This document shows, in pieces, positions 1 through 64,000 of a DNA stretch of 64,000 nucleotides. This DNA is from a virus. Under the pieces are notes generated by a model. That model saw only the letters and a list, made by a program, of their open reading frames with translations. It did not search any database and was not told where the DNA came from. The translations under genes and the position numbers were made by a program. Within the stretch, counting starts at the first letter, position 1; each line of letters starts with the position of its first letter. The DNA lies in the IMG/VR virus record IMGVR_UViG_3300046791_000095, positions 1-64,000 of that record; one strand, 5' to 3'.

Positions 1-45
1 TATGACGCCCACCTCGTGAAGATCGTGGCGAGTGGGCATCACTGA
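1..45 (+). CDS. 3' end of a truncated rightward gene
   Basis: Only the last 14 codons and the TGA stop of an open frame that enters from outside the window are present. The visible C-terminus reads YDAHLVKIVASGHH. Function cannot be judged. It may belong to the same rightward early operon as the genes at the right edge of the window if the genome is circular or permuted. Confidence 0.4.
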   Translation, partial: YDAHLVKIVASGHH

Positions 46-97
46 GAGCGCGCCGCACGACGACGCTCAAGGTGCTCTGCCCGCTCCCCCACACTAT

Positions 98-204
98 GGG
101 GCGGCGACGAGGATAGGACCCGTGCCGTGACAGACGGATGAGCCGGTGACGACCGTGTGCGTGACTAAGCCCGGCCACTTGTTGGTGAGAATCCAACCCG
201 CCCC
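98..204 (+). ncRNA. Candidate tRNA-like structured leader RNA
   Basis: A perfect 7-bp end helix pairs GGGGCGG (98-104) with CCGCCCC (198-204). Stacked directly on its 3' strand is a hairpin of GTTGG and CCAAC with a 7-nt loop (181-197), which is the geometry of a tRNA acceptor plus T arm. Two smaller hairpins lie inside: CCGT/ACGG (125-137) and CGGT/ACCG (144-155). It is not a standard tRNA: it is 107 nt long, the loop lacks the TTCRA consensus and no clear anticodon arm is seen. It sits in the leader of the first small gene. Folding was by eye. Confidence 0.4.
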
Positions 205-218
205 CTACTTCTACAAAC

Positions 219-244
219 AACGAGGCGCTAGTGCGCGCCTACAA
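219..244 (+). promoter_or_regulatory. Conserved AGGCG leader hairpin, copy 1
   Basis: The element is AACG, a 6-bp stem AGGCGC/GCGCCT with a 6-nt loop, then ACAA, and it ends 29 nt before the ATG at 274. A 26-nt copy lies at 18138-18163 before the Sak4-like gene. The stem-closing pair is C-G here and T-A there, which preserves pairing, while the loops differ. That pattern suggests a conserved RNA hairpin acting in the 5' leader, for example in mRNA stability or translation. Confidence 0.6.
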
Positions 245-273
245 GGCCCGCGAGGGCTGGAGGTAGAAGGTAC

Positions 274-459
274 ATGAGTACCCTCGAAGTTCTCATCCGC
301 GAGAAGCAGAAGCAAGAGGGTGACACCGCAGTCAAGCAGGCCGTCGCTGAACTCAGACGCGCTGCTGGCAACTACGCCAACGCCAACCGTATCTCCCACT
401 CTCTCGCTGTCCGGGCGTGGGCCAACATGCTCTGCGACTTCCTCATCAGGGGGCTTTAG
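274..459 (+). CDS. Hypothetical small protein (61 aa)
   Basis: The start is supported by GGAGGT 14 nt upstream, after the structured leader. The protein is soluble, charged and mostly predicted helical, with a Glu/Lys-rich N-terminus and alternating Ala/Arg segments. I recognise no family. As the first gene after an elaborate leader it may be expressed early and strongly; this is inference only. Confidence 0.65.
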   Translation: MSTLEVLIREKQKQEGDTAVKQAVAELRRAAGNYANANRISHSLAVRAWANMLCDFLIRGL

Positions 460-461
460 TC

Positions 462-710
462 ATGGCACGCAAGCACAATCTCAAGCGCACCCGCATCAAG
501 GCTGCTGTCCAGCAGATTCTCGTCACGCCCGCAACCGATGAGCGCAAGGTCGTGACCGGTGCTGATGGCGCGTACACCGTCATCAAGGGTGCGCCCGCTG
601 TCTACAAGCAGGGCAAGGCGCTCGACACGACCAAGACGAAGGAGTTCGGCAACGGCAGCAACGACCCCAAGAACATGGCACCGCGTGGCAAGGCCGGACA
701 GAAGTCGTAG
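462..710 (+). CDS. Hypothetical basic protein (82 aa)
   Basis: The frame is open further upstream, but the start two bases after the preceding stop (MARKHNLKR) is preferred because the earlier Met lies inside the previous gene. The protein is rich in Lys, Arg, Gly and Thr and ends in KAGQKS. Its composition would suit a nucleic-acid-binding protein, but no family is recognised. Confidence 0.65.
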   Translation: MARKHNLKRTRIKAAVQQILVTPATDERKVVTGADGAYTVIKGAPAVYKQGKALDTTKTKEFGNGSNDPKNMAPRGKAGQKS

Positions 711-789
711 CCTCGCGCGTCCACCCAGGAACTTCCTCGACGTGCTCGTCGAGATGCATGACCTCAACCCGATCAACAGGAGCGCACGC

Positions 790-1167
790 ATGAAGCGCAA
801 GATGAAGAAGCTCGAAGCGGACCTTGCCAAGGTGAAGAAGCCCGAGAAGGTGAAGATGACCAAGGCCCGCCTCGTGGGTGGTCCTCTCGACGGTGCCCTA
901 CTGGAGGTGCCCAAGAGTATCGAGACTATCGCCTTCGGTCCGAAGGGCTGTGCTTTCTGGCACTACGACTTTGCGGGCTACGATGGCACCGTGTCGATGT
1001 TCGCCAAGCGTCGCACCGAGCGCATCGCTCGCCGTTTCATCATGTGGTACATCGGTGAGCACAAGCGTCACCCGGACGTGATGCGCGAGGGTGGCAAGGA
1101 GAAGCCGATGCGCAACCCGGATCGACAGGCTCATGGTCGGGGTGCAGCGAAGCGTCGTGCTGCATGA
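790..1167 (+). CDS. GGPLDG-motif phage protein (125 aa)
   Basis: The start follows AGGAGCGCACGC. After a lysine-rich N-terminus (about residues 1-25) comes LVGGPLDGALLEVP; GGPxDG motifs of this kind recur in small uncharacterised phage proteins. The C-terminus is strongly basic (GRGAAKRRAA). The next gene starts within the stop codon (ATGA), so translation is probably coupled. Function is unknown. Confidence 0.65.
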   Translation: MKRKMKKLEADLAKVKKPEKVKMTKARLVGGPLDGALLEVPKSIETIAFGPKGCAFWHYDFAGYDGTVSMFAKRRTERIARRFIMWYIGEHKRHPDVMREGGKEKPMRNPDRQAHGRGAAKRRAA

Positions 1168-1430
1168 CCACCATCATCCTCACTGGAATCCAGAAGCCCG
1201 CAGGCAGGAAGACCGAGTACCTCCGTGTCTTCGGCCACGACGTGAACGACACGGCTGCGCGGGTTGTTGAGGTTGCACTCCCTGTCAAGGAGGTGGAGGA
1301 CATCCTCCAAGAGATGAAGAGAACGCGCGCTTTCCCCGAGATCACCATCCCTGACTGGGGCTGGTGTCGCGTTCTCAACACGGGCGTGATCGACATCCTC
1401 AAGATCGACCCGATGGGCGGCCTAGCATGA
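1164..1430 (+). CDS. Hypothetical protein (88 aa)
   Basis: ATGA overlaps at both ends place this gene in a tightly coupled operon. The protein looks like a small alpha/beta fold with an N-terminal beta segment (TTIILTGIQ), a central acidic helix (VKEVEDILQEMKRT) and a Trp-containing turn (PDWGWCRV). No family is recognised. Confidence 0.65.
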   Translation: MTTIILTGIQKPAGRKTEYLRVFGHDVNDTAARVVEVALPVKEVEDILQEMKRTRAFPEITIPDWGWCRVLNTGVIDILKIDPMGGLA

Positions 1431-1849
1431 CGCGCGACTTCCTTCCCTCACCGGGTGGACATGCAGTGCATGCGCCCATCGAGAAGAGTGCTCAGGGTCA
1501 CCCTGTCGTGGACAACAAGGTCCTGCCGCTCGACACCGGGCAGCAGGACAATCGTCTTGGCAGGATGGACAAGGAGTTCGCGACGATGGAGGAGTGGTAT
1601 CATCCCTTCCTCGAAACGACTCTCCACGAGATCGGACAGGAGATTCAGGAGATGAAGTTCAACGGCAAGCTCAGACCCTTCACCGAGGGTGAGCCCATCG
1701 GGGGCCTCCCTCGTCGAGTTCGACAGAAGCCGATGTCGAAGGCCATGATTCATATCTACCACACCGAGAGGATGGAGCGTCATCGTGCCGACATGCTTGC
1801 GGCGCGGAAGAAGAACGATCTATCTATGCTGGAGGTGTTGAATGGATGA
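1427..1849 (+). CDS. Hypothetical protein (140 aa)
   Basis: The chosen start (MTRDFLPSPGG) overlaps the previous stop as ATGA. The N-terminus is polar and likely disordered. The second half is rich in Met, His, Arg and Glu and probably helical (HIYHTERMERHRADMLAARK). It overlaps the next gene by 8 nt. No recognised domain. Confidence 0.6.
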   Translation: MTRDFLPSPGGHAVHAPIEKSAQGHPVVDNKVLPLDTGQQDNRLGRMDKEFATMEEWYHPFLETTLHEIGQEIQEMKFNGKLRPFTEGEPIGGLPRRVRQKPMSKAMIHIYHTERMERHRADMLAARKKNDLSMLEVLNG

Positions 1850-2297
1850 GGACCTGCGTGCGTTTCGGAACAAGCTGCTCGAAGCGCGCACCGAACTGAT
1901 CGCCGAGTTGCGCAAGATCACTGGCCCGGTGTACAAGCTCATCAACGCCATCGATTCCGAGACCGGCGTGATGCTCAAGGAACTGAGTGACAGTGAGAGT
2001 GCACCAGTCACTCGCAAGATCACTGTACGTCCGGGTGAACCGTTGGAGCAGGTGCCGATGCCATTGCCGGCGCCCAAGCTGGAGCCAGGAAAGCGCGCAT
2101 GCAGTCTATGCCATCATCCCGGACATCGAGCGACCAACTGTCCCAACGCACACATCGTCCGTGAGCAGGAGGTGGCGAAGAAGATTGAGTCGCCCGCCAA
2201 GAAGGCTCGCGCACCGATGTCACCCGAGCGCAAGGCTCAACTCGTCGCTGCCTTGAAGAAGGCTCGTGCAGCCCGGGGCAAGAAGGGAAGAAAGTGA
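1842..2297 (+). CDS. Zinc-knuckle (CCHC) protein
   Basis: This 151-residue protein has an N-terminal predicted coiled coil (about 1-55), a linker, then CSLCHHPGHRATNC at about residues 87-100, an exact C-x2-C-x4-H-x4-C zinc knuckle. The final 45 residues are lysine-rich (KKARAARGKKGRK). Zinc knuckles of this form bind single-stranded nucleic acid in retroviral nucleocapsids and cellular RNA-binding proteins. The knuckle plus basic tail suggests a nucleic-acid-binding role. The partner is unknown. Confidence 0.7.
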   Translation: MDEDLRAFRNKLLEARTELIAELRKITGPVYKLINAIDSETGVMLKELSDSESAPVTRKITVRPGEPLEQVPMPLPAPKLEPGKRACSLCHHPGHRATNCPNAHIVREQEVAKKIESPAKKARAPMSPERKAQLVAALKKARAARGKKGRK

Positions 2298-2410
2298 TCC
2301 CGGCCCTCGTGGTAGTTGGCTTCATCTGGCTCGCAATCCACAATCACCGCAACCCTGAACCTCGTCACCCTTGGTGGGAGACGTGGGAACGCATGAAGGA
2401 GAAGTCATGA
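2294..2410 (+). CDS. Single-pass membrane micropeptide (38 aa)
   Basis: It starts with a GTG that overlaps the preceding stop (GTGA) and ends in an ATGA overlap with the next gene, so it fills the gap between two genes exactly. The N-terminus IPALVVVGFIWLAIHN is one hydrophobic span, followed by a polar, Trp-rich tail ending WWETWERMKEKS. The topology fits a small inner-membrane protein. Evidence is the coupled overlaps and composition only. Confidence 0.6.
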   Translation: MIPALVVVGFIWLAIHNHRNPEPRHPWWETWERMKEKS

Positions 2411-2661
2411 CGAGCTACGATGCAAAGGCGCAGATCAAGGCTGGCATCACGCAGCACCTCGCGGGCGCTATCACTCGACTCGCTCTCGACGAGATCGTGA
2501 ATGGGACGGTGGACGACCTCGTGAATGAACACACTGACTTCCTCGATGATGATGATGACTGGGACGTTGAGGACTACCTCAATGACATCGTCGATGAGGA
2601 CGACGAGCGAGGAGACTTCATCAATCCCCTGAGAGAGCGTCTCGATGACGACAATCGCTAG
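2407..2661 (+). CDS. Highly acidic protein (84 aa)
   Basis: The start overlaps the micropeptide stop (ATGA). The C-terminal two-thirds is dominated by Asp and Glu (HTDFLDDDDDWDVEDYLND), giving a strong negative charge. Such proteins can act as DNA mimics or inhibitors of DNA-binding proteins, but there is no recognisable family, so that is only a possibility. It overlaps the next gene by 17 nt. Confidence 0.6.
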   Translation: MTSYDAKAQIKAGITQHLAGAITRLALDEIVNGTVDDLVNEHTDFLDDDDDWDVEDYLNDIVDEDDERGDFINPLRERLDDDNR

Positions 2662-2842
2662 CCTCATTCCTCTCATCCACGCGGTTCCTCATGGGTGTGT
2701 TGTCACCCTCACCTCGATCAACCTCCCCGATAACCAACGAGGGAGCATCTACGGCAGCGTCATCTACGGCAGGGGTCCTACCTCGCGTGTGTTCCACAGC
2801 GAAGAGGAACTCCTGACGATCTTGAAGGGAGCGGCAAAATGA
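2645..2842 (+). CDS. Hypothetical protein (65 aa)
   Basis: Short frame between two overlapping neighbours, ending in an ATGA overlap. It looks like a small beta-rich fold (VVTLTSINLP, SIYGSVIYGR) ending in a short helix (EEELLTILKG). No recognised domain. Confidence 0.55.
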   Translation: MTTIASLIPLIHAVPHGCVVTLTSINLPDNQRGSIYGSVIYGRGPTSRVFHSEEELLTILKGAAK

Positions 2843-3264
2843 GTAACGACGGAGAACTCAGTGTCGGTGGAGTGGTGGCAATCGTGTTGGTCTCGATCAT
2901 CCTCCTCATCGGCGCGGTCTGCGGCTGTCTGATCGGTGGTCCGCAGTATCGCGTGTGGCAGCAGCGTCTCGAAGGTGAGGCCGAGTTGGCGCGCGCATCG
3001 TACAACCGGCAGGTGAGCGTGCAAGAGGCGAACGCCAAGATGGAAGCGGCGAAGTCTCTCGCTCAGGCTGACATCATCCGGGCCGAGGGCGCTGCAAAGG
3101 CGAACGTGATCCTCGGGAACAGCCTCAAGGGCAACGAGGACTACCTGCGCTACCTCTGGATTCAGGGTCTCGACTCGGGGAAGAATGCGCCGAGCGTGAT
3201 CTACGTGCCGACCGAAGCTGGTCTACCGATCCTCGAAGCGGGCAAGCGCGCGGAGGTCAAGTGA
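2839..3264 (+). CDS. Membrane protein with SPFH/prohibitin-like tail
   Basis: One transmembrane helix (about residues 11-33) is followed by a long helix rich in Ala, Glu and Lys (AAKSLAQADIIRAEGAAKAN) and then NEDYLRYLWIQGL. The helix and following turn resemble the C-terminal part of stomatin/prohibitin/HflK proteins, where AEA-type repeats lead to a conserved oligomerisation segment. The beta-rich SPFH core itself is absent at 141 residues. Similar short membrane proteins occur in other phages. It may assemble in the inner membrane; the target is unknown. Confidence 0.6.
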   Translation: MSNDGELSVGGVVAIVLVSIILLIGAVCGCLIGGPQYRVWQQRLEGEAELARASYNRQVSVQEANAKMEAAKSLAQADIIRAEGAAKANVILGNSLKGNEDYLRYLWIQGLDSGKNAPSVIYVPTEAGLPILEAGKRAEVK

Positions 3265-3692
3265 GCGAGGAACCGATCATCGACCCGAAGGAAGCGAATG
3301 GCTGGATCGGGGTGGACTTCGATGCCACCCTCGCCGAGTATCACGGGTGGGACATCTCGAAGGGCGCCCTCGGACCGGCGATTCCCAGGATGATGGCCCG
3401 TGTGCGTGCGTGGCTCAAGGCTGGTCGCGAGGTGCGCATCATGACGGCCCGCACTGGCGAGGAGCAGGAGCTTCTCATCCAGACGTGGCTCCATGACAAC
3501 GGGCTGCCCAAGCTCCCGATCACGAATCAGAAGGATCGGATGATGTACCAGCTTTGGGATGACCGCGCGATTCAGGTCCGCTCGAACACGGGCGAGACTG
3601 TGGACGAGGAAGTCATCCGACTGAAGCGGGAACTCAAGCGGGTCTACGACTCGCTGCGTGCGTTCAAGCAGACGCTGGAGGAGATCGAATGA
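3261..3692 (+). CDS. HAD-superfamily phosphatase-like protein
   Basis: DFDATLAEY (residues 19-27) is the HAD motif I (DxDxT/V) carrying the nucleophile Asp. A Thr-containing motif II follows (VRIMTART, about 57-64) and Asp residues of motif IV lie in LWDDRAIQV. The C-terminal 30 residues form a predicted helix. The family hydrolyses phosphate esters in the cytoplasm through a phospho-aspartate. Lying next to the CCA-adding enzyme, an end-processing role in RNA repair is conceivable but unproven. Confidence 0.75.
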   Translation: MSEEPIIDPKEANGWIGVDFDATLAEYHGWDISKGALGPAIPRMMARVRAWLKAGREVRIMTARTGEEQELLIQTWLHDNGLPKLPITNQKDRMMYQLWDDRAIQVRSNTGETVDEEVIRLKRELKRVYDSLRAFKQTLEEIE

Positions 3693-4423
3693 AACTCTAC
3701 CTCGTAGGCGGGGCGGTTCGTGACTACGCCCTCGGTGTGAAGGGGACGAAGGACTACGACTTCGCTGTCGAGGCGGATTCGTACAAAGACATGGTTGTTG
3801 GCTTGCGCGCTGCTGGTGCAACCATCTGGCAGGAGCGACTTGAGTTCGTGACGGTCCGGGCTCAGTTCCCTGTGGTGCTCGGCTCTTTCGGCGGGCTGCT
3901 CCCGACGGGCAGTCGTGTCGTTGATGCTGACTTCACGCTCTGCCGGGCTGAGACTCAGTATTCGGACCTACGTCATCCTGACACGGTGACGCCTGCCACT
4001 CTCGATGTCGATCTCAGCCGGCGTGACTTCACGATGAATGCGATGGCTGTGGGTGAGAATGGTCAGTGGCACGATCCGTACAACGGATGGGATGACGCTG
4101 AGGATCATGTCCTCAAGACGGTCGGACATCCTCAAGACCGGTTCACCGAGGACCCACTTCGGATGCTGCGGGCTCTCCGCTTCGCCATCAAGTACAACCT
4201 GCGCTTCAACGCTACTCTCGCGGCTGTGCTGGACGACAGGAGGCTTCTACGCGGGATCGAGACTCTTCCGGCCGAGCGGGTGCGCGAGGAGTTGAACAAG
4301 GCTTTCAGTGCGGACAGCTACCGCACGATGTATTACCTGATGACCCGCTTCCCGGAACTTGGTGCAGCCGTCGCCACCTATCACCCGAACCTCAAGCTCA
4401 AGGTGGTTCAGGAGGGAATGTGA
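3689..4423 (+). CDS. cca: CCA-adding enzyme / tRNA nucleotidyltransferase
   Basis: Class II nucleotidyltransferase of the poly(A) polymerase head family. The motifs are in order: GGAVRD (7-12), the catalytic KDYDF (21-25), RRDFTMNAMA (111-120), the EDPLRMLRALRFA ribose/base-recognition block (154-166) and ERVREELNKAF (196-206). It would add or repair the 3' CCA of tRNAs. At 244 residues it has head and neck but little of the body and tail of the roughly 400-residue cellular enzymes. With phage tRNAs, RtcB and a second RNA ligase in the same window, a tRNA-maintenance role is likely. Confidence 0.9.
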   Translation: MKLYLVGGAVRDYALGVKGTKDYDFAVEADSYKDMVVGLRAAGATIWQERLEFVTVRAQFPVVLGSFGGLLPTGSRVVDADFTLCRAETQYSDLRHPDTVTPATLDVDLSRRDFTMNAMAVGENGQWHDPYNGWDDAEDHVLKTVGHPQDRFTEDPLRMLRALRFAIKYNLRFNATLAAVLDDRRLLRGIETLPAERVREELNKAFSADSYRTMYYLMTRFPELGAAVATYHPNLKLKVVQEGM

Positions 4424-4665
4424 GCAGATACACGAAACGAGAGTGGGTCGGCTTCACTCTCAACATCGCCGCGTGGTTGTTCTTCATCTGGCTGGCCTCG
4501 ACCGAACATCGAACCTGGCCGACGACCAAGCCGGTGCTGGTGCAGCGAAGCGTGCAGGAGTTCTCGACGCGCCTCGATGCGGATGAGCGGCTCTGGTACC
4601 TGATTCCGGCCGACAGCATCGAGGTTCTCCCCGATCCGCGCTCCCTCGCTTGGCGCGGCTTCTAA
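4420..4665 (+). CDS. Small membrane protein (81 aa)
   Basis: It starts at GTG overlapping the cca stop (GTGA). One hydrophobic segment (FTLNIAAWLFFIWLAS, about 12-27) follows a basic N-terminus, then a soluble tail of about 50 residues with RLDADERLWYL. The topology fits an N-in inner-membrane protein. No family is recognised. It is the last gene before a short regulatory gap. Confidence 0.6.
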   Translation: MSRYTKREWVGFTLNIAAWLFFIWLASTEHRTWPTTKPVLVQRSVQEFSTRLDADERLWYLIPADSIEVLPDPRSLAWRGF

Positions 4666-4677
4666 CTTGTAATGTAA
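4659..4677 (+). repeat. 19-bp intergenic repeat, copy 1
   Basis: The sequence CTTCTAA[C]TTGTAATGTAA is matched at 59582-59600 with one mismatch ([G]). Both copies are AT-rich in a GC-rich genome and lie mainly in non-coding DNA; this copy begins at the end of the preceding gene. The core TTGTAATGTAA could be a protein-binding site or promoter element. Confidence 0.55.
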
Positions 4678-4699
4678 GGGAGACGAGAACAAGAAGATA

Positions 4700-4720
4700 G
4701 GGCGGTCTTCACCGCCGCCC
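4700..4720 (+). terminator. Weak stem-loop between operons
   Basis: GGCGGT pairs with ACCGCC around a CTTC loop, with a further G-C pair after a bulge, followed by a pyrimidine-rich but not T-only run. It sits between two genes and just before a promoter-like sequence, so an attenuating or terminating role is plausible but weak. Confidence 0.35.
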
Positions 4721-4759
4721 CTCTTCTCCCTGTTCTCCCGCGCCTAACAACTTCTTGTC

Positions 4760-4797
4760 TTGCCCTCCGGGGCTGGACGTGAGACTATGGTCTGGGG
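4760..4797 (+). promoter_or_regulatory. Promoter-like element (TTGCCC-17-GACTAT)
   Basis: TTGCCC and GACTAT are 17 bp apart, followed by GGTCTGGGG and then the GGGGAGG ribosome site of the next gene. The same arrangement, with a GTGAGA spacer end and an RGTCTGGG discriminator region, occurs at 17701-17737. The shared layout supports a repeated phage promoter for middle genes. Confidence 0.5.
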
Positions 4798-4805
4798 AGG
4801 TATCC

Positions 4806-5159
4806 ATGCCATCACAACATCCGGGCGATGACGGGCGGAGCGCGTGGAACCGTGGCCCCGAGATCATCGCTGCTGAGCAACGCATCCTGACGTACGCCGA
4901 CGCACTCCTCTCGTGGTGTCGGGCTTCTACGTTCGATACGCAGTACATGGTCAAGCTCGCAGACTTCTTCACGCACACCCGCAAGTACAATCCTGGGGGT
5001 GAGCCTGTGCCGATGGGTGAGACCACGGCATGGATGCTTGAACGGCTTGATCCCGACGCGAACCGTTTTCTTGTTGAACTCATGAGGGCTGCATGGGAAC
5101 TGAGATGCTGGAAGGAACGCTACGGAGAGATCACGAAGGAGGAGAAGGATCGGCTATGA
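4806..5159 (+). CDS. Hypothetical protein (117 aa)
   Basis: The start MPSQHPG follows GGGGAGGTATCC and the promoter-like element. The protein is soluble and mostly predicted helical (MVKLADFFTHTRKY, RFLVELMRAAWELRCWKERY) with an acidic-basic C-terminus. No recognised domain. The downstream phosphoesterase start overlaps its stop (ATGA). Confidence 0.65.
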   Translation: MPSQHPGDDGRSAWNRGPEIIAAEQRILTYADALLSWCRASTFDTQYMVKLADFFTHTRKYNPGGEPVPMGETTAWMLERLDPDANRFLVELMRAAWELRCWKERYGEITKEEKDRL

Positions 5160-5899
5160 AGCGGACCTTCGTTGTCGGTGACGTGCATGGCAGCATCGAG
5201 CGTCTCATCGAACTGCTCCTCAAAGCTGGATGCATGCGAGAGACCTACCCGAACTCTGACATGCAGATTGACTGGGATGGCTACAAGATGAATCCCGGGA
5301 TCGAGGTCGTGCAGGTGGGCGACCTTGGTGACTTCGGACAGCAGGACCCGACGCGTGACTGGATGTGCTACACGTTCGCGAGAGCACTCGGCATCACCGT
5401 CCTCATGGGCAATCACGACGCCGCGTGCTTCGACACCTTCTCTCATTCGTTCCGAGGTTATCGTACACCTTCATTCCAAACGCTCATGGTGATGCGAGAG
5501 GTCAGTCCCAAGCTGGCAGTAGCGCGCAGTGGGTACCTGATCACTCACGCCGGTCTCCATCCGTCCTACATGCCGGTGAAAGCTACGCCGGAAGAACTGG
5601 CTCTGGCCTTGAGTTCAGCGGGTCAGCTTCCTGTCGTCACGGACATCGGCCCTCCTCGGGGTGGGTTCGCGAAGCAGGGTGGAATCCTCTGGCGTGATGA
5701 TCGCGAGGACCTCTACGACGTACCGCAGATTTACGGACACACCTCGGGCATGATGCGCAAGCACGGACGATCCTACTGTATCGACGTGGGCAACAAGACC
5801 AACGGGTCTCTCGCCGGCATCTGGCTCGACACGCAGCAGATCGTCGCCATTGGTCCCGATGCGAAGATGCACGAGACCCCTTTCCCGGAGGATGCGTGA
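5156..5899 (+). CDS. Calcineurin-like metallophosphoesterase
   Basis: The dimetal motifs are in order: GDVHG (residues 8-12), GDLGDFG (about 57-63), GNHDA (about 85-89), a His in THAGLH (about 131-136) and GHTSG near the end. This is the bacterial Ser/Thr phosphatase / diadenosine tetraphosphatase type, 247 residues, as in phage lambda phosphatase. The substrate may be a phosphoprotein or a dinucleoside polyphosphate; the sequence does not decide. It overlaps its neighbours at both ends, in the same operon as the helicase. Confidence 0.85.
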   Translation: MKRTFVVGDVHGSIERLIELLLKAGCMRETYPNSDMQIDWDGYKMNPGIEVVQVGDLGDFGQQDPTRDWMCYTFARALGITVLMGNHDAACFDTFSHSFRGYRTPSFQTLMVMREVSPKLAVARSGYLITHAGLHPSYMPVKATPEELALALSSAGQLPVVTDIGPPRGGFAKQGGILWRDDREDLYDVPQIYGHTSGMMRKHGRSYCIDVGNKTNGSLAGIWLDTQQIVAIGPDAKMHETPFPEDA

Positions 5900-7113
5900 A
5901 GAAGTCTCATCCACTCCTCGTCGGAATCGAGAACGTCAAACCCTACAAGCTGACCGAGGGCCACGAGATGTACAGCGTGCGCCCTCCTGCCATGCAGATC
6001 GAGGACTTCCTCCCTGTTGGCGGCGTGATGGGCATGACCTCGTATCCCGGCGTAGGCAAGACCTGGCTCGCTCTGGAGATCGCCCGGTCCGTAGCATCAG
6101 GCACACCGTTCCTCGGCCGATACAAGGCGATGAGGGGCGGTGTTCTTTTCGTTGGTTCCGACTCCTCTCTCTACGACTACGCTCGACAGTGGACGCGCCT
6201 CACGCGCAACACCGAGGACGCAGTCAACGTGTTCGAGCCGGTTCGCTTCCTCGTGCAGTCCACCTTCATGTTCGAGGACCGCGACGAGATCAGGAAGCTC
6301 ATCCGCACGCACCAGAAGTTCGAGTGGGGCGAGACTACCATCGGTCCGAAGGGACCTGAACGCGAGCATGGCTTCCACACGCTCGTCTTCGACACGGTCT
6401 CTCGCCTCACTCGCGCGAATCAGAACGACAACACCGAGATGGAAGAGGTCTTCCGGAACATCCGCATGCTGGCCGAGGCGACCGACTGTGCCATCGTCCT
6501 GCTGCACCACAACTCGAAGAAGAGCGAGTACAACGACGGCTCCGATTGGCGTGGTGCCATGTCGCAGATCGGCGCCCTCGATTCGTGGGTGCAACTCTCG
6601 CCGCACCGGAAGGACAAGCACCTCGTCGGAATCCAGTTCAAGAAGTTCCGTGGCATCACGCCACCCGACTTCTCTTACCGCATGGCAGTGAGTGATCCGG
6701 CGTCCGCGAGTCTCTCCATCACGGATGAGCCCGTGACTACCGCACAGAAGATGCAGCATGACGTGGTCGCAGACGCCGTGAAGGAGTTCATCGTACAGCA
6801 TCCGGGAAGACGGGCGTGCGAGATTCGCGATGCTCTGTGGCCCAAGTTTCAGGTTGGCGTTGCTGAGGTCAATGGCACGACGACGGCCTTCCCGGTGATC
6901 AAGGATTTCACCACCGCAGTGAACAACCGCCTCGCAGCGATGATGCAGGTACAAGTGATCAAGCGTCGGCAGAACAATGAGGGCAAGGCGGTCTACACCG
7001 TCGTTACTCCACAATCAACCGAGGGAGCCCCGGCTCCTGCTACGGGAGAACAGAGTGAAGTCAGAACATCTCGGCGTCGTCGTCGTAAGGCTGCAAGTCC
7101 CGCGTCTGCATGA
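5896..7113 (+). CDS. RecA-fold replicative helicase (RepA/DnaB-like)
   Basis: Walker A is MTSYPGVGKTW (about residues 47-57), Walker B is HTLVFDTVSRL (about 160-170), and a downstream IVLLHHNSKK fits the motif H3 region of hexameric RecA-fold helicases such as plasmid RSF1010 RepA. The C-terminal 110 residues look like a winged-helix-type segment and end in a basic RRRRRKAA tail. It would unwind the replication fork. GTG start, overlapping the phosphoesterase stop; the next gene starts inside its 3' end. Confidence 0.75.
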   Translation: MKKSHPLLVGIENVKPYKLTEGHEMYSVRPPAMQIEDFLPVGGVMGMTSYPGVGKTWLALEIARSVASGTPFLGRYKAMRGGVLFVGSDSSLYDYARQWTRLTRNTEDAVNVFEPVRFLVQSTFMFEDRDEIRKLIRTHQKFEWGETTIGPKGPEREHGFHTLVFDTVSRLTRANQNDNTEMEEVFRNIRMLAEATDCAIVLLHHNSKKSEYNDGSDWRGAMSQIGALDSWVQLSPHRKDKHLVGIQFKKFRGITPPDFSYRMAVSDPASASLSITDEPVTTAQKMQHDVVADAVKEFIVQHPGRRACEIRDALWPKFQVGVAEVNGTTTAFPVIKDFTTAVNNRLAAMMQVQVIKRRQNNEGKAVYTVVTPQSTEGAPAPATGEQSEVRTSRRRRRKAASPASA

Positions 7114-7963
7114 TGGGCATCGGTACCTGCTGAACGCCGTCACGGCGATTCATGAGGATGTCCTTGTTGTCATCGGCGAGTCTGAGGCACGCGGAACGAT
7201 GAAGAACCCGTTGCCCTTCTCTGTCCGTGAAGCTATGGTCAGAGAAGCATACCCGAAGGTGAAAGTCGTGCAGTTGCGTGACTGCTCCTCAGACGAGAAG
7301 TGGTCGTACAATCTCGATACGCGAATTTGGGACGAACGAAGCGGATACGAACTTGGAAAAGGAGCGATGCTGTACGGTGGCCGTGACAGTTTCCTCAATC
7401 ATTACCAAGGAGAGTATCCGACGTTTGAACTTCCTCCGGTGCGGCCGATGTCAGGCACAGAAATTCGTGAGGCTGTTTGCCAGCGGGATAGTGAAGAGTT
7501 CCGTGCCGGAATGATCTTCGCAGCGAAGAATCGCTATCCCACATCGTACCAGACGGTGGACGTAGCCATCTTGAATCAAAGCGAGCAGATTCTCCTCGGA
7601 AGAAAGAAGGGTGATGGCGACGCGTGGAGATTCATTGGGGGCTTCGTTAGTCCCAAGGACCCCACGCTTGAATACACGGTGATGCGTGAAGTACGAGAAG
7701 AGACTGGTCTAGAGGTCGGGTCTCCCCGCTACATCGGTTCTTTCCAGGTGGAGGACTACCGATACCCTTCGGACGGTCCAGATAGAATCATGACTGCCCT
7801 CTTCACCGTCAAGTACGTATTCGGTTCACCCGAGCCGTCTGACGACATCGACGATTGTTGTTGGTTCTCGTTACATGATCTTCCTGACATCGTTCCACAA
7901 CATCATCCGCTGGTGCATCTACTCCTCGGCTATCGTGCCATGAAAGGACTACCCGATGCTTGA
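7055..7963 (+). CDS. Bifunctional NMN adenylyltransferase / Nudix hydrolase
   Basis: Residues 1-170 resemble the NadM-type nucleotidyltransferase: VVVRLQVPRLHDGHRYLL carries the HxGH signature and RPMSGTEIREAV the C-terminal ISxTxIR-type motif. Residues 170-302 are a Nudix domain with box GGFVSPKDPTLEYTVMREVR followed by EETGLEVG. NadM-Nudix fusions occur in some bacteria and large phages. The first domain makes NAD+ from NMN and ATP; the second hydrolyses ADP-ribose-like compounds. GTG start after GGGAGAACAGA, with a 59-nt overlap with the helicase gene. It precedes NAMPT, so the two form an NAD+ salvage pair. Confidence 0.85.
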   Translation: MKSEHLGVVVVRLQVPRLHDGHRYLLNAVTAIHEDVLVVIGESEARGTMKNPLPFSVREAMVREAYPKVKVVQLRDCSSDEKWSYNLDTRIWDERSGYELGKGAMLYGGRDSFLNHYQGEYPTFELPPVRPMSGTEIREAVCQRDSEEFRAGMIFAAKNRYPTSYQTVDVAILNQSEQILLGRKKGDGDAWRFIGGFVSPKDPTLEYTVMREVREETGLEVGSPRYIGSFQVEDYRYPSDGPDRIMTALFTVKYVFGSPEPSDDIDDCCWFSLHDLPDIVPQHHPLVHLLLGYRAMKGLPDA

Positions 7964-9332
7964 GAACAACATCATCCTCGCGACCGACAGCTACAAGGTC
8001 ACCCACTGGAAGCAGTATCCGAAGGGAACGCAGCGTGTGTTCTCCTTTCTCGAATCTCGGGGTGGCGAGTTCAAGACCACGACCTTCTTCGGTCTCTCCT
8101 ACATCATCAAGCGGTTCCTCGCTGGCAAGGTTGTCACTCACGAGAAGATCGCGGAGGCGCGCGAGTTCTTCAAGCTTCACTTCGGTGACGACACCCTCTT
8201 CAATCTGGACGACTGGAACTACATCCTCGCCATGCATGGTGGACAACTCCCGGTCTCCATCCGTGCCATCCCTGAAGGCACTACCGTTCCCACTGGTAAC
8301 GTCCTCATGACCATCGAGAACACGGACCCGAACGTGCCGTGGCTCACGAACTACCTAGAAACGATCCTCATGCAGGTGTGGTACCCGACGACCGTCTGCA
8401 CCCAGTCGCGTGCGATGAAGCAGGACATCAGTGAGGCAATGAGGTTGTCGGGCGCCGACATGGCTGGTCTCCCGTTCAAGCTCCACGACTTCGGCTACCG
8501 GGGCAGTACTTCGTTCGAGTCGGCCGGCATCGGCGGCTGCGCGCACCTCGTGAACTTCATGGGCACCGACACGATGGCTGCCTTGCAGGTCGCTCGAAAC
8601 TACTACAACGAGCCGATGGCTGGCTTCAGTATCCCCGCTGCCGAGCACAGTACGATGACGGCATGGGGAAAGACGAACGAGGCCGAGGCGTACCGGAACA
8701 TGCTGGAGCAGTTCCCGAAGGGCTTGGTTGCGGTCGTCAGCGATAGCTACGACATCTATCACGCGTGCAGTGAAATCTGGGGTGACGAGTTGAAGGATCA
8801 GGTCCTCAACCGTGACGGTGTCGTCATCATCCGCCCGGACAGTGGTGATCCTGTCAAGGTCATCCTGAGTCTGCTGAGCATCCTGGGTGACAAGTTCGGG
8901 GTCTCGACGACGAGTACGGGCGACAGAGTTCTGAATCCGAAGGTGCGCCTGATTCAGGGCGACGGGATCGACCGAGAGATGTTGACTCACATCCTCGATG
9001 CAATGCTCGATGAGAAGTGGTCCATCGACAACATCGCGTTCGGTTCTGGTGGTGGCCTACTCCAGAAGGTGAACCGCGATACCTGCAAGTTCGCTCTGAA
9101 GTGCAGTGCCATCGAAGTCAATGGCAAGTGGCTTGACGTGATGAAGGACCCGATCACGGACAGTGGGAAGCGGTCGAAGGCGGGCCGGCTGATCCTCGTC
9201 AAGGATAAGGGTGGATACCGGACTGTGCAGGAAGGGAGTAGTGGCTCGAACCTTCTCGAAGAGGTCTTCCGTAACGGTCAGCACATCCTTCCTCCGACGC
9301 TGTCGGGGATTCGGGAGCGAGCTTCGCGCTAA
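7956..9332 (+). CDS. nadV: Nicotinamide phosphoribosyltransferase (NAMPT)
   Basis: Full-length (458 residues) member of the NAMPT/NadV family, which makes NMN from nicotinamide and PRPP. Conserved blocks are DSYKVTHWKQYP (about 11-22), DFGYRGSTSFESAGIGG, the catalytic-His region IPAAEHSTMTAW, VSDSYDIYHA, the phosphate-binding RPDSGDP and FGSGGGLLQKVNRDT. The start overlaps the upstream NMN adenylyltransferase by 8 nt, so the two steps nicotinamide to NMN to NAD+ are translationally coupled. Confidence 0.93.
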   Translation: MLENNIILATDSYKVTHWKQYPKGTQRVFSFLESRGGEFKTTTFFGLSYIIKRFLAGKVVTHEKIAEAREFFKLHFGDDTLFNLDDWNYILAMHGGQLPVSIRAIPEGTTVPTGNVLMTIENTDPNVPWLTNYLETILMQVWYPTTVCTQSRAMKQDISEAMRLSGADMAGLPFKLHDFGYRGSTSFESAGIGGCAHLVNFMGTDTMAALQVARNYYNEPMAGFSIPAAEHSTMTAWGKTNEAEAYRNMLEQFPKGLVAVVSDSYDIYHACSEIWGDELKDQVLNRDGVVIIRPDSGDPVKVILSLLSILGDKFGVSTTSTGDRVLNPKVRLIQGDGIDREMLTHILDAMLDEKWSIDNIAFGSGGGLLQKVNRDTCKFALKCSAIEVNGKWLDVMKDPITDSGKRSKAGRLILVKDKGGYRTVQEGSSGSNLLEEVFRNGQHILPPTLSGIRERASR

Positions 9333-9604
9333 TGAAGATCAAGCGGATGAAGTTCCTTGGCTACTGCCCGAAGTGTGGTAAGGACGTAGCTTCGGATTAC
9401 TGCGATGAGTGTCAGGCATACACCCAGGAACCTGAGGAAGAGGAACCATGCCGGTCTTCACGTACCGATGCCCCGAAGGGCACGAGTGGGATGAGTTCAG
9501 ATCGAAGTCGGAAGGCTCAGAAGTATCAGAAGGAAGCTGTCCGACGTGCTCGCCGAGAGAAGAACGCTTCGAGGCAAACGGACGAAAAGTCCCGGCCAGA
9601 GTGA
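9332..9604 (+). CDS. Zinc-ribbon protein (overlaps next gene)
   Basis: The ATG overlaps the TAA of the NAMPT gene by one base. The N-terminus has YCPKCGKDVASDYCDEC, a CxxC-x8-CxxC zinc ribbon, followed by an acidic linker and a basic tail. From residue 39 onward it is overlapped in another frame by the FmdB-like gene, so the C-terminal half may or may not be selected as protein. Function unknown. Confidence 0.55.
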   Translation: MKIKRMKFLGYCPKCGKDVASDYCDECQAYTQEPEEEEPCRSSRTDAPKGTSGMSSDRSRKAQKYQKEAVRRARREKNASRQTDEKSRPE

Positions 9605-9666
9605 ACGCATCATTCAAGGGTCGCGGTTGGACTCCAAAGTTCTACCCGAATCGGGAGGGAAAGTGA
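9448..9666 (+). CDS. FmdB-like zinc-ribbon protein (72 aa)
   Basis: MPVFTYRCPEGHEWDEF has the opening pattern of the FmdB/CxxC putative regulatory family (MPxYxYxCxxCG), here with CPEGHE replacing one CxxC, and a later CPTC completes a zinc site. The C-terminus KGRGWTPKFYP also fits that family. The RBS is GAGGAAGAGGAACC. It overlaps the previous gene by about 157 nt. Likely a small metal-binding or nucleic-acid-associated protein. Confidence 0.65.
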   Translation: MPVFTYRCPEGHEWDEFRSKSEGSEVSEGSCPTCSPREERFEANGRKVPARVNASFKGRGWTPKFYPNREGK

Positions 9667-9803
9667 GCACTGATGTCTGGGACAAGATCGCAGAAAAAGC
9701 GTTCCGCGAAGCATGCGCCGTCAAGTGCTCCCTCGCTGAGTTCAAGCAAGGACTCAATAGGATTGCGGAGAGGTTCGCAGAAGAAGCAGAGTACGCAGGC
9801 TAG
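9663..9803 (+). CDS. Hypothetical small protein (46 aa)
   Basis: GTG start overlapping the previous stop (GTGA). Mostly one predicted amphipathic helix (DKIAEKAFREACAVK, FKQGLNRIAERFAEEAEYAG). No recognised family. Confidence 0.5.
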   Translation: MSTDVWDKIAEKAFREACAVKCSLAEFKQGLNRIAERFAEEAEYAG

Positions 9804-9804
9804 A

Positions 9805-9818
9805 TGTAGTTGCAACTA
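9805..9818. repeat. 14-bp perfect palindrome
   Basis: GTAGTTGCAACTAC is its own reverse complement and lies in the 66-bp gap between two genes. The same gap contains a possible 14-codon Cys-rich frame (MACGGCAECRGVKS) at 9829-9873 without a clear ribosome site. The palindrome could be an operator or chance. Confidence 0.4.
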
Positions 9819-9869
9819 CTGGATCATCATGGCATGCGGCGGATGCGCCGAGTGCCGAGGAGTAAAATC

Positions 9870-10097
9870 ATGAGCAACTCTCAGCAGTCGTACCAGAGCG
9901 GAGGCGTCGGGTTCACCGGCCTTCTCGCCGTTGCGTTCATCGTCCTGAAGCTCATCGGAGTCATTCACTGGTCGTGGTGGTGGGTCACTGCTCCCCTCTG
10001 GGGCGGTCTTGCGATCTTCATCGCGATCATGATCGTCCTGCTTCTCGTCTTGGGCATTGGCGAACTCATTGGTGGACATCAGCGTCCGCCTCGGTAA
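9870..10097 (+). CDS. Two-helix membrane protein (75 aa)
   Basis: Start MSNSQQS follows GGAGTAAAATC. Two hydrophobic segments (GFTGLLAVAFIVLKLIGVI; LAIFIAIMIVLLLVLGIG) flank the aromatic loop HWSWWWVTAPLW. This layout resembles the small phage membrane proteins annotated as transmembrane Fragile-X-F. Probably in the inner membrane, role unknown. It precedes rtcB by 13 nt. Confidence 0.65.
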   Translation: MSNSQQSYQSGGVGFTGLLAVAFIVLKLIGVIHWSWWWVTAPLWGGLAIFIAIMIVLLLVLGIGELIGGHQRPPR

Positions 10098-10110
10098 GAA
10101 AGGAAATTCT

Positions 10111-11400
10111 GTGAGCAACATTCGCTGGTTCACCGACATCAACGAGGTTGAGCCCGAAGCGCGTGCGCAGGTGGAACGGACGGCGAGCATGCCCTTCGTC
10201 AAAGGCGTAGCCGTCATGCCTGATGTTCACTTCGGCAGAGGCTCGACTGTGGGCACCGTTGTGGCTACGAAGGGTGCAGTCATGCCTGCCTGTGTGGGCG
10301 TGGACATCGGCTGTGGGATGATCGCGGTCCGGACGAATCTCAAGCCCGAGGCTGTGCGCCCGCATCTCGTGAAGATTCGTGAGGGCATCGAACGACGCAT
10401 CCCGCTCGGGATCGGCCAGCGGGGGATGAACTCGAAGATTCTCCCGACGGCCGAGTCACGCATTGCGATGCTCGAAGCTGAGGCTGCGCACGCGTGGGCC
10501 GATGTGAATCACATGAACGCCCGCGCGAAGGACTGGCGGAGTCAGTTGGGCTCCCTCGGTGGGGGTAATCACTTCATCGAGGTGTGCGTGGGACGCTCCT
10601 TCGACAACTACGACGCCGATAGTGTTGGATTTCCTTTTGGCCCGGAGGAGGTCTGGGTCATCCTTCACTCTGGCTCGCGCGGTGTTGGCAACAAGACGGG
10701 AACTCACTGGACCCAGGTTGCCAAGAAGCAGGCGGCCCGGTACAAGTACGACACGTACCTGCCTGATGCTGATCTCGCGTACCTTGTGCAGGAGAGCGAG
10801 GAGTACCATCAGTACATGAAGGAGTTGTACTGGTGTCAGTCCTTCGCGCAACTCAACCGTGACGAGATGATGGATCGGGTTATCAATGAACTGTCTTACA
10901 CACTGTGCGGTGGATACGGAACTCCTGCTCTTCCGTTTGACATCGATCTGCGGAAGGACATGGAGTCTGACAGGCTCATTGAAGTCGAGCGCATCAACTG
11001 TCATCATAACTACGTCAGCAAGGAGCATCATGATGGCGACAACGTCCTCATCACCCGGAAGGGCGCAATACTGGCGTCTGATGGAACGCGCGGGCTCATT
11101 CCCGGTTCGATGGGGGCGAGCAGTTTCATCGTTACGGGCCTTGGGCATTCCGGAGCGTACTGTAGCGCACCTCATGGGGCTGGCCGCAGAATGTCTCGAA
11201 CGGCAGCACGAAAGCAGTTCACTCTCGAAGGAGTCACGCAAGAGATGGCGTCGCTCGGCATTGAAGCCCGAGTCCGCGAAGCAATCGTTGACGAAGCTCC
11301 GGGCGCGTACAAGAACATCGACATCGTGATGTTCGATGCGCGGGAGCTTGTGCGTCCGACGCACGTCCTGAATCAACTCATCAGCGTGAAGGGAGACTGA
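10111..11400 (+). CDS. rtcB: RtcB-type RNA ligase
   Basis: Family hallmarks of the GTP- and Mn-dependent 3'-phosphate/5'-OH RNA ligase: MPDVHFGRGSTVG, ACVGVDIGCGM (metal-binding Cys and Asp), LGSLGGGNHFIE, LHSGSRGVG, HHNYVSKEHH, and SAPHGAGRRMSR with the guanylylated-His region. GTG start after AAGGAAATTCT; 429 residues, near the bacterial length. It joins ends left by metal-independent ribonucleases, including many anticodon nucleases and toxins. It lies close to a second RNA ligase and shares an operon direction with cca. Confidence 0.93.
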   Translation: MSNIRWFTDINEVEPEARAQVERTASMPFVKGVAVMPDVHFGRGSTVGTVVATKGAVMPACVGVDIGCGMIAVRTNLKPEAVRPHLVKIREGIERRIPLGIGQRGMNSKILPTAESRIAMLEAEAAHAWADVNHMNARAKDWRSQLGSLGGGNHFIEVCVGRSFDNYDADSVGFPFGPEEVWVILHSGSRGVGNKTGTHWTQVAKKQAARYKYDTYLPDADLAYLVQESEEYHQYMKELYWCQSFAQLNRDEMMDRVINELSYTLCGGYGTPALPFDIDLRKDMESDRLIEVERINCHHNYVSKEHHDGDNVLITRKGAILASDGTRGLIPGSMGASSFIVTGLGHSGAYCSAPHGAGRRMSRTAARKQFTLEGVTQEMASLGIEARVREAIVDEAPGAYKNIDIVMFDARELVRPTHVLNQLISVKGD

Positions 11401-11402
11401 GG

Positions 11403-11594
11403 ATGAACTGCCCGGGCGACCGGCACAACTGGCGCAGAATCTTCTGGTGGACATCACGGCTCCTTTCGTGCGTCGCTTGCGGAAGAATTGCTGTGAAGAC
11501 GAGTCAGGTCACGTACAGTATGTTCAAGCACGAGGCTGTGCAGATCGGTGGCTACGCACCCGACCACACCTCTTCTTGGCACAGAGGAGCGTAA
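11403..11594 (+). CDS. Hypothetical CxxC protein (63 aa)
   Basis: Start two bases after rtcB, with GGGAGACTGAGG upstream. Contains CVACGRI and several Trp and His residues (HNWRRIFWW). It may bind one metal. No family recognised. It lies between the two RNA ligases. Confidence 0.5.
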   Translation: MNCPGDRHNWRRIFWWTSRLLSCVACGRIAVKTSQVTYSMFKHEAVQIGGYAPDHTSSWHRGA

Positions 11595-11595
11595 G

Positions 11596-12615
11596 ATGTC
11601 TTCTTGGACTTCATACCCGAAGGTGTGGTCGATGGGCCACCGGCTCGTGCAGGACCTCCTGCTAGATGACGTGATCGTCGAGGAGAAGGTAGATGGGAGT
11701 CAGTTCTCGTTTGGCCTCATCGATGGAGAACTCAAGATCAAGTCGAAGGGCGCGATCATCTACCCCGATGCTCCTCCTGCCATGTTTCGGGGCGCAGTGG
11801 AAACAGTCCTCTCGATCCAGGACAAGCTCATTCCTGGGTGGACGTATCGCGCTGAAGTACTCAGCCGGCCGAAGCACAACGTACTGGCCTACGACCGCGT
11901 CCCGCAGGGGAACCTCATCCTATTCGACATCGCGGTCGGTCTCGAAGACTACATGCTGCGTAGCATGAAAGTAGCAGAAGCTCAGGTGCTCGGTCTGGAG
12001 ATCGTGCCTGTCGTCTACACGGGCAAGGTCACCTCGGCTGAGCAGGTGATCGCGCTCCTTGACCGTACCAGCATCCTCGGCGGCCAGAAGATCGAAGGCG
12101 TCGTCGTCAAGAACTACAGCCGCTTTGGAATCGACGGCAAGCCGCTCATGGCGAAGTACGTCGCCGAGGCGTTCAAGGAGGTCCACAAGGGTGAGTGGCG
12201 GAAGGAGAACCCGACAAACAACGATGTCGTGACTCTCCTCGTCAACTCGCTCCGCACTCCTGCACGGTGGTCCAAGGCGGTGCAGCATCTCCGCGAAGCC
12301 GGGACGCTCACCGACTCTCCGAAGGACATCGGTCCTCTGCTGCATGAGATGCAGAAGGACGTGGAGGAGGAAGAGAAGCAGTTGATCATCGAGCGGCTCT
12401 ATAAGTGGGCGTGGCCCCATATCCGTCGAGGGATCACCCACGGGTTCCCGGAGTGGTACAAGGAGCAGCTTCTCGTGAAGCAGTTCGAGACGATGCGGGA
12501 TCAAGGGATTGTCGTGGATGATGCTGTCCGCTCGCTCGCTGACATTCCCCTTGGTGTCCGTGAGCCTTGGTGTACGTGCCGCGAAGGACACGAGTGTGAA
12601 GGACACCGCGCATGA
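11596..12615 (+). CDS. ATP-dependent RNA ligase (Rnl2-like)
   Basis: Nucleotidyltransferase-superfamily ligase. Motif I is EEKVDGSQF with the AMP-accepting Lys at about residue 31; motif III-like segments are in YRAEVLSRPK and LILFDIAVG; motif IV is EGVVVKNY (167-174) and motif V includes LMAKYV (about 185-190). The ~120-residue C-terminal region is helical and ends CTCREGHECEGH. It seals 3'-OH/5'-phosphate ends, complementary to RtcB. RBS GAGGAGCGTAAG. Substrate preference (nicked tRNA is likely) is inferred from family and context. Confidence 0.85.
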   Translation: MSSWTSYPKVWSMGHRLVQDLLLDDVIVEEKVDGSQFSFGLIDGELKIKSKGAIIYPDAPPAMFRGAVETVLSIQDKLIPGWTYRAEVLSRPKHNVLAYDRVPQGNLILFDIAVGLEDYMLRSMKVAEAQVLGLEIVPVVYTGKVTSAEQVIALLDRTSILGGQKIEGVVVKNYSRFGIDGKPLMAKYVAEAFKEVHKGEWRKENPTNNDVVTLLVNSLRTPARWSKAVQHLREAGTLTDSPKDIGPLLHEMQKDVEEEEKQLIIERLYKWAWPHIRRGITHGFPEWYKEQLLVKQFETMRDQGIVVDDAVRSLADIPLGVREPWCTCREGHECEGHRA

Positions 12616-12710
12616 CGAGGCTCTCTGATCGAATCCCCTATTCCTGGGGCTGGTGGTGGCGATACCTCCTCGACTGGTGGTATCGGTTTATCGGACGGAG
12701 GAAGCGATGA
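12612..12710 (+). CDS. Trp-rich cationic micropeptide (32 aa)
   Basis: The frame fills the space between two genes with ATGA overlaps at both ends, which is the best evidence that it is translated. It carries six Trp, three Tyr and eight Arg/Lys in 32 residues, with core SWGWWWRYLLDWWYRF and tail RRKR. The composition resembles membrane-active or host-inhibitory peptides. There is no homology evidence. Confidence 0.55.
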   Translation: MTRLSDRIPYSWGWWWRYLLDWWYRFIGRRKR

Positions 12711-12985
12711 GTCACCCGACAGTTCTCGGTCCGTGGTACGTGGTGCAACGACTCGTTGTTCTCCCGGACGGTGCTACTGCTGAAGCCTGGGAGAAGATGA
12801 AGACGGACACTATCGAGTACTACACCGCAATGGAAGATGGAGACCGGTCGTGGCAGAGCAACAAGAAGCTCGCTCTCCTCTTCATGTCTCTTCACAGTGC
12901 AGCGCGTGTTCGCGAGTCTGAGGTTGCAGAGATTCGCGTGCTCACGACGCGGGAGGAAGCCAATGAGTTCGGACGTGGAGAGTAG
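12707..12985 (+). CDS. Hypothetical protein (92 aa)
   Basis: The start MSHPTVL overlaps the micropeptide stop and has GGACGGAGG upstream. Predicted alpha/beta fold with an N-terminal beta strand pair (WYVVQRLVVLPDG) and helices (SAARVRESEVAEIRVL). Overlaps the next gene by 23 nt. No recognised domain. Confidence 0.6.
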   Translation: MSHPTVLGPWYVVQRLVVLPDGATAEAWEKMKTDTIEYYTAMEDGDRSWQSNKKLALLFMSLHSAARVRESEVAEIRVLTTREEANEFGRGE

Positions 12986-13277
12986 TTTCAACGAGTTGAA
13001 GACGGTCACTCGTGTTCGGGCTGAACTCGAACGCGCACAGGAGAAGCACCCCCGATGGCCGAGCGACCTTGGCCGGCAGCTTCTCGTAGTCTCTGAGGAG
13101 ATGGGTGAAGCGGTGCAGGCGGGCGTGTCACTCATGGAGTACGAAGACACGGGTGTCGATCTCGATGACTCCGCAGACCGTACTGTGTGGCACGAGTTGA
13201 ACGACAAGATCAACAACGAGATGATCCAGGTCGCCGCAATGGCGCTACGTTTCCTCATGAACAGGACGGTCAGATGA
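12963..13277 (+). CDS. MazG-like nucleotide pyrophosphohydrolase
   Basis: The all-alpha NTP pyrophosphohydrolase signature is visible: QEKHPRWPSDLGRQLLVVSE followed by EEMGEAVQA (ExxE metal-binding pair), then ELNDKINNEMIQVAAMALRF with the second acidic cluster. At 104 residues it is the single-domain form. These enzymes hydrolyse (d)NTPs to monophosphates; phage versions may tune nucleotide pools or ppGpp. It lies in an ATGA-coupled run of small genes. Confidence 0.75.
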   Translation: MSSDVESSFNELKTVTRVRAELERAQEKHPRWPSDLGRQLLVVSEEMGEAVQAGVSLMEYEDTGVDLDDSADRTVWHELNDKINNEMIQVAAMALRFLMNRTVR

Positions 13278-13462
13278 TGAATCTCAAGGAGCTATGGGCT
13301 CAGGTGGCAGGTGCGCCACTTGACGCGGAAGTGGTCATTGCGTTTACCGAGACGACGTACGAGGATGACTCCGAGATCGAGGAGGACGTTCTTGTCCCGG
13401 TCGGGCATGTCAACTTCGACCGGCAGACGAACACGATCACGATCTACGAGGTGAAGCAGTGA
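13274..13462 (+). CDS. Hypothetical protein (62 aa)
   Basis: ATGA overlap with the MazG-like gene and GTG overlap with groES. Predicted beta-rich protein with an acidic patch (TYEDDSEIEEDVLV). Its pattern resembles small conserved phage proteins that accompany nucleotide-metabolism genes, but I recognise no family. Confidence 0.55.
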   Translation: MMNLKELWAQVAGAPLDAEVVIAFTETTYEDDSEIEEDVLVPVGHVNFDRQTNTITIYEVKQ

Positions 13463-13737
13463 TCCGCCCCCTCGGTCCTCGTCTCGTGGTGAAGCGTCTG
13501 GAAGCACCGAAGCTGGCATCGGAGCACATCCTGATCCCGGAGACGATTGAGCAGAAGGCATCGCCCTTCGCCCTCGTTCTCGCTGTGGGAACTCTTCAGC
13601 AGGGTGGCATCAGTGTTGGTGACACGGTGATCCTCACCGACTACTGTGGCGCTCCATGCGTCGTTGAACTCGATGGTGAGCGAATCGACGCGATCCTCGT
13701 CCCGGAGCACGATGTACTGGCGGTCGTGGAGGAGTAA
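13459..13737 (+). CDS. groES: GroES-like co-chaperonin
   Basis: The whole 92-residue chain follows the GroES pattern: N-terminal IRPLGPRLVVKRLEAPK, a mobile-loop region (ASEHILIPETIEQKASP), LVLAVGTL, VGDTVILTDYCGAPC and the C-terminal AILVPEHDVLAVVE. No GroEL partner is in the window, so it probably caps host GroEL to fold phage proteins, as T4 gp31 does. GTG start overlapping the upstream stop. Confidence 0.9.
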   Translation: MIRPLGPRLVVKRLEAPKLASEHILIPETIEQKASPFALVLAVGTLQQGGISVGDTVILTDYCGAPCVVELDGERIDAILVPEHDVLAVVEE

Positions 13738-13739
13738 CC

Positions 13740-14153
13740 ATGAAGGTGCTAACCATCGGGACCTTCGATCTTTTCCACGAGGGTCACCTACATCTGCTTC
13801 AAGCCTGCCGTAAACTTGCGGGAGGTGACATCGTCGCCGTCGGCGTCAATACCGATGAGTTCGTGAAGAAGTTCAAGGGCGAGTACCCGGTCAACACGGA
13901 GAGAACGAGAGCGGCTGTCGTTGATAGCTGTAGGTACGTCAACCAGACGAAGTACAACACCGACGGCGGTGAATGGCTAATCAAGCTAGTCCGTCCTGAC
14001 ATCCTCGTCATCGGTAGCGACTGGGCAAAGAAGGACTACCTCGGTCAGATCGGTATGACACAGCATGCACTGGACAGTCTTGGAATCCTCCTCGTGTACG
14101 TTCCCTACACGGAAGGGATCAGCAGCACGATGATCAAGGAACGCATGCGATGA
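13740..14153 (+). CDS. TagD/cytidylyltransferase-like nucleotidyltransferase
   Basis: TIGTFDLFHEGHLHLL holds the HxGH nucleotide-binding signature; NTERTRAAVVDSCRYV and the final EGISSTMIKERM (ISSTxI motif) complete the glycerol-3-phosphate cytidylyltransferase family pattern. 137 residues, the usual length. It would activate a small phosphorylated sugar or polyol with CTP. The next gene is a GT-A glycosyltransferase whose start overlaps its stop, implying that the activated donor is used there. Confidence 0.8.
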   Translation: MKVLTIGTFDLFHEGHLHLLQACRKLAGGDIVAVGVNTDEFVKKFKGEYPVNTERTRAAVVDSCRYVNQTKYNTDGGEWLIKLVRPDILVIGSDWAKKDYLGQIGMTQHALDSLGILLVYVPYTEGISSTMIKERMR

Positions 14154-14734
14154 GCCTCACTGCCATCATCACTGCGCACCGTGCTGTCCCTTGGGGGATC
14201 ATGGAGAATCTGGCGAGGCAGACGAAGCTTCCCGGGCAGGTGCTCGTGGGAGTGTCGGAGATGCCGACCTCGATTGTTCCGAGCTTTCCTTTCCCCTTCG
14301 TCCTCACACAGTCGGCAAACGAGAACGACTTCGGCTACCGGAAGAGGAATCGTCTTCTCAGTCTCGTGACCGAGGAGTTCGTCGGGTTCTTCTGTCACGA
14401 TGACAGCTACGACAACGACTACATCGAGAGGATGTTGGAAGCAGCGAAGTCGATGGAGGCAGACGCGGTCTACTGCTCCTGGAACCAAATCCCGAACTGT
14501 GAGTTCAAGGGATGTAGCTCTACGCTCGGAAACTTCATCGTGAAGGCATCCATCCTCGAAGAGATCGGTGGCTTCCCTCCGTGCAAGAACGAAGGGCTCA
14601 GAGACGCAGAACTCATCAACGCGATTCGAGAGAAGGCTAGCCGTATCGCCCGAGTCAACATCATGCTGTACCAGCACAACGTGCCCTACTGGAAAGACAT
14701 CCAGCCGAGCGTATGGGGAGTGATTCAGCCATGA
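14150..14734 (+). CDS. GT-A family glycosyltransferase
   Basis: Short GT2-like protein with N-terminal SLTAIITAHRAVPWG and QVLVGVSE (nucleotide-binding strands) and FCHDDSYD carrying the Asp cluster expected at the metal-binding DxD site (about residues 78-85). The N-terminus has no transmembrane segment. Coupled to the TagD-like gene. It may decorate phage DNA, virion proteins or a host surface polymer; the acceptor is unknown. Confidence 0.75.
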   Translation: MSLTAIITAHRAVPWGIMENLARQTKLPGQVLVGVSEMPTSIVPSFPFPFVLTQSANENDFGYRKRNRLLSLVTEEFVGFFCHDDSYDNDYIERMLEAAKSMEADAVYCSWNQIPNCEFKGCSSTLGNFIVKASILEEIGGFPPCKNEGLRDAELINAIREKASRIARVNIMLYQHNVPYWKDIQPSVWGVIQP

Positions 14735-15015
14735 CGGCATTCGAAAAGCAGCTTGAAGCAATCGGCTCGGCACTGCTCCGCATTCCGAACTTGCCTGATG
14801 GTTCTGTTTGGTCACTGACTTGTACGAACGACGATGATGCCGAATCACCGTCGGTCCTCAACATCTTTGTCCCAGAATCTGAGTGGCTCATTCTTCAAGG
14901 CCGACTGAAGCTTGGAAAATCAGTGGACAGAAGTACGAGCGGCATCGGAGACCAGTTCATCTCTTACCGAGTGGGGACGCTCCTCATCTCGTTCATCGAA
15001 GTGGAGAACACATGA
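14731..15015 (+). CDS. Hypothetical protein (94 aa)
   Basis: ATGA overlaps at both ends. Small alpha/beta pattern with helix (TAFEKQLEAIGSALLRI), strands (VWSLTCTND, VLNIFVPES) and C-terminal beta (FISYRVGTLLISFIEV). No recognised family. Confidence 0.6.
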   Translation: MTAFEKQLEAIGSALLRIPNLPDGSVWSLTCTNDDDAESPSVLNIFVPESEWLILQGRLKLGKSVDRSTSGIGDQFISYRVGTLLISFIEVENT

Positions 15016-15770
15016 CCATCGAAGACAACACCCCTGTTGATGAGACTCCCCAGGTCGCTGAGGTTCCGGCTTCTCTCGCTGGCGTTGACGCGGAGAAGCT
15101 CGCAGCCCTGAAGGAGAAGCTCAAGAAGTTCACTGCCCGCGCTGAGGAGCAGCCCGTCGAGGCAGCGCCCACGGAAGAGGAGACCAAGGCTCCTGTCAAC
15201 GAAGGCAAGGATGTGGACTGGAGCGAGTACGACCTCGACTTCAACGTGCGCCATCTGTACCCTCAGGCGAAGTTCCGTATGACTCCGCAGGGTCCGAAGT
15301 GGGTCGTGCTCGTGGACGAGTTCCTGTCTACCACGCGTAACTTCGGCAGTCATGGGAAGACGGTCAAGGCGCTCAAGGGTGACGGCGAGGAGCCGCTCAA
15401 CATGGGCGAGTATCTCGGCAATCTTCTGAACTCCCCCGAAGGCTGGCGCCTCGTATCGGTGCTCCCCATGAGCGGTGGACAGGCAGGCATCATGCTTCAG
15501 CGGGCTGTGCCGGTGGTCCTGCCGGACCCGGTGCCCCTGAAGAAGGAGACGGAAGTCGAAGCTCCGGTCGACGCGGAACTCAAGACGGTCGAGGACGCTG
15601 CTCTCGACTTCATGCGCACTGAGGGGATCGATGAACCGATCCTAATGGAAGAGGAAGTTGAAGGCGCGCGTGATGCGGAGCATTCGACCGAGTCCTTCGA
15701 TCCTGTGGAGTCTCCCGGCATGACGGACCTGATGGTGGCTCCGGAGAGCATTCCTGATCAGGAGGTCTGA
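15012..15770 (+). CDS. Acidic hypothetical protein (252 aa)
   Basis: A folded core (about residues 75-175: DLDFNVRHLYPQAKFRM, PKWVVLVDEFLS, WRLVSVLPMSGGQAGIMLQR) is flanked by long acidic, Pro/Glu/Ala-rich arms that look disordered. The C-terminal tail repeats EEEVEGA-type acidic stretches. It lies directly before the PD-(D/E)XK-like protein, with which it may work in replication or recombination. No family recognised. Confidence 0.6.
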   Translation: MTIEDNTPVDETPQVAEVPASLAGVDAEKLAALKEKLKKFTARAEEQPVEAAPTEEETKAPVNEGKDVDWSEYDLDFNVRHLYPQAKFRMTPQGPKWVVLVDEFLSTTRNFGSHGKTVKALKGDGEEPLNMGEYLGNLLNSPEGWRLVSVLPMSGGQAGIMLQRAVPVVLPDPVPLKKETEVEAPVDAELKTVEDAALDFMRTEGIDEPILMEEEVEGARDAEHSTESFDPVESPGMTDLMVAPESIPDQEV

Positions 15771-16690
15771 TGTACCGGGTGAACGTATCGAGCGTTCAGG
15801 ACTTCATGCAGTGCCGCTTCCGCTGGTGGGCAAAGTGGATCATGAACAGAGTGCCGGTGGTGTCCGCGCCGGCACTCGATGCGGGCAAGCTCCTTCATCA
15901 GGCGTTCGAGCTTCATGAGAAAACAGGAGACCCACTCGACCTGAGTCTCAAAGCCTGTTGTCTTGCTTTCCGTACCAAGATTCCGGATGAGCATCCTGCG
16001 GCTCATGTCAACCTCTACAAGTCCGTAGAGACGATGGAAGACCTGATCGAAGCGATGCCGCTCTGGAAGGACAAGTTCCCGATCACGGAGGTCCTCGAAG
16101 TCGAGCAGCCCTCCGAATGGCAAGACCCAGTACAGCTAGATGTGATGTGGCTAGTGCGACCCGACAAAGTCATCGTCCTGAACAAGCGTATCTGGCACCA
16201 GCAACGACGAGGGCTCGCTGCTTCTGTGAACTTCGGGATGTACACTCGTCTTGCAAAGCGTCACTACCACGAGCATCTCTACGGTCTTGTGCTCAGTGAC
16301 AAGTACAAGAGTAGGAGACTCAAGTACGGTGGAACTCTCTTCGATCTCACGCGCAAGCTGAAGTTCAGGACGAACGTGGGGAAGAAGAACGAGGCGACGA
16401 AGACGGCTGAGGAGATGTTCTATCAGCAGCCGGTGACGTATGACCTCAAGAGTCCGCTGCACAAGTCAGTGATGTGGGCTCTCCGCGAGCATGTTCGAGG
16501 TATGCGGGAGGTCACGCGTAACTGGGAAGAGAAACAGATCATCCCGGCGCCCAACGACAAGATGAATGGAGGATACGGTGGCAACAGCGAAGACCCATAC
16601 TTCCGCGTCCTCATCGGGGAGATCGGGCTCGACAACGACGAGGTCTTCAAAGCGCGGGAAGACACCTACGCCAACCTCGTCACGGAGTGA
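15770..16690 (+). CDS. PD-(D/E)XK nuclease-like (Cas4/RecB-type) protein
   Basis: N-terminal SSVQDFMQCRFRWWAKWI and DAGKLLHQAFELHEK (GxxxHxxxE) match the opening of RecB/Cas4-type nucleases, and KYGGTLFDLTRKLKF matches the segment seen in phage members. The catalytic part is less clear: LDVMWLVRPDKVIVLNKRIW has D and K in register, but the expected acidic residue before the Lys is Asn. It may therefore be a divergent or inactive exonuclease. It sits in the replication/recombination cluster upstream of the primase-like gene. Confidence 0.6.
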   Translation: MYRVNVSSVQDFMQCRFRWWAKWIMNRVPVVSAPALDAGKLLHQAFELHEKTGDPLDLSLKACCLAFRTKIPDEHPAAHVNLYKSVETMEDLIEAMPLWKDKFPITEVLEVEQPSEWQDPVQLDVMWLVRPDKVIVLNKRIWHQQRRGLAASVNFGMYTRLAKRHYHEHLYGLVLSDKYKSRRLKYGGTLFDLTRKLKFRTNVGKKNEATKTAEEMFYQQPVTYDLKSPLHKSVMWALREHVRGMREVTRNWEEKQIIPAPNDKMNGGYGGNSEDPYFRVLIGEIGLDNDEVFKAREDTYANLVTE

Positions 16691-16709
16691 GGTTGATGCT
16701 CTGTGGCGG

Positions 16710-17696
16710 GTGCTTCCACATCCTCCTGGGTCTGTTGTGCGTCTATTTGCTCGCGGGGGTGATCACAGGGAAGGGGATTTTGCTCGGACGCCGGCCGAAG
16801 TCCGTCGGTTCATCAAAGCGTACCCGGACCACAATATCTACGTGGCTCCGAACCCGACGGGACAGACGGGCGGGGCAAGGCACTCAGCGAAAGACGTGAC
16901 GCACTGGTCTTACCTTCTCATTGACATGGACCCGATCTGTACCTGTAAGCCGACGAAGAAATCGTGTGCCAAGTGTCTCAAGGCAGCACGACCTGCTGAA
17001 GCACTGGAGGAAGCTCTCCTCTGGCTTGGTGAGTGGATCGGGAAGGACTTCAGTAAGAATCGACCGCTCACCCTCGACTCAGGGAGGGGCGTGCAGGCGT
17101 GGATCAGACTTGAAGACTGGAAGTTTGCCGACGACAAAGCTGACGTAGCAGCACATCGATCAGGTGGTCCAGTCTGTATTGGTAGAACAATCGCTCGCCG
17201 AGTGAATGGCTACTGGTTGAAGAAGCTTGATGAGAAGCTCGGGGTAACACATGGATGTCGAATCGACACGAGCGTATCGGACCTCCCTCGGGTGATGCGG
17301 TGCCCCGGTTCGATCAACGTGAAGACAGGGAGGATGTCGAAGTTCATCAACGTGACGGATCGTGTGTTCGTGGGCCTGGCTCAGTTGCTCACAGTAGGAA
17401 CGCCAACATCGGCAATGAGTGACCCAGAATCTCCGAAGGATGTCGTAGCGGGACAGTCGTGGCAGATGGTGTTCCCGCACCTCACGATGATGGCTCAGGT
17501 CTACCTGACACAAGGACAGGCTGAACCGGGCCGGCACAAGGTGATGTGGCATACAGCAAAGAAGTTCAGAGAACTCGGTGTCTCGCGTCGTGAAGCTTCT
17601 CGTGCTCTGAAGTGGGCAAATCGGCTACAAGGAGAAGAAGAAGAACTCCCGACCGATCAGATAACCCACGCTCTGGACACAGCTTACAACGGCTAG
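16710..17696 (+). CDS. AEP-like DNA primase
   Basis: The order and spacing fit an archaeo-eukaryotic-type primase as in phage prim-pols: DHNIYVAPNPTG, then LLIDMDP (metal-binding DxD), SGRGVQAWIRLEDW (SGRG phosphate-binding motif) and LPRVMRCPGSINVKTG (the RxPGSxNxKTG block). A CTCKPTKKSCAKC insert after the DxD may bind zinc. The C-terminal 110 residues form a helical PriCT-like region. The start is uncertain: the frame is open upstream but has no good Met. The GTG at 16710 is listed, without a strong Shine-Dalgarno site, and an upstream non-ATG start is possible. Confidence 0.7.
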   Translation: MLPHPPGSVVRLFARGGDHREGDFARTPAEVRRFIKAYPDHNIYVAPNPTGQTGGARHSAKDVTHWSYLLIDMDPICTCKPTKKSCAKCLKAARPAEALEEALLWLGEWIGKDFSKNRPLTLDSGRGVQAWIRLEDWKFADDKADVAAHRSGGPVCIGRTIARRVNGYWLKKLDEKLGVTHGCRIDTSVSDLPRVMRCPGSINVKTGRMSKFINVTDRVFVGLAQLLTVGTPTSAMSDPESPKDVVAGQSWQMVFPHLTMMAQVYLTQGQAEPGRHKVMWHTAKKFRELGVSRREASRALKWANRLQGEEEELPTDQITHALDTAYNG

Positions 17697-17700
17697 ACAC

Positions 17701-17737
17701 TTGACATCTACCCCGGACTGTGAGATGCTAGTCTGGG
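17701..17737 (+). promoter_or_regulatory. Promoter (TTGACA-17-GATGCT)
   Basis: A consensus -35 TTGACA is followed at 17 bp by GATGCT and then AGTCTGGG. It shares its -35, spacer end (GTGAGA) and RGTCTGGG segment with the element at 4760-4797. It lies in the only clear gap between the primase-like gene and the small gene before the Sak4-like ATPase, so it probably drives the recombination/replication set. Confidence 0.6.
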
Positions 17738-17784
17738 ATAGGAACCCACTGGAACGAAGTACACCACAACGAGGAGGCTTCATC

Positions 17785-18036
17785 ATGGCTACTGGCACTG
17801 GCACGACGACCACGGGACGCGTGAGCACGACTACTCCGAACTCGACGCGGGTCACTGCGCCGACGACGACTCGGCCCACGGTCTACAACATCATCGAGGA
17901 CTTCTCTTACGGATTCGCGGTCGAGATCAATGGGGTGTTGGCTCGCAATCGTACGGGAGAGATCAGTTGGTACTCGACCCGGAGCGGCGCACGGAAGCGC
18001 ATCACGCGGGAGCGCGTCAGTAGCTTCAATAGCTAG
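17785..18036 (+). CDS. Thr-rich hypothetical protein (83 aa)
   Basis: Start MATGTGTTTTGRV follows AGGAGGCTTCATC. About 35 N-terminal residues are almost entirely Thr, Gly, Pro and Arg and likely disordered. The rest is a short folded segment (VYNIIEDFSYGFAVEINGVLA, WYSTRSGARKRITRERV). First gene after a strong promoter. Function unknown. Confidence 0.65.
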   Translation: MATGTGTTTTGRVSTTTPNSTRVTAPTTTRPTVYNIIEDFSYGFAVEINGVLARNRTGEISWYSTRSGARKRITRERVSSFNS

Positions 18037-18057
18037 GAGAGGCAGACCGCGTCTCTT

Positions 18058-18138
18058 TGTGCGGGCAGTAGTGTAAATGCTCGCGCATTCAGACTACGGA
18101 GTCTGAGGTGGTAGGGTGGCGACTACCCTGCCCGCGCA
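18058..18138 (+). ncRNA. Four-way-junction (cloverleaf) leader RNA
   Basis: An 11-bp end helix pairs TGTGCGGGCAG (18058-18068) with CTGCCCGCGCA (18128-18138), with one G-U pair. It encloses three perfect hairpins: AATGC/GCATT with a TCGC loop, CAGACT/AGTCTG with an ACGG loop directly adjacent, and GGTAG/CTACC with an 8-nt loop stacked directly on the end helix. There is no 7-nt anticodon loop and no T-loop consensus, so it is not a tRNA. It lies in the leader of the Sak4-like gene. Paired by eye. Confidence 0.7.
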
Positions 18139-18163
18139 ACGAGGCGTCGGTACACGCCTACAA
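18138..18163 (+). promoter_or_regulatory. Conserved AGGCG leader hairpin, copy 2
   Basis: AACG, stem AGGCGT/ACGCCT with a 6-nt loop, then ACAA. It matches the element at 219-244 with a compensatory T-A for C-G change at the closing pair and a different loop. It follows the cloverleaf immediately and precedes the AGGAGG ribosome site. A role in mRNA stability or translation control is likely. Confidence 0.6.
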
Positions 18164-18179
18164 CCTAGCAGGAGGTACT

Positions 18180-19070
18180 GTGGCGAAGAAGGAAAGTGAG
18201 AACATCCTCAACTTCTTTCACGGCTCGGACATCAACGAGACGGCGAAGGAGAGGATTCTGATCTACGGCCGAGCGGGCGTCGGTAAGACGCGCTTCGGTC
18301 TGTCGATCCCTGAGCACTGGGGTCGCATCGCGTACTACGCGGCTGACAAGAACTCGTGGCTCCTGAGTTCGATCAGTCAGAAGAAGCGGGATCGCATCGA
18401 GGTTGTGCGCCCCGAGGGACCTGATCCTACGTCGCAGTTCATGCAGTTCTGCATGATGGACCTGGATGAGCTTGGTCCCGACATTGGTGTCATCGTCGTG
18501 GACACGTACACGAAGGTCGCGATGGACGGTGTCTCGTACACTGCGAACTCTCTGTCGGTGGACCGCGAGAAGCACTACATCATCGGGGAACTCGGCAAGG
18601 GGGGCATCGCGATTCCGAACCGTGGCGACTATCAGGGTATCGATGGTCTCTCGAAGAGCTACCTCGATACGCTGTTCGACTCGCATCCCGACAAGCACAT
18701 CATCTTCATCATGCACGAAGAGAGCAAGATGGTCGGTGGTGCCAATGGGACGATGATCGGTGGTCCGCAGCATCCGGGCTGGACGATGATCGACTACCTG
18801 CCGGCACAGTTCAGCACCATTGTTCGTCTCATCCGTGACGAGGTCCTCGTTCCGGGAGCGGACGATGTTACGCCGGTCGTGGTCGCAATCACGGAGTACG
18901 ACGGTAAGTTCCCGGCGAAGCTCCGCACCTGCGATGAAGAAGCTCCGAATCCGCTGGCCCGTCGTGAACTGGCTCGTAACCCATCGTCTTGGTGGGAAGA
19001 CTACGAGGCGTACATGACCGATCTATCCACGCCAGTCGTCAAGAAGAAGAAACCGAAGAAGACTGCATAG
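18180..19070 (+). CDS. Sak4-like RecA-fold ATPase (AAA_24 type)
   Basis: Walker A is IYGRAGVGKTRFG (about residues 29-41) and Walker B is IGVIVVDTYTKV (about 105-116). 296 residues with a lysine-rich C-terminus (KKKKPKK). This P-loop type includes the Sak4 single-strand annealing ATPases of phages, and the next gene looks like the ssDNA-binding partner such proteins need. GTG start with AGGAGG seven bases upstream. The elaborate leader suggests strong or regulated expression. Confidence 0.75.
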   Translation: MAKKESENILNFFHGSDINETAKERILIYGRAGVGKTRFGLSIPEHWGRIAYYAADKNSWLLSSISQKKRDRIEVVRPEGPDPTSQFMQFCMMDLDELGPDIGVIVVDTYTKVAMDGVSYTANSLSVDREKHYIIGELGKGGIAIPNRGDYQGIDGLSKSYLDTLFDSHPDKHIIFIMHEESKMVGGANGTMIGGPQHPGWTMIDYLPAQFSTIVRLIRDEVLVPGADDVTPVVVAITEYDGKFPAKLRTCDEEAPNPLARRELARNPSSWWEDYEAYMTDLSTPVVKKKKPKKTA

Positions 19071-19177
19071 TTCGGAATCACCGGAACTGAAAGAGCATAG
19101 AGATCGCCGAACAGGGGCATCTGAGCCTAAGAAGCTCTCTCTGTCGGGGTTATGCAGTCATCACTCAGGAGGAATTC
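19071..19177 (+). promoter_or_regulatory. Structured 107-nt leader before SSB-like gene
   Basis: Nested helices are seen: GCATA (19095) with TATGC (19151), CCG-ACAG (19107-19114) with CTGTCGG (19141-19147), and an inner GAGC/GCTC hairpin with a 7-nt CTAAGAA loop. The ribosome site AGGAGG lies beyond the fold. No ORF is credible here. Probably a stabilising or regulatory 5' leader; paired by eye. Confidence 0.45.
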
Positions 19178-19909
19178 ATGGCCAAGCAGACGAAGAGCAG
19201 CACCCCAGTCACCCCGAATTTCCGTGACGTTGATCGCGTCGCGACCGCCCGCGCGCAGGCCGCTGTTGCCGGTGGCAAGCAGGACCCGCTGAAGGTTCCG
19301 GCTGGTGCGAAGACGAGCACCGACAAGAAGGGCGTCGAGTACACCCGGTGGGTCGAGCGCGTCACCGTGACCCAGGCGTACCGTACGATCACGAAGAAGG
19401 GCCTGATGGACGTGGTCGTCGTGACCAAGATTCGTCAGTCGAAGGAGAACAACGGCTCGCGCGCTTTCGGTCACTTCTACATCAACCACAGCCCGGAGAT
19501 GCCTGAAGGCCATGCGGAGATGAACGACCGCAGTATGGGCGCGCTCATCACGCTCCTCACTGCCACTGGCTACATGCCTGCGGGCGGTACGCTGAAGGGC
19601 TCGATGCTCGACAAGATGTTCCCGTCGAAGGGTCAGCCGGGCGTGGCGTCGCCTCTGAATGGCAAGGCTGTCGTCGCCAACATCGTTCAGCAGCTTGCTC
19701 CGCAGAAGGACCAGAAGACGAACAAGCCGGTTCTCGACGATGAGGGCGAGCCGATTCTGGAGAAGCGCGACAACATCGAGTCGTTCCTGCCGGATGCTCC
19801 GAGCGACAACGACGAGGCGGAAGAGGACGAGATCGCTGGTGAAGAGGAAGAGGAGGAGGAAGCTCCTGCTCCTGCCCGCACTCCTGCGAAGCCGGCCCGG
19901 AGGAAGTAA
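19178..19909 (+). CDS. Candidate single-stranded DNA-binding protein
   Basis: A beta-rich central region (VEYTRWVERVTVTQAYR, MDVVVVTKIRQS, SRAFGHFYIN) is followed by an acidic, Glu-rich tail (EEDEIAGEEEEEEEAP) and a short basic end (KPARRK). A soluble beta core plus acidic tail next to a Sak4-like ATPase is the usual arrangement for phage SSB-type proteins. The acidic run is not the very C-terminus, unlike classic SSB. No specific family is assigned. Confidence 0.6.
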   Translation: MAKQTKSSTPVTPNFRDVDRVATARAQAAVAGGKQDPLKVPAGAKTSTDKKGVEYTRWVERVTVTQAYRTITKKGLMDVVVVTKIRQSKENNGSRAFGHFYINHSPEMPEGHAEMNDRSMGALITLLTATGYMPAGGTLKGSMLDKMFPSKGQPGVASPLNGKAVVANIVQQLAPQKDQKTNKPVLDDEGEPILEKRDNIESFLPDAPSDNDEAEEDEIAGEEEEEEEAPAPARTPAKPARRK

Positions 19910-20556
19910 TGGCTGTTCACCATCCCGACAACGAACTCACTCGGATGATCGAGATGGCTGCGGCTCAGAATCGTAGCGGTGTGCGCGGAGGAGTGGCCTC
20001 AAGCACTCCTCTGCCTACCGCGCGCAGTGCTGACCTCGGCCATGAAGTTCCTGATCTTCCTCCGTTGACTATGGAAGAGCAGGCGGAACTGAACCAGCTT
20101 GCAGCAGCGGCCGGTGTCAAGGACGACCGCATCGGTACGGCCGAGCCCGAGGGAGCGTATCCGACAATGGAGGCTGCCCTCGCTGCGTCTGCACCTGTCC
20201 ACGGTGGGATGCTTCCAGCTAGCAAGAATCTTTTCGAGCGTCCCGGGCGGCACATCATGGTCAATGCTGCTCCTCGTATGCCGGACTTCAGTCGGCCTGC
20301 GACCTTTGACCTCGCGGACGGTGTGGTCATCATCGATGGCATGGAGTTCGTACTCCCGGATCAGTTGCGTGATGAACTCCGAGTGAAGGCTGTTGAGGTC
20401 GCTCGCGAGTATCTCATGAAGAAGCTGACCGAGGCACTGGATTTCATGCGCACCACGCCGATGACGGCGGAGGTCGAGAATGGGGGCACCGAGTCGCGAG
20501 TGGATGAGGCAGTACAACAGCAGCCCCCGGGGAGTAGCGCGGAACCTCAGGTCTGA
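19909..20556 (+). CDS. Hypothetical protein (215 aa)
   Basis: Starts inside the preceding stop. Ala/Pro-rich N-terminal half, then a short folded region (PATFDLADGVVIIDGMEFVL, LRVKAVEVAREYLMKKLTEA) and a polar tail. Its place between the SSB-like and HNH genes suggests a DNA-metabolism accessory. No family recognised. Confidence 0.6.
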   Translation: MAVHHPDNELTRMIEMAAAQNRSGVRGGVASSTPLPTARSADLGHEVPDLPPLTMEEQAELNQLAAAAGVKDDRIGTAEPEGAYPTMEAALAASAPVHGGMLPASKNLFERPGRHIMVNAAPRMPDFSRPATFDLADGVVIIDGMEFVLPDQLRDELRVKAVEVAREYLMKKLTEALDFMRTTPMTAEVENGGTESRVDEAVQQQPPGSSAEPQV

Positions 20557-20599
20557 ACATGGACTGGATAGACCAACCTCCGAGGAGTGGACTAGGAGA

Positions 20600-21049
20600 A
20601 TGTTTGCTCCCGGTTCTCGCTGTGCGATCTGTGGCCTGCCGACTTACCTTATCACGGTCTACCGTGATGGAGGTTGGCCCTGGTTCCTCGGTCGTCGTTA
20701 CGGTGCCGGGTCTCATCCTCGTCTAACGCTCGACCATGTTGTTCCCGGCTGCAATGAAGGTGGTTTCCGGTTGCTCTGCTTTGCGTGCAACTCGCTGCGC
20801 GGAGCCAACCAACTGACTGATGAAGAAGTTCTCGTGAATGTTCGTGACAAGTGGCGCTGGTTCTCTGGACTCCGCTTTCTCTGGTGGTTGAACACCAGTC
20901 CCGGAGTTGGTGGCCGCCTGCACAGGAGCGTGCGATGCCAGAAGAGAGATGCACAGTTTGCGGCCGGGGCTACACCCGAGGAGCCGCCACAGACGAACGA
21001 CCCGAGTTCCACATCGAGTATCGATCCCTTTGCGAACTATGTGGGCTAA
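20600..21049 (+). CDS. HNH endonuclease
   Basis: Contains CAICGLP, then LTLDHVVPGCNEGG (the DH of the HNH motif) and LLCFACNSLRG (CxxC and Asn), the beta-beta-alpha metal fold with two structural CxxC pairs. ATG preceded by AGGAGA at short spacing; no better in-frame start exists downstream of the previous stop. It could be a homing nuclease, a recombination nuclease or part of DNA processing. The last 115 bases overlap the next gene in another frame. Confidence 0.8.
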   Translation: MFAPGSRCAICGLPTYLITVYRDGGWPWFLGRRYGAGSHPRLTLDHVVPGCNEGGFRLLCFACNSLRGANQLTDEEVLVNVRDKWRWFSGLRFLWWLNTSPGVGGRLHRSVRCQKRDAQFAAGATPEEPPQTNDPSSTSSIDPFANYVG

Positions 21050-21198
21050 CGCTCACGAAAGCTCTGGAGGGGATCATGGAGATGCTTCGTCAATCACACG
21101 GCGAACGGCGAGAGCGAGTCCTAGACAGACTCATGGTGCGTCTTGAATCCCAGGGTTTCTCAACGGACTCGTTTCCCCGGCGTCGGAGGTCAGCATGA
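20935..21198 (+). CDS. Zinc-ribbon protein (87 aa)
   Basis: MPEERCTVCGRGYTRG and LCELCGLTLTKAL give two CxxC pairs about 35 residues apart, followed by a long basic helix (RQSHGERRERVLDRLMVRLE). RBS GGAGCGTGCG. It overlaps the HNH gene 3' end by 115 nt. A small DNA- or RNA-binding protein is likely. Confidence 0.6.
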   Translation: MPEERCTVCGRGYTRGAATDERPEFHIEYRSLCELCGLTLTKALEGIMEMLRQSHGERRERVLDRLMVRLESQGFSTDSFPRRRRSA

Positions 21199-21344
21199 AG
21201 GAAGTACATATGTGGGAGAGCGAGGAGCTTGGCCTTGTTCTCCTTGAGCAAGAGATGAAACCAGTTCTCGCAGAAGAGATCAGTCGATACATCAAGTACC
21301 TTGAAACTGAGCTTGCCCATGCTCGACTACGGAGGTTCGCATGA
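21195..21344 (+). CDS. Helical micropeptide (49 aa)
   Basis: ATGA overlaps with the zinc-ribbon gene and the polymerase gene at the two ends. The sequence is one long amphipathic helix (ESEELGLVLLEQEMKPVLAE, YIKYLETELAHARLRRF). It may pair with the polymerase or act in coupling. No family. Confidence 0.55.
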   Translation: MKEVHMWESEELGLVLLEQEMKPVLAEEISRYIKYLETELAHARLRRFA

Positions 21345-23809
21345 AAGCATACGGCAAGGCCAACGCGCCATACCTCTTCGTGATGGTCAGTAAGCCAAGC
21401 GAGGGAATGGAAGCGTGGTTCTGGCGCCATCTACACAAGGTTGGAATTCTGAAGTCGCAGTGCCGGATCGTCTACATGATCAACGAGCCTCCGGCCGGCG
21501 CGAACAACAAGCCTCTGAAGGCTCAAATCCGTGATGCGCGTGACCGCTTCGAGAACGAGATCAGACGCTCTTCTCCACAGGTCGTGATCCCGATGGGAAC
21601 GGAGCCGTTCTACCTTCTCACCGGAATCAACGAAGGAATCTTCGATGCGCGTGGTTACCTGATCCGGGCGCATCTGTTCCATCAGATGCCGAAGGAAGTC
21701 TGGAAGCAGATCGGTACCTACAAGAACGCGAGCAAAGCATCGGGCGCCAAGAAGGGTGACCCGAAGATGAAGTGGGTCTCTGAAGATCAGCCGGGACTAC
21801 TCGGCGTGGACTTCAAGGGCGTCGTGATCCCGACGTTCACTCTGGAGCACATTCGGACCGAATCATTCTCGGTGAGCCCGGCATTCATCGAAGACATCAA
21901 GCGCATGAAGCGTGCGTTCGACGGTGACCTCCGTGAGGTCGGGAAGAAGATGAAGGTCATCACGACCTTCGACAAGCTTCCGCCCGTGTCGCGTATGGGC
22001 GAGATGATTGCTGTGGACATCGAGACGCACGGGATCGACAACGAAGTGATCGACCTCGTATCGTTCAGCGATGGCAAGACCACGGCTGTCATCGAGTGGG
22101 ACAAGGACATTCGGGACTACCTATCGAGGATGTTCGCGCTGCCGAAGCGCATCTTCGTGTTCCACAACTCTCCGTTCGACCTCCCTCGTTTGGTCGCGAA
22201 CGGGGTCAACATTGCCCCGTCCGTGATCGAAACGTCAACCTTCGACACCATGTTCGGGGGCGTGCAGGTGCAGCCAGACCTCCACAAGGCGCTCGGGCGG
22301 ATGGCGTCGCTGTACCTCGACATCGAGCCGTGGAAGACCTCCTCTCGTAAGGAGACTTCTCACTGGCGTGCGATGGTCAAGTCGGACCCGAAGATGTACG
22401 CAGCGAAGGACTCCTTCAACACCTACTGGATTGCTGTCCAGTTGATCGCGATCATGAAGGACCTCGGCGTGTGGAACTACTTCATGGGACAGAACGGACA
22501 TCCTGGCCCGGGAGTCATGGCGACGCTGCCCGAGCTTGCGGAGATGTCGCGCGGTGGACTCCGTACGAACCGAGAGTATGCGCGTGAAGTCTGCCCGAAA
22601 CTGGAGAAGCGCCTGATGCGCTACCTCACGCTCTGGACGCAGATGTTCCCGAACATCAGGTTCTCGTCGAACCCGCAGTTGCAGAAGCTCCTCTACAGAC
22701 AGTGGGGATTGCCGATCCAGCGGAACAAGGAAGACGGTGTCAGTGTGGACGAACTCGCGCTCGTCAAGCTACAGGCGTTCGTTCGGGACAACCGCGAGAA
22801 TGGGATGCTCCCCGGCAAGTGGCAGACTGATCCTCGGGCTGTGCCACGTACATTCGATCTGATGTACAAACTGCGCAAGACGAGCAAGATGCTCTCGACT
22901 TACGTTCAGCCCGTGATGTTCTCTGAGGAGTCGTGGGTGCATCCGAGTTACCTGCCCGCGTCGAAGGATGACGAGCGGGGAGGAAAGAAGATGGACAATA
23001 AGGGCGCCACGGCGACGGGGCGTCTTGCGAGCTTCAAGCCGAACATCCAGAACCAGATGAAGGAGAAGATCGGCAATGTTAGCGTCCGACACCTCTACGT
23101 TCCTGACTCCGAAGATATGTGCTTCGTTCAGGCGGATTACAAGTCTGCCGAGTTGTACGTGCTTGCCGGGGTGTCTGGCGACAAGCGACTGTTGGCTGAT
23201 CTCGCGGGTGACATGCACCAGCGGAATGCGGATCGTCTCACAGAGGTACTGGGTGAGCTTGTAACGCGCAAGGTTGCGAAGAACGTGACGTACGCGTCTC
23301 AGTATCTTGCGAGCCCGGCGAAGCAGAGCGAGATGATCCTGGAGCAGGAGCATCTGTACATCTCTCCGGCGCAGTGTCTGTCAGTATCGGAAGGAATCTG
23401 GGGCTACTACACGAAGGCGACAGCGTACAAGCAGTTGCTCGTCGAGCTTTGTGAGTCGCAGAGGTACATCACCAATCCGTTCGGGCGTACTCGGTTCTTC
23501 CATGCTGGCCGTGCTCCCGCAGCGGTGGACTTCATCCCGCAGAGTGTTGTTGCAGACATCCTCTGGTGCGTCCTGAAGGACGTAGCGATGATGTTGCGAT
23601 CTTACGGAGGACGGCTCGTAACTACAGTTCATGATTCGATCCTCGGCTGTGTTCCTGCGATACATCGTGAAGAGGCAGCGTACATGATGAAGGAAATCAT
23701 GGAGCGTCGCTTTGATTGTGTTCGCAAAGGTTTCTACATCCCGGTTGAGATCGAGATGGGAGAAGCTGGTGCGTCGTGGGCTGAACTGAAGAAGTGGGAG
23801 GCGGCGTGA
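21341..23809 (+). CDS. polA: DNA polymerase I (family A) with N-terminal UDG-like domain
   Basis: Three parts. Residues 1-190 look like a uracil-DNA glycosylase superfamily fold (YLFVMVSKPSEGMEAW, RSSPQVVIPMGTEPFYLLTG, VVIPTFTLEHI). Residues 225-390 are a 3'-5' exonuclease with IAVDIETHG, FHNSPFDLPRL and YAAKDSFNTYW, so the DEDD set looks intact. Residues 400-822 are the polymerase: motif A QADYKSAELYVLAG, motif B RKVAKNVTYASQYLASP and motif C TTVHDSIL. Motif A has Lys-Ser-Ala where cellular enzymes have Ser-Gln-Ile and motif B has Tyr for Phe, both seen in phage polymerases. Replicates the genome; the UDG-like part may sense or remove uracil. Confidence 0.9.
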   Translation: MKAYGKANAPYLFVMVSKPSEGMEAWFWRHLHKVGILKSQCRIVYMINEPPAGANNKPLKAQIRDARDRFENEIRRSSPQVVIPMGTEPFYLLTGINEGIFDARGYLIRAHLFHQMPKEVWKQIGTYKNASKASGAKKGDPKMKWVSEDQPGLLGVDFKGVVIPTFTLEHIRTESFSVSPAFIEDIKRMKRAFDGDLREVGKKMKVITTFDKLPPVSRMGEMIAVDIETHGIDNEVIDLVSFSDGKTTAVIEWDKDIRDYLSRMFALPKRIFVFHNSPFDLPRLVANGVNIAPSVIETSTFDTMFGGVQVQPDLHKALGRMASLYLDIEPWKTSSRKETSHWRAMVKSDPKMYAAKDSFNTYWIAVQLIAIMKDLGVWNYFMGQNGHPGPGVMATLPELAEMSRGGLRTNREYAREVCPKLEKRLMRYLTLWTQMFPNIRFSSNPQLQKLLYRQWGLPIQRNKEDGVSVDELALVKLQAFVRDNRENGMLPGKWQTDPRAVPRTFDLMYKLRKTSKMLSTYVQPVMFSEESWVHPSYLPASKDDERGGKKMDNKGATATGRLASFKPNIQNQMKEKIGNVSVRHLYVPDSEDMCFVQADYKSAELYVLAGVSGDKRLLADLAGDMHQRNADRLTEVLGELVTRKVAKNVTYASQYLASPAKQSEMILEQEHLYISPAQCLSVSEGIWGYYTKATAYKQLLVELCESQRYITNPFGRTRFFHAGRAPAAVDFIPQSVVADILWCVLKDVAMMLRSYGGRLVTTVHDSILGCVPAIHREEAAYMMKEIMERRFDCVRKGFYIPVEIEMGEAGASWAELKKWEAA

Positions 23810-24219
23810 CCCCCAAAGAACTCGATGCCCTCTGGATGGAGTTTTCCGAGAGGCTTTATCTTGCAGGAGGTATTTGCGACATGGGATTCATCGTGAAAGA
23901 CAGCGGTGAGCGGAAGGAGTTTGCGAGCGGGATGAAGCGCGACGTGACGGAAGGGAAGATCGACTACACCCTCGTGTTCGATGGCCCTATGCTGGAACGT
24001 CTTGCGGTTCATCTCACGAAGGGCGCGAAGAAGTACGATGCCCGGAACTGGATGAAGGCAGCCGGTGAGGAAGAGATGAACCGGTTCCGTGAGTCTGCTG
24101 TCCGGCACTTCGTGCAGTGGATGCGCGGAGACACGGATGAGGATCATGCCGCAGCCGTCATGTTCAACATCAACGGATACGAGTACGTGCGTGGACGCCT
24201 GCGCGAAGACAAGGTGTAA
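23806..24219 (+). CDS. dATP/dGTP diphosphohydrolase-like protein
   Basis: Matches the phage dATP/dGTP diphosphohydrolase N-terminal family pattern: SGERKEFASGMKRDVTEGK, FDGPMLERLAVHLTKGAKKY, NWMKA, RFRESAVRHFVQWMRG and DEDHAAAVMFNI. 137 residues. It would hydrolyse purine deoxynucleotides and shape the dNTP pool for the coupled polymerase. There is no PurZ or DatZ gene in the window, so a base-Z genome is not indicated. GTG start overlapping the polA stop. Confidence 0.75.
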   Translation: MTPKELDALWMEFSERLYLAGGICDMGFIVKDSGERKEFASGMKRDVTEGKIDYTLVFDGPMLERLAVHLTKGAKKYDARNWMKAAGEEEMNRFRESAVRHFVQWMRGDTDEDHAAAVMFNINGYEYVRGRLREDKV

Positions 24220-24502
24220 CAAGCCCGCTATCATCGGGTCTCGCTGCGTGAGACACTGGCTGCACCGGCAGTACCGGTACCGCAGATGTCTCCCTATCCA
24301 GCGTGACTGGTGGCAGAAGTTCGAGCCAAGTTTCGTTCAGGGGATAGAAGCACGACTGTCTGGATTTGCGGTGGGGCCGGCGCAGTGGAGCCTCAACCCG
24401 ACGCAGCAGCGGTGGATTCCCTACCTAGATGAACTTGTACTTGCTGCTGAGGCAGCGTGGAGGAGACGTGCAGAACATCGTGTTGGCAACAAAGAAGTAT
24501 GA
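24191..24502 (+). CDS. Cys/His zinc-finger protein (about 103 aa)
   Basis: MDACAKTRCNKPAIIGSRCVRHW has a C-x4-C-x9-C-x3-H arrangement typical of small phage zinc fingers, then a basic aromatic stretch (LHRQYRYRRC) and a C-terminal helix. The start is uncertain; the in-frame GTG inside the end of the previous gene is used because it keeps all Cys residues. Confidence 0.5.
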   Translation: MDACAKTRCNKPAIIGSRCVRHWLHRQYRYRRCLPIQRDWWQKFEPSFVQGIEARLSGFAVGPAQWSLNPTQQRWIPYLDELVLAAEAAWRRRAEHRVGNKEV

Positions 24503-24701
24503 GGATGAGTGGCGTGGAACCCTCATCGTGGACAACCAGTTCCGCGAGATTCTGGTCGATTATTCCTTGGCCGACCTTGTGGGTGAAGCGGTACGAACGC
24601 TGAGTGCTGTCGAGCATGAATTCTCTCGGGGACAAGAAGTCATCGTCGAGATCAACATCAAGCCCCTCCGAGGACAGAATGGACCGACTCCGACTGCGTG
24701 A
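24468..24701 (+). CDS. Hypothetical protein (77 aa)
   Basis: The GTG start is preferred over an ATG 13 codons earlier because GGAGGAGAC precedes it directly. Predicted alpha/beta fold (QNIVLATKKYEDEWRGTLIV, LADLVGEAVRTLSAVEHEF). It overlaps the endolysin start by 23 nt. Function unknown. Confidence 0.55.
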   Translation: MQNIVLATKKYEDEWRGTLIVDNQFREILVDYSLADLVGEAVRTLSAVEHEFSRGQEVIVEINIKPLRGQNGPTPTA

Positions 24702-25110
24702 GGAACTCATCCGGGATGAGGGTGAACGTCTCATCGCGTACCGGGACAATTCAGCAGAGAAGAACTGGACCATCGGAGTTGGTCACCTTCTCGGCTCAAC
24801 GCCACGGATGTCATCGATCACGAAGCACGAATCGAGGGCACTCCTTGAGGCCGACATCGATGAGGCTCTGGGTGTAGCCCACGTCCTCGTCCCGAAGTAC
24901 AGTTTCTTCGCAGAGGATCGGCAGCGGGCTTTGGTGAACATGGCCTTCAATCTCGGGATGCGCCTCGCCGAGTTCAAGAAGTTCTTGGCAGCACTCAACG
25001 CGGAGGACTGGAACTTGGCTGCGACTGAGATGATGGACTCGAAGTGGGCAGGGCAGGTGAAGGACCGGGCTGAACGTCTCAAGCAGATGATCCTCCGAGG
25101 TGTCGCGTGA
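24679..25110 (+). CDS. Endolysin, GH24 lysozyme (T4/lambdoid type)
   Basis: The catalytic region is visible at the N-terminus: ELIRDEGERLIAYRDNSAEK followed by NWTIGVGHLLG, giving the Glu ... Asp/Thr triad of phage lysozymes. AFNLGMRLAEFKKFLAALNA matches the second conserved block. 143 residues, no signal peptide, so it needs a holin. It cuts the N-acetylmuramic acid to N-acetylglucosamine bond of peptidoglycan. It lies in the rightward block, away from the holin candidate on the other strand. Confidence 0.9.
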   Translation: MDRLRLREELIRDEGERLIAYRDNSAEKNWTIGVGHLLGSTPRMSSITKHESRALLEADIDEALGVAHVLVPKYSFFAEDRQRALVNMAFNLGMRLAEFKKFLAALNAEDWNLAATEMMDSKWAGQVKDRAERLKQMILRGVA

Positions 25111-25301
25111 CGAGGAGACTCTTCGATGCAACTCTTCGCATCCGGTTGAGTGGAGAAGAGGCGGTTCTCATCAAGAACTACCTGAAGGAAACAGCCGGGA
25201 AGAAGGCTGAGATCGGACACCTCCTCGAAGAGGTGGCTCAGAACGCCATCGATGCTCTTGCCGCACAGGCGGTGATGTACTCGGAAAGGAAGGACGCATG
25301 A
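25107..25301 (+). CDS. Hypothetical protein (64 aa)
   Basis: GTG start overlapping the lysozyme stop. A beta strand (LFDATLRIRLSGEEA) followed by two helices (VLIKNYLKETAGKKAE, LLEEVAQNAIDALAAQ) gives a possible ribbon-helix-helix-like pattern. Identity uncertain. Confidence 0.55.
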   Translation: MTRRLFDATLRIRLSGEEAVLIKNYLKETAGKKAEIGHLLEEVAQNAIDALAAQAVMYSERKDA

Positions 25302-25699
25302 AGTTCGGATTCGATCTCGATGGTACGCTCGACAAGCCGGCACTACGTGACCTCGCCAACATCCTCATCTCAGCCGGACATGAGGTTCATGTCATCACGG
25401 GAACCTTTCCTGAGGCTGGTGATTGGCAGAACGCAGATGCGAAGATGGCAAAGATGAGGCGACTCGGGATTCCTTTTACGCAGGGATTCTACGATCCGCT
25501 CGTTCGGGTGGCTCAGTTGCACATTCTGTACGCAGTCAATCAGGAGTATCCTCGTGACTACCGTCTTGCAGACCTGGGTCTCCGCAAGGGTGCCCTTTGT
25601 GAGACGCTTGGACTCACGATGATCTTCGACGACAGCATGACGTACTGCGAGATGATTCCGAAGATGGCCGGGAACACCGTCGTACTCCAGGTGCGCTGA
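25298..25699 (+). CDS. HAD-like phosphatase
   Basis: KFGFDLDGTLDKP at the N-terminus is HAD motif I; VHVITGTFPE gives the Thr of motif II and LTMIFDDSMTYC the Asp pair of motif IV. 133 residues. It may be a 5'-nucleotidase or polynucleotide-type phosphatase; the sequence does not decide. ATGA overlap with the previous gene. Confidence 0.75.
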   Translation: MKFGFDLDGTLDKPALRDLANILISAGHEVHVITGTFPEAGDWQNADAKMAKMRRLGIPFTQGFYDPLVRVAQLHILYAVNQEYPRDYRLADLGLRKGALCETLGLTMIFDDSMTYCEMIPKMAGNTVVLQVR

Positions 25700-26268
25700 T
25701 GAAGCGCAAGGTACTGGTGATCGATACGGAGACGGGTGGCCTCGATGCTTCTCTGTTCTCACTTCTCTCTGTCGCAGCTATCGTCCTCAATGAGGGTGTG
25801 GTCGAGGAAGAATACTACACTCTCGTGAATGAAGATGTGATCATCGTCGAGGATGAGGCGATGAAGATCAACAGACTCGATCTTGAACGGAACCGCTCAG
25901 AAGGAAAGAACCCTCGTCAGGTTGTGAACGAACTCAACAACCTTATCCTGAAGCATGGCATCAGGCGTGGTGTGACCATCGTAGCTCACAACGCACCCTT
26001 CGACGTGAGCTACATGAAGCGGCTCTACCGGCTGGCCGGCGTGGACTACTCGAAGTGGTTTGCATACCGGTCGCTCTGTACGGTTACGGGCGCTCTGCTT
26101 CTCGATCAGGCCGGGAGGATTACGCTTCCGGGAGGCTCGGCTTCCCTCGACAACTTGACCACGCTCTGGAACCTGAAGCTCGACCGTCCTGATGGACACA
26201 ACGCGCTCGACGATGCGCGTGCAACCGTGCTGGTCTACAACAAGCTGATTCAGATGCTGAAAGGGTAG
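25699..26268 (+). CDS. DnaQ-like 3'-5' exonuclease (DEDDh)
   Basis: Exo I is VIDTETGGLD (about residues 7-16), Exo II is IVAHNAPFDVSYM (about 93-105) and Exo III is DGHNALDDARATV (about 165-177), all with the catalytic acidic residues and His. It is RNase T/polymerase III epsilon-like, 189 residues. It may trim RNA or DNA 3' ends. Since tRNA genes follow, a role in tRNA 3' trimming is possible besides replication. Confidence 0.85.
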   Translation: MKRKVLVIDTETGGLDASLFSLLSVAAIVLNEGVVEEEYYTLVNEDVIIVEDEAMKINRLDLERNRSEGKNPRQVVNELNNLILKHGIRRGVTIVAHNAPFDVSYMKRLYRLAGVDYSKWFAYRSLCTVTGALLLDQAGRITLPGGSASLDNLTTLWNLKLDRPDGHNALDDARATVLVYNKLIQMLKG

Positions 26269-26269
26269 G

Positions 26270-26512
26270 ATGTCCTACGTCTGGATCAAACTCGTGACGG
26301 CGTGTGGCTGTTCAAAGGAGTGGTTGAGTCCAGAGAACTGGACCAGATCAAAGTACGTTGTTTCACTCCCGACACCTGTCAAAATAAGTGGAGGAGAACC
26401 TGATCTAGCGAACACCTTTCCTCGGACTCGTACTTTCAAATTGTACAACGAGTACTGGGATAATGTTCGGAAGATTCGTGTTGTCGTCTATGAAGAGTCT
26501 TTAGGGGAGTAG
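26270..26512 (+). CDS. Hypothetical protein overlapping tRNA-Pro (80 aa)
   Basis: A small protein with CGCSKEWLSP near the N-terminus and a beta-rich C-terminus (KIRVVVYEESLGE). Its last 10 bases form the acceptor strand of the following tRNA, so processing of the tRNA would cut the end of this coding sequence. No family recognised. Confidence 0.55.
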   Translation: MSYVWIKLVTACGCSKEWLSPENWTRSKYVVSLPTPVKISGGEPDLANTFPRTRTFKLYNEYWDNVRKIRVVVYEESLGE

Positions 26513-26578
26513 CGCAGAGGCCAGCGTGCCCGTTTTGGAAACGGGCGGTCGTGGGTTCGAATCCCACCTCCCCTGCCA
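26503..26578 (+). tRNA. tRNA-Pro (UGG)
   Basis: Acceptor AGGGGAG pairs with CTCCCCT, D arm GCGC/GCGT, anticodon arm CCCGT-TTTGGAA-ACGGG with anticodon TGG, and T arm GTGGG-TTCGAAT-CCCAC. The 3' CCA is encoded (26576-26578). 76 nt, all canonical. The 5' end overlaps the upstream coding sequence. Confidence 0.95.
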
Positions 26579-26581
26579 AAG

Positions 26582-26659
26582 TGCGAGGGATACCATAGGT
26601 GAAAAGGCCGAGCCGGTCAGGGGAAAGTTGTGGTAGCGAGTACCCCCACCTCCCTCGCA
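26582..26659 (+). ncRNA. tRNA-sized structured RNA unit A
   Basis: TGCGAGGG pairs with CCCTCGCA at the two ends (8 bp), continued by AGGTG/CACCT after a 7-nt 5' bulge. The inside holds a GGTA/TACC hairpin. 78 nt, starting four bases after the tRNA-Pro CCA. No anticodon arm or TTCRA loop is found and CCA is absent, so it is not a normal tRNA. Confidence 0.5.
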
Positions 26660-26664
26660 TTATC

Positions 26665-26738
26665 AGTGTGTGCTTTCCAGAAACCACCACGCAGAAGCGT
26701 GAGCGAACTGGATTAGGCTCCAGAGGGAGCAGCACACT
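26665..26738 (+). ncRNA. tRNA-sized structured RNA unit B
   Basis: A 10-bp end helix (AGTGTG-TGCT with AGCA-G-CACACT, one bulged G) encloses two perfect hairpins, CACGC-AGAA-GCGTG and CTGGA-TTAGGC-TCCAG. 74 nt. It has three-way-junction geometry without tRNA signatures. It is separated from its neighbours by 5 and 7 nt. Confidence 0.55.
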
Positions 26739-26745
26739 ACAGCGA

Positions 26746-26825
26746 CCCAAGAGTAAACGTGACGGGCTAAAGCAATCGCGAGGTCGCGGGCGTAACCCGC
26801 GCTAAGCCCGCAGACCTATCTTGGG
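26746..26825 (+). ncRNA. tRNA-sized structured RNA unit C
   Basis: A 7-bp end helix CCCAAGA/TCTTGGG, a second helix CGGGCT/AGCCCG and an inner 6-bp hairpin CGCGGG/CCCGCG with loop CGTAA. 80 nt, six bases before tRNA-Leu. No T-loop or anticodon loop. Very stable by inspection. Confidence 0.55.
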
Positions 26826-26831
26826 CATCTT

Positions 26832-26914
26832 AGCTCCCTGATGGAATGCAGACATGCCAGCCTTAGAAGCTGGTGCCTTCGGGCGTGAGGGTTCGAATCC
26901 CTCGGGAGCTACCA
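26832..26914 (+). tRNA. tRNA-Leu (UAG)
   Basis: Acceptor AGCTCCC/GGGAGCT, anticodon arm CCAGC-CTTAGAA-GCTGG with anticodon TAG, a long variable arm around GCCTTCGGGC as expected for a class II leucine tRNA, T arm GAGGG-TTCGAAT-CCCTC, discriminator A and encoded CCA. 83 nt. Confidence 0.93.
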
Positions 26915-26916
26915 TC

Positions 26917-26991
26917 GTGACGGAGGGTGAAGAGTGGAACCGGAGGGCTGTGAATCCTCTTTAGCGGATGCGACTTCCGCCCGTCACTCCA
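26917..26991 (+). tRNA. tRNA-His (GUG)
   Basis: Acceptor GTGACGG/CCGTCAC, D arm closed by GGT/ACC, anticodon arm GAGGG-CTGTGAA-TCCTC with anticodon GTG, T arm GCGGA-TGCGACT-TCCGC, and encoded CCA. Oddities: the T-loop has G where nearly all tRNAs have T55, the discriminator is T, and there is no genomic G-1/C73 pair expected of bacterial tRNA-His. It starts two bases after tRNA-Leu. Confidence 0.8.
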
Positions 26992-27017
26992 TGCAGTACA
27001 ACCAACCAGGAGGCAGC

Positions 27018-27176
27018 ATGAGCATGTTCGAGGTTAGCATCGAGAAGACGGACGACAAGTACAAGTCGGTGTACGTTCTTGCCGGCAGTTTCGGTCAGGC
27101 GGCCGACAAGGTTGCTCTCCGATACCCGGACTACAAGGTGACGGACGTTCAGCTTCGAGGCGAGTACATTCAGTAG
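27018..27176 (+). CDS. Hypothetical protein (52 aa), possible readthrough
   Basis: Start MSMFEVSIEKT after AGGAGGCAGC. Small alpha/beta protein with YKSVYVLAGSFGQAADKVAL and a C-terminal beta strand. It ends in CAG-TAG. The same frame stays open for 38 codons after the TAG and a pseudoknot begins seven bases after it, so a longer readthrough product is possible. Confidence 0.65.
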   Translation: MSMFEVSIEKTDDKYKSVYVLAGSFGQAADKVALRYPDYKVTDVQLRGEYIQ

Positions 27177-27293
27177 ATCGGCTGGCACCGGGACTCTCGG
27201 CTCCCAATCCCGATGCCAAGCTTAGGGAGCCAAGAGGGTATCCGCATGGAGATCGTGTTGCTTCTTGATCTGCTGTGGTGGGTGCGCCGGTAA
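27177..27293 (+). other. In-frame 38-codon extension after UAG
   Basis: After the TAG the frame continues without stops to a TAA just before the terminator. It contains the hydrophobic end MEIVLLLDLLWWVRR, which could also be translated on its own from the ATG at 27246. Whether it is expressed is unknown. Confidence 0.3.
27184..27231 (+). promoter_or_regulatory. Predicted H-type pseudoknot
   Basis: Stem 1 pairs GGCA-C-CGGGA (27184-27193) with TCCCG-A-TGCC (27208-27217), nine pairs and one mismatch. Stem 2 pairs GGCTCCC (27199-27205), in the loop of stem 1, with GGGAGCC (27225-27231). Loops are 5, 2 and 7 nt. It begins seven bases after a stop codon, the position used by viral stop-codon readthrough pseudoknots. 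Paired by eye. Confidence 0.5.
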
Positions 27294-27297
27294 CAAA

Positions 27298-27333
27298 AAA
27301 GCCCCTCATGTCCTTGCGGACGTGGGGGGCTTT
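27298..27333. terminator. Strong bidirectional intrinsic terminator
   Basis: A 16-bp stem (AAAGCCCCTCATGTCC with GGACGTGGGGGGCTTT, two G-U pairs) closes on a TTGC loop. A-rich sequence precedes it and T-rich sequence follows it, so it can end transcription from both sides. It marks the convergence of the rightward and leftward transcription blocks. Confidence 0.92.
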
Positions 27334-27340
27334 CGTGTTT

Positions 27341-27445
27341 CTAGTCACCGAACTGGTCGTGGAACCAAGCATCGGCAACGATGTATGCAGAGATGATGAA
27401 GGACCACTTGATGTAGTTCCACATCGTCAACTGTGGGCTTGGCAT
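27341..27445 (-). CDS. Small membrane protein (34 aa)
   Basis: Last gene of the leftward block, with a strong AGGAGG site. MPSPQLTMWNYIKWSFIIS begins the chain and YIKWSFIISAYIVADAWF is a single hydrophobic span. It ends just before the terminator. Adjacent to the lysis genes, it could be a holin accessory; unproven. Confidence 0.6.
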   Translation of the reverse strand: MPSPQLTMWNYIKWSFIISAYIVADAWFHDQFGD

Positions 27446-27453
27446 CTTTCCTC

Positions 27454-27708
27454 CTAAGCTGTGGTGTTGGGCTTCTTGAATCCGACGACCTTAGCTCCCT
27501 CGACGATTGGTGGAGGGTTCTTGGCGCGACGGCGTTTCTGGATCGCACTGTCGATGACACGCCGGCCCTGCTCTAGCATGTTGGGGAACATACGCTCGGA
27601 CTGGGGGACGTTCTGTCGATCCTCCAAATCCTTGACCATCTGCTCCTTCTGCTTCCGCAAGTCCAACGGGTTACTCCGCTGATATGGCCTACTGGCTCGC
27701 GACGCCAT
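27454..27708 (-). CDS. Hypothetical basic protein (84 aa)
   Basis: The start overlaps the 3' end of the holin gene by 20 nt. Polar helical protein (DLRKQKEQMVKDLEDRQNV) with a basic block (QKRRRAKNPPP). The RSNPLDL segment near its N-terminus recalls the N-terminal NP motif of the small virion-cluster proteins. Function unknown. Confidence 0.55.
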   Translation of the reverse strand: MASRASRPYQRSNPLDLRKQKEQMVKDLEDRQNVPQSERMFPNMLEQGRRVIDSAIQKRRRAKNPPPIVEGAKVVGFKKPNTTA

Positions 27709-28096
27709 TCTTCTTCTCGTAGGTGCGCATGCCGCCGATACCAAGCATCGAGATGACCATCGTGGTCAACAGTTCGACACTCATCACGGGTGCCGGCACA
27801 GGTTTGCCAGCGAGGTTTGCACCGTAAACCGCAAGAGGGATGATGATCAGTTGAAGCGCCAGAGCCGCTCCGCAAACCCACCCGATGAACGGGCGCCAGC
27901 CAGAAACGAAGAGCCTCGGGCTAGCCGCCTCGATCTTGTTGATCTCGATCTGGTTCGCAATGACCTGAAGGTCACCACTCTGCTCCATCTCTCTTAGCTT
28001 CAGGAGAGCTTCCGCCTTCTGCTTCGGGTCAGGGATGAAACGCTCGATGAGTGTCTTCCCTACATCCAGTACTGCACTAATCGGGTCAAGAGCCAC
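27689..28096 (-). CDS. Holin, 3TM GTA-type
   Basis: GTG start with GGGAGGT upstream. The central and C-terminal part has SGWRPFIGWVCGAALALQLI, then a second span around IIIPLAVYGANL and a third around LLTTMVISMLGIGGM, followed by RTYEKKNG. This is the pattern of the three-helix holin family linked to gene-transfer-agent release, where SxxRP-type residues precede the first span. The N-terminal 60 residues are a soluble helix. It would permeabilise the inner membrane for the lysozyme encoded on the other strand. Confidence 0.8.
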   Translation of the reverse strand: MALDPISAVLDVGKTLIERFIPDPKQKAEALLKLREMEQSGDLQVIANQIEINKIEAASPRLFVSGWRPFIGWVCGAALALQLIIIPLAVYGANLAGKPVPAPVMSVELLTTMVISMLGIGGMRTYEKKNGVASQ

Positions 28097-28250
28097 TTGG
28101 AGTACCTCCCTTCGGCTTGGGAGCCTTCCGCTTCGCCTGCATCTCCTGGAAGTCCTTCGGCATGCGCGCCATCATCGTGCTGTCCACAGCCGCCATGCCT
28201 TTCTTCACCCGGTCCACGAGATTCATGACAGGGTTACTTCGCTTTGCCAT
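28086..28250 (-). CDS. NP-motif small protein (54 aa)
   Basis: MAKRSNPVMNLVDRVKK opens with the Lys/Arg-x-Asn-Pro-Val motif shared by five small genes at 45.0-46.1 kb. The rest is a basic amphipathic helix and a Lys/Pro-rich tail. It overlaps the holin start by 11 nt. Unknown role, possibly a minor virion protein. Confidence 0.55.
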   Translation of the reverse strand: MAKRSNPVMNLVDRVKKGMAAVDSTMMARMPKDFQEMQAKRKAPKPKGGTPSGS

Positions 28251-28252
28251 CA

Positions 28253-28468
28253 CTACCTCCGACGCTCGATCAAACGGTCGAGCTTGCTATCAATGCTCTT
28301 GAGAGACTTGTCGATCCCTTCCTGATGGTCTTCCAACACAGAGATACGGGTCTCGTGCTTCTCAGCCTTGCCAGAGAGGTTCGCACCCCAGGCAAGGATT
28401 ACTCCAAACAGCGCCGTGACGAGAGCCGTCACGATGGTTCTCACCAACCATCCGGGTAGAGCGTTCAT
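28253..28468 (-). CDS. Membrane protein with coiled coil (71 aa)
   Basis: N-terminal transmembrane helix (WLVRTIVTALVTALFGVILA, about residues 7-26) followed by a coiled coil (RISVLEDHQEGIDKSLKSID). RBS GGAGAAGCC. The topology fits an inner-membrane spanin or a holin accessory of XhlA-like type; it is short for an i-spanin. Position in the lysis cluster supports a lysis role. Confidence 0.6.
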   Translation of the reverse strand: MNALPGWLVRTIVTALVTALFGVILAWGANLSGKAEKHETRISVLEDHQEGIDKSLKSIDSKLDRLIERRR

Positions 28469-30717
28469 GGCTTCTCCGCAGGGGGCGTCAACGGAATCGT
28501 CTTCTGCCCCGCTTTCTTCGCTTGAGCGTAGGCTCCTTGGTTCGCCTTGATCCACGCGATCCTGGCCTTCATGCGCTCGGCCTTCACAAAGTTCCGTAGC
28601 ACGGCTTTCGCAGCCGCCTCTCCGAGGTTCTTCGTCTTGAGCATGGCCTTGGTCGCAGCAATCGTGTCGGCCTGCTGAATCAGCTTTGCGTACTCAGCCG
28701 CCTTCTCTCCTGGAACCTGGCCCTGAACTCCGATGAAAGGAATCTCCTCGTGCGCCGGCTTAGGCGCGTAGGTCTGGATACCGACACCAACAATCGCCGG
28801 CACGGAGAAAGCCAGGCCCTCGATCCCTCGATCCTTGATCACGTCGTACGTGTCCTGCATGGCCAGAGGAGTCACTCGCGTGAGCACCTCGTCGGTGAGG
28901 TCGAACTTCTTCCCCGCCATGTCCTTTCCGCGCAACCAGTCCGTCACGAACGATGCCACGGGGGCTTCCTTCGCGATGATGAAGTTGGTTGCCACGTCAA
29001 GACCGGTAGGAGCACCGAACTTCTCTCCGAGCTTCGAGACCACACCGGTCTCAGAGTTCATCCGGGACTGGGTCACAAGTTGCGTGAAGAGACGCATGAA
29101 CTGGAAGTGTCCACCACCGAGATCGAATCGAGTATTCCCAACGCGAATCTTACCTGCATCCGGGTTGCGGAAATCCCACGTCACCTTCGCTCCGCCCATC
29201 GCAGCCAGAGACACGAGCCCGTACACGATGGCCGCTGCCGACATGCTCGCCTTGATGGCCTGCTGTCGAACGAACGGATTCATCTTGTAGTAGTAGTACG
29301 GATTGAACGTCTGGAAACGTGCAACCGCAAGTCGAGGGGAGAACAGGACCGAGGAGAGAACTCCTGGGTTGAAGTTTCTACCACCACGCCCGCTACTCGT
29401 GTTGATCCACTCAGCGAGGGAGGCGGTGAATTCCGGGTCGCTCACATCCACACCAGCCGCCGTCGCCTCCTTCAAGGAGTTCGAAAAGATGTCGAGACGG
29501 AGACGGTTGAGGAACGTCGTATACGCCTGTTCCGAGGACCTCACAAGGGGACCTAGAAGAGGAACGCGCTCAGCCAGTTGTGACTGGAACGCTTCTTCCC
29601 GAGGAGCGAGCTTCGAGTGAATGTCGGTCAGGGCAAGGCCCGCCTCCTGAGCAGCAGGGAAGTCCGGGTGCTGCCGGATGTAGCTCTGGCTCTCCAAGTA
29701 CTTCTCTGGGCTCCAAGCCTGAATCATCGGCGCCATGTTCGCCCAGTACTCCGGGCGTGCGATCATCAGGAGACCCTGCCGACCCGGGGCTGAGAGGTCT
29801 GCACTCGACATGATGGCGCGAGGTACACCTAGAGCCTGACCAGCAACGTCCATCAGAGTGCCGGGCTTCTGCGCATCGGCCCACGCATCGAATCGGTCCA
29901 CAACTTCCCGGATGTGTCGGGGAAGAGGAACCGTGTCGATCTCGGACTGGTTGTGGTAGTCCTGCACGTTCTGCGACCACTGTTCATTCGGAACCTTGAG
30001 AGCCCTCCACTGGGCAGCCTGCGCTTCCAGACCGCTCATGTAGTCGAGTGCCCGCTGCCACTCGGGAGTCTCGCCCGGCTTCGCGTTGACACTGTCCGAA
30101 TCGTGAAGTGCCTTGATCTGTTCAAGGGCTGCGTCGATACGAGGACCATCCTGGGACTCCATCGAGACAGCAAACTCGTTCCACGCTGCAACCTGTTGCT
30201 GCTTTGCAGCGGCTACCAAGGACGGCTTGAGAGGCGCCGGCTTGGCGGGCGGAAGAGACGAGGTCGTCTCGGGGACTTCCACGCTCTGCGCCTGCTGCTT
30301 CGGACCAGTGTCCTTGTTGACTCTGATCGTGGTGACATCTGGGTCTTTCGGCGTGTTCGATCCGATGAACATCGTCTTGAGTGCTTCCTGAACTTCTGGG
30401 TCCTGATCCACCTTCTGCTGAAGGAAATTCTGAGTCTTCTCCCACACAGGCACACTAATATCGCGAACATGCGTTACCCCAGTCGTCTTGGCCTCCTGAA
30501 GTGCAGCATGCCCGCGAAGATAGTCGTGGATGAGAGGAACCTGCTTCTCGGGAGTCGAAAGCGGGCCTAGCCAGCGTTCAACGTCGGTTGGAGCGTGCGC
30601 CGTGCCACCACGGATCGCGCCCTTCCCTGTTCCCTCGGCAGCTTTCCCAGACTCACCGATCTTGCCGGTGGCCCCGATGAGGTCTGAGATGCTCTTGATA
30701 AGCGGTTCGAAGTTCAT
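28465..30717 (-). CDS. Internal virion / polyvalent-type protein (750 aa)
   Basis: Large protein with a disordered Gly/Ala-rich N-terminus, helical middle regions, a segment rich in aromatic and Pro residues (FQTFNPYYYYKMNPFVRQQA) and a short hydrophobic region (ASMSAAAIVYGLVSLAAMGG). The C-terminal part resembles large polyvalent protein associated regions of phages. ATGA overlap with the 1433-residue gene. In podoviruses such genes encode inner-core proteins ejected with DNA. Exact function inferred from place and size. Confidence 0.65.
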   Translation of the reverse strand: MNFEPLIKSISDLIGATGKIGESGKAAEGTGKGAIRGGTAHAPTDVERWLGPLSTPEKQVPLIHDYLRGHAALQEAKTTGVTHVRDISVPVWEKTQNFLQQKVDQDPEVQEALKTMFIGSNTPKDPDVTTIRVNKDTGPKQQAQSVEVPETTSSLPPAKPAPLKPSLVAAAKQQQVAAWNEFAVSMESQDGPRIDAALEQIKALHDSDSVNAKPGETPEWQRALDYMSGLEAQAAQWRALKVPNEQWSQNVQDYHNQSEIDTVPLPRHIREVVDRFDAWADAQKPGTLMDVAGQALGVPRAIMSSADLSAPGRQGLLMIARPEYWANMAPMIQAWSPEKYLESQSYIRQHPDFPAAQEAGLALTDIHSKLAPREEAFQSQLAERVPLLGPLVRSSEQAYTTFLNRLRLDIFSNSLKEATAAGVDVSDPEFTASLAEWINTSSGRGGRNFNPGVLSSVLFSPRLAVARFQTFNPYYYYKMNPFVRQQAIKASMSAAAIVYGLVSLAAMGGAKVTWDFRNPDAGKIRVGNTRFDLGGGHFQFMRLFTQLVTQSRMNSETGVVSKLGEKFGAPTGLDVATNFIIAKEAPVASFVTDWLRGKDMAGKKFDLTDEVLTRVTPLAMQDTYDVIKDRGIEGLAFSVPAIVGVGIQTYAPKPAHEEIPFIGVQGQVPGEKAAEYAKLIQQADTIAATKAMLKTKNLGEAAAKAVLRNFVKAERMKARIAWIKANQGAYAQAKKAGQKTIPLTPPAEKP

Positions 30718-33700
30718 TTCTTCTCCTCGGTACGAAGTAGATCATTGAGAGACTCGTAGAGCTTCGACTCATGAGTGCCATCCATCGAGGTAACGATACC
30801 TCGGAAGTGACGGCCCTTCTGCATCGTCGCAAGAGTCTGGCGGACTGCTCCACTGGGCTCAGCACCCAACTGGGCAGTCACCTGATTGTTGAAGAGTTGG
30901 ACACGCACGAAACCACGCTGTAGCATTGCGTGATTGTCCCATCGACCCAGGCCCTTGTAGCCTGTGTCCTTCTCCTTGATCTTCAGTGCCTTGACGACTC
31001 GATCCGAAACGTCTTCGTGATCCAGCACCGAGTACAGCTTCCCGTCTGGAGCAACCCAGTAGGGAGTTGATCGGGCTGACTTCACCGGAAGCTTCGAGGG
31101 ATCAACCTGAGCGCCCCTGTTCTTCAGGATTGCCGTGGCCGTTTTCTTCTCCTGTGCAGACGTATCGACGGCCTGAACAAAGCCCCGCTCGTCCTTCAGG
31201 ATGTCGCCGACATTCAGACTACCGGAGTTCCCAAGCGTCTTGTTGACGTAGGCCCGAGCGCGATTCATCTGCTGCTTGTGCCACGCGTCACGCTTGAGGA
31301 AGTCCGTAGGCGGAAGGAACTGCTTCCCGTTCACGGAAGGATCGTAGCCGGTGTTGATGTTCTGCTCCCAGGCCCCACCCTCACCAAGCTTGGCGATGGC
31401 GAAGTTCCGGTTGAGCCGGCCCAGTTCGAGCGCCTTGGCTTCATCAGGAACCATGATGTTCAGATCGATGGAGAAGTTGCCCGACGGCTTTTCACCGTTG
31501 GACTCCTGCCACACACCAATCGTAGGCTTGAGACCTCGATCTTCCATCTCCTTGATCAGGGGCTTCACGTCATCCCGGAACTTCAGGAGCCGTGCAGGGT
31601 AGAGGTGATTGCGTGCCGTCGAGTTGCTAACGAGCGAGACCACGTAGCCCTTGTGAGCCGCAGGCTCAAAGGAGACAGGATCGAACGTATGACCAGACGG
31701 TGCTTCTGGATCAGCTTCCCAGTCACCCGTCTTCTTGTCTTTCACGATGCCTCTACGGACGGGCTCCAGAGACTGATACAGATTCTGCATCATCTGAAGA
31801 TGACCTTCCGTTTCCTTGGCGTACTGCTCTGGAGTGAGTCCCCCGAGCTTGCGCTCGACGAGGTCTTCCAGTGGCCGGGCAGAGCCGGTCTTGGTCGAGA
31901 GTTGCCGACCACCCTTTGCTTCCTTCGTCTGGATCGAACGAACTCGTGCGCCTTCCCAGATAGCAGCCTGGAACTGGCGTGGAGTCATTCCATTATCACG
32001 CGCGAGATCACGGACAACCCGTTCGTAGATTCGGTAGTCCTTCTCTCGAAGAGCACCGCCCTTGTCCTTCAGACCAAGCGCGTCGATCATCCAACGGTCG
32101 AGGACTACAGCATTCGAATCACCACGGAGTGCGCGTAGGAAGTTCTCGATCTTGGTGAACTCACCGAGATTCTCTCCCTTGACGCCCCGCTCAAGCTGAC
32201 CCACCATCGACTGACCACGGAAGCCCGTGAAGGGCATTCCCATCTTCCACTGCGAGAAAGCCTTGAGGGCCATCGCAGCACCAGACTCGGTCTGACCATT
32301 GGCAGAAGTGATCGCGAGGAAGCGCAGGAACATATCGGCATCTTCACCGAATCGCTCCTTAGCCCAGTCGGCCGTGCGCTCGTACCAGCCCATTCCATAC
32401 TTGCCAGACTCGTGGAGCGCCATCAACTCGTCGAGGTTCTTCTCGGCGGTTCCAGTCTCCTTGAACATCCGGACGAAGTGTTTCTGTGCCGTGTCGATCA
32501 GCTTGTCGAGGAAAGGTTTGACGACCTCTCCCCACTTCTGAACTGCCCACGTTGCGATCTCTTCACGAGACCGAAGACGTTTGCTGAACGAGTCAGCCGC
32601 GAGTTCGAGAGCGTAGTCGCCGATGAGGCTTGGATCGAAACCAGAGTTCAGTCGGCCAGTCTTCTGGGCGATGCGCTGACGTGCTCCTTCAGCCGCCTTC
32701 TCCAGAGCTTCGGCCACCTTGGTCTGGTGCTCACCGATAGGCTCACGGACAAGCTTCGCAGTTGCTAGGTTGCCCTCAGGAATCTTGGTCGTCTCAACGA
32801 CCTTGAATCCCCGAGCCTCATACCACGGAATGACCTTCTCCAGTGGAATGCGACCACCCTTGATCCCTGGTGGGGGAACAAGGTCAGTCTCGATCTTCAC
32901 AGCATGGCGATCAGCCGCCTTCACGATCTCTTCTAGATCACCCGCAGTACCACCTGGCTTGCCCACCTTCGTGAGCTTGGTGATCTTGAGGTTGCCTTCC
33001 GGCGTAGCCTCGACAGCAGAGTGAGGAAGTCCCTCAAGAGACTTCGCTGCTGCATGAGCGGGACTTTGTGCAGCGGATGCTTCAGGAGATGAAACCGCCT
33101 GTTGTGCAGGTTCAGACGGCTTCAGGACGCTCTCCTCCTTCGGAGGTGCGCTTGGGGCTGCTCCCTCGGTTGGTTTCTCAACCGGAACTGGAGCAGGAGC
33201 AACAGGAGCCGCTGGAGCCACCGGCTTCACTGGCTTCGTCTTCGCCGGCTTCTCTGGTGCTGGTGGAGCAGGAGGTGCCGTTACAGCCGGCTCAACCTTG
33301 GCCTTCGGCTCTAGGCGTGGTGCGATCTCCTCGGGAGGAGGAAGAGGCCGACCGCCTCTTTCGAGAGGACCGAGCGGCTGACCCGGAGTCACAGTTGGTG
33401 CTGGCTCCGTTGGAGCATTGCTCGCGAGTTCCAGAGGAACCGGTGCGCTCGTTGGAGCGGGCGTCCCTTCCAAGCCCTCCATCCGAGGGAGCCCCGGACG
33501 TTCGACAGGGGCCTGCACTGGAGCAGGGGCATTCGGTTCGAGGGCTCCTTCGACAGGAGTACCACCCGAGACACCTTCCGCAGGAAGATTGACGTTACCT
33601 TTCAGAGCTACATTGGCGTCCTGATAGAGCTTGATCTGATCGGCGATCTTGGTAGCCGCACGTAGACCCGCCTCACTCATGACGGCGTTTTCACCGTGGC

Positions 33701-35015
33701 GAGACTGGATGATCGTCGTTGCGATGTCGGCCGGATCACCTTCGAGCGGGACACGAGAGGTATGTGGGTTGAACGTGTCGGCCGTCTTCGAGATGGCAGC
33801 CCGGAGTTCGTTCTCGCCCTTGACAGCCATGTCGCGCTGCTTGGCGTTGTACTCCTGCCAGCCCTTGAGACGTGCGTTGTCAACTTCAGCCTGGGCCGCA
33901 GTCTCGATGAACTTCTTCTTCAGGACTGCCTTGCCGACCGTGGCGCCGAGGCCGGCTTCGAGAGTACCGGCAGTAGCACCGATGATAGCACCACCGGCAG
34001 CGCCCATCTTGGCGCCTTCGATACCGCCCTTCACGAGGGCCTGCCCGATCTCCTGTGGGGTCTTGTTTTCCGCAGCCGCCTGTACGCCGTGCTCGATAGC
34101 TCCCTGAACACCGATGGCCGGAGCACCGACGATGGCGCCGGTCTTGATGTGCGAAGCAACTCGTGCAATAGCAGAAGGAGCCTTGACAGCCGCAGCCCGT
34201 GCAGCGGGGGCTAGGCCAAGACGCTCCATTCCCTTAGTGAGCACACCCTCGATTGCGGGCGCACCGACACCGAGGAAGAAAGCATCGGTCGCAGCGTGCG
34301 CCGGCTCCTGAACAGTGGCAGCCTGCTGAGCTTGGGCAACCTGCTCGTCGATGGACTCGGTCGTCTTCTGGTATCCGCTCGCGACGTTCTGCGCGCGGTT
34401 ACGAGCTTCCTGCATGATCTGATCGTCAGAGTAACCACGAGCAGACAGGCCGGGCTGGAGCTTGGTGAAGTACTCCTGAGCTTTCTCGTCCACGTTCGGA
34501 ACGGGAAGTTCAGATGCCGTCTTCTCCAGAGCCTGCGCGGTCTGCGTATCAACAGCCGCATTGATCGCGTGACCGCCGAGGAACGCAGCCTGTGAGACGA
34601 AGGGAATGGACTTCGACACAGTTGCAGCCGCAGCCTTCGTAGCAGGTAGTACGGCTGCTGCAACCTTAGGAAGCTCAGGAACGAGGAATGGAACGATGCC
34701 CTTCCCGAATTCCTTGGCGCCCTCGGCGACCTTCTCTCCAGCGCCCTGCACCTTCTCACCGAGAGTCTCGGTTGGGGCAGCAGGGGCTGCGTAGTTCTTC
34801 CCGTAGACTTCCTCCAGCTTCTTGCCGTAGTCCTCGGGCTTCATGTCCTTGCCGAAACGAGAGTAGTGGCGCTGAATGACCTCCTGATCCGAGAGGCCGG
34901 AGAAGTCGAACTCGTCCGCAAACTTCTTGCGGATACCTTCCGCGATGAACTTCTTCTTCGCGGTCGGCTCATCGACTTCCTGGTATTGCTTCAGGCGATC
35001 TTCGAAGGTGGCCAT
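30714..35015 (-). CDS. Giant multidomain internal virion protein (1433 aa)
   Basis: Residues 1-90 are helical; 90-350 are Ala/Gly-rich with amphipathic or hydrophobic helices; 460-680 are Pro/Ala-rich and disordered. Around 690-770 is a small domain with LEKVIPWYEARGFKVVETTK, resembling the end of a GNAT acyltransferase fold. Around 830-1080 a helical domain (MGWYERTADWAKERFGEDAD, VVLDRWMIDALG) recalls DUF7178-type phage domains. The C-terminus has further alpha/beta segments. The mosaic fits a polyvalent protein injected with the genome. Catalytic roles are not shown. Confidence 0.65.
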   Translation of the reverse strand: MATFEDRLKQYQEVDEPTAKKKFIAEGIRKKFADEFDFSGLSDQEVIQRHYSRFGKDMKPEDYGKKLEEVYGKNYAAPAAPTETLGEKVQGAGEKVAEGAKEFGKGIVPFLVPELPKVAAAVLPATKAAAATVSKSIPFVSQAAFLGGHAINAAVDTQTAQALEKTASELPVPNVDEKAQEYFTKLQPGLSARGYSDDQIMQEARNRAQNVASGYQKTTESIDEQVAQAQQAATVQEPAHAATDAFFLGVGAPAIEGVLTKGMERLGLAPAARAAAVKAPSAIARVASHIKTGAIVGAPAIGVQGAIEHGVQAAAENKTPQEIGQALVKGGIEGAKMGAAGGAIIGATAGTLEAGLGATVGKAVLKKKFIETAAQAEVDNARLKGWQEYNAKQRDMAVKGENELRAAISKTADTFNPHTSRVPLEGDPADIATTIIQSRHGENAVMSEAGLRAATKIADQIKLYQDANVALKGNVNLPAEGVSGGTPVEGALEPNAPAPVQAPVERPGLPRMEGLEGTPAPTSAPVPLELASNAPTEPAPTVTPGQPLGPLERGGRPLPPPEEIAPRLEPKAKVEPAVTAPPAPPAPEKPAKTKPVKPVAPAAPVAPAPVPVEKPTEGAAPSAPPKEESVLKPSEPAQQAVSSPEASAAQSPAHAAAKSLEGLPHSAVEATPEGNLKITKLTKVGKPGGTAGDLEEIVKAADRHAVKIETDLVPPPGIKGGRIPLEKVIPWYEARGFKVVETTKIPEGNLATAKLVREPIGEHQTKVAEALEKAAEGARQRIAQKTGRLNSGFDPSLIGDYALELAADSFSKRLRSREEIATWAVQKWGEVVKPFLDKLIDTAQKHFVRMFKETGTAEKNLDELMALHESGKYGMGWYERTADWAKERFGEDADMFLRFLAITSANGQTESGAAMALKAFSQWKMGMPFTGFRGQSMVGQLERGVKGENLGEFTKIENFLRALRGDSNAVVLDRWMIDALGLKDKGGALREKDYRIYERVVRDLARDNGMTPRQFQAAIWEGARVRSIQTKEAKGGRQLSTKTGSARPLEDLVERKLGGLTPEQYAKETEGHLQMMQNLYQSLEPVRRGIVKDKKTGDWEADPEAPSGHTFDPVSFEPAAHKGYVVSLVSNSTARNHLYPARLLKFRDDVKPLIKEMEDRGLKPTIGVWQESNGEKPSGNFSIDLNIMVPDEAKALELGRLNRNFAIAKLGEGGAWEQNINTGYDPSVNGKQFLPPTDFLKRDAWHKQQMNRARAYVNKTLGNSGSLNVGDILKDERGFVQAVDTSAQEKKTATAILKNRGAQVDPSKLPVKSARSTPYWVAPDGKLYSVLDHEDVSDRVVKALKIKEKDTGYKGLGRWDNHAMLQRGFVRVQLFNNQVTAQLGAEPSGAVRQTLATMQKGRHFRGIVTSMDGTHESKLYESLNDLLRTEEKK

Positions 35016-35027
35016 CAGAACTCCTCG

Positions 35028-36170
35028 TTAGAACTGCTCTTTCGTAGCAGCCTTGGGTTGGCGACGCTTGGTAGGGTGAGTCCGGAGGTATGTCTCGGAA
35101 CTTCCATCTCCGTACTGCTGATCGTGGAACATCTCCGCGAGATGCTCGACCATTGCGGTGATCGAGTCGAGATCAGCCGGAGTGTACTCCTTGGTGAGAT
35201 CGCGAGGACCTAGGAGGCGAGCAACAGCCTTCGCCGACTCCTTCTGGAACTGCTGAAGGAACGAACCAGAGAGACCATGAGTCTCACCAATCGCGTTGGT
35301 CCGAATCTCCGCCGTGCGCTTCATCGCATCAGCACGGATGTTCGCGCGCTTGGTCTGACCTTCCTGGGTCACTTCCTGCTTCCGTAGATCACGCTCGTGC
35401 GAGAGCGCAGCCTCATCAGACTTGAGCAACGCGAGCTTCTCCTGCTCCGCGAGAGCCTTCTTCCAGTTGCCTTCCGCCTCGGCATCCTTGGCGGTCTGCT
35501 CGTGCATCTTCATCCTGAGAGCCAGACGAGACTGGAATCCCTCGTCACTGCGCGCCTGCTTCTCATTGACGCCCTTCTCATACTCGGCGAGGTTGCTCCG
35601 TCCGGACTGACGAACAGCCGGATTGAAGTCCCCCAGAGCGAGGGCTGCCCGAGCTAGAGGGCTGCCCTGAGGACGCTCGTCTTCATGCTGCTTGAGTTCA
35701 GCGAGCGACTGCTGATACTCCTTCTGAAAGTCGCGGCCCGGGTGGGCCTGACTGTAGATCGCATCGAGATCGGTGAACGCCTTGTGGATGTCCTGCTTGT
35801 GCTGGTACTCTTCCGCCGCACGCGCGTACTTGTCCGCACCACCGTCGCCCTGAAATTCCGGAGCATTCTGATCGGGTGCAGGACCAATATCAGGAAGAGA
35901 GAAACCCTTAGGGGCTGGTGCAGTCGGAGCCGCAGCCGGAGCCGCACCACCAGCAGCCGGAACTGGAGCAGGCGCTCCCTCGCTTGGTGCCGTGGGCGAC
36001 TGCGCCTGAACTTGTGCATCTGGGTTGGGAGCCACGATTGGGACGGGAGAGGCCGCCTGAGCTTGTGGGCCGGCGACAGACTCGTCGAGCTTACGCGAAG
36101 CGTTCTGAACGGCACGTCCGACAGAGGCAACGCCCTTGCCGGCACTACGAAGGATGCTTGAGAAACCCAT
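35028..36170 (-). CDS. Coiled-coil internal virion protein (380 aa)
   Basis: A Pro/Ala-rich disordered N-terminal third is followed by a long charged coiled coil (about residues 120-290, such as AKDAEAEGNWKKALAEQEKL) and a compact C-terminus. Such proteins form inner cores or ejection components in podoviruses. It is co-oriented with the two giant proteins. Confidence 0.6.
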   Translation of the reverse strand: MGFSSILRSAGKGVASVGRAVQNASRKLDESVAGPQAQAASPVPIVAPNPDAQVQAQSPTAPSEGAPAPVPAAGGAAPAAAPTAPAPKGFSLPDIGPAPDQNAPEFQGDGGADKYARAAEEYQHKQDIHKAFTDLDAIYSQAHPGRDFQKEYQQSLAELKQHEDERPQGSPLARAALALGDFNPAVRQSGRSNLAEYEKGVNEKQARSDEGFQSRLALRMKMHEQTAKDAEAEGNWKKALAEQEKLALLKSDEAALSHERDLRKQEVTQEGQTKRANIRADAMKRTAEIRTNAIGETHGLSGSFLQQFQKESAKAVARLLGPRDLTKEYTPADLDSITAMVEHLAEMFHDQQYGDGSSETYLRTHPTKRRQPKAATKEQF

Positions 36171-36174
36171 GTGA

Positions 36175-36783
36175 TTACCCCTGCTCTCCTGGCTTTTTCG
36201 TCTGCTTCTTCATCATGGAACCGAGACCGCCAGCACCAGCAGCGCCAGCCGCTGCCGAGAGCTTTTGCCAAATGTCTGGTTCAGCGTTGCGAGCCGCGTT
36301 GTTGGCAAGAGCCAAGTCCTGATAGCCTGCGTTCTGCTGTGCAGCAATCGGTAGGGCTGCCTGCCAGACGTTGGCCTTGACTCCGCGCTCCAAGCCGGCC
36401 TGAGCCTGTGGAGCCGCAGCCGCAGCGAAGTCGCTAGCCCCTGAAGAGGCACCCGTGTCGGGAGAGAGACCCGAGGCCGCAGCGTTGCTCGCGAGGTTGG
36501 TCTGTAGCTCCTGTCCCTGTGTCGCGGCCGAAGAGAGCAACTGCTGGCCGTACGGAGAGTTCAGGATGAAGTTCGAGAGCTTCTGCGCATCACCCGCGAC
36601 CGCAGCCGGACCGTACTTCGCCTTCAGTTCTTCGGGATCGATGTACTTGTTCTTCTTGCCGAAGATACCCCCGAGGGCGTTGAGGATGTACGGGGAAGCC
36701 ATGAGAGCAGCCTGAATGAAGCCGCCCTCTCCGGACGCGAGACCGTCCCACGCGAAGAACTTCTTGATGAGATTTCGGATCAT
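36175..36783 (-). CDS. Ala-rich internal virion protein (202 aa)
   Basis: N-terminal amphipathic segment (GFIQAALMASPYILNALGGI), a central Ala/Gln-rich helical region and a Gly/Lys tail (SMMKKQTKKPGEQG). The size, composition and position before the coiled-coil protein resemble P22 gp7- or T7 gp14-like ejection proteins. Sequence identity is not shown. Confidence 0.6.
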   Translation of the reverse strand: MIRNLIKKFFAWDGLASGEGGFIQAALMASPYILNALGGIFGKKNKYIDPEELKAKYGPAAVAGDAQKLSNFILNSPYGQQLLSSAATQGQELQTNLASNAAASGLSPDTGASSGASDFAAAAAPQAQAGLERGVKANVWQAALPIAAQQNAGYQDLALANNAARNAEPDIWQKLSAAAGAAGAGGLGSMMKKQTKKPGEQG

Positions 36784-36791
36784 GATGCCTC

Positions 36792-37172
36792 TTACGCGGA
36801 CGTGTAACCGAACACGTCTACAGTGACCGTGATGGCTGCACCGGTCGTGGTCGTGAGGACGACAGCAGTTGCGGCTGCGATCTCAGTTCCTTGCACTGGG
36901 GTTTGGGGAGTCGCTGCGGCCGAGTCAGCACCAACGCAGACGTAGCCCGTGTTGGCCGTGATGAGGTTCGCGAGTGAGATCGTTCCTGGGAATCCCGTAC
37001 AACTGATGTTCGTGGCGGCTGCTGCTGTGGCTGACGGGTCGCGGAACACGATGTGCGTGATTCGGGTGACCTTTCCAGCCGGAGTCGTGAAGAGCGTTGG
37101 ATTCGCCCCCGTGGCAATCGAACCTGTGAATGAGCCAAGGAGTGAGATGCTCTTGTCTTTCAGAGATGGCAT
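36792..37172 (-). CDS. Beta-rich structural protein (126 aa)
   Basis: Almost entirely Ala, Thr, Gly and Val with alternating hydrophobic strands (AVVLTTTTGAAITVTVDVFG), typical of a small virion beta-sandwich. It resembles in style the protein next to the capsid gene. It may be a tail or head accessory. No family. Confidence 0.55.
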   Translation of the reverse strand: MPSLKDKSISLLGSFTGSIATGANPTLFTTPAGKVTRITHIVFRDPSATAAAATNISCTGFPGTISLANLITANTGYVCVGADSAAATPQTPVQGTEIAAATAVVLTTTTGAAITVTVDVFGYTSA

Positions 37173-37181
37173 GAGGCTCTC

Positions 37182-38888
37182 CTACTGGTAGGTTGGATGA
37201 TAGAACACAGCGTCATCGTCGTACGAGACTGCGTCGCCTTCGTAGAACACGTTGGCAGAAGGACCGTAGATCGTACCGTCCGACTGAATCGCTGCGACGA
37301 CGGCATTGCTGCTATTGACTGCTTCGAGGAAGTCTCCGGTCTGACCGGCGCGGCTCGTCTGGAGTTTCAGTACGACAGAGCCATCGGCACCAGCCGTACT
37401 CGTGTTGAGGATTCGACAGACCGAAGGAGTCGTCTCGGGAGCCGGAAAAGCTCCGCTTGCACCACCAGCCTGTCCGTTCGAAATGAGCGTGTAGGCCGAG
37501 GAGATGCCAAAGCGAGTGAATGGAGAGAAGCCGCCCGAGTTGAGGAACCATGAACGCTGTCCAGCGATCAGATCACCGAGACACATGAAACGACTGTTCA
37601 CGAGCGTGTCGCCCCAGGCCGTCACGTTTCCAATGCCCATGTAGTTGAAGGTATCCGTACCGGTCATCTGGAATACCGAGAGCGTACCGCCCGCAGGATT
37701 CGATGCATCAATCAAACTCTGCGGAGTCGTCCCGGTGCAGAGGAACAGCTTGCCGTCGTGGCGGAAACCCCCCGAAGGAGAGTTCATCGCCTTCGTAGGA
37801 TCGCTTCCAATAGACTGGTCAGCGATGCCGAAAGCGACCTCACTCCCGTTCGTGCCCTCGACGATCATTGTTGCAACACCCGTCGCCTCTCCGACTCGAC
37901 GAGCTACGATCAAAGACCCAGGAATCTGGGCCGGCGATGCGTTGCTTCTGAAGTTGAATGGATCGTCATTGATCCCGACCCGCGCCGTACCTGAGAGTCC
38001 CGAGCCAGTCCAGGTGTTGAAGCTCATGTACGAGAAGAGTGCATGGAGGGAAGTCCCGGTTGCGCCGTTCGTTCCCGTGAGGGCCATGCTGTCCGATCCA
38101 GGACCAGCCTCGACGAACGCTCGGATGAGGGCTCCGATTGCCGTCTGTGCAGTGATTCGGATCGCACTTCCCTGTCCGCCCGACAAACTGCTTCCGATGA
38201 TCTGAAGACCATTCGTGGTTCGGAAGACCATGTCGGTTCCAGAACCATTCGTCTCGATGGCGAGATCGAGTATGTGGTAGAACGTCAGCGTCTTGGTCCC
38301 GGTCGTGATTGAGGAGGAGACCGAGAGACTTCCATCATTCGTGATCGAGGAGATCAGTGTCCCCTCGGTAACGCCAGACCCTCTCACGCCCATGCCGACA
38401 GTGAGGGCAGCAAAGCCGTGCGTAGCGTGCGTGACTGCCGTCGTGCCATTGCAGATACAGTTCGTTACGTCAGTACCCGGACCTTCCCACCGCTGCATCT
38501 TCTCGACGGCCGAGTGCTTCTGATGTAGCCGGTAGAGCGGAATCGTGTTGAGCCCGATGCGCTGGTTGGCCTCATCGTACATCGAGGTCTTGGCATTCCC
38601 GAGGTAGATGAAGCCCTTCGACGTAGCAGCGGTTGAAGAGAGCACGAGGTTCTCTGCCGAGTTCACACCGCCGAAAGCGATCTGACCGCCAGAGAGACCC
38701 GGCTTGTAGAAGAACTTCCCGGTATCCACAAGGGGATTTCCGGACCCGTCCGGTGCTTCACCGCGAGTTACCGACGCGAGTCCCTGAGAAGCGGACGTGG
38801 ATGACCGATTGAGACGCTGAAGCGTCTCGTACAGCCACCCAGGACACTCCTCAGGATCGCGGGGAATTTGGAACGGTACGTACGTCAT
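37182..38888 (-). CDS. Tail fibre / appendage protein (568 aa)
   Basis: The N-terminus (PRDPEECPGWLYETLQRLNR) looks like a virion-attachment helix. The body is beta-rich and Gly/Ser-rich, with a GMGVRGSGVTEGTLISSITN module related to repeats in the nozzle-like protein. Downstream of tail genes, it is most likely an adhesin or tail appendage. Receptor unknown. Confidence 0.65.
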   Translation of the reverse strand: MTYVPFQIPRDPEECPGWLYETLQRLNRSSTSASQGLASVTRGEAPDGSGNPLVDTGKFFYKPGLSGGQIAFGGVNSAENLVLSSTAATSKGFIYLGNAKTSMYDEANQRIGLNTIPLYRLHQKHSAVEKMQRWEGPGTDVTNCICNGTTAVTHATHGFAALTVGMGVRGSGVTEGTLISSITNDGSLSVSSSITTGTKTLTFYHILDLAIETNGSGTDMVFRTTNGLQIIGSSLSGGQGSAIRITAQTAIGALIRAFVEAGPGSDSMALTGTNGATGTSLHALFSYMSFNTWTGSGLSGTARVGINDDPFNFRSNASPAQIPGSLIVARRVGEATGVATMIVEGTNGSEVAFGIADQSIGSDPTKAMNSPSGGFRHDGKLFLCTGTTPQSLIDASNPAGGTLSVFQMTGTDTFNYMGIGNVTAWGDTLVNSRFMCLGDLIAGQRSWFLNSGGFSPFTRFGISSAYTLISNGQAGGASGAFPAPETTPSVCRILNTSTAGADGSVVLKLQTSRAGQTGDFLEAVNSSNAVVAAIQSDGTIYGPSANVFYEGDAVSYDDDAVFYHPTYQ

Positions 38889-38897
38889 TGGGACCTC

Positions 38898-41800
38898 TTA
38901 GCTCTCGTTGCGATTCGAATCCGGGAAGCCCGCTTCACTGAGAACGTAGGTGAGCGTGTGAATCCGCATGTTCACTCCCAGATCAGCCCAGGTGAGAGTA
39001 TCTCCGTTGCTGTCGAAAGTAAGAGGAACCTTCTCGATTTGGATTTCAAAACCACGACGCATCTTCGTGTTGTTGTAGCTGGCCAAGTCTCCAACGAGGG
39101 TAGAGATGTAGTCAGTACGAAGACCCTTGACAGCTTCTCCTAGGCCGCTCCCTCGTAGGGTTACTCCGAGGGTTCCGGTGTCGAAGGTCAGGGTAGCAGA
39201 CCCACTCGCGTTGGCTGCCCGAGAGATCGTGATGCTGCTGCTGCTGGCTTTCGAAACGACGATGGTCCCCGGGTCGATTCCAGTTCCCAGTACGCGCATG
39301 CCGGGCAGAACCGAGGCGAAAGCTGCTGACGAGGTCACCGTCGTCGTGTTGATTACGGTAGTTGAAAGTGCCGTCACAGAGTTCGATCCGAAGGGAGCGA
39401 AGTGCAAGTAGACCTTCTCACCGAATCCATCACGGTCGAGAGTGATCGGGTAGAACTTACGAGTCCGGATCAGCGGAATGATCTTCACGTCCACTGCGGA
39501 CGCGGTCTTTCCGTCTCCGTTGGCGGAGTCATCGTTCAGACGGGCTTGATAGCCCGAAGGAATCGTGAGGCCGCTATCTTCGACGTAGACCTTGCCATCT
39601 GCTTCATGGCCGGTGAAGATGTACGGAGTTCCGTTGAGGTATGCTTCGCAGGCTGAACGGGCAGAGGCGACGCTTGGACCCACCGCAGGCATTCCCGAGT
39701 TGTCCTTCAGCTTGTCGGCCTGATAGCAGAAGTACATGACACGAGTGTTCTTGTTGTGGGTAGCGCCGGCTGGACAGTAGAAGAGGGCGAGCCACTTCTG
39801 CTTTGGGTACACGCGAAGAACGGCCGTACCGAGCGCCGAGATTTTCACCGTGTTCTCCCAATCGAGGTCCAGATTCAGAGGCATCGTCCAGATACCGTTC
39901 GTGAGGAACATGCCGACCGTCGAGGCGTAGGCAAGCATGATTCCCTTGCCCGGCATATCGAACTTCACGCCGCAGAACGGCCCCGGGATACCGTGATCCG
40001 TCGCAACGTCCTCATGAGCCAGACCGGTGTCGAGCTTGGTGTCCGACTCCTTGGGCAGGTAGTTCACCCGCTTGATCGAGTTCTCCATGCCAACAAGGAG
40101 CATGCCGTTCAGAGTCTTGATGAACGTCACCTTGTCCTTCTTACGCGTGTTGAACGTAAGCTCGTACGGCTTCGGCCACGCCTCCGGATCACCTGGGAGT
40201 GAGAAGCGAATCTGGTTCTCCTGAATCCGGTTGTTGAGAACGAACGAACCCTGAAAGAAGTCACCCGTCGTTGGCTGTGGGGGAAGAAGACGGGCCGGGT
40301 CACTGATCGTGGTTCCCACCTGATCCTGATACGTCACTACACGGTACGCGGGACCATTGAAGTCCACGTTCGTAGTCGTGTAGTAGATTTTGATCGCAAC
40401 ACCATCGAGGAAGAGCGCGTCCTTGTGCCCTCGGTTGGCGATGCCTACTTCCACTTCGAGGTTGGGCGTGTCAGCAAGAACCCACGCAACACCCATCGTG
40501 TCCATCGGACCACCGTGGTAGTTGGTGTGATTCCCCTGCCCACCAAATTCTCCATAGTACGTATCGGTGGACTTCGTTGCCCCGGTCGTCATCAGACGTA
40601 CCCAGTAGCGCGCGGTCGGCGTGGTGTCACCGCTTGGGTCCGCATAGCCACGGACTTGCAACTCGATACCGAAGATCAGCTTGGCCAAGTACGCTCCGAC
40701 CACTGAGAATCCGTAGGTCGTGAGTCCGTTCGCAGCATTGTCCGGCATGTTCTTGTTCGAGCCGCCGACCTTACTCGCAGCGTCCGAGTTGTCGAAGACC
40801 CCAAGCAGCCGCTCGGCAGCCCCGAACTCAGGACGACCAGCCGCAGTCCGCTTGGCGGTTGGGTACTTGATCTGGGTTAGCGTGTTCTCGGTGAGCGTGA
40901 AGGTTGCCCCGGCAGCGAAGGTCGTGATCGGAACCGTCGCACACCGACGTAGCTGAGCCAGCGAGGGAAGGTCCGTGGACGGACCATAGATGTAGACTCC
41001 CCAGTGAGTGGCGATGTAGCCGTCACGGCCATCATTGGTCACAGCGGGGAACGTGATGAGGATGTTGTCACTCGCCGGAGTCACAATAGTGGCGCCGATG
41101 GGCAGACCGATACCAGACTGGGAACCATTGTCACCGGTAGTCGAATTGTCGGCCGCAAGGTAAGACGACTCGACAATCTGAGACCGTAGAGCCGGGTCCT
41201 TCAAGGCAGTCGCGATGTTCGCTTCCGGAGAGAAGATTTCCGTGATCAGGAGCCAGTACTTGCCTGCACCCTTCACAGCGTTCCAGCCGGTAGCTTGCGC
41301 GGTCTGAACCGTGATCGTTGGTGCAGTTTCAACCGGTCTCAGACCAACTGGGCGAATCCCTAGGACAGAGCCGAGGGTGGCGTCGCTTGCAGTCGCGCGA
41401 GCTTTCCACTCGACGCACTGGAGATTTCCGATGCCGTCCCACATATAGTAGCGACGAGCACCGTACTGGACGAAGTCGAGAATCTCTCCGCCCGTGTTGT
41501 TCCAGTCGTAGACCGAACCGAAGGTGATGATGAAGTTGTAGTTTCCGTTTCCGCTCGCCGGAGCAACCGAGAGGGTTGCAGTTCGGTAGTGTCCAGTCGT
41601 GCCATCCTGATTCGAAACAGCCGTAATTCGGACGTTCGTTCCGATGCCGGTCCCGATGAGTCTCGCTCCGATAGCCGTGATCAGAAATGGGTACTGGGTG
41701 AACGTCAGAGTCACAGTACCAGCAGAACCAGCCGTATCGAGCGTGATCTGGGTAGCACTGTCAACAGAGAGGACACGCGTGCCGGCCGTGATCCCGGTAC

Positions 41801-42296
41801 CACTCACGACCGCGCCCGGAGACACGTTCGAAAACGAGTTACTGGTCGTCACGACAGTGCTCGCAATGGTGCAAGAGGCCACCGTGAATTGCGTATCGAG
41901 AGTCGTACCAGTAACCACACCGAACCACCGACCCTGACCACCGATCTCAGTCGGAGAAAGGCCAGAGACGGCAGTGAAGTCTGCGCCATAGAGATGGAAG
42001 CCCGGGTAGGTCCGATCAGGACCACTGAACCACGTTGGAGAACCATCGGTGCGGCGAGTGAGTTCGACGAACTGATCGACGTATGCACCGTCGAAAGAGA
42101 GATGTCCCACGCCCCGGATGTCGGTGCCAAGAGCCGTGGTAGTCAAGGCAGTACGGCCAGGAGCCCGCCAGATGGACGGGTCCTTCTCGCGATACACACA
42201 GTCGTCGGCTCGCTGGAGTTCTCCAGAGTCGAGCATCGAACCAACGCGTGCGGTCACGATACCACCGTTGAGTAGTTCGGTCATGGGCTTTGGCAT
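38898..42296 (-). CDS. Tail nozzle-like protein (1132 aa)
   Basis: The N-terminus LLNGGIVTARVGSMLDSGEL, followed by the RAPGR pattern, resembles podoviral nozzle/tail tubular B-type and P22 gp10-type proteins, which start with a GGI...-type segment and an RPP-like motif. A long beta-rich body follows, with blade-like segments such as GIMLAYASTVGMFLTNG and RTRKFYPITL. Two SGTGITAGTRV-type modules (about residues 170-210 and 1000-1060) are likely insertions. It would close or extend the short tail. Function is by analogy. Confidence 0.65.
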   Translation of the reverse strand: MPKPMTELLNGGIVTARVGSMLDSGELQRADDCVYREKDPSIWRAPGRTALTTTALGTDIRGVGHLSFDGAYVDQFVELTRRTDGSPTWFSGPDRTYPGFHLYGADFTAVSGLSPTEIGGQGRWFGVVTGTTLDTQFTVASCTIASTVVTTSNSFSNVSPGAVVSGTGITAGTRVLSVDSATQITLDTAGSAGTVTLTFTQYPFLITAIGARLIGTGIGTNVRITAVSNQDGTTGHYRTATLSVAPASGNGNYNFIITFGSVYDWNNTGGEILDFVQYGARRYYMWDGIGNLQCVEWKARATASDATLGSVLGIRPVGLRPVETAPTITVQTAQATGWNAVKGAGKYWLLITEIFSPEANIATALKDPALRSQIVESSYLAADNSTTGDNGSQSGIGLPIGATIVTPASDNILITFPAVTNDGRDGYIATHWGVYIYGPSTDLPSLAQLRRCATVPITTFAAGATFTLTENTLTQIKYPTAKRTAAGRPEFGAAERLLGVFDNSDAASKVGGSNKNMPDNAANGLTTYGFSVVGAYLAKLIFGIELQVRGYADPSGDTTPTARYWVRLMTTGATKSTDTYYGEFGGQGNHTNYHGGPMDTMGVAWVLADTPNLEVEVGIANRGHKDALFLDGVAIKIYYTTTNVDFNGPAYRVVTYQDQVGTTISDPARLLPPQPTTGDFFQGSFVLNNRIQENQIRFSLPGDPEAWPKPYELTFNTRKKDKVTFIKTLNGMLLVGMENSIKRVNYLPKESDTKLDTGLAHEDVATDHGIPGPFCGVKFDMPGKGIMLAYASTVGMFLTNGIWTMPLNLDLDWENTVKISALGTAVLRVYPKQKWLALFYCPAGATHNKNTRVMYFCYQADKLKDNSGMPAVGPSVASARSACEAYLNGTPYIFTGHEADGKVYVEDSGLTIPSGYQARLNDDSANGDGKTASAVDVKIIPLIRTRKFYPITLDRDGFGEKVYLHFAPFGSNSVTALSTTVINTTTVTSSAAFASVLPGMRVLGTGIDPGTIVVSKASSSSITISRAANASGSATLTFDTGTLGVTLRGSGLGEAVKGLRTDYISTLVGDLASYNNTKMRRGFEIQIEKVPLTFDSNGDTLTWADLGVNMRIHTLTYVLSEAGFPDSNRNES

Positions 42297-42306
42297 GGAT
42301 TACCTC

Positions 42307-43248
42307 TTATCGGTAAGGATCAAACTGTCCGTTGCCCCAGAGTGGGCGACCGTAGTCACCGACTTCCCACTGCGACTTCATGCAGTTCTCGGCGTCGTTG
42401 TCGTCCGTCGGCTCTTCGTCAGTCTCGGCTGCTCCCTCGGAGGCTTCTTTGACCGAGGCTGCGTAACCTGCTGGATCATCCTGGGCTCGCTTGGTTTCGA
42501 GAAGGATGTTTCGGCAGTAGTCGAGGAACTGGTAGACGAAGTCATCGATCATGTCGATGTTCGTTCCGTTCGTGATGAACTTCCGATAGTACCGGAAGAG
42601 CATCGTGTCGTTCACATCAGGGATGCGATCAAACTTGATTCGAGTCGTTCCCTTGTTCTGCGTGAGGTCTGAGAACGTATTGTACGTGGTGTACTCGGAT
42701 GGAGTTCCACGCACGGTCTGGTCGATGATGGTACGATCCCACCACCGCTGATCTCGCCACACGAGTGGGCGCTTGTTCGTTAGCAACAGTGCCGAGAATG
42801 CAGCACTGAAGTCGTTAGGCACACCGTAGTCATTGCTTCCCGCGATGATCGGAATGTTGGCGCTGAAGATCATCACTGACGCCGACGAGGTGAGGGCGTT
42901 CTTATCCACCGTGATCGAAGATACGACACCGTCCGTTCCGCGCGTTACGAAGAGAACTGTTGCCGTTCCGGTGTAGGCAGAGGAGGTCAGAGTCTGTCCA
43001 ACATTCACGAAGTCGAGATCACCTGCCGTGACGGGAGTGATCGTAGCAAATCCCGACAGAGGAGTAGCCGTGATCGTGAAGGTGTTCGACGTGTCCTTCA
43101 GGAGGAATCGCCAGAACCGCTTGTTCTGCCAGTCCTGGTATCCTCGGAGGATAGCCTCGTTCGCCATGTCGAGAGATTCCTGGCTCTCGGCACCACCACC
43201 GATGATACGGGCGACGTAGATTCGTGCGTTGACAACAGTGATGGCCAT
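42307..43248 (-). CDS. Gatekeeper / head-tail adaptor-like protein (313 aa)
   Basis: The N-terminal helices (ESLDMANEAILRGYQDWQNK, FWRFLLKDTSNTF) fit the T7 gp11/P22 gp4-type adaptor pattern. A beta module (TITPVTAGDLDFVNVGQTL) interrupts the fold. The C-terminal helix region (IDMIDDFVYQFLDYCRNILL) is followed by an acidic tail (TDEEPTDDNDAEN). It connects portal and nozzle by position and pattern. Confidence 0.65.
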   Translation of the reverse strand: MAITVVNARIYVARIIGGGAESQESLDMANEAILRGYQDWQNKRFWRFLLKDTSNTFTITATPLSGFATITPVTAGDLDFVNVGQTLTSSAYTGTATVLFVTRGTDGVVSSITVDKNALTSSASVMIFSANIPIIAGSNDYGVPNDFSAAFSALLLTNKRPLVWRDQRWWDRTIIDQTVRGTPSEYTTYNTFSDLTQNKGTTRIKFDRIPDVNDTMLFRYYRKFITNGTNIDMIDDFVYQFLDYCRNILLETKRAQDDPAGYAASVKEASEGAAETDEEPTDDNDAENCMKSQWEVGDYGRPLWGNGQFDPYR

Positions 43249-43251
43249 GTG

Positions 43252-44538
43252 TTACCTCAGAGCAACTCCTACCTTCTTGATCTGTTCGAGGGTAGGTTGC
43301 TGAATGATGGGGCGTCCGATTTCTCGGCGTTGACGTGCCCGTGTCTCTTCATAGAATTCGAAGAGGCCAGGGATCGTCGCCTTTGGTGTGCGATTTTCCA
43401 AGACCCATCGTCTCGCCCCAGAAGCAACATGAGCGCGAAGAGCAGGGTCTTCGATGAGCCGAGAGAGCTTCTGAACGAACTCTTCGGGAGTGTCGTAGAG
43501 GAGTCCAGTTTCGCCATCGATGATCTCCTTGTATGGACCGAAGTTCGACGCAAGGGTGGCCTCGGGCTGTTCCCAGATGGAGCCTTCGTACCACTTGATG
43601 GCAGACTTGCCGGCGTTGAACATATTCTTCTTCAGCGGGCAGAGGTTGATGTCGATGTTCAGAAGACCACGCTTGAGCTTGTACGCGTCGTACTCGTTCC
43701 AAGCATGATGCTCAACCATGTGATCAGGGATCGTCTCGTGAATCCACTTGAACCACTCACCGTAGATCACGAACTTCACGTTCGGATACTTCTGGCAAAT
43801 GACCTTGAGGGCATCGCGGAGAGGGTACCAGTCCACCCAGTGGCTCATACCACCCTGCCATAGGATGCGAATGGAGTCGTCTTCACGTACTGCACGAATT
43901 TTCTCGTAGTGCTCAGGGATGATCGTGTTCGGGAAGACGTAGACGTTCGGCTGGCCGATGACTTCCTTGAAGTACCGGGCGAGATTCGGGGTGGTCACGG
44001 TCGCACCGTGGCACGTCCGGATGATCTCGTGGCGAACCTTCATCTGGTGAAGGTTGCGTGCGATGTCGAACTTGAGCCCATCGAGGTGGGTCTCCTGATC
44101 GACGATCTGCCAGATTTTGTTCCCCTCGGCGTCGAAGATTTCCATGCCATCTCCTGGGGTCAGGAGGTGGGCATCGGGATAACTGCGGATACCCATGCTT
44201 ACGTAGCTCGTGTTGAATGGGTGAACGAAGTCATTGTTGTCGTCGATGTCGTAGATCAGAGCCGGAGGGTAGATGTCGTTGCCATCACGGATCGCGGGCT
44301 TGATGTTTTTCAGGACCTGCATCTTGTGCAGGATCGATTCACCAGCCACTGCGTAGAAGTGCGAGATGTCAGAGTACATCTGTGCGATGTGGGAGTCGGG
44401 CGTACCACCCTTGTCCTCGAAGACCTTGGCTAGGCCGAACGACATCAACTGCGTCATTGGTGCTTCAATCCGGTAGTACGAGCAGGCGCTCCGCTTTCCG
44501 AAATTGAGGGTCCAGACGTGGAAGGGATTGGCAGACAC
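43252..44538 (-). CDS. GT-B glycosyltransferase (GT4-like)
   Basis: 428 residues. C-terminal Rossmann part has SIRILWQGGMSHWVDWYPL, NVKFVIYGEW, the EPATLASNFGPYKEI-like block around PEATLASNFGPYKEIIDGET and GLLYDTPEEF, as in GT4 enzymes with the E-x7-E phosphate site. GTG start after AAAGGAGTCACCC. Placement inside the virion operon suggests it glycosylates a structural protein, or cell-wall material, late in infection. Donor and acceptor unknown. Confidence 0.8.
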   Translation of the reverse strand: MSANPFHVWTLNFGKRSACSYYRIEAPMTQLMSFGLAKVFEDKGGTPDSHIAQMYSDISHFYAVAGESILHKMQVLKNIKPAIRDGNDIYPPALIYDIDDNNDFVHPFNTSYVSMGIRSYPDAHLLTPGDGMEIFDAEGNKIWQIVDQETHLDGLKFDIARNLHQMKVRHEIIRTCHGATVTTPNLARYFKEVIGQPNVYVFPNTIIPEHYEKIRAVREDDSIRILWQGGMSHWVDWYPLRDALKVICQKYPNVKFVIYGEWFKWIHETIPDHMVEHHAWNEYDAYKLKRGLLNIDINLCPLKKNMFNAGKSAIKWYEGSIWEQPEATLASNFGPYKEIIDGETGLLYDTPEEFVQKLSRLIEDPALRAHVASGARRWVLENRTPKATIPGLFEFYEETRARQRREIGRPIIQQPTLEQIKKVGVALR

Positions 44539-44557
44539 GGGTGACTCCTTTCTACAG

Positions 44558-45016
44558 TTAGTTCAGCTTGATCTTCCCGCGCATGTCGCAGGAAATGCCT
44601 TCGGATTCGAAGTAGGAGAGCAGGGCGAAGAAGAAGTCCTTGTTCAAGCGAAGACAGCCCTTCTCATGATCCCACTTGTACAGCAGACCATCATCGCGAA
44701 GTTCTTCGCGCTCGATCCCAGTAACGGGGTCCTTCACGGTCTCATACTTCGCAAACATTTCGAGAACGAGGGTCCAGATTTCGGTGTCGTAGTTCGCGAC
44801 GTGCTGAAACTTGCGCGTTGGATCGAAACCATTCGCACGGACGTATGCACCGAGGGCGCTCATCGAGTCCGCCATATTGCGGAACGCGACCCGATTCTCC
44901 GCCGTGCGACGGAGCTTGGGAACAGCCGACTGAGCCAACTTGACGGTGTCGCCAAGAAGGCTCAGTTCAGACTGGTGCTGCGCTCTGATGCGAGTGATTT
45001 TGAGATCACCGCTCAT
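44558..45016 (-). CDS. Hypothetical protein (152 aa)
   Basis: Start with AAGGAGG upstream. Largely helical: VKLAQSAVPKLRRTAENRVA, AFRNMADSMSALGAYVRAN, then LNKDFFFALLSYFESEGIS. No recognised domain. It sits between the glycosyltransferase and the small tagged proteins. Confidence 0.6.
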   Translation of the reverse strand: MSGDLKITRIRAQHQSELSLLGDTVKLAQSAVPKLRRTAENRVAFRNMADSMSALGAYVRANGFDPTRKFQHVANYDTEIWTLVLEMFAKYETVKDPVTGIEREELRDDGLLYKWDHEKGCLRLNKDFFFALLSYFESEGISCDMRGKIKLN

Positions 45017-45027
45017 GTACAGCCTCC

Positions 45028-45213
45028 TTACTTCTTGACTCCACTCACACGAGCGAGTCGGGGGTTGTTCTTCACAGCACGCTTCGACGCCTTGCGAGCG
45101 CCGGCAGCGACCATCGCCCGACCTGCGGCGAGGGACTCACCAGACTCTTCGGCCGCATGTTCCGCAGCAGCCTTGAACCCGATGTGCTTGGTAGTGGGAT
45201 TGGACCGAGCCAT
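45028..45213 (-). CDS. NP-motif small basic protein (61 aa)
   Basis: Opens MARSNPTTKHIGFK, with the shared [KR]-x-N-P-[TV] N-terminus. The rest is Ala/Lys/Arg-rich and helical (AMVAAGARKASKRAVKNNPR), like a small DNA-binding protein. One of five tandem genes with this N-terminus; a virion or capsid-interior role is plausible. Confidence 0.6.
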   Translation of the reverse strand: MARSNPTTKHIGFKAAAEHAAEESGESLAAGRAMVAAGARKASKRAVKNNPRLARVSGVKK

Positions 45214-45214
45214 G

Positions 45215-45400
45215 TTACTTTCTCGATGCCGACGGGGTGCCCACACCCTTGACGATGTTCTTCGCCTTGCCCTTCGGAACGCGCATCGCAGCCGGATTGC
45301 CCGAATCAGTGTTCGAGGAATCAGCGACCGGATGAACGACGCTCTGGGAAATGGCCTTTCGGCTACCGTGACCCATCACGGGATTGCCTCTCTTGCTCAT
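45215..45400 (-). CDS. NP-motif small basic protein (61 aa)
   Basis: Opens MSKRGNPVMGHGSRK, a variant of the shared motif. Polar, basic, low in predicted structure, ending GVGTPSASRK. Neighbours on both sides share the N-terminal motif. Unknown function. Confidence 0.55.
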   Translation of the reverse strand: MSKRGNPVMGHGSRKAISQSVVHPVADSSNTDSGNPAAMRVPKGKAKNIVKGVGTPSASRK

Positions 45401-45402
45401 GG

Positions 45403-45636
45403 TTACTTCTCCGCCTTGAAGGCTTTGTGGAGACGAGCGATGTGCTTTCGCGCCACTCGTGCTTCCGGTTTCTCCGCTTCACGGAGGTTCGCTGGCAGGA
45501 GCTTCTCGCCGTTTCGAGGGAACGGTTTGCGAATCTTGTCCCGGAGGGTGTAGACCGCGTCGTTCATCTCGTCACACATCTGCTCGTGCTTGTCCTGTTT
45601 CGGGATGTCCGAAATGGTTGGATTCTTCCGGGCCAT
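45403..45636 (-). CDS. NP-motif small protein (77 aa)
   Basis: Opens MARKNPTISDIPKQDK. Helical C-terminal two-thirds (EQMCDEMNDAVYTLRDKIRK; ARVARKHIARLHKAFKAEK). The last helix is strongly basic. Tandem paralogue-like arrangement with its neighbours, but similarity beyond the N-terminus is not obvious. Confidence 0.55.
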   Translation of the reverse strand: MARKNPTISDIPKQDKHEQMCDEMNDAVYTLRDKIRKPFPRNGEKLLPANLREAEKPEARVARKHIARLHKAFKAEK

Positions 45637-45639
45637 GAC

Positions 45640-45864
45640 TTACTCCTCAGGACGAAGGGGTGGCTGCTTGTTGGCCTTGCGGGCACGCCGGACAGCTTCA
45701 GTCGCAGAGACCTTGTTCTTGGCCCCCTTCAGATAACTGGATTCCGTCTTGTCCATCTTGGTCCCAAACATCTGAGCCTTCATCTCCGGGTCCATGCCGG
45801 TCGAATCCACTTCCTGCGCGTAATTGCCCACACGCGCCACTGGGTTCCCTCGCTTGCTGGCCAC
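45640..45864 (-). CDS. NP-motif small protein (74 aa)
   Basis: Opens MASKRGNPVARVGNYAQEV. Contains DPEMKAQMFGTKMDKTESSY and a basic helix (SATEAVRRARKANK). Fourth member of the small-gene run. Role unknown. Confidence 0.55.
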   Translation of the reverse strand: MASKRGNPVARVGNYAQEVDSTGMDPEMKAQMFGTKMDKTESSYLKGAKNKVSATEAVRRARKANKQPPLRPEE

Positions 45865-45866
45865 GG

Positions 45867-46127
45867 TTACGCTCCCGGCATGTCCGGAGTCGGGTTCGAC
45901 TTCGGGCTGGAGCCGTAACTGCGCACGTCGCGACCATTCGCGAACGCGGGACTGGAAAACGAGGGATTGTCTCCGTCGTTCTCCTTCATGCTCACGTCGG
46001 GCATCGCATTGCCCTCTTCCTGAACGCTCATGTTCTTGCCGATGGGATTGGGCAGATTGTCGATGCCTGGCATCACCGGCTTGAGATTCGCGCTGGAAGT
46101 CGTGATGGTTGGATTCTTCTTGGCCAT
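45867..46127 (-). CDS. NP-motif small protein (86 aa)
   Basis: Opens MAKKNPTITTSSANLKP. Low-complexity polar sequence rich in Asn, Ser, Pro and Gly (MKENDGDNPSFSSPAFANGR), probably disordered. First of the five-gene run in the direction of transcription, after a terminator-like hairpin that follows the structural gene upstream. Confidence 0.55.
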   Translation of the reverse strand: MAKKNPTITTSSANLKPVMPGIDNLPNPIGKNMSVQEEGNAMPDVSMKENDGDNPSFSSPAFANGRDVRSYGSSPKSNPTPDMPGA

Positions 46128-46149
46128 TGTTACCTCTTGAGAACAGAAA

Positions 46150-46179
46150 GGGGAGGAAGAGTATGCACCCCTCCTCCCC
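46150..46179 (-). terminator. Intrinsic terminator after capsid cluster
   Basis: On the minus strand GGGGAGGA pairs with TCCTCCCC around a 14-nt loop and is followed by TTTCTG. It lies just after the stop of the 159-residue structural gene. Probably a partial terminator that lowers expression of downstream genes relative to capsid. Confidence 0.6.
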
Positions 46180-46185
46180 ACTGAG

Positions 46186-46665
46186 TTACTCGCCGATCTT
46201 CTCCAGGATGACGTTCAGGTTCACAGACCCGACCGTACGACCCGAAGTACCGACCACGTTCTTCACCGCAACCACGACAGAGCCAGCAGCGAGGGCGCGG
46301 AAAACACCCACCCAGTTCGCAACCGCAGCAGCCGTCTTCAGGTTGAGAGTGGTATTCGCAGAAGCGTTCGAGTTGTTGAGATCGACCGCAGACTTCGTAC
46401 CGACCGCATCGGTGTAGGTGAGCACGAACTGCCCGGTTTCCGTACCGGCGTCAGACGCGACGTTCACCGCCATGTAGGCAGTCACGCGGTACAGACCAGC
46501 ATCAGGGACCGTGAAGGTCGCCTTGTCGGTACCTTCCGTGACACCAGTGTTGGTCGCAACCGTGTTGATGAGTGTGGCAACCTGCTTGCTGAAACCAGAC
46601 AGGGGCGAAGCGTAGGGAATGGTCCCGTAATTGAGAGGCCAGTTCCCCGAACCGAAATGAGGCAT
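46186..46665 (-). CDS. Capsid-associated beta protein (159 aa)
   Basis: Start MPHFGSGNW after GAGGAACTCAAC. Beta-rich (ATFTVPDAGLYRVTAYMAVN, GQFVLTYTDAVGTKSAV, SVNLNVILEKIGE), with strand order resembling a TNF/C1q-like jelly roll. Directly follows the major capsid gene and may decorate the capsid. No specific family. Confidence 0.6.
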   Translation of the reverse strand: MPHFGSGNWPLNYGTIPYASPLSGFSKQVATLINTVATNTGVTEGTDKATFTVPDAGLYRVTAYMAVNVASDAGTETGQFVLTYTDAVGTKSAVDLNNSNASANTTLNLKTAAAVANWVGVFRALAAGSVVVAVKNVVGTSGRTVGSVNLNVILEKIGE

Positions 46666-46681
46666 GTTGAGTTCCTCGTAA

Positions 46682-46707
46682 GGGAGAGGCCCCGAAGGAC
46701 CTCTCCC
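46682..46707 (-). promoter_or_regulatory. 11-bp UUCG hairpin between capsid genes
   Basis: The minus-strand RNA reads GGGAGAGGTCC, loop TTCG, GGGCCTCTCCC, a perfect 11-bp stem (one G-U) with the highly stable UUCG tetraloop. No T tract follows, so it is more likely an mRNA-stabilising or processing hairpin than a terminator. Confidence 0.7.
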
Positions 46708-46729
46708 CAAGTTGGAATCCCGTCAACTA

Positions 46730-47752
46730 CTAGGTAACGGAACTCTTGTTGTTGACGGACCGGATGATGCCGTTCGCCTTCTCGGCGAGAACCTCCAGCG
46801 TCACCTCGCCCACGACCAGACCAGCAACCGAGTCACCTCGCTTGCCGACAAGCTCGTGATGCACAGGGCGCAGCCACGCCAGACGATTGATCGCGCGAGA
46901 CAGGAAGAACATCTGACCACCAGTCGCAGTCGCCGAAGCGGTCGCGGTCGTGGTGTTGGTGCTCTCCGGAACCCACCGGTCGAGGACGATCTGGATCAGA
47001 CCGAAGTCCGAGTCGTAGAAATCGATGGCGCCGATCAGCTTCTTGTCCACCGCCGCGATGTTCTTGGCGTAGACGTTGCCGGCCGCAGCACCAGGGATCG
47101 AGAACGCACTGACCTGACGCTTCACCTTCGGGCTGACATACACCTGCTCCGGATTGCCGCCCGCAGCGTAGATGGTGTTCAGCATGTCGTTGAAGTCGCC
47201 AACCGTCACGATACCGTCGTGAGTCGCATCACCAACCGTACCACCGTTGGTTCCCGCGAGCGAGGTATTGGACGTGACGAACGACTGAAGGCCGCGCATC
47301 ACACGGGCAGTACCGGAAGCACCGGTCGCCGTGGTCAGAGCACCGAAGACGATGGTCTCCAGCTTGATCGCGAGTTCCTTGGTCGCCTTCTGAACTTCGT
47401 AGGCGTACTGATCCGCGAAACCAGCGGTGTCCACTGCGCGCTGCGACTCCGACAGACCGATGTCCTTGCGGAGAATCATGGTCACGTTGAAGACGCGGCT
47501 TGGAGCAGTGGTCGTGTCCAGCGACCAGTCGGCACCTTCCACAGCACCCGCAGTCGTCTGCGTGCCAAGGGTGTCGATGAGCCACTGGTGGTAGATGTGA
47601 CGGCAACCGACCTTCGGAGCCTGCGACACGAACGGCGTGTCATATGGAGAGATGTTGGTAATCTGCTCCAGCAGGTCCTCACGGGCGACGCCACTCTTCA
47701 GATCGGAGCCATCGAAGGCATACGAGCCGAAGTTGAAAGTGGTACCAGCCAT
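46730..47752 (-). CDS. Major capsid protein (DUF5309/SU10-like)
   Basis: 340 residues. The N-terminal DLLEQITNISPYDTPFVSQA followed by KVGCRHIYHQWLIDTL matches the DUF5309 (SU10-type) HK97-fold capsid family, as does the central FNDMLNTIYAAGG/EQVYVSPKVKRQVSAF region and the C-terminal E-loop-less beta arm. It comes after a scaffold gene and before a capsid-associated protein. Hairpins flank the gene on both sides of its mRNA. Confidence 0.85.
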   Translation of the reverse strand: MAGTTFNFGSYAFDGSDLKSGVAREDLLEQITNISPYDTPFVSQAPKVGCRHIYHQWLIDTLGTQTTAGAVEGADWSLDTTTAPSRVFNVTMILRKDIGLSESQRAVDTAGFADQYAYEVQKATKELAIKLETIVFGALTTATGASGTARVMRGLQSFVTSNTSLAGTNGGTVGDATHDGIVTVGDFNDMLNTIYAAGGNPEQVYVSPKVKRQVSAFSIPGAAAGNVYAKNIAAVDKKLIGAIDFYDSDFGLIQIVLDRWVPESTNTTTATASATATGGQMFFLSRAINRLAWLRPVHHELVGKRGDSVAGLVVGEVTLEVLAEKANGIIRSVNNKSSVT

Positions 47753-47763
47753 TGATGTACCTC

Positions 47764-47777
47764 GCAGCTTTCGCTGC
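47764..47777 (-). promoter_or_regulatory. GNRA hairpin in capsid mRNA leader
   Basis: The minus-strand RNA GCAGC-GAAA-GCTGC is a 5-bp stem with a GNRA tetraloop, immediately upstream of the GAGGTAC ribosome site of the capsid gene. Likely protects or positions the highly expressed mRNA. Confidence 0.6.
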
Positions 47778-47801
47778 TAGTGAGTGTTACTCCTTCCTGG
47801 C

Positions 47802-48998
47802 CTACTGTGGGCCGAAGACGGATGGGTCGAGAGGGATGATGGCTCGTCTGAACGCAGCCGCAGCGGGACTGCCCGGAGAATCGCCTTCACGACGCATTGC
47901 CTCGCGAAGCTGATCGATGTGCTCTCGGGTCGGACCTGACGCGTTCTGGTTCTCGTGCGCACCAGCACCACCAGCGGAACCAGTCACAACGCCCGCGTCT
48001 CTACGGGCTCGTTCGACTGCTTCCTTACGGACTTGCTCACGGGCGGCGAGATCGACTTCCTTCTCTTCCGCCTTCGTCTGCGCCGTCGCAGCAATCTGAT
48101 CTCCGTGAGACTGGGCAAAGCCCTTCCACGCGAGTTCAGTTGCCTGAAGACGCTTCCCCTTTGCGAACAGCGCATCAACTGCGCTGGCAAGCAGCGGATC
48201 ACTCTGAAGATTCAGAGCAATCTCCTCGGAGAACCGTTCAGAACCTGGATACTTGGTCTTCATGTGCTGATCGACCTCATCCCAAGCTGCACGGTCGGCC
48301 TCTTCCTGCTGATTACGGGAAGAAGCCACCTCCTGCGCTCTACTGTCGGCAATGGCTTCACTCAGATCACGCTGAGCCCTGCTCATGGCCTTCGAAGAAT
48401 CCGCATCGAGAACGCCTCCGTTCTCGGTGATGTCCGACAGCACCTTGTCGTACTTCGCCTGGGCCTCGTCCACACGCGCTCGCGAAGCGGTGAGTTCGGG
48501 CTTGGGCTGCGGAACCACGCCACCAGGGGTGGGCGCGGGCGCCTGACGTAGTCGGTCATTCATCTCGGCTAGCTGCTTGCGCAGACTGTCGGCCTCAGAG
48601 AATGCCTGCTTCGCCATATGCGTGAGGTGAACGCCTCCCTTGATCGCTTCCGTAACCGTCGCGTACTTGCGTGCGATGAGTCCCGTCTCCGGGTCACGCA
48701 TCGACTCGTACACCGCGATCAGGTCTTCGATCTTCGGGGTGTCCGCCTTGGGACTGCCAGCATTTCCTGGAGCGGCTGGCGTGGGCGCGGGTTGTCCGGC
48801 CTTCGGCTGCGCTGCGGGGGCTGCTGCATTCCCGGGTGCTCCCTCGGCTGGAGCGGGTTGTCCGCTATTGTCCGGGGGTGGTGGGGTACCATGACCCCAG
48901 TTGATCTTGCTCATGGGTTCCATGACCTCTTTCTGAACCAAGGTCTTGGCGAGAAGGTCAGTGAGTTCCTGCTCTTCTCTACTGCGTCCGATGGACAT
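47802..48998 (-). CDS. Scaffolding protein (398 aa)
   Basis: Pro/Ala-rich disordered N-terminal region, then long charged helices (EADSLRKQLAEMNDRLRQAP; QAKYDKVLSDITENGG) and a C-terminal helix-turn-helix-like basic end (HIDQLREAMRREGDSPG). Located directly upstream of the capsid gene. Composition and place are those of phage scaffolds, which direct capsid assembly and leave before packaging. Confidence 0.75.
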   Translation of the reverse strand: MSIGRSREEQELTDLLAKTLVQKEVMEPMSKINWGHGTPPPPDNSGQPAPAEGAPGNAAAPAAQPKAGQPAPTPAAPGNAGSPKADTPKIEDLIAVYESMRDPETGLIARKYATVTEAIKGGVHLTHMAKQAFSEADSLRKQLAEMNDRLRQAPAPTPGGVVPQPKPELTASRARVDEAQAKYDKVLSDITENGGVLDADSSKAMSRAQRDLSEAIADSRAQEVASSRNQQEEADRAAWDEVDQHMKTKYPGSERFSEEIALNLQSDPLLASAVDALFAKGKRLQATELAWKGFAQSHGDQIAATAQTKAEEKEVDLAAREQVRKEAVERARRDAGVVTGSAGGAGAHENQNASGPTREHIDQLREAMRREGDSPGSPAAAAFRRAIIPLDPSVFGPQ

Positions 48999-49213
48999 TA
49001 CGACTCCTTTCGGCCCCGAGGTCGTCTCGTGCCTTCGAGAGGGTTACGCCGCTCACCACTGGAGACATACTCTCCACCGTGCGCAGCTTCGTTACGCTGC
49101 TCCGACAACATGATAGCGATGGCTTGCTTCCGGTTCTTCACCTTGGCGCCATGCTTTGAGCCGGAGTGGAGCGTCCCCGACTTGAACTTGTGCATCACTT
49201 CGCTTGAGGGCAT
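48998..49213 (-). CDS. DUF6496-like small protein (71 aa)
   Basis: MHKFKSGTLHSGSKHGAKV followed by NRKQAIAIMLSEQR matches the DUF6496 pattern of small phage and bacterial proteins. The C-terminus is basic (GTRRPRGRKES). One-base overlap with the upstream gene. Role unknown; it may be packaged. Confidence 0.7.
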   Translation of the reverse strand: MPSSEVMHKFKSGTLHSGSKHGAKVKNRKQAIAIMLSEQRNEAAHGGEYVSSGERRNPLEGTRRPRGRKES

Positions 49214-49617
49214 CAGAATTCGTCCGGGTCCGCCTGCTCGGGCATAGCCGACTGATCGAGACCCACGACAGGCTTGACTTCACCGGTCGCACGTTTATGG
49301 TCGTAGAGTTGTTCGTTCGACATGCTCTCCATTGACTGATGGATTCTCTCCATGTTCGTCTCGGAGATGAGAAGATCGAAGAACTTCAATAGACCTTCAC
49401 CGAAGGTGACGCCTCCTGCGAGGAAGTCATCCGGATACTGGTCCTTGCGCTGTTGTGAACGATCCTTCCAGAGAGTAGAGAGACTCCGGAGGATGTCCTC
49501 CATGTACGGCTTGAAGCTCTCCTGATACGCGGGAGAGTTGAGAACGAACTCGATCTGTCCAAGTTGAAGGGGATCGAGCTTGCGTAGATCGAAGTATTCT
49601 CTGAAGTCACCCACCAT
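49213..49617 (-). CDS. Hypothetical protein next to portal (134 aa)
   Basis: Mostly helical with EFVLNSPAYQESFKPYMED and FGEGLLKFFDLLISETNMER. Followed by an acidic C-terminus (MPEQADPDEF). Lies between portal and scaffold and could act in prohead assembly. No family. Confidence 0.6.
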   Translation of the reverse strand: MVGDFREYFDLRKLDPLQLGQIEFVLNSPAYQESFKPYMEDILRSLSTLWKDRSQQRKDQYPDDFLAGGVTFGEGLLKFFDLLISETNMERIHQSMESMSNEQLYDHKRATGEVKPVVGLDQSAMPEQADPDEF

Positions 49618-49633
49618 TGGGCGACCTCCTTTC

Positions 49634-51607
49634 TTACGCGGCTACGCCGGCTGGAGGAAGATTCTGGTTGAGGCTCGGAGGAGTGAGCAACGACGCCGGA
49701 GCGCCCATGCCCGCTGAACCAGCCATCCCCGACATGACCGACGGACCACCATTCGAAATCTGTCCCGAAGTCGGAATGCCCGAAACGCCACGCCCCATCA
49801 TCATCTGCTGGAGTTGTGGGTTCTGGAGCATCTGCTGGAGCATCGGGTTGACAGCGAAGATTTCGTTGATGTTCGGGACTTCGAACGTGCGGAAGATGCC
49901 ACGGAAGAAGTTCACTGCATTGATCTGTCCCATCAGAGACTGACCGAGAGGAGTACCAAGGGCCTGAAGCAACGAGAGCAGATTCTGCTGCTGCATCTGC
50001 TTCGAGAGACCCATCGTCGCACCAAGGGCTCGTGCGGTGTACGACGGGAATAGGTCGTACGCGCTGAGCGTCTCTCGCGACGCGGGGATCGGCATGTTCG
50101 TGACTGGATCGATCTGAGAACCATCGCCGAGGATGAGCACTTCGACGGGCGGTTCGAGGAACTGCTTGGAGAGGGCAGCGAACATATTCGCCATCGGCTC
50201 CAGCATCGTCTCCTCGTAGATACGGGACTCCAGCATCAGGCGCGTGCCTGCTGCTTCACGGCGACCGATGAACTCTCGGGCCGTCTGTCGTGAGTCTCCG
50301 CCAATACCCTGGACTGCATCGTCCACGATACCGGTACCCATCTGTAGGAACTCTCGAATCTGCGAAATCTTCTGATCCGCAACCGAGAGACCCTGCATGT
50401 ACGGCTGCATCGGCATGATCGCGTTGCTCGGATTGCCGTTGAGACCAACGAAGCGTCCCGGGCGCGAGTAGAGATTGCGCGTCACGAGTCCGGCTCCACG
50501 GTCGTAGAACCACATCGGATCGATCATCAGGTCAGCCGCATCGAGCGACTGGTTCAGGTAGCGGTTGCCGACGATCTGGAGCTTCTCGACGATCTCGGCC
50601 TTGCCCGGGGCGTAGAAGTAGTGCAGGTCCGGCGTAGGCGAGTAGGCGAGGAACGGAATCTGTCCGTGGTTGTACGGGTTCGGGCGATTCCTCATCATGT
50701 AGCGACGGTTTGCGACAGTGACCACGCGCGAGAGCACGCCATCCGGCGAAAGCTCGCTCGGGACCTTGCCCCAGAACTCCAGAATCTCGATAGGGCGCGA
50801 GTACTTGTCCATGAACCGGGCAGTCTCGTCATCCATCCCTGTGCGAACCTGGAACCGCTGGATCGACGTAACGAGGGCACCCTGACCACCGCCGAGCGCG
50901 CCATCGCGCTCCAGCCGGCTGAGGGCTGCCTTGTCGAACGTGCCGATGGACGCGAGGTAGCGACAGTCATCGAGATCGAGGAAGTACCGGCGAACGACCC
51001 ACTTCATGTCGCGTAGACGCGCGACCGTAGGCTGCGGGAAGAAGTCGAGCAAGTCCACCATGATGGACTCGGGGCCGTCGAACATGACGACCTTACCCTT
51101 GCGGATGTGGCGCACGACCTTGCCCGATAGGGGCATCCGGTCGATCTGCTCCATGATCCGTTCCTGCTCGTCGCGCTTCCATCCCACCTGCATCACGCAG
51201 ACGCCGTAGAGTGAGCCGGCGACGATGGCATCCACCTGCTTGAGGAAGCCGTTGTCGTCCTTGAACTGAGCCGCGTTGAGCGCCTCCTGCTTGCGCGCGA
51301 TAGCTGCATCCTCGGGTCCGTAGCCCATGAAGTTGACGGGCGGGTAGGACGAAAGTGAGGAAGCTGCCTTGCGGGCTGCATCAGCCCAGATCGCCGAGAA
51401 GATCAGCGGGATGTGTACGTTGTTCTTGTGCGGGTGGAAACGGCCGGACCAGGTTCCGCGCCAGAGATCGTAGAGGCGAGGGAACTTCGACCGGATGCCG
51501 TTGAACTGAGACTCGGAATGCTGTACGCACTCCACCACCATGTTGCACATCTGCTGCTCGTAGGCATAGGCCCCGGCTGCACGTTCGATGATCATCGACG
51601 AGATCAC
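49634..51607 (-). CDS. Portal protein (657 aa)
   Basis: Large podovirus-type portal. An N-terminal helical region with WSGRFHPHKNNVHIPLIFSA is followed by the wing/stem core, VVRRYFLDLDDCRYLASIG, FWGKVPSELSPDGVLSRVVT, NRYLNQSLDAADLMIDPMWF, and a C-terminal Met/Gln-rich tail (MLQQMLQNPQLQQMMMGRG) likely forming the barrel or a disordered end. It forms the dodecameric vertex through which DNA is packaged and ejected. Confidence 0.85.
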   Translation of the reverse strand: MISSMIIERAAGAYAYEQQMCNMVVECVQHSESQFNGIRSKFPRLYDLWRGTWSGRFHPHKNNVHIPLIFSAIWADAARKAASSLSSYPPVNFMGYGPEDAAIARKQEALNAAQFKDDNGFLKQVDAIVAGSLYGVCVMQVGWKRDEQERIMEQIDRMPLSGKVVRHIRKGKVVMFDGPESIMVDLLDFFPQPTVARLRDMKWVVRRYFLDLDDCRYLASIGTFDKAALSRLERDGALGGGQGALVTSIQRFQVRTGMDDETARFMDKYSRPIEILEFWGKVPSELSPDGVLSRVVTVANRRYMMRNRPNPYNHGQIPFLAYSPTPDLHYFYAPGKAEIVEKLQIVGNRYLNQSLDAADLMIDPMWFYDRGAGLVTRNLYSRPGRFVGLNGNPSNAIMPMQPYMQGLSVADQKISQIREFLQMGTGIVDDAVQGIGGDSRQTAREFIGRREAAGTRLMLESRIYEETMLEPMANMFAALSKQFLEPPVEVLILGDGSQIDPVTNMPIPASRETLSAYDLFPSYTARALGATMGLSKQMQQQNLLSLLQALGTPLGQSLMGQINAVNFFRGIFRTFEVPNINEIFAVNPMLQQMLQNPQLQQMMMGRGVSGIPTSGQISNGGPSVMSGMAGSAGMGAPASLLTPPSLNQNLPPAGVAA

Positions 51608-52209
51608 AGATATTCCTCCATGCCCTTACGGTAGAGGTCGGGCACGATGAGCGACGTGAAGCCGCTCAGATTGATGAGACCGCCGTCTCGACAGATGACT
51701 GCGAACAGGTCGCGTGTTAGGTGGACATCGTCCGCGCAGTAGTTGAAGAGTTGTCCCCAGAATCCTCTCCGGGCGAGTTCTTTTGCGTTGGAGCCGTGGT
51801 TGATCTTCCCTCGACCGAGGTTCTGTCGTGAGATTCGATCCAGCGTAAGATCGCCTTTTTGTCCACGTTTACTTTGAGATGCATTCTTCCTCATCAGTTC
51901 TGCGAAGATGTCGTAGTGCTGAACGATCTTGAGTCGCCGTCCCACGAGTCCTTCGAGGCAAGGGAGATCGAAGTTCTCTGAGCAGAAACCTACGACTAGG
52001 TCTGCTGCCTCTAGGTGACGTGCGCACTTTGTTGCGCAATGATCGTCGTAGAGGTAGAGAAACCGCTCGTGCGTATCGTAGACGGCAATCGCTGAAGCAC
52101 CACCTCTACCGGTACGGAGTTCATCCCAACCGGCTTCGTTGTCTTCTGGCCGAAGGTCCTCGGCCCAGAGCCGGGACTCGATGTCAAAGAAGACGATACG
52201 CGGTCTCAT
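51604..52209 (-). CDS. RNase H-fold 3'-5' exonuclease-like protein (201 aa)
   Basis: IVFFDIESRLWAEDL (Exo I DxE), ADLVVGFCSENFDLPCLEG (Exo II-like NxxFD) and NYCADDVHLTRDLF (Exo III YxxxD-like) fit the RNase_H_2/YprB-type DEDD family. LTLDRISRQNLGRGKINHGS also matches. Unusual place, between the portal and the fibre gene in the late operon, with ATGA overlap to portal. It may process DNA ends during packaging. Confidence 0.75.
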   Translation of the reverse strand: MRPRIVFFDIESRLWAEDLRPEDNEAGWDELRTGRGGASAIAVYDTHERFLYLYDDHCATKCARHLEAADLVVGFCSENFDLPCLEGLVGRRLKIVQHYDIFAELMRKNASQSKRGQKGDLTLDRISRQNLGRGKINHGSNAKELARRGFWGQLFNYCADDVHLTRDLFAVICRDGGLINLSGFTSLIVPDLYRKGMEEYL

Positions 52210-52222
52210 GCGAGCCCTTTCT

Positions 52223-52250
52223 GTTAGAAAAAGACACCAGTTTTTCTAAC
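52223..52250. repeat. AT-rich 10-bp inverted repeat
   Basis: GTTAGAAAAA and TTTTTCTAAC are perfect arms 8 nt apart, overlapping the stop of the 67-residue gene. Both strands can form a hairpin. It lacks a GC-rich stem, so it is more like a protein-binding site or RNA-processing element than a classic terminator. Confidence 0.55.
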
Positions 52251-52449
52251 GTAGTCCTTCTGGACTGTCGGCGATGGTGATGCAGGAGATTCCGAAGTTG
52301 TTGTAGAGGACAACCACGTCATCTTCCATGACGAACTTGTGGAACGTGTCGGCCGGTTGGCCGATGATGTCGTGCGAGCGACACACGAAACTTGTGTCGA
52401 TTCCCGTTCCCACGAGCCGTACGTAAATGGGTTTGACTGGTCTGGCCAT
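52246..52449 (-). CDS. Hypothetical protein (67 aa)
   Basis: Beta-rich small protein (PIYVRLVGTGIDTSFVCR, DDVVVLYNNFGISCITIADS). It begins one base from the end of the fibre gene and ends in the inverted repeat. May be a fibre chaperone by position; unproven. Confidence 0.55.
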   Translation of the reverse strand: MARPVKPIYVRLVGTGIDTSFVCRSHDIIGQPADTFHKFVMEDDVVVLYNNFGISCITIADSPEGLR

Positions 52450-53792
52450 CAGGTAGTCCTCATGAAGCGGTGGTCATTGTGAGCAATCTTGGCCGCAACT
52501 TCGGGGGTGACTGGGTTGGAGATGTCGGCCACCGTGAGCCCCAGGTCGTACGAAGTGTAACCACCGAGGGAGATAGCAGGGCCGGTCGAGTTGGTAAACT
52601 GGACGAAGATCATCGTCCGGTAGAGTGGGTAGGCATCTTCAGCAGCACACGAGTCAATCGTAACAGTGGTTGCTTGGTTCGTCGCCGTTGCAGAGTCCAC
52701 ACTCCAATCGTGGATGTGCGATGCATCCGGAGTATTGTTCAGACTGTCTTTTCCGGTGCTTAGCTGCTGAGGACCACCATCTGTCGCCGTGTGAGTATGT
52801 GCATCCTGAATCGGTTGACAGTTGGAGGCAGTGTGCGAGTGACTCGATGAGCCTCCCGTTGTGAGCACATCTCCATTGACACTTGAGCACTTCGCCCATC
52901 TTCCATCGAGGGCGGTGTAGCGTGCCCAAAGGGATGGAATCGAAGCGTTCGTGCTACTCCAAAGGCAGATGACATTCACCGGGAGATCAACGATTGAGGG
53001 CGTGATCGCGTTCAAGAACGTGAAGAGTGGTTCGTGGTTCGTTGAATCGATGGTCGTCGTGACGGACTGGTTCGTTGCAGTTACACTACTGAACGTGAGA
53101 TGATGGTTGTGCGTATGTGCAGAGAAGGTCGTCGTGAAGGTGTTGTTGACGACCGTGAACGTGTCACTGTTCCCAGTAGTCGCCGTACCAGTGTGCGCAT
53201 TTTGCGTGTGGGTGTGGGCAGGGGAGGTGTGGACGTGCGTGTTCGCTCCACCACTTGCCCCACCATTTCCTGCCGCAGCAGCCCCCTTTAGATACTTGCC
53301 AGCAGCAGTACGCGACCAGTTCGTGGGGAGCGAGTCGCTCGCGAAGAAGGCGATACATCCGATGGGAAGACCGAGCGGTGTACCATTGCTCTTGATCCAG
53401 ATGACTTCAAGATACCCGAGGTCGTTGACCGTCGTGTTGACCGTGATCGTGACGCTGTTGTTCGTCGCGATCTTTGCATCCGAGTCAGCAGAACCGTGTT
53501 GATGGATACTATCTGCGACATTATGTCGAGGGGTATTGGCAGCAGAGAAGTTGTCTGGCCCTAAATATCCATTATCCGTCACGAGGTGCGTGTGGGAGTT
53601 CTGGATCGGGGTGTGTGCTGGAGAGGTGTGCGTGTGGTTGGCGTTCCCTCGGCTGGTCGAGAGATCAGTATCAGCGCCGGTTGCAGCACCTGCGACGTAG
53701 CGGCTATCGAGTTCCGTGACCCGTGTCCATCCTGCGGGGATGGATGCAGCAGTCGAGGGCCATGCGACTACTACGTTAGCTGGAACCGCCAT
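52449..53792 (-). CDS. Triple collar-domain fibre protein (447 aa)
   Basis: Three tandem copies of a tail-collar-like unit begin near residues 8, 168 and 275: VVAWPSTAASIPAGWTRV, GCIAFFASDSLPTNWSRT and VICLWSSTNASIPSLWARYT, each followed by a Gly/Ala stretch and HTHTSPAHT-type His motifs. Collar tips of phage fibres normally use such HxH motifs to bind iron in homotrimers. Here all three are in one chain, so the tip may fold as a pseudo-trimer. Likely the receptor-binding protein, unusually located between portal and terminase. Confidence 0.75.
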   Translation of the reverse strand: MAVPANVVVAWPSTAASIPAGWTRVTELDSRYVAGAATGADTDLSTSRGNANHTHTSPAHTPIQNSHTHLVTDNGYLGPDNFSAANTPRHNVADSIHQHGSADSDAKIATNNSVTITVNTTVNDLGYLEVIWIKSNGTPLGLPIGCIAFFASDSLPTNWSRTAAGKYLKGAAAAGNGGASGGANTHVHTSPAHTHTQNAHTGTATTGNSDTFTVVNNTFTTTFSAHTHNHHLTFSSVTATNQSVTTTIDSTNHEPLFTFLNAITPSIVDLPVNVICLWSSTNASIPSLWARYTALDGRWAKCSSVNGDVLTTGGSSSHSHTASNCQPIQDAHTHTATDGGPQQLSTGKDSLNNTPDASHIHDWSVDSATATNQATTVTIDSCAAEDAYPLYRTMIFVQFTNSTGPAISLGGYTSYDLGLTVADISNPVTPEVAAKIAHNDHRFMRTT

Positions 53793-54021
53793 GACGACTC
53801 TCCTTCAGGTAGTCCTGAAGTTCCGTGAGAGATTGAGTGATCTCTTTCACGAGTTCTCGAACATTGCTTCCCCAGGAGAATGAGGTCGTGTCGATGTTAC
53901 GCGTGGGATTTTCACCGGCTAGGTCAGTGAGGACCTTGACCTGTCGAACCACGACGTACACATCGGAGACTTCGTTGAATACGGTGATCTGGCCAGGCTC
54001 TCGTTCGATGGTGATCTTCAC
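53776..54021 (-). CDS. Hypothetical protein (81 aa)
   Basis: GTG start overlapping the previous stop (GTGA). Beta-rich N-terminus (KITIEREPGQITVFNEVSD, VYVVVRQVKVL) and a C-terminal helix (VRELVKEITQSLTELQDYLK). Overlaps the fibre start by 17 nt. Possibly a fibre-related chaperone or virion protein. Confidence 0.55.
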   Translation of the reverse strand: MKITIEREPGQITVFNEVSDVYVVVRQVKVLTDLAGENPTRNIDTTSFSWGSNVRELVKEITQSLTELQDYLKESRHGGSS

Positions 54022-54251
54022 ATCGCCGCCAGTGCGTTGATGGCGCTCTGGATGGCATTTACTGCCGCCTGCATGTCGGCGGTGAGAGCGTTCTTCGCAG
54101 CGGTCTGGTTCTGAACCGTCAGGAGACTCCAAACGGAGGCACCAAGTCCGTCGTCGAACCAGTCGTTGATGCGTTCCCGGTCGGCGACGATCTTGTTGAG
54201 ATTGACGTTGATGATGACGACTTGAGCAGCTACGCCAGCAGGAAGAGCCAT
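54018..54251 (-). CDS. Hypothetical protein (77 aa)
   Basis: Start MALPAGVAAQV after GAGGTTCC. Short hydrophobic beta segment then helices (NLNKIVADRERINDWFDDG, AAVNAIQSAINALAAM). Lies between the large terminase and fibre. No family. Confidence 0.55.
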   Translation of the reverse strand: MALPAGVAAQVVIINVNLNKIVADRERINDWFDDGLGASVWSLLTVQNQTAAKNALTADMQAAVNAIQSAINALAAM

Positions 54252-54258
54252 TGGAACC

Positions 54259-56211
54259 TCAGACAGGGTCTCGTGGAAGGATGTAGTCGTTATCCAGTCC
54301 GTCGCCACGGAGTCCGTCGCCGAAGAAACCCGCAGAGGCTAGCTCGTCACGGTCGGCCATCATCACGAGGAGTTCCTCGTTGGTGGGCGGCTTGCCGATG
54401 CTCTTGAGGTCTTGGTCCCACGGACGGATAGGCACAGTGCCTTCCTGACTCGGGATGCCTGGATTGGTGTCGGGTGGTCGCCAGAGTTGTGAGGTGAAGC
54501 CGTCGGCACCAGCGTCTGCAAGGTCGTCGAACATCGTCGTGTCCACTTTGACGATCTGATTGATCATCTTGCGGGCAGGGATGGGAAGGACGAAGTGCGG
54601 ACACTGACGCTGCTTGTACGCGTTGCGCGTCGGATCAAACTCTGGAGGAGGACAGTTGCAGTTGTTCTTGTGAAGGAGGAGACGAACGTAACCTTCGGAC
54701 CAGTGGCCGGCTGCGGTACGGATGCGGGCCTTCTTGTCCTTGGTGCGGTTCAGTTGGATGAACTGCTCGTCGCCGAACTGGAAGCCGGCAGTACGGAGGA
54801 TGCCGAGGATTCGGTTCTTGTAGGTGCCAGACTTGCCGCCCGGCTCGACCTCGTCGGTGATGGCACGGATGTAGATACCTCGACGACGGAGGTTTAGGCA
54901 GACCTTGATCAGTTCTTTGTTGAAGTCCTCTTCGCGCCATTCGTTCGACGCGCAGAGAAGGTCCGTGTCGAGGTAGAGAACGCCGTTGTTGCGGGCGTCT
55001 TTGAGCCAGACCACGATGGCGGAGTCGTCACCGTGTCCGATGTTCTCCTTGTTCTTGAAGGCCGTGTCGATGTGAATGGTGGCCCATTCCACTTGTACAT
55101 CCCACATGAAGTCGTGGTACGAGAGATAGAGCCACGGGATTTGATTTTCGACGAGCGGGGCATGCTCGCTTGCGCCCGGGTTGTTCTGCTGCTGGCAGGC
55201 GAAGTCTTCTGCATCGATCCGCTTGCGCTCCTCGATCATCTTCCGCGTCCAGAGCTTCGGATGCGTTGGTTCGCCAGTCAGTTCGTCTTCGGTCTGGTAG
55301 TAGTAGACGTGCCAGAGACCTTCACCGAACGGGACCTTGTCGAACATATTCATGTGGGGGCAGTCCATGCCCGACCATGAAGCGACACCTTCCTCGCGGA
55401 AGTGGCGACCAGCGATGTCGTCGTCGAGGTAACGGGTGGCCGTGAGGACACGGAGTCCGTTGACGTGGAGCGAGTTCGCCGAGGCGTTGAAGGCTTCGTG
55501 CTGACCACGGAGATAGGCGGTGCGGTCAGCCTTCAGCTTGTTCTTCTCCAGCGGGTCATCCCACCACGACTGGCGAGGATGGTAGCCGGTGGCTCCGATG
55601 CCGGCAGAGGAGGCATCGAAGGAGGGTTCGGAGATGTTGCGGGCACGACGGTAGCCGTGCTTGATGTAGTTTCGCGTACGCTCGTGCGCACCCGAGACCC
55701 AGTCGCCGTAGAGCCAGACGAACCACGAATCAGGATCGTGCTCTTTTCCCCCAGACATTACGGACAACTGTGATTTGAGGATGTCGATGGAAAGGTCGTC
55801 AGTGGCCGATTGGATCAGCGTCGTCATGTCTGGATCATCAAGATGAGTCCAGAGTGATGCTGCCTTCGTCGAGGAGACGGTCTTACCGTAGCCACGAGGG
55901 AGGATCGAGGCGATGCAGTACTGTCCCGGCATGCCGGAGAGCGCATGCTTCTTCCACGCAAGTAGATGCATCTGAAGCCACTGCGTGTAGGGAACGTGGA
56001 TCGGAGCGTAGAGCCACTGAGGTTCTGCTGGATGCGACTTGAGGAAGTACTCTGCTCCCCATGCCTTGTTCAGGAAGTACCAGAGGGAGTAAGGGTGCGT
56101 CCCCTTCTTTACTCCGTCTTCTCGGTGCCAGGAGTTGGGGGCGCAGATGGAGCGCCAAAGGAGCCTTTCCGCTTCAAGGTTCCAACCAATCGTCTGAGTA
56201 GCTTCCGCCAT
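54259..56211 (-). CDS. terL: Terminase large subunit (650 aa)
   Basis: ATPase domain with ASILPRGYGKTVSSTKA (Walker A, about residues 102-118) and a Walker B-like segment in ATGYHPRQSWWDDPLEKN. The nuclease domain has WATIHIDTAFKNKENIGHGD with its catalytic Asp and downstream acidic residues (IRAITDEVEPGGKSG). It resembles T7 gp19-type enzymes: podoviral, coupled to a small terminase. Its first 103 bases overlap the upstream gene in another frame, with an internal CTGGAG ribosome site. Confidence 0.85.
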   Translation of the reverse strand: MAEATQTIGWNLEAERLLWRSICAPNSWHREDGVKKGTHPYSLWYFLNKAWGAEYFLKSHPAEPQWLYAPIHVPYTQWLQMHLLAWKKHALSGMPGQYCIASILPRGYGKTVSSTKAASLWTHLDDPDMTTLIQSATDDLSIDILKSQLSVMSGGKEHDPDSWFVWLYGDWVSGAHERTRNYIKHGYRRARNISEPSFDASSAGIGATGYHPRQSWWDDPLEKNKLKADRTAYLRGQHEAFNASANSLHVNGLRVLTATRYLDDDIAGRHFREEGVASWSGMDCPHMNMFDKVPFGEGLWHVYYYQTEDELTGEPTHPKLWTRKMIEERKRIDAEDFACQQQNNPGASEHAPLVENQIPWLYLSYHDFMWDVQVEWATIHIDTAFKNKENIGHGDDSAIVVWLKDARNNGVLYLDTDLLCASNEWREEDFNKELIKVCLNLRRRGIYIRAITDEVEPGGKSGTYKNRILGILRTAGFQFGDEQFIQLNRTKDKKARIRTAAGHWSEGYVRLLLHKNNCNCPPPEFDPTRNAYKQRQCPHFVLPIPARKMINQIVKVDTTMFDDLADAGADGFTSQLWRPPDTNPGIPSQEGTVPIRPWDQDLKSIGKPPTNEELLVMMADRDELASAGFFGDGLRGDGLDNDYILPRDPV

Positions 56212-56606
56212 CTGAACTCCAGAGGACCGATGAGCTTCCGGTCGAAGGCTGCTTCGAGAGACACTTCAACGACTGCCGGCGTCCCACCTGCGGCGTAGGC
56301 GTCGTCGATTGCCTCGTTGCGCTTGATCTCGGTGATCTCATCACGGTACTTGTTCTCGGGTAGATCACCCTTGATACCGTAGGCACGAGCGAGTTCGAGG
56401 ATGTGCTCGGCCGGGATTGCAGCCGCCATGTACTCGGTGACCTGTTCCTTCTCGGTCATGTGGGAGAGTTTCTCGCGCTCTTCAGCGCGGTACTTGTCCC
56501 ACTTCTCCAGCGTCCTCTGAGCGTGAATCGGGATGAGCTTGTGCTGTCGAGTCGCTTCCTGCTGAATGGAAATCTCAGCCGGCTTCGGAACGATTGGGTC
56601 TTTCAT
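56109..56606 (-). CDS. Candidate small terminase or assembly protein (165 aa)
   Basis: Helical, charged protein (AQRTLEKWDKYRAEEREKLS, AAIPAEHILELARAYGIKGD) with a basic C-terminal stretch (RWRKLLRRLVGTLKRKG) and Pro-rich end. It lies directly before terL and overlaps it by 103 nt. A small-terminase role is one possibility; the HTH-bearing first gene of the operon is the other candidate. Confidence 0.5.
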   Translation of the reverse strand: MKDPIVPKPAEISIQQEATRQHKLIPIHAQRTLEKWDKYRAEEREKLSHMTEKEQVTEYMAAAIPAEHILELARAYGIKGDLPENKYRDEITEIKRNEAIDDAYAAGGTPAVVEVSLEAAFDRKLIGPLEFRWRKLLRRLVGTLKRKGSFGAPSAPPTPGTEKTE

Positions 56607-56746
56607 GGATGCCTTTCTTCCAAGTACCGATCAGGATCAGCACCGTACTTGTAGATGAATTTCAGGGCTTCGTTGAAGTGTTCGAGCGTGATGACGCCGG
56701 GCTCTACCGGTGTCGGTGGCGCGGGCGTGGGCTCGGGCTCGGACAT
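56603..56746 (-). CDS. Small hypothetical protein (47 aa)
   Basis: ATG start; the gene stop overlaps the next start (ATGA). A Pro/Glu-rich N-terminus (SEPEPTPAPPTPVEPG) is followed by HFNEALKFIYKYGADPDRYL. Overlaps the lipoprotein gene upstream by 43 nt. No recognised family. Confidence 0.5.
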   Translation of the reverse strand: MSEPEPTPAPPTPVEPGVITLEHFNEALKFIYKYGADPDRYLEERHP

Positions 56747-56892
56747 GGGACCCTGATGGTGTCGGGTGGGCTCGGGACGAAGATCGTGTCGGCAGGAGCG
56801 CCGGGGGCAGTCACGTAGATGTAGCGATGCTTCTCACAGGAGGCGACGCAGAGTCCGGTGAGGACGAGGATGACGATGAGGAAGGTCTTCAT
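56704..56892 (-). CDS. Pro-rich lipoprotein, candidate o-spanin (62 aa)
   Basis: MKTFLIVILVLTGLCVASC is a lipoprotein signal with lipobox VASC before the modified Cys (about residue 19). The mature part is short and Pro-rich (PGAPADTIFVPSPPDTIRVP). That is the pattern of Rz1-type outer-membrane spanins, which fuse inner and outer membrane at lysis of Gram-negative cells. It lies about 28 kb from the holin. An i-spanin is not obvious here; the coiled-coil membrane protein in the lysis cluster is a possible partner. Confidence 0.6.
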   Translation of the reverse strand: MKTFLIVILVLTGLCVASCEKHRYIYVTAPGAPADTIFVPSPPDTIRVPCPSPSPRPRHRHR

Positions 56893-57206
56893 TGGTTCTC
56901 CCGATCACAGATGTCTGCGATCATTCGGTGGATGGAAAACAGGGCGGTCTGAACCGCCATCGTGTACGTGTCTTTGTACGACTCGACCTCTCGGTGATCA
57001 ACGAAGATGTTGACAGAGAAAGAAGAGATTGGCATGAAGGCAGGAAGCTGAACATCACACGAAACTAATCCCCGAGGACTACTCTCTGGTGAAGTACGAG
57101 TGATAGTGTGTCGCGTAGGCTTGATGAAGATGAGATTCGGGTACCGCTTCATCAAGTCAGTTGGGACACACTCGTCGAGTGTCGGAATTTTGCACTCCAA
57201 ATTCAT
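56889..57206 (-). CDS. Hypothetical protein (105 aa)
   Basis: Alpha/beta pattern with VSCDVQLPAFMPISSFSVNI and a C-terminal helix (MAVQTALFSIHRMIADICDR). Four-base overlap with the lipoprotein gene. No recognised domain. Confidence 0.55.
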   Translation of the reverse strand: MNLECKIPTLDECVPTDLMKRYPNLIFIKPTRHTITRTSPESSPRGLVSCDVQLPAFMPISSFSVNIFVDHREVESYKDTYTMAVQTALFSIHRMIADICDRENQ

Positions 57207-57490
57207 TCCGGCACCGAGCCTCGGTCTCCGCGCACTGGCGGGATTGGGATCATCCCTCGACTGGCGCTAAAGCCGCGAGGGTCCTGGAAGTTCTTGTGAG
57301 CGTGATGGGCTTTCTGGAGGAGAGCTTGGCGGCCGGCGTAGAGGATGTCCGATTCGCTCGCGTCCTTGTGCTCGGCAGCGTACGCCTGCTCAGCTTCAAG
57401 GCGCGTGGTCTTGCAGGAGCCACAGGTGTTGGCAGAGTACTCGGACGGTTCCTTCGGGGCTCCGCAGTTCTGGCAGTAGGCAGTAAGCAT
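57203..57490 (-). CDS. Zinc-ribbon protein (95 aa)
   Basis: YCQNCGAPKEPSEYSANTCG followed by SC gives CxxC-x12-CxxC at the N-terminus, a compact zinc ribbon, then a helix rich in Ala and Glu (LEAEQAYAAEHKDASESDIL). A DNA-, RNA- or RNAP-binding regulator is possible. Early in the late operon. Confidence 0.6.
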   Translation of the reverse strand: MLTAYCQNCGAPKEPSEYSANTCGSCKTTRLEAEQAYAAEHKDASESDILYAGRQALLQKAHHAHKNFQDPRGFSASRGMIPIPPVRGDRGSVPE

Positions 57491-57876
57491 TAGCTCACAC
57501 TCTCTTCGGCCAGGAGGAAGGCGTCGTGGAGATGTCCGTCGCCCGGAGCACCGATCACACCGTGCGTCATGGCTGCGATGGTCTGACGCAGGAGCGGGGA
57601 GTCCATGCTACTCGCGTTGAAGCTGTTGGCCATGTCGTTGAAGCGACCGACCCAGGCAAGCAGGATCATGAGGGCTCGCGAGGCATCGTCACCGAGGAGG
57701 GCCTGCTCCATGAATCCGGGGAGAGCGCGCTCGGGGATGAGGAAGATGATGCGAGCAGGATCGGAGTGGTCCTGAATGAACTCAGGCGAGTTGATCTTCT
57801 CGTGGGTCCACGCATTGGCGCACCAAGGGCGGACGAGATCGAGATAACGGCGCATGGCAGAGCGAGTGAAGAGCAT
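57490..57876 (-). CDS. Hypothetical protein (128 aa)
   Basis: Helical protein with IIFLIPERALPGFMEQALLG and a C-terminal HDAFLLAEESVS. One-base overlaps at both ends with neighbours. Contains LVRPWCANAWTHEKINSPEF. No recognised domain. Confidence 0.6.
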   Translation of the reverse strand: MLFTRSAMRRYLDLVRPWCANAWTHEKINSPEFIQDHSDPARIIFLIPERALPGFMEQALLGDDASRALMILLAWVGRFNDMANSFNASSMDSPLLRQTIAAMTHGVIGAPGDGHLHDAFLLAEESVS

Positions 57877-58196
57877 CAGAGGTTCCTTTCGTTCGGGTCT
57901 TGCTTCGAGTCGGGTGGAATGGGGACGGCGTCGAGAGTGCGGGTGATCCAGGGTGCGTCGATTCCCCAGTGGACACTCGTGGGGGAGACGAAGAGCTTGT
58001 CGCGCTCACGGCAGGCAAGGAGTGTGCGGTAGTGCATCAGCGTGTTGTCGTTGTGCTCAACGACGAGAACATTGACGCCATGCTTGTTCTTGACCCACTG
58101 GACTGCGGATGGTTCACACCAGCAGTCGGTCGAGTTGAGATGACCGTTCTCGGCATTCATGACATGGACTTCGTTTCGTTCCATGTTGCGCCTCAT
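57876..58196 (-). CDS. Hypothetical protein (106 aa)
   Basis: Start MRRNMERNEVHVMN after AAAGGAAAGTAC; an upstream extension of the frame is not supported. Small alpha/beta protein with NVLVVEHNDNTLMHYRTLLA. Cys-rich segment TDCWCEPSAVQW may bind metal. No family. Confidence 0.55.
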   Translation of the reverse strand: MRRNMERNEVHVMNAENGHLNSTDCWCEPSAVQWVKNKHGVNVLVVEHNDNTLMHYRTLLACRERDKLFVSPTSVHWGIDAPWITRTLDAVPIPPDSKQDPNERNL

Positions 58197-58585
58197 GTAC
58201 TTTCCTTTCGCTGGAGCTTCGTGTTGATCGCCTCTTCCCAAAGGTGGAGGCGCTTGGGCGACTTGCGAATGTACTCCATCATGTGCGCGTCGAGAGCGAG
58301 GATGCAAACCTCTTCGAGTGAGCCATCGACGATGCCGATGAAGGTGGAGATGAAAACGACGTGGAGGAGTTCGTGGATGACGGTGGAGATGTGATCCATG
58401 ACGCCCGTTTGCTGATTCGCGTCTACCTTGATGACGATGTTGGTCGGCGGGGTGATCTCATCCCAGAGGCTGAGGCCCTGCTGTGCCACCATCGGGCCGA
58501 AGGTCAGGTGGACTTCCGGGTGATTGAGGAGTTCCAGGAGGACTGAGTGGAGCTTCTGGCGCGTCAGTGGATACTTTCCCTTCAT
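58193..58585 (-). CDS. HExxH metalloprotease-like protein (130 aa)
   Basis: ISTVIHELLHVVFISTF carries the zincin HExxH motif (about residues 68-72), followed by GSLEEVCILALDAHMMEYI with possible third-ligand Glu, as in gluzincin/SprT-like folds. It is a compact single domain. It could process a capsid or host protein late in infection; substrate unknown. Its start overlaps the upstream gene by 128 nt. Confidence 0.65.
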   Translation of the reverse strand: MKGKYPLTRQKLHSVLLELLNHPEVHLTFGPMVAQQGLSLWDEITPPTNIVIKVDANQQTGVMDHISTVIHELLHVVFISTFIGIVDGSLEEVCILALDAHMMEYIRKSPKRLHLWEEAINTKLQRKEST

Positions 58586-59210
58586 CGGAGGGCTCCACGG
58601 TGAATGCTTCGTTCACAGCAGCGAGGGTGATCGTGGGGCCGCATGCAACCATCATTTCCTTGAGACGCGAAGTCGCCTCCGCACGGGTCATCGGAACCGA
58701 TGGGCCGAGGTCCTTCGCCTTCGCCTTCTCCTTGAGCTTCTGCCAGAGCGTCGATGCGCTCATGCGCGTGTCGGGATGGAGGCGTGGGTCGAAGATGAAG
58801 CGGAGACACTGCTTGATGACGCGCTTCTCGATCTCCTCTTCCGTGAGATCGCCCGCGTCGTACATATCGATCATGTCCGACATGGCCTTCATGGCTTCAT
58901 GGTCGAGCATCTTCGATGGCTTGCTCGGATTATCGAGGGCCGGCTCTGCTGATTCGCTAGAGGGCTCAGATACCTCCGCAGCGCGTGGAGTCGTTGGACG
59001 CGACGGGCGCGTCTTCGGAGCCTTTGCTACGGTCTGAGGCTTGCGCGAGGGCGGGAGCCGGCTCTCGGAAATCAGAGCGCGACGTGCGATGGCGATTGTG
59101 GCAGTCGAGACTTTTGCCCCGATTGCCTGCTGCTCCTTCGTTTCGTCCGGATGGGCCAGGATGTACTCTGTGGCCTGCTTGAACTTCAGTTCACGAAGCG
59201 TTGTCATCAT
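58458..59210 (-). CDS. HTH protein, first late gene (about 250 aa)
   Basis: N-terminal helix-turn-helix-like segment TKEQQAIGAKVSTATIAIAR (about residues 20-40), then a Pro/Ser-rich linker, a helical middle (MSDMIDMYDAGDLTEEEIEK, IKQCLRFIFDPRLHPDTRMS) and a Pro-rich tail. Its DNA-binding head and helical body fit a small terminase or a late regulator. The start is either of two adjacent ATGs (59210 or 59207); no strong Shine-Dalgarno is visible. Its 3' end overlaps the HExxH gene. Confidence 0.6.
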   Translation of the reverse strand: MMTTLRELKFKQATEYILAHPDETKEQQAIGAKVSTATIAIARRALISESRLPPSRKPQTVAKAPKTRPSRPTTPRAAEVSEPSSESAEPALDNPSKPSKMLDHEAMKAMSDMIDMYDAGDLTEEEIEKRVIKQCLRFIFDPRLHPDTRMSASTLWQKLKEKAKAKDLGPSVPMTRAEATSRLKEMMVACGPTITLAAVNEAFTVEPSDEGKVSTDAPEAPLSPPGTPQSPGSPPDLRPDGGTAGPQPLG

Positions 59211-59222
59211 ATACGTCCGTAT
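59211..59222. repeat. Short dyad at late-operon start
   Basis: ATACG and CGTAT are inverted around TC, directly abutting the start of the first late gene. Its place fits an operator, but it is short and could be chance. Confidence 0.35.
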
Positions 59223-59306
59223 TTTTGGGTGGCCTGGGGGCTGCGCACATTTCGCGCCATCGTTGGGGGGTCTCCGGGACCCTCCCATGCGAGCAGGCGC
59301 CCACGT

Positions 59307-59340
59307 TGGCACGAGTCTTGCTACAGCAAGTAGCGTGCCA
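59307..59340. promoter_or_regulatory. 34-bp dyad 1 (TGGCACG-N4-TTGCT)
   Basis: TGGCACG-N4-TTGCT is followed after 2 bp by its inverted partner AGCAA-N4-CGTGCCA. Each half fits the sigma-54 promoter pattern (GG-N10-GC) in its own direction. The minus-strand half points at the late operon about 95 bp away. It may alternatively be an operator for a dimeric protein or an origin iteron. Confidence 0.65.
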
Positions 59341-59375
59341 GCATGCATGCACCCCGCGCAGGCTCGCGCGCTCGT

Positions 59376-59409
59376 TGGCATGGTTCTTGCCATAGCACAT
59401 ATCGTGCCA
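59376..59409. promoter_or_regulatory. 34-bp dyad 2
   Basis: TGGCATG-N4-TTGCC, 2 bp, AGCAC-N4-CGTGCCA: the same 34-bp architecture as dyad 1, centre 69 bp away. Both GG-N10-GC signatures are kept in both directions. Confidence 0.65.
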
Positions 59410-59412
59410 GCG

Positions 59413-59446
59413 GGCGACCCAGACCAGCGTAGCATAGATCGTGCCG
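59413..59446. promoter_or_regulatory. Degenerate third dyad
   Basis: Only the right half is well kept (AGCAT-N4-CGTGCCG), 37 bp from dyad 2 in the same register. The left half is degenerate. The minus-strand reading is CGGCACG-N4-ATGCT. Confidence 0.45.
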
Positions 59447-59581
59447 GGATGCAAGCTGGAACAGTCAAGCGCGCGCAAAGCTTTTCCCGCCCCGAATTGC
59501 GTGTTGTCACACAGAACTGAGGGCGCGGCGAGTCGAATGCGGAACAGGGCGAGCCCACCCACAAGCAAGCCGAGTGCCAGT

Positions 59582-59600
59582 CTTCTAAGTTGTAATGTAA
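59582..59600 (+). repeat. 19-bp intergenic repeat, copy 2
   Basis: CTTCTAA[G]TTGTAATGTAA, one mismatch from the element at 4659-4677. It overlaps the left arm of the AT-rich inverted repeat described next. Confidence 0.55.
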
Positions 59601-59618
59601 TAGAACAAATAATTACAA
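59590..59618. repeat. AT-rich inverted repeat, origin candidate
   Basis: TTGTAAT and ATTACAA are perfect 7-bp arms around a 15-bp AT-rich centre, an AT island in an otherwise GC-rich non-coding region with dyad repeats. It could serve as an easily melted site at a replication origin. Function inferred. Confidence 0.45.
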
Positions 59619-59637
59619 GCATAAGGTGGCACAGTTC

Positions 59638-59671
59638 CACTGTAGCCCGCCCCATCCGGGGCTACACAGTG
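59638..59671. repeat. 11-bp imperfect hairpin
   Basis: CACTGTAGCCC pairs with GGGCTA-CA-CAGTG, a 2-nt bulge, around a 10-nt loop. It lies between the AT-rich inverted repeat and dyad half 4. May be a terminator or a binding site. Confidence 0.45.
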
Positions 59672-59720
59672 AAAGCCTGTGCAACACCTAAGGCGCATGC
59701 AATGACTATGCCAAGAACTC

Positions 59721-59743
59721 TGGCACGCCGCTTGCTAGTCCGC
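59721..59743 (+). promoter_or_regulatory. Isolated half-site TGGCACG-N4-TTGCT
   Basis: Exact match to the half-site of the dyads, on the plus strand, without the second arm. It has the -24/-12 sigma-54 spacing and points toward the rightward operon. Confidence 0.5.
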
Positions 59744-60120
59744 GAAAACGCTCCAACCCTCTGTCCCCCAACGCGTTACACCATTCGTTCGAGAAGGCCC
59801 CTAGCGTGCCCGCTGGCCGCGCCAATATGGCCGCGTGCCTCCCCATAGCCGCGCCCACCTGTGCAGTAGCGTAACCCCAACTCGCACATCACGTTGCGCC
59901 GTTTCCCCGACCCATCGAGGGAACAAAAACTCGCCGCGCTCCGTCGATCCTAGGAGCCCGCCCTCGCTGCTCGCCTGCGCACCCGGGCGCTCCCTCGTTC
60001 AGTTTCGCAACAGTGCCCCGAGAGGGCGTGTCCAAATTGACACACTCGCCCCGATTCTGACCTGTGCCACGCGCCCCTATCTAATGAGTAGAAGTCAAAA
60101 TCACGTCGTGCAGAAAAGTG

Positions 60121-60150
60121 TTGCATCACTCGCACTCTGCATGCTACACT
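60121..60150 (+). promoter_or_regulatory. Promoter (TTGCAT-18-TACACT)
   Basis: TTGCAT and TACACT are 18 bp apart, both close to the sigma-70 consensus. It reads rightward into the hairpin-dense gene-free region and the early operon at 60.86 kb. This is the best promoter in the divergent region. Confidence 0.55.
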
Positions 60151-60159
60151 GGTCTGAGC

Positions 60160-60815
60160 AGCACGAGGTCGCAAGAGGTTACACTGTGGCATCACCCTTG
60201 CACTCTACTTCGTCAGTCACACGATCCGAAGCGCCAAGAGCCCGAAGGACCCGCAAGGTCCCGTGGGACGATAGAGCGGACGGAACGACAGGAGCGGCCC
60301 GGAACGGGCCATAAGAGTAGCCCAAGCCTAACGGAACAGGTGCGCGTCCTGCCTCTTCACCAGTGGCGGCGAACCCATCGACCAGCGGCGAAAGCGCCTC
60401 CACCCAGTGCAGCGCGAAGCGGTAGTCGGAACGCACGCCCCATCGGCACTCGCACTCGCCACACCTCGATGCAGCCCCGCAACGGGCCGCCCGGGTGGAA
60501 GCGACCGCGAAGGCCACGACGACATGGGAGAGCGAGAAGGCGCAGAGCCTCCACGAGAGGCGGCACACAAGCGGCAGGGCAAACGCACCTAGAGCGGAAT
60601 GCGCGCGACCAACAGATCGGCCGAAGCTGGCCGGATGCGCGCACACTGCGATGATGCCGGGATACCGGCGAGCGGTGAAACGCGACGACCTTAGGAACGA
60701 GCCCGAGCCGAATGAGTCGTGAGATGGTGTAGGTCTCGGCGACGGCTGCATCAAGAACGAGGAGCACTGGGTTCGAAGCCCGTGCTCGGATGCTAGCCCG
60801 AGAGACCTCACCGCC
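60160..60815 (+). ncRNA. Candidate ~0.65-kb structured non-coding RNA
   Basis: Downstream of a promoter, this stretch has no credible ORF but many perfect hairpins: GGACC/GGTCC (60247-60261), GGCCCG/CGGGCC (60296-60310), GCCTC/GAGGC (60547-60561), a nested TGCGCGC...GCGCGCA (60600-60643) around CGGCC/GGCCG, and GCCGG/CCGGC with a GATA loop (60656-60670 region). It ends in a long hairpin of about 85 nt (60725-60812) with helices GGTG-AGGTCTC, GGCT-GCATC and GAGCAC-GGG and a TTCGAAG loop. No known RNA family is assigned; the boundaries are approximate. Confidence 0.45.
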
Positions 60816-60863
60816 TCTCACCTGACGAGCCCCAGAAGGGCGAAACTCAACCTAGGAGGCGTT

Positions 60864-61202
60864 GTGGCCCTCACCATCGATTGTCGCACCAGCCCGGACC
60901 AGTCCGAGGTCGCCATCTACACGCGGCAGCAGTGGCTTCAGATCGTCGCCTTCATGATGATGTTCGTGGGCATCTCGGACATCACCGAAGCGAACCTCGA
61001 CGAGACTTACCGTCGCATGCACCTCTGGGAGAGCACTGGCGGCCCGCTCGCGGGCGACATCCACGGTCCGGTCACCGAGGCCACGCTCCGCTACTTCATC
61101 GGCGCCCACGCGAACGTCAGCACGATGACCAAGCGTCAGTTCACCGCCCGCTTCAAGTGCTACGCTGCGGACGTGGCGACGCGCAAAGCGAAGGCGGCCT
61201 GA
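60864..61202 (+). CDS. Hypothetical early protein (112 aa)
   Basis: GTG start with CCTAGGAGGCGTT upstream, a ribosome-site context shared with the Sak4-like gene. Alpha-helical protein with a hydrophobic segment ([17 protein letters not shown]) and a polar C-terminus ending RKAKAA. No recognised family. It follows the structured leader. Confidence 0.65.
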
Positions 61203-61203
61203 C

Positions 61204-61371
61204 ATGCCCGACATCGACCTCATCATCCGCTACGAGCAGGGCGAACTGGACCACGACGAGACCGTCGCCCTCTTCCAATCGCTCGTGAGCAGCGGCCTCG
61301 CGTGGACGCTCCAAGGTCACTACGGCCGCATGGCCATGCACCTCATCGAGGAAGGACTGGTGACCCGGTGA
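61204..61371 (+). CDS. DUF7417-like small phage protein (55 aa)
   Basis: [20 protein letters not shown] followed by [19 protein letters not shown] matches a common small phage protein family (YEQGEL...LFQ.LV.SGLAW.LQGHYGR), named DUF7417. Starts one base after the previous stop. Function unknown. Confidence 0.7.
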
Positions 61372-61520
61372 GAACCTACTTCATCGCCGTCAAGCGTCTC
61401 GGCAGCCCCGCACTCCACTTCGAGGCGAAGGGCCGCCCCGGTGTCCTACTCTCCTCTCTCTGGGGTTTCTACCCGTGGGCAACCACCATCGAGATCGTCC
61501 GGGAGGTCAAGCGTGGATAG
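61368..61520 (+). CDS. Hypothetical protein (50 aa)
   Basis: GTG start overlapping the previous stop (GTGA). Short beta-rich protein ([19 protein letters not shown]) with a hydrophobic turn ([14 protein letters not shown]). No recognised family. Confidence 0.55.
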
Positions 61521-61737
61521 CCTCGCAGTCATCAACTCCATCGGTCGCACGCGTCGCACGCGTCGGCCTCGCACCCCGAAGCGCGCCCGGTACTACTGGC
61601 GCGTCGTCTTCGGCCCGAACTGGTGCCGCTACGGTCGCACCTTCGCGAAGTCTGACACGGTGCGAACCGTTCTCGACACCCTCGAATCCAAGTATCCTCA
61701 CGCCCGGCGCGTGGAAGTCACCACGCACCCCTTCTAG
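61513..61737 (+). CDS. Basic hypothetical protein (74 aa)
   Basis: GTG start with GGAGGTCAAGC upstream. Arg-rich N-terminus (RTRRTRRPRTPKRARYYW), then a beta-alpha unit (FAKSDTVRTVLDTLESKY). May bind nucleic acid. No family. Confidence 0.55.
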   Translation: MDSLAVINSIGRTRRTRRPRTPKRARYYWRVVFGPNWCRYGRTFAKSDTVRTVLDTLESKYPHARRVEVTTHPF

Positions 61738-61748
61738 GAGGCACCACC

Positions 61749-61988
61749 ATGCATCCCGTTCGCGTGTGCGTCGAGACCACTGACGCGAGCATCGAGTACC
61801 TCGTCCACGTCCGCAACCACTCGCGCCACGCCCTGACCGGCGCGGTGCGCAGCGGCTGGAGACGGTACCCTGCGGCCCGCTCGGTCATCGCCGAGTTCAC
61901 CGAGCACGACTGCGCGACCTGTGCGCGCACTCACACCGTCGCCCCGGTGCGTCGCGTCTTCAAGCGCACCAGCAAGCGGGTGGCCTGA
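61749..61988 (+). CDS. Hypothetical protein (79 aa)
   Basis: Strong AGGAGG site. Beta-rich N-terminus and a central Arg/His-rich part, with a CATCARTHT motif (CxxC) near residue 55. The end is basic (FKRTSKRVA). Shares its last base with the next start. Confidence 0.55.
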   Translation: MHPVRVCVETTDASIEYLVHVRNHSRHALTGAVRSGWRRYPAARSVIAEFTEHDCATCARTHTVAPVRRVFKRTSKRVA

Positions 61989-62209
61989 TGCAAGGCCGTC
62001 ATCTCTCGCACCGAGTGCGGTGGATATGCGAGCCGGTCATCAACCGCATCGCTGGTCATCTCTACTACCGGGTGACCTCACGCAACGGCTCCATGCAGTA
62101 CGCTGAGGTTCGCGCGACTCGGCGCATGGCTTCGTACTGGGCAACTCACATCGTCACGTTCACCAACGCGGTCTCGGCCGAACAGATGGCCGACGACTCG
62201 ATGTGGTAG
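61988..62209 (+). CDS. Hypothetical protein (73 aa)
   Basis: Short protein with YYRVTSRNGSMQYAEVRAT and RRMASYWATHIVTFTNAVS. Basic and mostly beta. Overlaps the previous gene by one base. No recognised family. Confidence 0.55.
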   Translation: MQGRHLSHRVRWICEPVINRIAGHLYYRVTSRNGSMQYAEVRATRRMASYWATHIVTFTNAVSAEQMADDSMW

Positions 62210-62217
62210 GAGGCATC

Positions 62218-62439
62218 ATGAGACTGCTCGAACTGGCCACACTGCTCAACGTGTCGCAGGCTCAGATCGTTGAGGTCCTCAAAACTCCTGAGGGGTGCAT
62301 GCCTCAATACCATGTCACCGTGACCCGGCACATGCTCGAAAGCTGGAAGCGTGAGATGCGCGAAGCCGAGATGTACCTCAGACAGCAGTTGCCTGTGGAA
62401 GTGGAACGCGACGAGAACAACCTTCCCCCCGCGAGGTGA
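62218..62439 (+). CDS. Small HTH-like protein (73 aa)
   Basis: Start MRLLELATLLNVSQAQIVEV after TAGGAGGCATC. LLELATLLNVSQAQIVEVLK looks like a helix-turn-helix, and the rest is a charged helix (ESWKREMREAEMYLRQQL). It could be an early regulator. No specific family. Confidence 0.55.
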   Translation: MRLLELATLLNVSQAQIVEVLKTPEGCMPQYHVTVTRHMLESWKREMREAEMYLRQQLPVEVERDENNLPPAR

Positions 62440-62441
62440 AC

Positions 62442-62762
62442 ATGAAACGCACTCCGATGTTTCTGCACCTGTTCCACGGGCGCAACGCACCCGACGAGGA
62501 CATGAGCGACTGGGGCTTCGAAGGCCCGGTGCTCAAGATCGAAGGCTTCCACGTCACCTACGAGAGCACCTACCGGATCGGCATTCCCGCTGAGATCGGC
62601 TCGGACCATGACTGGGAGGAGTTGCACTTCGATGGCGGTTGCCTGTACTATGCAGGCAAGTGGTACGGCGACTGGAGCATCTTCGCCGCTGGAACTGACC
62701 CCGACCTCGAAGCGCGTGTCGAGCGGGTCGTCGTGAAGTCTCTCGCTCCGGAGGTCAAGTGA
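62442..62762 (+). CDS. Hypothetical protein (106 aa)
   Basis: ATG after GAGGTGAAC; a GTG two codons earlier is less likely. Beta-rich with many acidic and aromatic residues (MFLHLFHGRNAPDEDMSDWG; ELHFDGGCLYYAGKWYGDWS). Resembles a common phage small protein of unknown role. Overlaps the next start by 4 nt. Confidence 0.6.
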   Translation: MKRTPMFLHLFHGRNAPDEDMSDWGFEGPVLKIEGFHVTYESTYRIGIPAEIGSDHDWEELHFDGGCLYYAGKWYGDWSIFAAGTDPDLEARVERVVVKSLAPEVK

Positions 62763-63046
62763 ACCCCAGAATGAAACGACTCGACGCGCTCGAAGGACCT
62801 GTCCTCGCCGCACGCCTGCGTGATGCGGTGAATGCAGACATCTACACCGAAGCGCCCGAGTGCATGTCCTACGTCGATGAGCACACCGACGTGATGCTCG
62901 CAGTGGTGAAGCGCCTCACCGAACTCGACAAGATGGTCCGCGACCTCGCGGACGTGATCGAAGCGCACCAAGTTCACGGCGACGTGGACTTCACCCAGTG
63001 GGTGATCGATGCTCGCATGCTCACGAAGGAACATCCGGGCTCGTGA
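62759..63046 (+). CDS. Hypothetical protein (95 aa)
   Basis: GTG start overlapping the previous stop. Helical (MLAVVKRLTELDKMVRDLAD, VIEAHQVHGDVDFTQWVI) with an acidic middle. No recognised family. Confidence 0.55.
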   Translation: MNPRMKRLDALEGPVLAARLRDAVNADIYTEAPECMSYVDEHTDVMLAVVKRLTELDKMVRDLADVIEAHQVHGDVDFTQWVIDARMLTKEHPGS

Positions 63047-63191
63047 CCTCGCGCTGAGAGTCTTTGTCTTCCTCCTCATCCTCGCTCACTGGACCGTGGC
63101 CATCACGGCCGTGGTCTACGTCAAACACCACCCGGAGGTTCTGCATGCGCAACAACCAGCGCACCTCACGCGTCACCACGACGCTCCCTGA
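63009..63191 (+). CDS. Small membrane protein (60 aa)
   Basis: One hydrophobic span (VFVFLLILAHWTVAITAVVY) in the middle after a basic N-terminus. Start is uncertain: the ATG used lies inside the previous gene and lacks a clear ribosome site. It overlaps the next gene by 47 nt. Confidence 0.45.
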   Translation: MLACSRRNIRARDLALRVFVFLLILAHWTVAITAVVYVKHHPEVLHAQQPAHLTRHHDAP

Positions 63192-63360
63192 GCACGAGAT
63201 CGTGTATCAGGGTTTCGACATCCTCGCGGCCCTCGACACTCAACTGCTCAACGGCCTGCGCCACTGCGACACGATCCTCACGAAGGAGCGCGTCACCGGC
63301 AGCACCCTCCGCGACCCGAATCCGTGGTTCTACGAGGTCGTCGCGTACCCCAACCAGTAG
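63145..63360 (+). CDS. Hypothetical protein (71 aa)
   Basis: Start MRNNQRTSRVTTTL after GGAGGTTCTGC. Alpha/beta pattern with ILAALDTQLLNGLRHCDTIL. No recognised family. Precedes the DUF932-like gene. Confidence 0.55.
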   Translation: MRNNQRTSRVTTTLPEHEIVYQGFDILAALDTQLLNGLRHCDTILTKERVTGSTLRDPNPWFYEVVAYPNQ

Positions 63361-63399
63361 TTCACCCTCACTCAACCTCAACGAGAAGGAGTTCACGTC

Positions 63400-64000
63400 A
63401 TGGCACACGAGATCATGGGCAACCGCTTCCTCGCGCGTAGCAAGTCGGCGTGGCACAACCTCGGCACCATCTTCAACGAAGACGAGAAGCTCACCGCCTC
63501 GCAGGCGATGGAGCAGGTGGCAGGTGGGCTCAGCTTCGACCGTGCGCCCGTGTCGTACACCCTCGATGGGGTGACGCACGAGATGCCCGACACGAAGGTC
63601 ATCATCCGGCGCCCCACTGCCGACGACCCGAAGCCACTCGTGCTCGGCATGGCCTCGGATTCGTGGGCGGCCGACACATACCCGGACCTCGCGAAGACGC
63701 TGGACCCGCTGCATCCCTCCTACCCTGTCGAGACTGCTGGCATCCTCAAGGGTGGCGGCCTCGCGTTCCTCTGCTTCCGTGGTGAGGACTGGGCGGTCAA
63801 GGGCGACGAGATGCGCAGCTACTTCGCGGCCAACTTCAGCCTGACGCCGGGCGAAGGTCACCGTATCTTCCACTCGCCCGTCCGTGTTGTCTGCTGGAAC
63901 ACGAACACGATGGCGCAGGGGCAGGCGAGCATCAACCTGCGCATCTCGCACTCGGCCGACGCCAAGGCGCAGATGAATCTCGCGGCCAGGTTGGTGACCC
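63400..64000 (+). CDS. DUF932-like phage/plasmid protein (5' part)
   Basis: The first 200 residues are in the window and the gene runs past the edge. MAHEIMGNRFLARSKSAWHN, LGTIFNEDEKLTASQAMEQV and GKGWALRI-type segments follow the phage/plasmid-like DUF932 (TIGR03299) pattern: a Trp-His near the start, SFDRAPVSYTLDG and a CWNTNTMAQGQA core. Function unknown; family members occur widely in phages and are thought to be DNA-related. Confidence 0.75.
   Translation, partial: MAHEIMGNRFLARSKSAWHNLGTIFNEDEKLTASQAMEQVAGGLSFDRAPVSYTLDGVTHEMPDTKVIIRRPTADDPKPLVLGMASDSWAADTYPDLAKTLDPLHPSYPVETAGILKGGGLAFLCFRGEDWAVKGDEMRSYFAANFSLTPGEGHRIFHSPVRVVCWNTNTMAQGQASINLRISHSADAKAQMNLAARLVT

Follow-up and report, generated by a model that had tools for sequence, protein, structure and literature searches.

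A tRNA-like element and an invariant hairpin in phage genomes point to a possible new class of phage noncoding RNA

Why is one short hairpin kept at two distant places in the genome of a phage? The window, by which we mean the whole 64,000-nucleotide stretch of DNA that was analysed, begins at base 1 of an IMG/VR virus record of 64,672 bases. Its genes for RtcB and a Sak4-like protein stand alongside those for a terminase, an SU10-type portal and a family A DNA polymerase, a content that marks it as a tailed phage. A sequence-only reading had described two copies of the pattern AACG-AGGCGY-N6-RCGCCT-ACAA with loops that differ, flanks that match and C-G in one copy, T-A in the other, as the closing pair, and both are present in exactly that form:

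219 to 244, plus strand: invariant hairpin P3, copy 1, AACG-AGGCGC-TAGTGC-GCGCCT-ACAA
18138 to 18163, plus strand: invariant hairpin P3, copy 2, AACG-AGGCGT-CGGTAC-ACGCCT-ACAA

The covariance model R1 matches copy 1 with 36 bits (E 5e-6) and copy 2 with 32.5 bits (E 4.5e-5). The window holds no third copy, even at three or fewer mismatches, with 0.01 matches expected by chance, and the whole record contains the same two copies and none further.

The larger structured RNA that had been proposed on the 5' side of each copy is real, and takes the form of a tRNA-like element (TLS):

98 to 205, plus strand: TLS of copy 1, acceptor GGGGCGG (98-104) and CCGCCCC (198-204), discriminator at 205
107 to 123 and 181 to 197, plus strand: arms of the copy 1 TLS from our own TLS finder, D-like arm and T arm GTTGG(TGAGAAT)CCAAC, respectively
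18060 to 18136, plus strand: TLS of copy 2, acceptor TGCGGGC (18060-18066) and GCCCGCG (18130-18136)
18090 to 18105 and 18113 to 18129, plus strand: arms of the copy 2 TLS, anticodon arm CAGAC-TACGGA-GTCTG with a 6-nt loop and T arm AGGGT(GGCGACT)ACCCT, respectively

In copy 1, about 35 extra nucleotides stand where the normal anticodon arm would be. The unconstrained minimum free energy (MFE) fold of 98-206 reproduces the acceptor, D and T arms, with a z-score of -1.05, at which stability alone is not significant. The constrained TLS fold of copy 2 reaches -52.6 kcal/mol compared with -55.3 kcal/mol for the MFE, and its assignment, made by analogy, is less secure than that of copy 1. Among approximately 115 motif loci, the finder places a T arm and an acceptor in register at approximately 58, mostly above shuffled upstream sequence; about half of the loci, some of them coding chance matches, have no TLS in the finder. 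The hairpin lies directly 3' of a TLS in about half of the true copies, with 1-37 nt between TLS and junction. ARAGORN with introns allowed and the Rfam tRNA model both report upstream tRNAs with an insertion of tens of nucleotides in the anticodon loop. These elements have what defines a tRNA-like fold, namely a 7-bp acceptor, a D arm and a T arm with a 7-nt loop in register, and the anticodon arm gives way to a tetraloop (GCAA, GUUA or GUGA), a 6-nt loop or a long insertion. The 7-nt anticodon loop with U33 of a functional tRNA is missing from nearly all TLS inspected, the exception being a normal tRNA-Ile(GAU) in the TLS position at one locus (L011).

In most true copies the hairpin forms the middle arm (P3) of a junction of three or four helices with the consensus P1-(GUA-P2)-[GAAC]AACG-P3-ACAA-P4-GAG-P1'. 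The MFE fold of 206-276 is the three-way junction, whose stability is unusual (z -2.79, with 1 of 200 shuffles equally good). Copy 2 is without P1, a single C (18137) separating the acceptor from the 26-mer, and two relatives of the phage (L116 and L117) have a P1, CCTTCAC/GTGAAGG, at the position where copy 2 has none. A Shine-Dalgarno sequence and a gene follow both copies, as had also been noted:

208 to 269, plus strand: three-way junction of copy 1, P1 CTTCTAC (208-214) and GTAGAAG (263-269) around the hairpin and P4
245 to 258, plus strand: P4 hairpin of copy 1, GGCCC-GCGA-GGGCT
259 to 264, plus strand: Shine-Dalgarno sequence GGAGGT of copy 1, made up of the conserved GAG-type strand of the junction together with the beginning of P1'
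274 to 459, plus strand: 61-aa open reading frame after copy 1, start ATG 274, matching no known family
18164 to 18176, plus strand: P4 of copy 2, CCT-AGC-AGG, overlapping the Shine-Dalgarno sequence AGGAGGT (18170-18176)
18180 to 19070, plus strand: Sak4-like ssDNA-annealing/AAA ATPase gene after copy 2, start GTG 18180 (phrog_124, 2.9e-17; PF13479)

The window also carries two ordinary tRNA genes distant from both copies (Pro-TGG and Leu-TAG, 26503-26578 and 26832-26914), a nicotinamide phosphoribosyltransferase gene (7956-9332) and an RtcB RNA ligase gene (10168-11394, or 10057-11400 as the wider range), the last also found in relatives of the phage. A general link between RtcB and the RNA was rejected: RtcB occurs in 8 of 45 motif records and 2 of 40 control records, and three of the eight positive records are close kin of the window phage.

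The pattern AACGAGGCG-N8-CGCCTACAA occurs in 113 stretches of viral contigs. Frequent chance matches and absence from close relatives, the two grounds for doubt named beforehand, were not what was seen: a control with permuted stem and identical flanks is found in only two stretches, and relatives retain the element. Coding chance matches account for some of the 113, as they do for many of the 26-mer matches in genome contigs (..NEA....AYN..); most of the 113 are intergenic and have further structure in common. The closing pair at 111 non-redundant loci is T-A in 91, C-G in seven, A-G in 11 and C-A in two. It is the only pair of P3 that varies, the other five being constant, and since its variants include the non-pairing A.G, the lone compensatory change that the sequence-only reading had cited in support of selection on RNA structure is weak evidence. 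When only GAACAACGA and TACAA were fixed and the stem was left free, the structured matches again all had AGGCG/CGCCT, which shows that the stem is kept as sequence, and covariation in P3 was rejected on this ground. The hairpin AACGAGGCG/CGCCUACAA does not vary among phages whose hosts are unrelated, nor in the few Patescibacteria that carry it. Pairing between loops in cis was rejected as well (own 5-mers 0.24, cross 0.21, no excess), and complementarity to E. coli rRNA, limited to a few 8-10-mers, was unconvincing.

Selection on RNA structure is itself supported, and much more strongly, by other evidence, the real covariation being located in P1, P2, P4 and the acceptor, outside the 26-nt motif. 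In an alignment of 18 sequences, 93% of the cells pair compared with 74% after shuffling, double-sided changes number 56 versus 15.6, and the covariation score is 0.487 versus 0.140, falling below 0.1 when the alignment is slid. Double-sided changes affect seven of the eight pairs of P1 and three of the four pairs of P2; P1 strands pair at 6.43 of 7 positions within a sequence and at 4.37 of 7 between sequences, and P2 and P4 likewise pair better within than between sequences. Because the members of the alignment were selected by the motif, this test covers the flanking helices and excludes P3.

The genomic setting qualifies the proposal that the hairpin is a leader element. It holds for the window phage and its relatives: in L116 and L117 the element precedes the same Sak4 gene, relatives also keep it at other places, with acceptors that differ yet pair, and the Shine-Dalgarno sequence overlaps the structure in both window copies, in these two relatives and in a third (L060). 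It does not hold in general. Elsewhere, copies are found within tRNA arrays, as stand-alone transcription units or right after a late promoter; one copy (L026) has its own promoter-like sequence. In a further contig (L020, 3342-3412) a RAGATH-1 hammerhead ribozyme lies about 1 kb from a motif copy. A single copy of the four-way junction is present in each of eight or nine Patescibacterial genomes, and most of these copies have no TLS and are flanked by promoter-like and terminator-like sequences. An RNA universal to Patescibacteria was rejected, as single copies occur in 3 of the 286 genomes that represent the phylum and, within one family, in 4 of 39, and the phylum-wide count argues against a universal function in that phylum.

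A second form of the hairpin, GUAAAACGAGGCGUCG..ACACGCCUAUC, was found in 50 viral stretches, from lambdoid phages (e.g. CUS-3), Acinetobacter phage SR, Aeromonas, Hafnia and many prophages. Here the hairpin lies inside the tRNA-like ring: in 16 of 21 representatives a T arm precedes, by no more than 2 nt, a perfectly pairing 7-nt acceptor strand, whose partner segment is usually 140-200 nt upstream, and the T loop of several is the canonical TTCGAAT. The lambdoid form sits in the late leader, from tR' to holin S. In HK75 the region is closely flanked by an annotated late promoter and terminator on its 5' side and by the holin on its 3' side. HK75 (L338) and lambda have the outer helix in common, and both are without the hairpin. 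The lambda helix (L340, J02459 44500-45250), between tR' and holin S, is of 9 bp, GTTGTGCTG/CAGCACAAC, and a T arm, GCCGGTTCGATTCCGGC, is seen in the tR'-holin S region of HK75. A BLAST search with a query spanning this leader hit 957 of 5426 E. coli genomes and 191 phage records, most of the matches covering short parts. The Pseudomonas phages D6 and Psa21 have the second-form hairpin within the first-form architecture, a hybrid that links the two forms; in D6 it adjoins a tRNA-like element annotated as 'tRNA-OTHER'. As a separate observation, E. coli phage Jgk1 (L333, 975-1250) has an unannotated apparent tmRNA beside its second-form RNA, with the frame GCA AAC GAT GAT GTT GTT CTG ATG GCT GCT TAA, which gives the tag ANDDVVLMAA.

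The explanation that we prefer, and hold to be somewhat likelier true than false, is that the element is a noncoding RNA, probably matured via its tRNA-like part, and that the invariant hairpin makes contact with a host component that is widely conserved. Such an RNA would have a noncoding role, without decoding as a tRNA does. Host tRNA-processing enzymes, with RNase P at the 5' side, would cut the tRNA-like part, a step through which the RNA may gain defined ends and become stable. Its working surface would be the invariant hairpin, touching a component common to most bacteria, for which translation, tRNA processing and RNA polymerase are candidate classes. A shared host target is suggested because no partner gene travels with the RNA (no protein is common to the neighbourhoods outside one marine phage group), yet the hairpin is constant in phages of very different bacteria. 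It is the invariance of the sequence that would speak for a universal host partner, and horizontal spread of one element could add to that invariance. In the window phage, where the GAG strand and P1' supply the Shine-Dalgarno sequence of copy 1 and P4 overlaps that of copy 2, translation may plausibly be affected in cis as well: folded P1/P4 would hold down initiation until opening or binding of the structure relieved it.

An unlikely alternative assigns the element to its own transcript, as a cis-acting determinant of mRNA processing or stability: RNase P and RNase Z would excise the tRNA-like part from a long phage transcript and leave the hairpin and junction as a protective 5' mRNA end, with the ribosome site in P1' or P4. 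The window copies and their relatives, which directly precede a gene and have the Shine-Dalgarno sequence in the structure, agree with it, as does the position of the lambdoid form between tR' and holin S, but it leaves unexplained why the stem sequence is constant across phyla, why stand-alone units exist, why some copies are followed by promoter-like sequence and why the hairpin can lie inside the TLS.

The prospect that the element binds RNA polymerase for antitermination, in the manner of nut or put sites, is slight. The UGCUCUUU-like linker would then be a boxA for NusB-S10 and the hairpin a boxB; the linker UGCUCUUU of the marine group resembles boxA, RNA polymerase would supply a universal partner, and operon starts host some copies, but the linker forms one side of a covarying helix, other phages vary freely in its sequence, and terminator-like sequences follow the Patescibacterial copies. 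Quite improbable, too, is a self-cleaving ribozyme that generates the 3' terminus of the tRNA-like RNA beside it. Theta (HDV-like) ribozymes do occupy the equivalent place, directly 3' of phage tRNAs, with 77% of the tRNA-associated ones no more than 1 nt away (PMC10879173), the element starts about 1 nt from the discriminator in many phages, and its conserved junction letters look like a catalytic core. The topology is against it: in the theta or HDV-like fold P1 is closed before P4, whereas here the order is P1-P2-P3-P4-P1', with P1' last, so that P1 encloses the other helices and an HDV-like nested double pseudoknot is missing; nor does any Rfam ribozyme match at the motif, and the Patescibacterial copies have no upstream RNA to release. 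A DNA-level operator or a chance hairpin is strongly disfavoured and barely credible, for while a dimer could bind an inverted repeat whose halves are 6 nt apart, the conserved flanks AACG and ACAA are not palindromic, the flanking helices covary as RNA, the orientation is fixed relative to the tRNA-like elements, and chance is excluded by the 0.01 matches expected in the window and the control count of 2 versus 113.

If the preferred reading of a noncoding RNA with a host-directed hairpin is true, an RNA family outside Rfam is present in well-studied lambdoid phages, in the tRNA arrays of jumbo phages and in marine phages, with about 19 hairpin letters unchanged across such distant viruses, which points to a conserved host target. 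It would also provide the stable tRNA-like phage RNAs, known since T4 RNA C, with a molecular part open to test, and would account for some of the odd tRNA calls made in phage genomes, whether labelled 'tRNA-OTHER' or intron-bearing.

With respect to known systems, the family is apparently undescribed. Rfam 15, applied to the window and about 35 loci, gave no family above its curated threshold at the motif, and only tRNA models match, on the adjacent tRNA-like part; a BLAST search of both window leaders against named phages gave no match. In the literature on tRNA-like phage RNAs and on the hairpin sequence only theta ribozymes were relevant, which is weak evidence, as subscription papers were thinly covered. 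The bacterial Y RNA YrlA is a noncoding RNA that carries a tRNA-like module; its Rfam model has no match at the motif and only weak sub-threshold matches elsewhere. Theta ribozymes, with their nested double pseudoknot, catalytic C and occurrence mostly in gut phages, differ from the phage RNA with its enclosing P1, multi-branch junction and invariant hairpin. The second form in lambdoid phages resembles tmRNA in its tRNA-like acceptor and T arm and in the large insertion between D and T, but no tag reading frame was found in the copies inspected, very short insert frames being incompletely covered, and ARAGORN found no tmRNA in the window or the 18 loci submitted. T4 stable RNA C (species 1 RNA; rnaC, L207 1409-1547) is a small stable phage RNA among the T4 tRNA genes and has the general plan of the elements described here, with a canonical T arm (GGGTTCGAATCCC) and a large central insertion replacing the normal anticodon arm; it differs in being without the ACGAGGCG hairpin and has no sequence in common with them. 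The element belongs with such tRNA-like phage RNAs, as a variant, and there is a fair chance that it deserves a class of its own. Whether that class combines a tRNA disguise with an invariant hairpin engaging a host machine common to most bacteria, in phages of Proteobacteria, Actinobacteria and marine hosts, in a few Patescibacteria and, unannotated between Q and S, in lambdoid phages, we regard as an even call.

What the first reader, a model, noticed from the sequence alone, without database searches (positions are those of the whole stretch)
26503..26991. Six-unit tRNA array in which three units are tRNA-sized but not tRNAs
tRNA-Pro, units A, B and C (78, 74 and 80 nt), tRNA-Leu and tRNA-His follow one another with gaps of 2-7 nt. 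A, B and C each have a 7-10-bp end-pairing helix and internal hairpins but lack anticodon arms, TTCRA loops and CCA. They look like members of the array rather than spacers. Possible explanations: decoys for anticodon nucleases, degenerate tRNAs, or new small RNAs released by tRNA processing enzymes.
Basis: partly seen in the sequence, partly recalled or inferred. Interest (0 to 1): 0.85.

Follow-up and report, generated by a model that had tools for sequence, protein, structure and literature searches.

The report
Structured non-tRNA units in phage tRNA array
A phage genome packs three tRNA-sized folded RNAs of unknown kind between ordinary tRNA genes, in a phage lineage that repeatedly fills this spot with odd tRNA imitations and also carries its own tRNA-repair enzymes; it hints at an RNA weapon or shield in the phage-host fight over tRNAs, but the three RNAs themselves remain unexplained.

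Summary
Between tRNA-Pro(UGG) and tRNA-Leu(UAG) lie three units (A 82, B 77, C 80 nt), each closed by a 7-11 bp end-to-end helix. This tiling occurs in 0 of 1000 dinucleotide shuffles; folding z-scores are -3.9, -4.0 and -2.6. They are not tRNAs in normal or circularly permuted order, match no Rfam family, and no relative was found in 50,697 phage records (blastn) or in related loci (A and B also by covariance model). The last unit is a genuine but non-canonical tRNA-His (T-loop UGCGACU); covariation across five phages proves its cloverleaf.

In many relatives, found through DNA polymerase, the same intergenic place holds other non-tRNA units: conserved tRNA-like RNAs without an ordinary anticodon arm, and circularly permuted tRNA-like RNAs with the topology of bacterial Y RNA (YrlA), yet no Ro60 gene. 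Two relatives keep such units without any tRNA that ARAGORN detects. The genome also encodes RtcB, an RNA ligase and a CCA-adding-type enzyme.

Most likely A-C are processed small structured RNAs serving the phage side of tRNA-directed conflict. Array membership is well supported; the function is inference. Known kind, new variant; A-C remain orphans.

The parts
26503..26578 (+). tRNA-Pro (anticodon TGG)
   Evidence: ARAGORN; Rfam RF00005 66.9 bits
26580..26661 (+). Unit A: 82-nt structured non-tRNA unit, 11-bp end helix, inner helix GGTG/CACC and two hairpins
   Evidence: MFE -36.2, z -3.90, 0/200 shuffles; tiling; no tRNA in any permutation; no relative by covariance model
26665..26741 (+). 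Unit B: 77-nt structured non-tRNA unit; end helix GTGTGCT/AGCACAC, helix TCCAG/CTGGA enclosing hairpin CACGC-AGAA-GCGTG, hairpin GCTCC-AGAG-GGAGC
   Evidence: z -4.01, 0/200; tiling; no tRNA in any permutation; no convincing relative by covariance model
26746..26825 (+). Unit C: 80-nt structured non-tRNA unit, end helix CCCAAGA/TCTTGGG; inner fold not well determined (centroid differs from MFE)
   Evidence: z -2.64, 3/200; tiling; no tRNA in any permutation
26832..26914 (+). tRNA-Leu (anticodon TAG)
   Evidence: ARAGORN; Rfam 51.7 bits
26917..26991 (+). Non-canonical tRNA-His (anticodon GTG): T-loop TGCGACT, D-loop GAAGAGTGGA, T73, encoded CCA; invisible to ARAGORN and Rfam
   Evidence: 20 of 20 pairs kept in five phages, 13 with changes on both sides; homologues in L006, L007, L017/L022, L018
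26435..26464 (+). Weak sigma-70-like promoter match upstream of the array
   Evidence: Consensus scan, 1 found against 0.7 expected; not evidence of function
27298..27333 (+). Intrinsic-terminator-like hairpin downstream of the array
   Evidence: MFE z -5.15 in the sliding scan
3689..4423 (+). CCA-adding-enzyme-type nucleotidyltransferase, short (244 aa)
   Evidence: PF01743 1e-18; NCBIfam CCA tRNA nucleotidyltransferase 8e-37, below cut-off; PDB 6ibp CCA-adding enzyme 6e-27
10057..11400 (+). RtcB RNA ligase
   Evidence: PF01139 1.5e-109;
11548..12615 (+). RNA ligase (PF09414 family)
   Evidence: 4.3e-13;

Best explanation
Units A, B and C are separate small structured RNAs, transcribed with the tRNAs and released by the tRNA-processing cuts at the flanking tRNA ends. 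They belong to a set of fast-changing non-tRNA and pseudo-tRNA RNAs that this phage lineage keeps at this place. Their most likely job is on the phage side of tRNA-directed conflict: stable RNAs that occupy host tRNA-acting proteins (nucleases or processing and quality-control factors), while the phage's RtcB, RNA ligase and CCA-adding-type enzyme repair or finish its real tRNAs. Shown: the units exist, fold, tile the gap and are not tRNAs; relatives hold other structured units in the same place; the repair genes are present. Inferred: expression, processing, and the decoy or sink role.
For: Tiling 0/1000 shuffles and unit z-scores -3.9, -4.0, -2.6. No terminator match inside the units on the + strand and one after the array. 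The same intergenic place in relatives holds structured non-tRNA units: an X type (L006, L018, L020) with acceptor, D- and T-arms but a central arm with a 17-base, pseudoknot-capable loop instead of an anticodon arm, 97% of cells paired, 4 pairs changed on both sides; a K type (L018, L019, L073) with a GCGA-capped helix; permuted tRNA mimics (L003/L005, L073, L008/L010, L026, L013). L018 and L020 have no ARAGORN tRNA yet keep such units. tRNA-repair genes in this genome and relatives. Precedent that phage tRNAs answer tRNA-targeting defence: PMC10264068, PMC11555353.
Against: No homologue of A, B or C anywhere searched, so no covariation supports their folds; the fold of C is ambiguous. B folds even better as the minus strand (z -5.3), so folding does not prove the transcribed strand. 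No expression data. Nothing in A-C resembles a tRNA, so the decoy role rests on context alone.
Confidence: 0.45

Rival explanations
1. A-C are extremely derived tRNA mimics of the Y-RNA/permuted-tRNA kind: an end-paired stem plus a compact domain that still fits a tRNA-binding protein although no canonical arm can be read.
For: Relatives' units with end stem, T-arm, closed acceptor hairpin and D-arm occupy the same place. Unit B has hairpin CACGC-AGAA-GCGTG followed directly by a D-arm-like AGCG-AACTGGATTA-GGCT (direct reading). The lineage tolerates odd elbows (tRNA-His).
Against: No rotation of A, B or C is called a tRNA (0 of about 22,800 tries), whereas the permuted units L003, L008, L033 and L073 give hundreds of calls in the same kind of test. 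No TTCRA loop, no Ro60/TROVE gene, no YrlA match.
Confidence: 0.2
2. A-C are structured spacers: stable stems that insulate neighbouring tRNA precursors or guide RNase cuts, with no function of their own after release.
For: They sit exactly between tRNAs and have no conserved sequence in relatives. In L003 the Pro-Leu gap of 92 nt folds no better than shuffles (z 0.01), so not every gap in these arrays is a structured unit.
Against: Leu and His in the same array need only 2 nt between them, so three elaborate units are not needed as spacers. X, K and permuted units in relatives are conserved or keep their pairing.
Confidence: 0.22
3. A-C are remnants of decayed or inserted elements (decayed tRNA genes or DNA-level palindromes).
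For: Rapid turnover of array content between relatives.
Against: Decay would not leave precise end helices tiling the gap, nor A and B folding further beyond chance than the real tRNAs. No copies of A-C elsewhere in the genome.
Confidence: 0.1

Closest known systems
T4 stable RNAs C and D (species 1 and 2) in the T4 tRNA cluster (own knowledge; not found in the searchable papers)
   Same: Non-tRNA small RNAs encoded among phage tRNA genes, function unknown
   Different: Different sizes and, as far as Rfam tells, unrelated; the T4 RNAs were isolated as stable RNAs, A-C are known only from sequence
Bacterial and phage Y RNA YrlA (Rfam RF02553)
   Same: Paired ends plus a compact domain; in relatives' units the domain is T-arm, closed acceptor arm, D-arm, the arms described for YrlA (PMC8394870)
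   Different: A-C have no tRNA-like domain; no Ro60/TROVE gene in 20 records of this lineage and more distant relatives, while 16 of 22 records fetched with or near permuted units of other phages do have it
ROOL and GOLLD RNAs near phage tRNA islands (PMC12286853)
   Same: Structured non-tRNA RNAs beside phage tRNA genes
   Different: Far larger RNAs; no Rfam match here
Permuted tRNA genes of algae and archaea (own knowledge)
   Same: Order 3' half then 5' half in relatives' units L003, L033, L073, L008
   Different: A-C do not have it; maturation to tRNA is not demonstrated for the relatives' units
Phage tRNAs that evade tRNA-targeting defence (PMC10264068, PMC11555353)
   Same: A phage RNA set plausibly shaped by tRNA-directed defence; repair genes in the same genome
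   Different: Those are tRNAs; A-C have no anticodon arm and cannot decode

Membership tests
tRNA (A, B, C) | Cloverleaf with T-loop, anticodon loop and acceptor stem, recognised by ARAGORN or Rfam RF00005 | tested here: not met
   every rotation and trimming also negative
tRNA (His unit) | Cloverleaf kept by compensatory changes | tested here: met
   100% of cells paired, 13 of 20 pairs with changes on both sides in five phages
tRNA (His unit) | Canonical T-loop TTCRANN | tested here: not met
   T-loop TG(C/G/T)GA(C/G)T, and D-loop GAAGAGT(G/C)GA, in all five
Circularly permuted tRNA (A, B, C) | Becomes a tRNA when the ends are joined and the chain reopened | tested here: not met
   positives L003, L008, L033, L073
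Bacterial Y RNA (YrlA) | 5' and 3' ends pair in a basal stem | tested here: met
   A 11 bp, B 7-9 bp, C 7 bp
Bacterial Y RNA (YrlA) | tRNA-like domain with T, acceptor and D arms, or Rfam RF02553 match | tested here: not met
   (no YrlA match)
Bacterial Y RNA (YrlA) | Ro60 (TROVE) gene in the same genome | tested here: not met
   PF05731 absent at E<=10 in G000 and 19 other records; found in 16 of 22 comparison records. A Ro60 too divergent for PF05731 is not excluded
ROOL/GOLLD | Rfam model match | tested here: not met
T4 RNA C/D-like stable RNAs of tRNA clusters | Encoded among phage tRNA genes and not a tRNA | tested here: met
T4 RNA C/D-like stable RNAs of tRNA clusters | Accumulates as a processed stable RNA | not testable with these tools
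   Needs RNA from infected cells

The most novel reading that the evidence does not exclude
This phage lineage runs an RNA programme of its own in the tRNA array: real tRNAs with a rebuilt elbow, circularly permuted tRNA genes that are closed by the phage's RtcB or RNA ligase and finished by its CCA-adding-type enzyme without Ro60, and a set of wholly new tRNA-sized RNAs (A-C and counterparts) that act on the host's tRNA-handling proteins.
Probability: 0.13. Interest if true: 0.88.

Novelty: new variant of a known kind. Interest (0 to 1): 0.55.

Why it matters
Why phages carry tRNA arrays has been argued for decades, and the stretches between the tRNAs are usually passed over as spacers. Here those stretches hold structured RNAs that standard finders miss, in a lineage with its own tRNA-repair genes. 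If A-C are expressed and act on host tRNA nucleases or tRNA-processing proteins, phage arrays would be defence-evasion loci as much as decoding aids. The YrlA-shaped units of relatives, in records where no Ro60 gene is found, would also separate tRNA mimicry from the Ro60 partner.

Tried and rejected
Ordinary tRNAs and permuted tRNAs for A-C: rejected. Known Rfam RNA: rejected at E<=10 (only chance or tRNA-overlapping matches). Ro60-bound Y RNA for this lineage: rejected for lack of TROVE and YrlA matches. I first took the permuted units found by pattern scan in unrelated phages (L154-L172) for unreported permuted tRNA genes; 16 of 22 records in that comparison carry a TROVE gene and several units match YrlA at E 1e-8 to 1e-5, below the gathering score, so most are probably Y RNAs, a known kind. 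A general link between permuted units and phage RNA ligases: not seen in those phages. Homologues of A-C through the exonuclease gene, blastn in phages, nhmmer, single-sequence covariance models of A and B: none; no such model was made for C. An X-type search of IMG/VR with one exact core pattern gave only the three known. Coding function: no start codon with a ribosome-binding-site-like sequence was found in or near the units. Tandem identical tRNAs can imitate a permuted unit; the L003 and L073 units directly follow the CCA of another tRNA and L033 has no tRNA halves in its flanks, so they are not that artefact.

Full report
What was claimed and whether it is there. ARAGORN finds tRNA-Pro(TGG) 26503-26578 and tRNA-Leu(TAG) 26832-26914 and nothing else in the window; Rfam agrees. 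The sequence between them is almost fully taken up by three end-paired units: A 26580-26661, B 26665-26741, C 26746-26825. Because 7-bp helices at tRNA-like spacing are common by chance (20 found against 18.6 in shuffles), I tested the tiling itself: three consecutive end-paired units filling the 253-nt gap occur in 0 of 1000 dinucleotide shuffles. Folding z-scores of the units are -3.90, -4.01 and -2.64; tRNA-Pro scores -2.65.

What A, B and C are not. None contains a TTCRA T-loop, a hairpin with a seven-base anticodon-like loop or a CCA end. To cover tRNAs in unusual order I joined the ends of each unit, reopened it at every inner position, and ran ARAGORN on about 22,800 variants with trimmed ends: no tRNA was called for A, B or C, nor for shuffled controls. 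Rfam at E up to 10 gives only tRNA-overlapping or chance matches. There is no terminator match among them on the + strand, and one strong terminator-like hairpin after the array at 27298-27333. No start codon with a ribosome-binding-site-like sequence was seen.

The His unit. 26917-26991 is missed by ARAGORN and Rfam. Homologues lie in L006, L007, L017/L022 and L018. In five distinct sequences all 20 cloverleaf pairs are kept and 13 show changes on both sides (0 of 500 shuffles). Anticodon GTG is invariant, but the T-loop is TGNGANT instead of TTCRANN and the D-loop is GAAGAGTSGA. So it is a real tRNA-His-shaped RNA with a rebuilt elbow, not an ordinary tRNA.

Relatives. The window is part of a 64,672-bp IMG/VR virus record. 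Its family A DNA polymerase found relatives with a similar gene order, and a conserved holin-like gene found more. In many of these, the intergenic place between the exonuclease gene and the convergent terminator holds tRNAs and other structured units; in others (for example L009, L025) no such unit was noticed. A, B and C have no homologue there by blastn or nhmmer, nor A and B by single-sequence covariance models, nor among 50,697 phage records by blastn. But other non-tRNA units are conserved. Type X (L006 17160-17272, L018 7604-7712, L020 15794-15901) has an acceptor helix, a 6-bp D-arm, a T-arm with TTCGACT, and in place of the anticodon arm a helix with a 17-base loop that can pair with downstream sequence; 97% of cells pair and four pairs change on both sides (only three sequences). 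Type K (L018 7495-7602, L019 4436-4569, L073 3330-3461) has a GCGA-capped helix whose stems change in step (direct reading). L018 and L020 have no ARAGORN tRNA at all and still keep such units, L018 together with the non-canonical His unit. This is the best evidence that non-tRNA units at this place are functional in their own right.

Permuted units in relatives. Several relatives carry units ordered anticodon-stem 3' strand, variable loop, T-arm, acceptor 3' strand, loop, acceptor 5' strand, two bases, D-arm, anticodon-stem 5' strand: L003 11500-11581 (and L005), L073 about 3542-3609, L008/L010, L026, L013, and in a distant phage (28% polymerase identity) L033 13539-13608. A strict scanner scores L033, L003/L005 and L073 at 19.9-22.3, against at most 16.1 in 3.9 Mb of simulated sequence. 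When rotated, ARAGORN at default settings calls tRNAs, most often Thr(TGT) for L073, Gly(CCC) for L033, Leu(CAA) for L008 and Phe or Ser for L003. L026 and L013 are weaker: they were read partly by eye, L026 is not called after rotation, and L013's anticodon stem has only four pairs. Across six units 119 of 120 listed stem positions pair, but the segments were chosen by pairing; the informative control is that swapping partner strands between phages lowers pairing to 0.50-0.67 in three of the four helices. These are the arms described for the tRNA-like domain of the bacterial Y RNA YrlA, whose ends pair in a basal stem (PMC8394870).

Are they Y RNAs? As a control I scanned IMG/VR for the same order and looked at named phages. 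Units in unrelated phages share a TACTTC motif just inside the basal stem; in Streptomyces phage Satis such a unit lies directly beside a gene annotated as Ro-like RNA binding protein. Sixteen of 22 records in this comparison have a TROVE gene, and YrlA matches reach E 2.7e-8, below the gathering score. So most of those are probably Y RNAs, a known kind. The window's lineage is different: no TROVE gene in 20 records, no TACTTC motif before a T-arm in the records of this lineage searched for it, and no YrlA match to the permuted units of L003, L008, L033 and L073. They resemble YrlA in shape but cannot be filed as Ro60-bound Y RNAs.

Gene context. The window encodes RtcB, a PF09414 RNA ligase, a short CCA-adding-type nucleotidyltransferase and a metallophosphoesterase with a weak match to bacterial Pnkp. 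RtcB, ligase and nucleotidyltransferase recur in relatives. [quoted passage not shown]

Mechanism. I commit to this reading: A-C are excised, stable, structured RNAs made from the array transcript and belonging to a fast-evolving set of RNAs that engage host tRNA-handling proteins, working beside the repair enzymes. Shown: existence, folding beyond chance, tiling, not tRNAs, structured counterparts of other sequence in relatives, repair genes. Inferred: transcription, excision, target. Structured spacers, very derived tRNA mimics, and decayed elements are the rivals.

Verdict. Non-tRNA RNAs in phage tRNA clusters are a known kind (T4 RNAs C and D, from own knowledge; ROOL and GOLLD, PMC12286853), so this is a new variant, with the odd tRNA-His and the permuted units without a detectable Ro60 gene as the most unusual parts.

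Noticed in passing
window 26917-26991 and L006, L007, L017, L022, L018: tRNA-His(GTG) with a conserved non-canonical elbow (T-loop TGNGANT, D-loop GAAGAGTSGA), invisible to ARAGORN and Rfam but supported by strong covariation.
   Followed up: yes
L003 11500-11581, L073 3542-3609, L008 9631-9747, L026 5468-5578, L013 12291-12395, L033 13539-13608: Circularly permuted tRNA-like units in phage tRNA arrays without a detectable Ro60 gene; rotated forms are called tRNA-Thr (L073), -Gly (L033), -Leu (L008), -Phe/Ser (L003).
   Followed up: yes
L154, L155, L157, L163, L164, L171, L172; phages Satis (L239), Olaya (L242), Phredrick (L244): Unannotated Y-RNA-like units (YrlA topology), mostly with a conserved TACTTC motif (not seen in Phredrick), several in a row with different anticodon arms, mostly in records with a TROVE gene and below Rfam's gathering score.
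   Followed up: partly
L240 (Citrobacter phage Moogle), L241 (Mycobacterium phage Snenia), L243 (Vibrio phage vB_VpaP-MS02): Permuted tRNA-like units with another flanking motif (about ACAGCAAnnnAAT) in records where PF05731 finds no TROVE gene; Snenia's neighbour is annotated only as RNA-binding protein.
   Followed up: no
L006 17160-17272, L018 7604-7712, L020 15794-15901: Conserved tRNA-like RNA with acceptor, D- and T-arm but a pseudoknot-capable arm where the anticodon arm should be.
   Followed up: yes
L032 5307-5432 and 6564-6714: Two units of about 120-150 nt in one array with a shared GAGAACGATAT..CCTCTG start and different closing stems, apparently paralogous non-tRNA RNAs.
   Followed up: no
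L017 15960-16113 and L022 about 15760-15917: A further shared intergenic unit of about 150 nt upstream of the tRNAs.
   Followed up: no
window 6977-9332: A gene with NUDIX and weak cytidylyltransferase matches next to a nicotinamide phosphoribosyltransferase (PF04095), that is, an apparent NAD+ salvage pair on a phage, possibly against NAD+-depleting defence.
   Followed up: no
window 5093-5899: Metallophosphoesterase with a weak match to bacterial Pnkp, in the same early region as RtcB and RNA ligase; may belong to the RNA-repair set.
   Followed up: no
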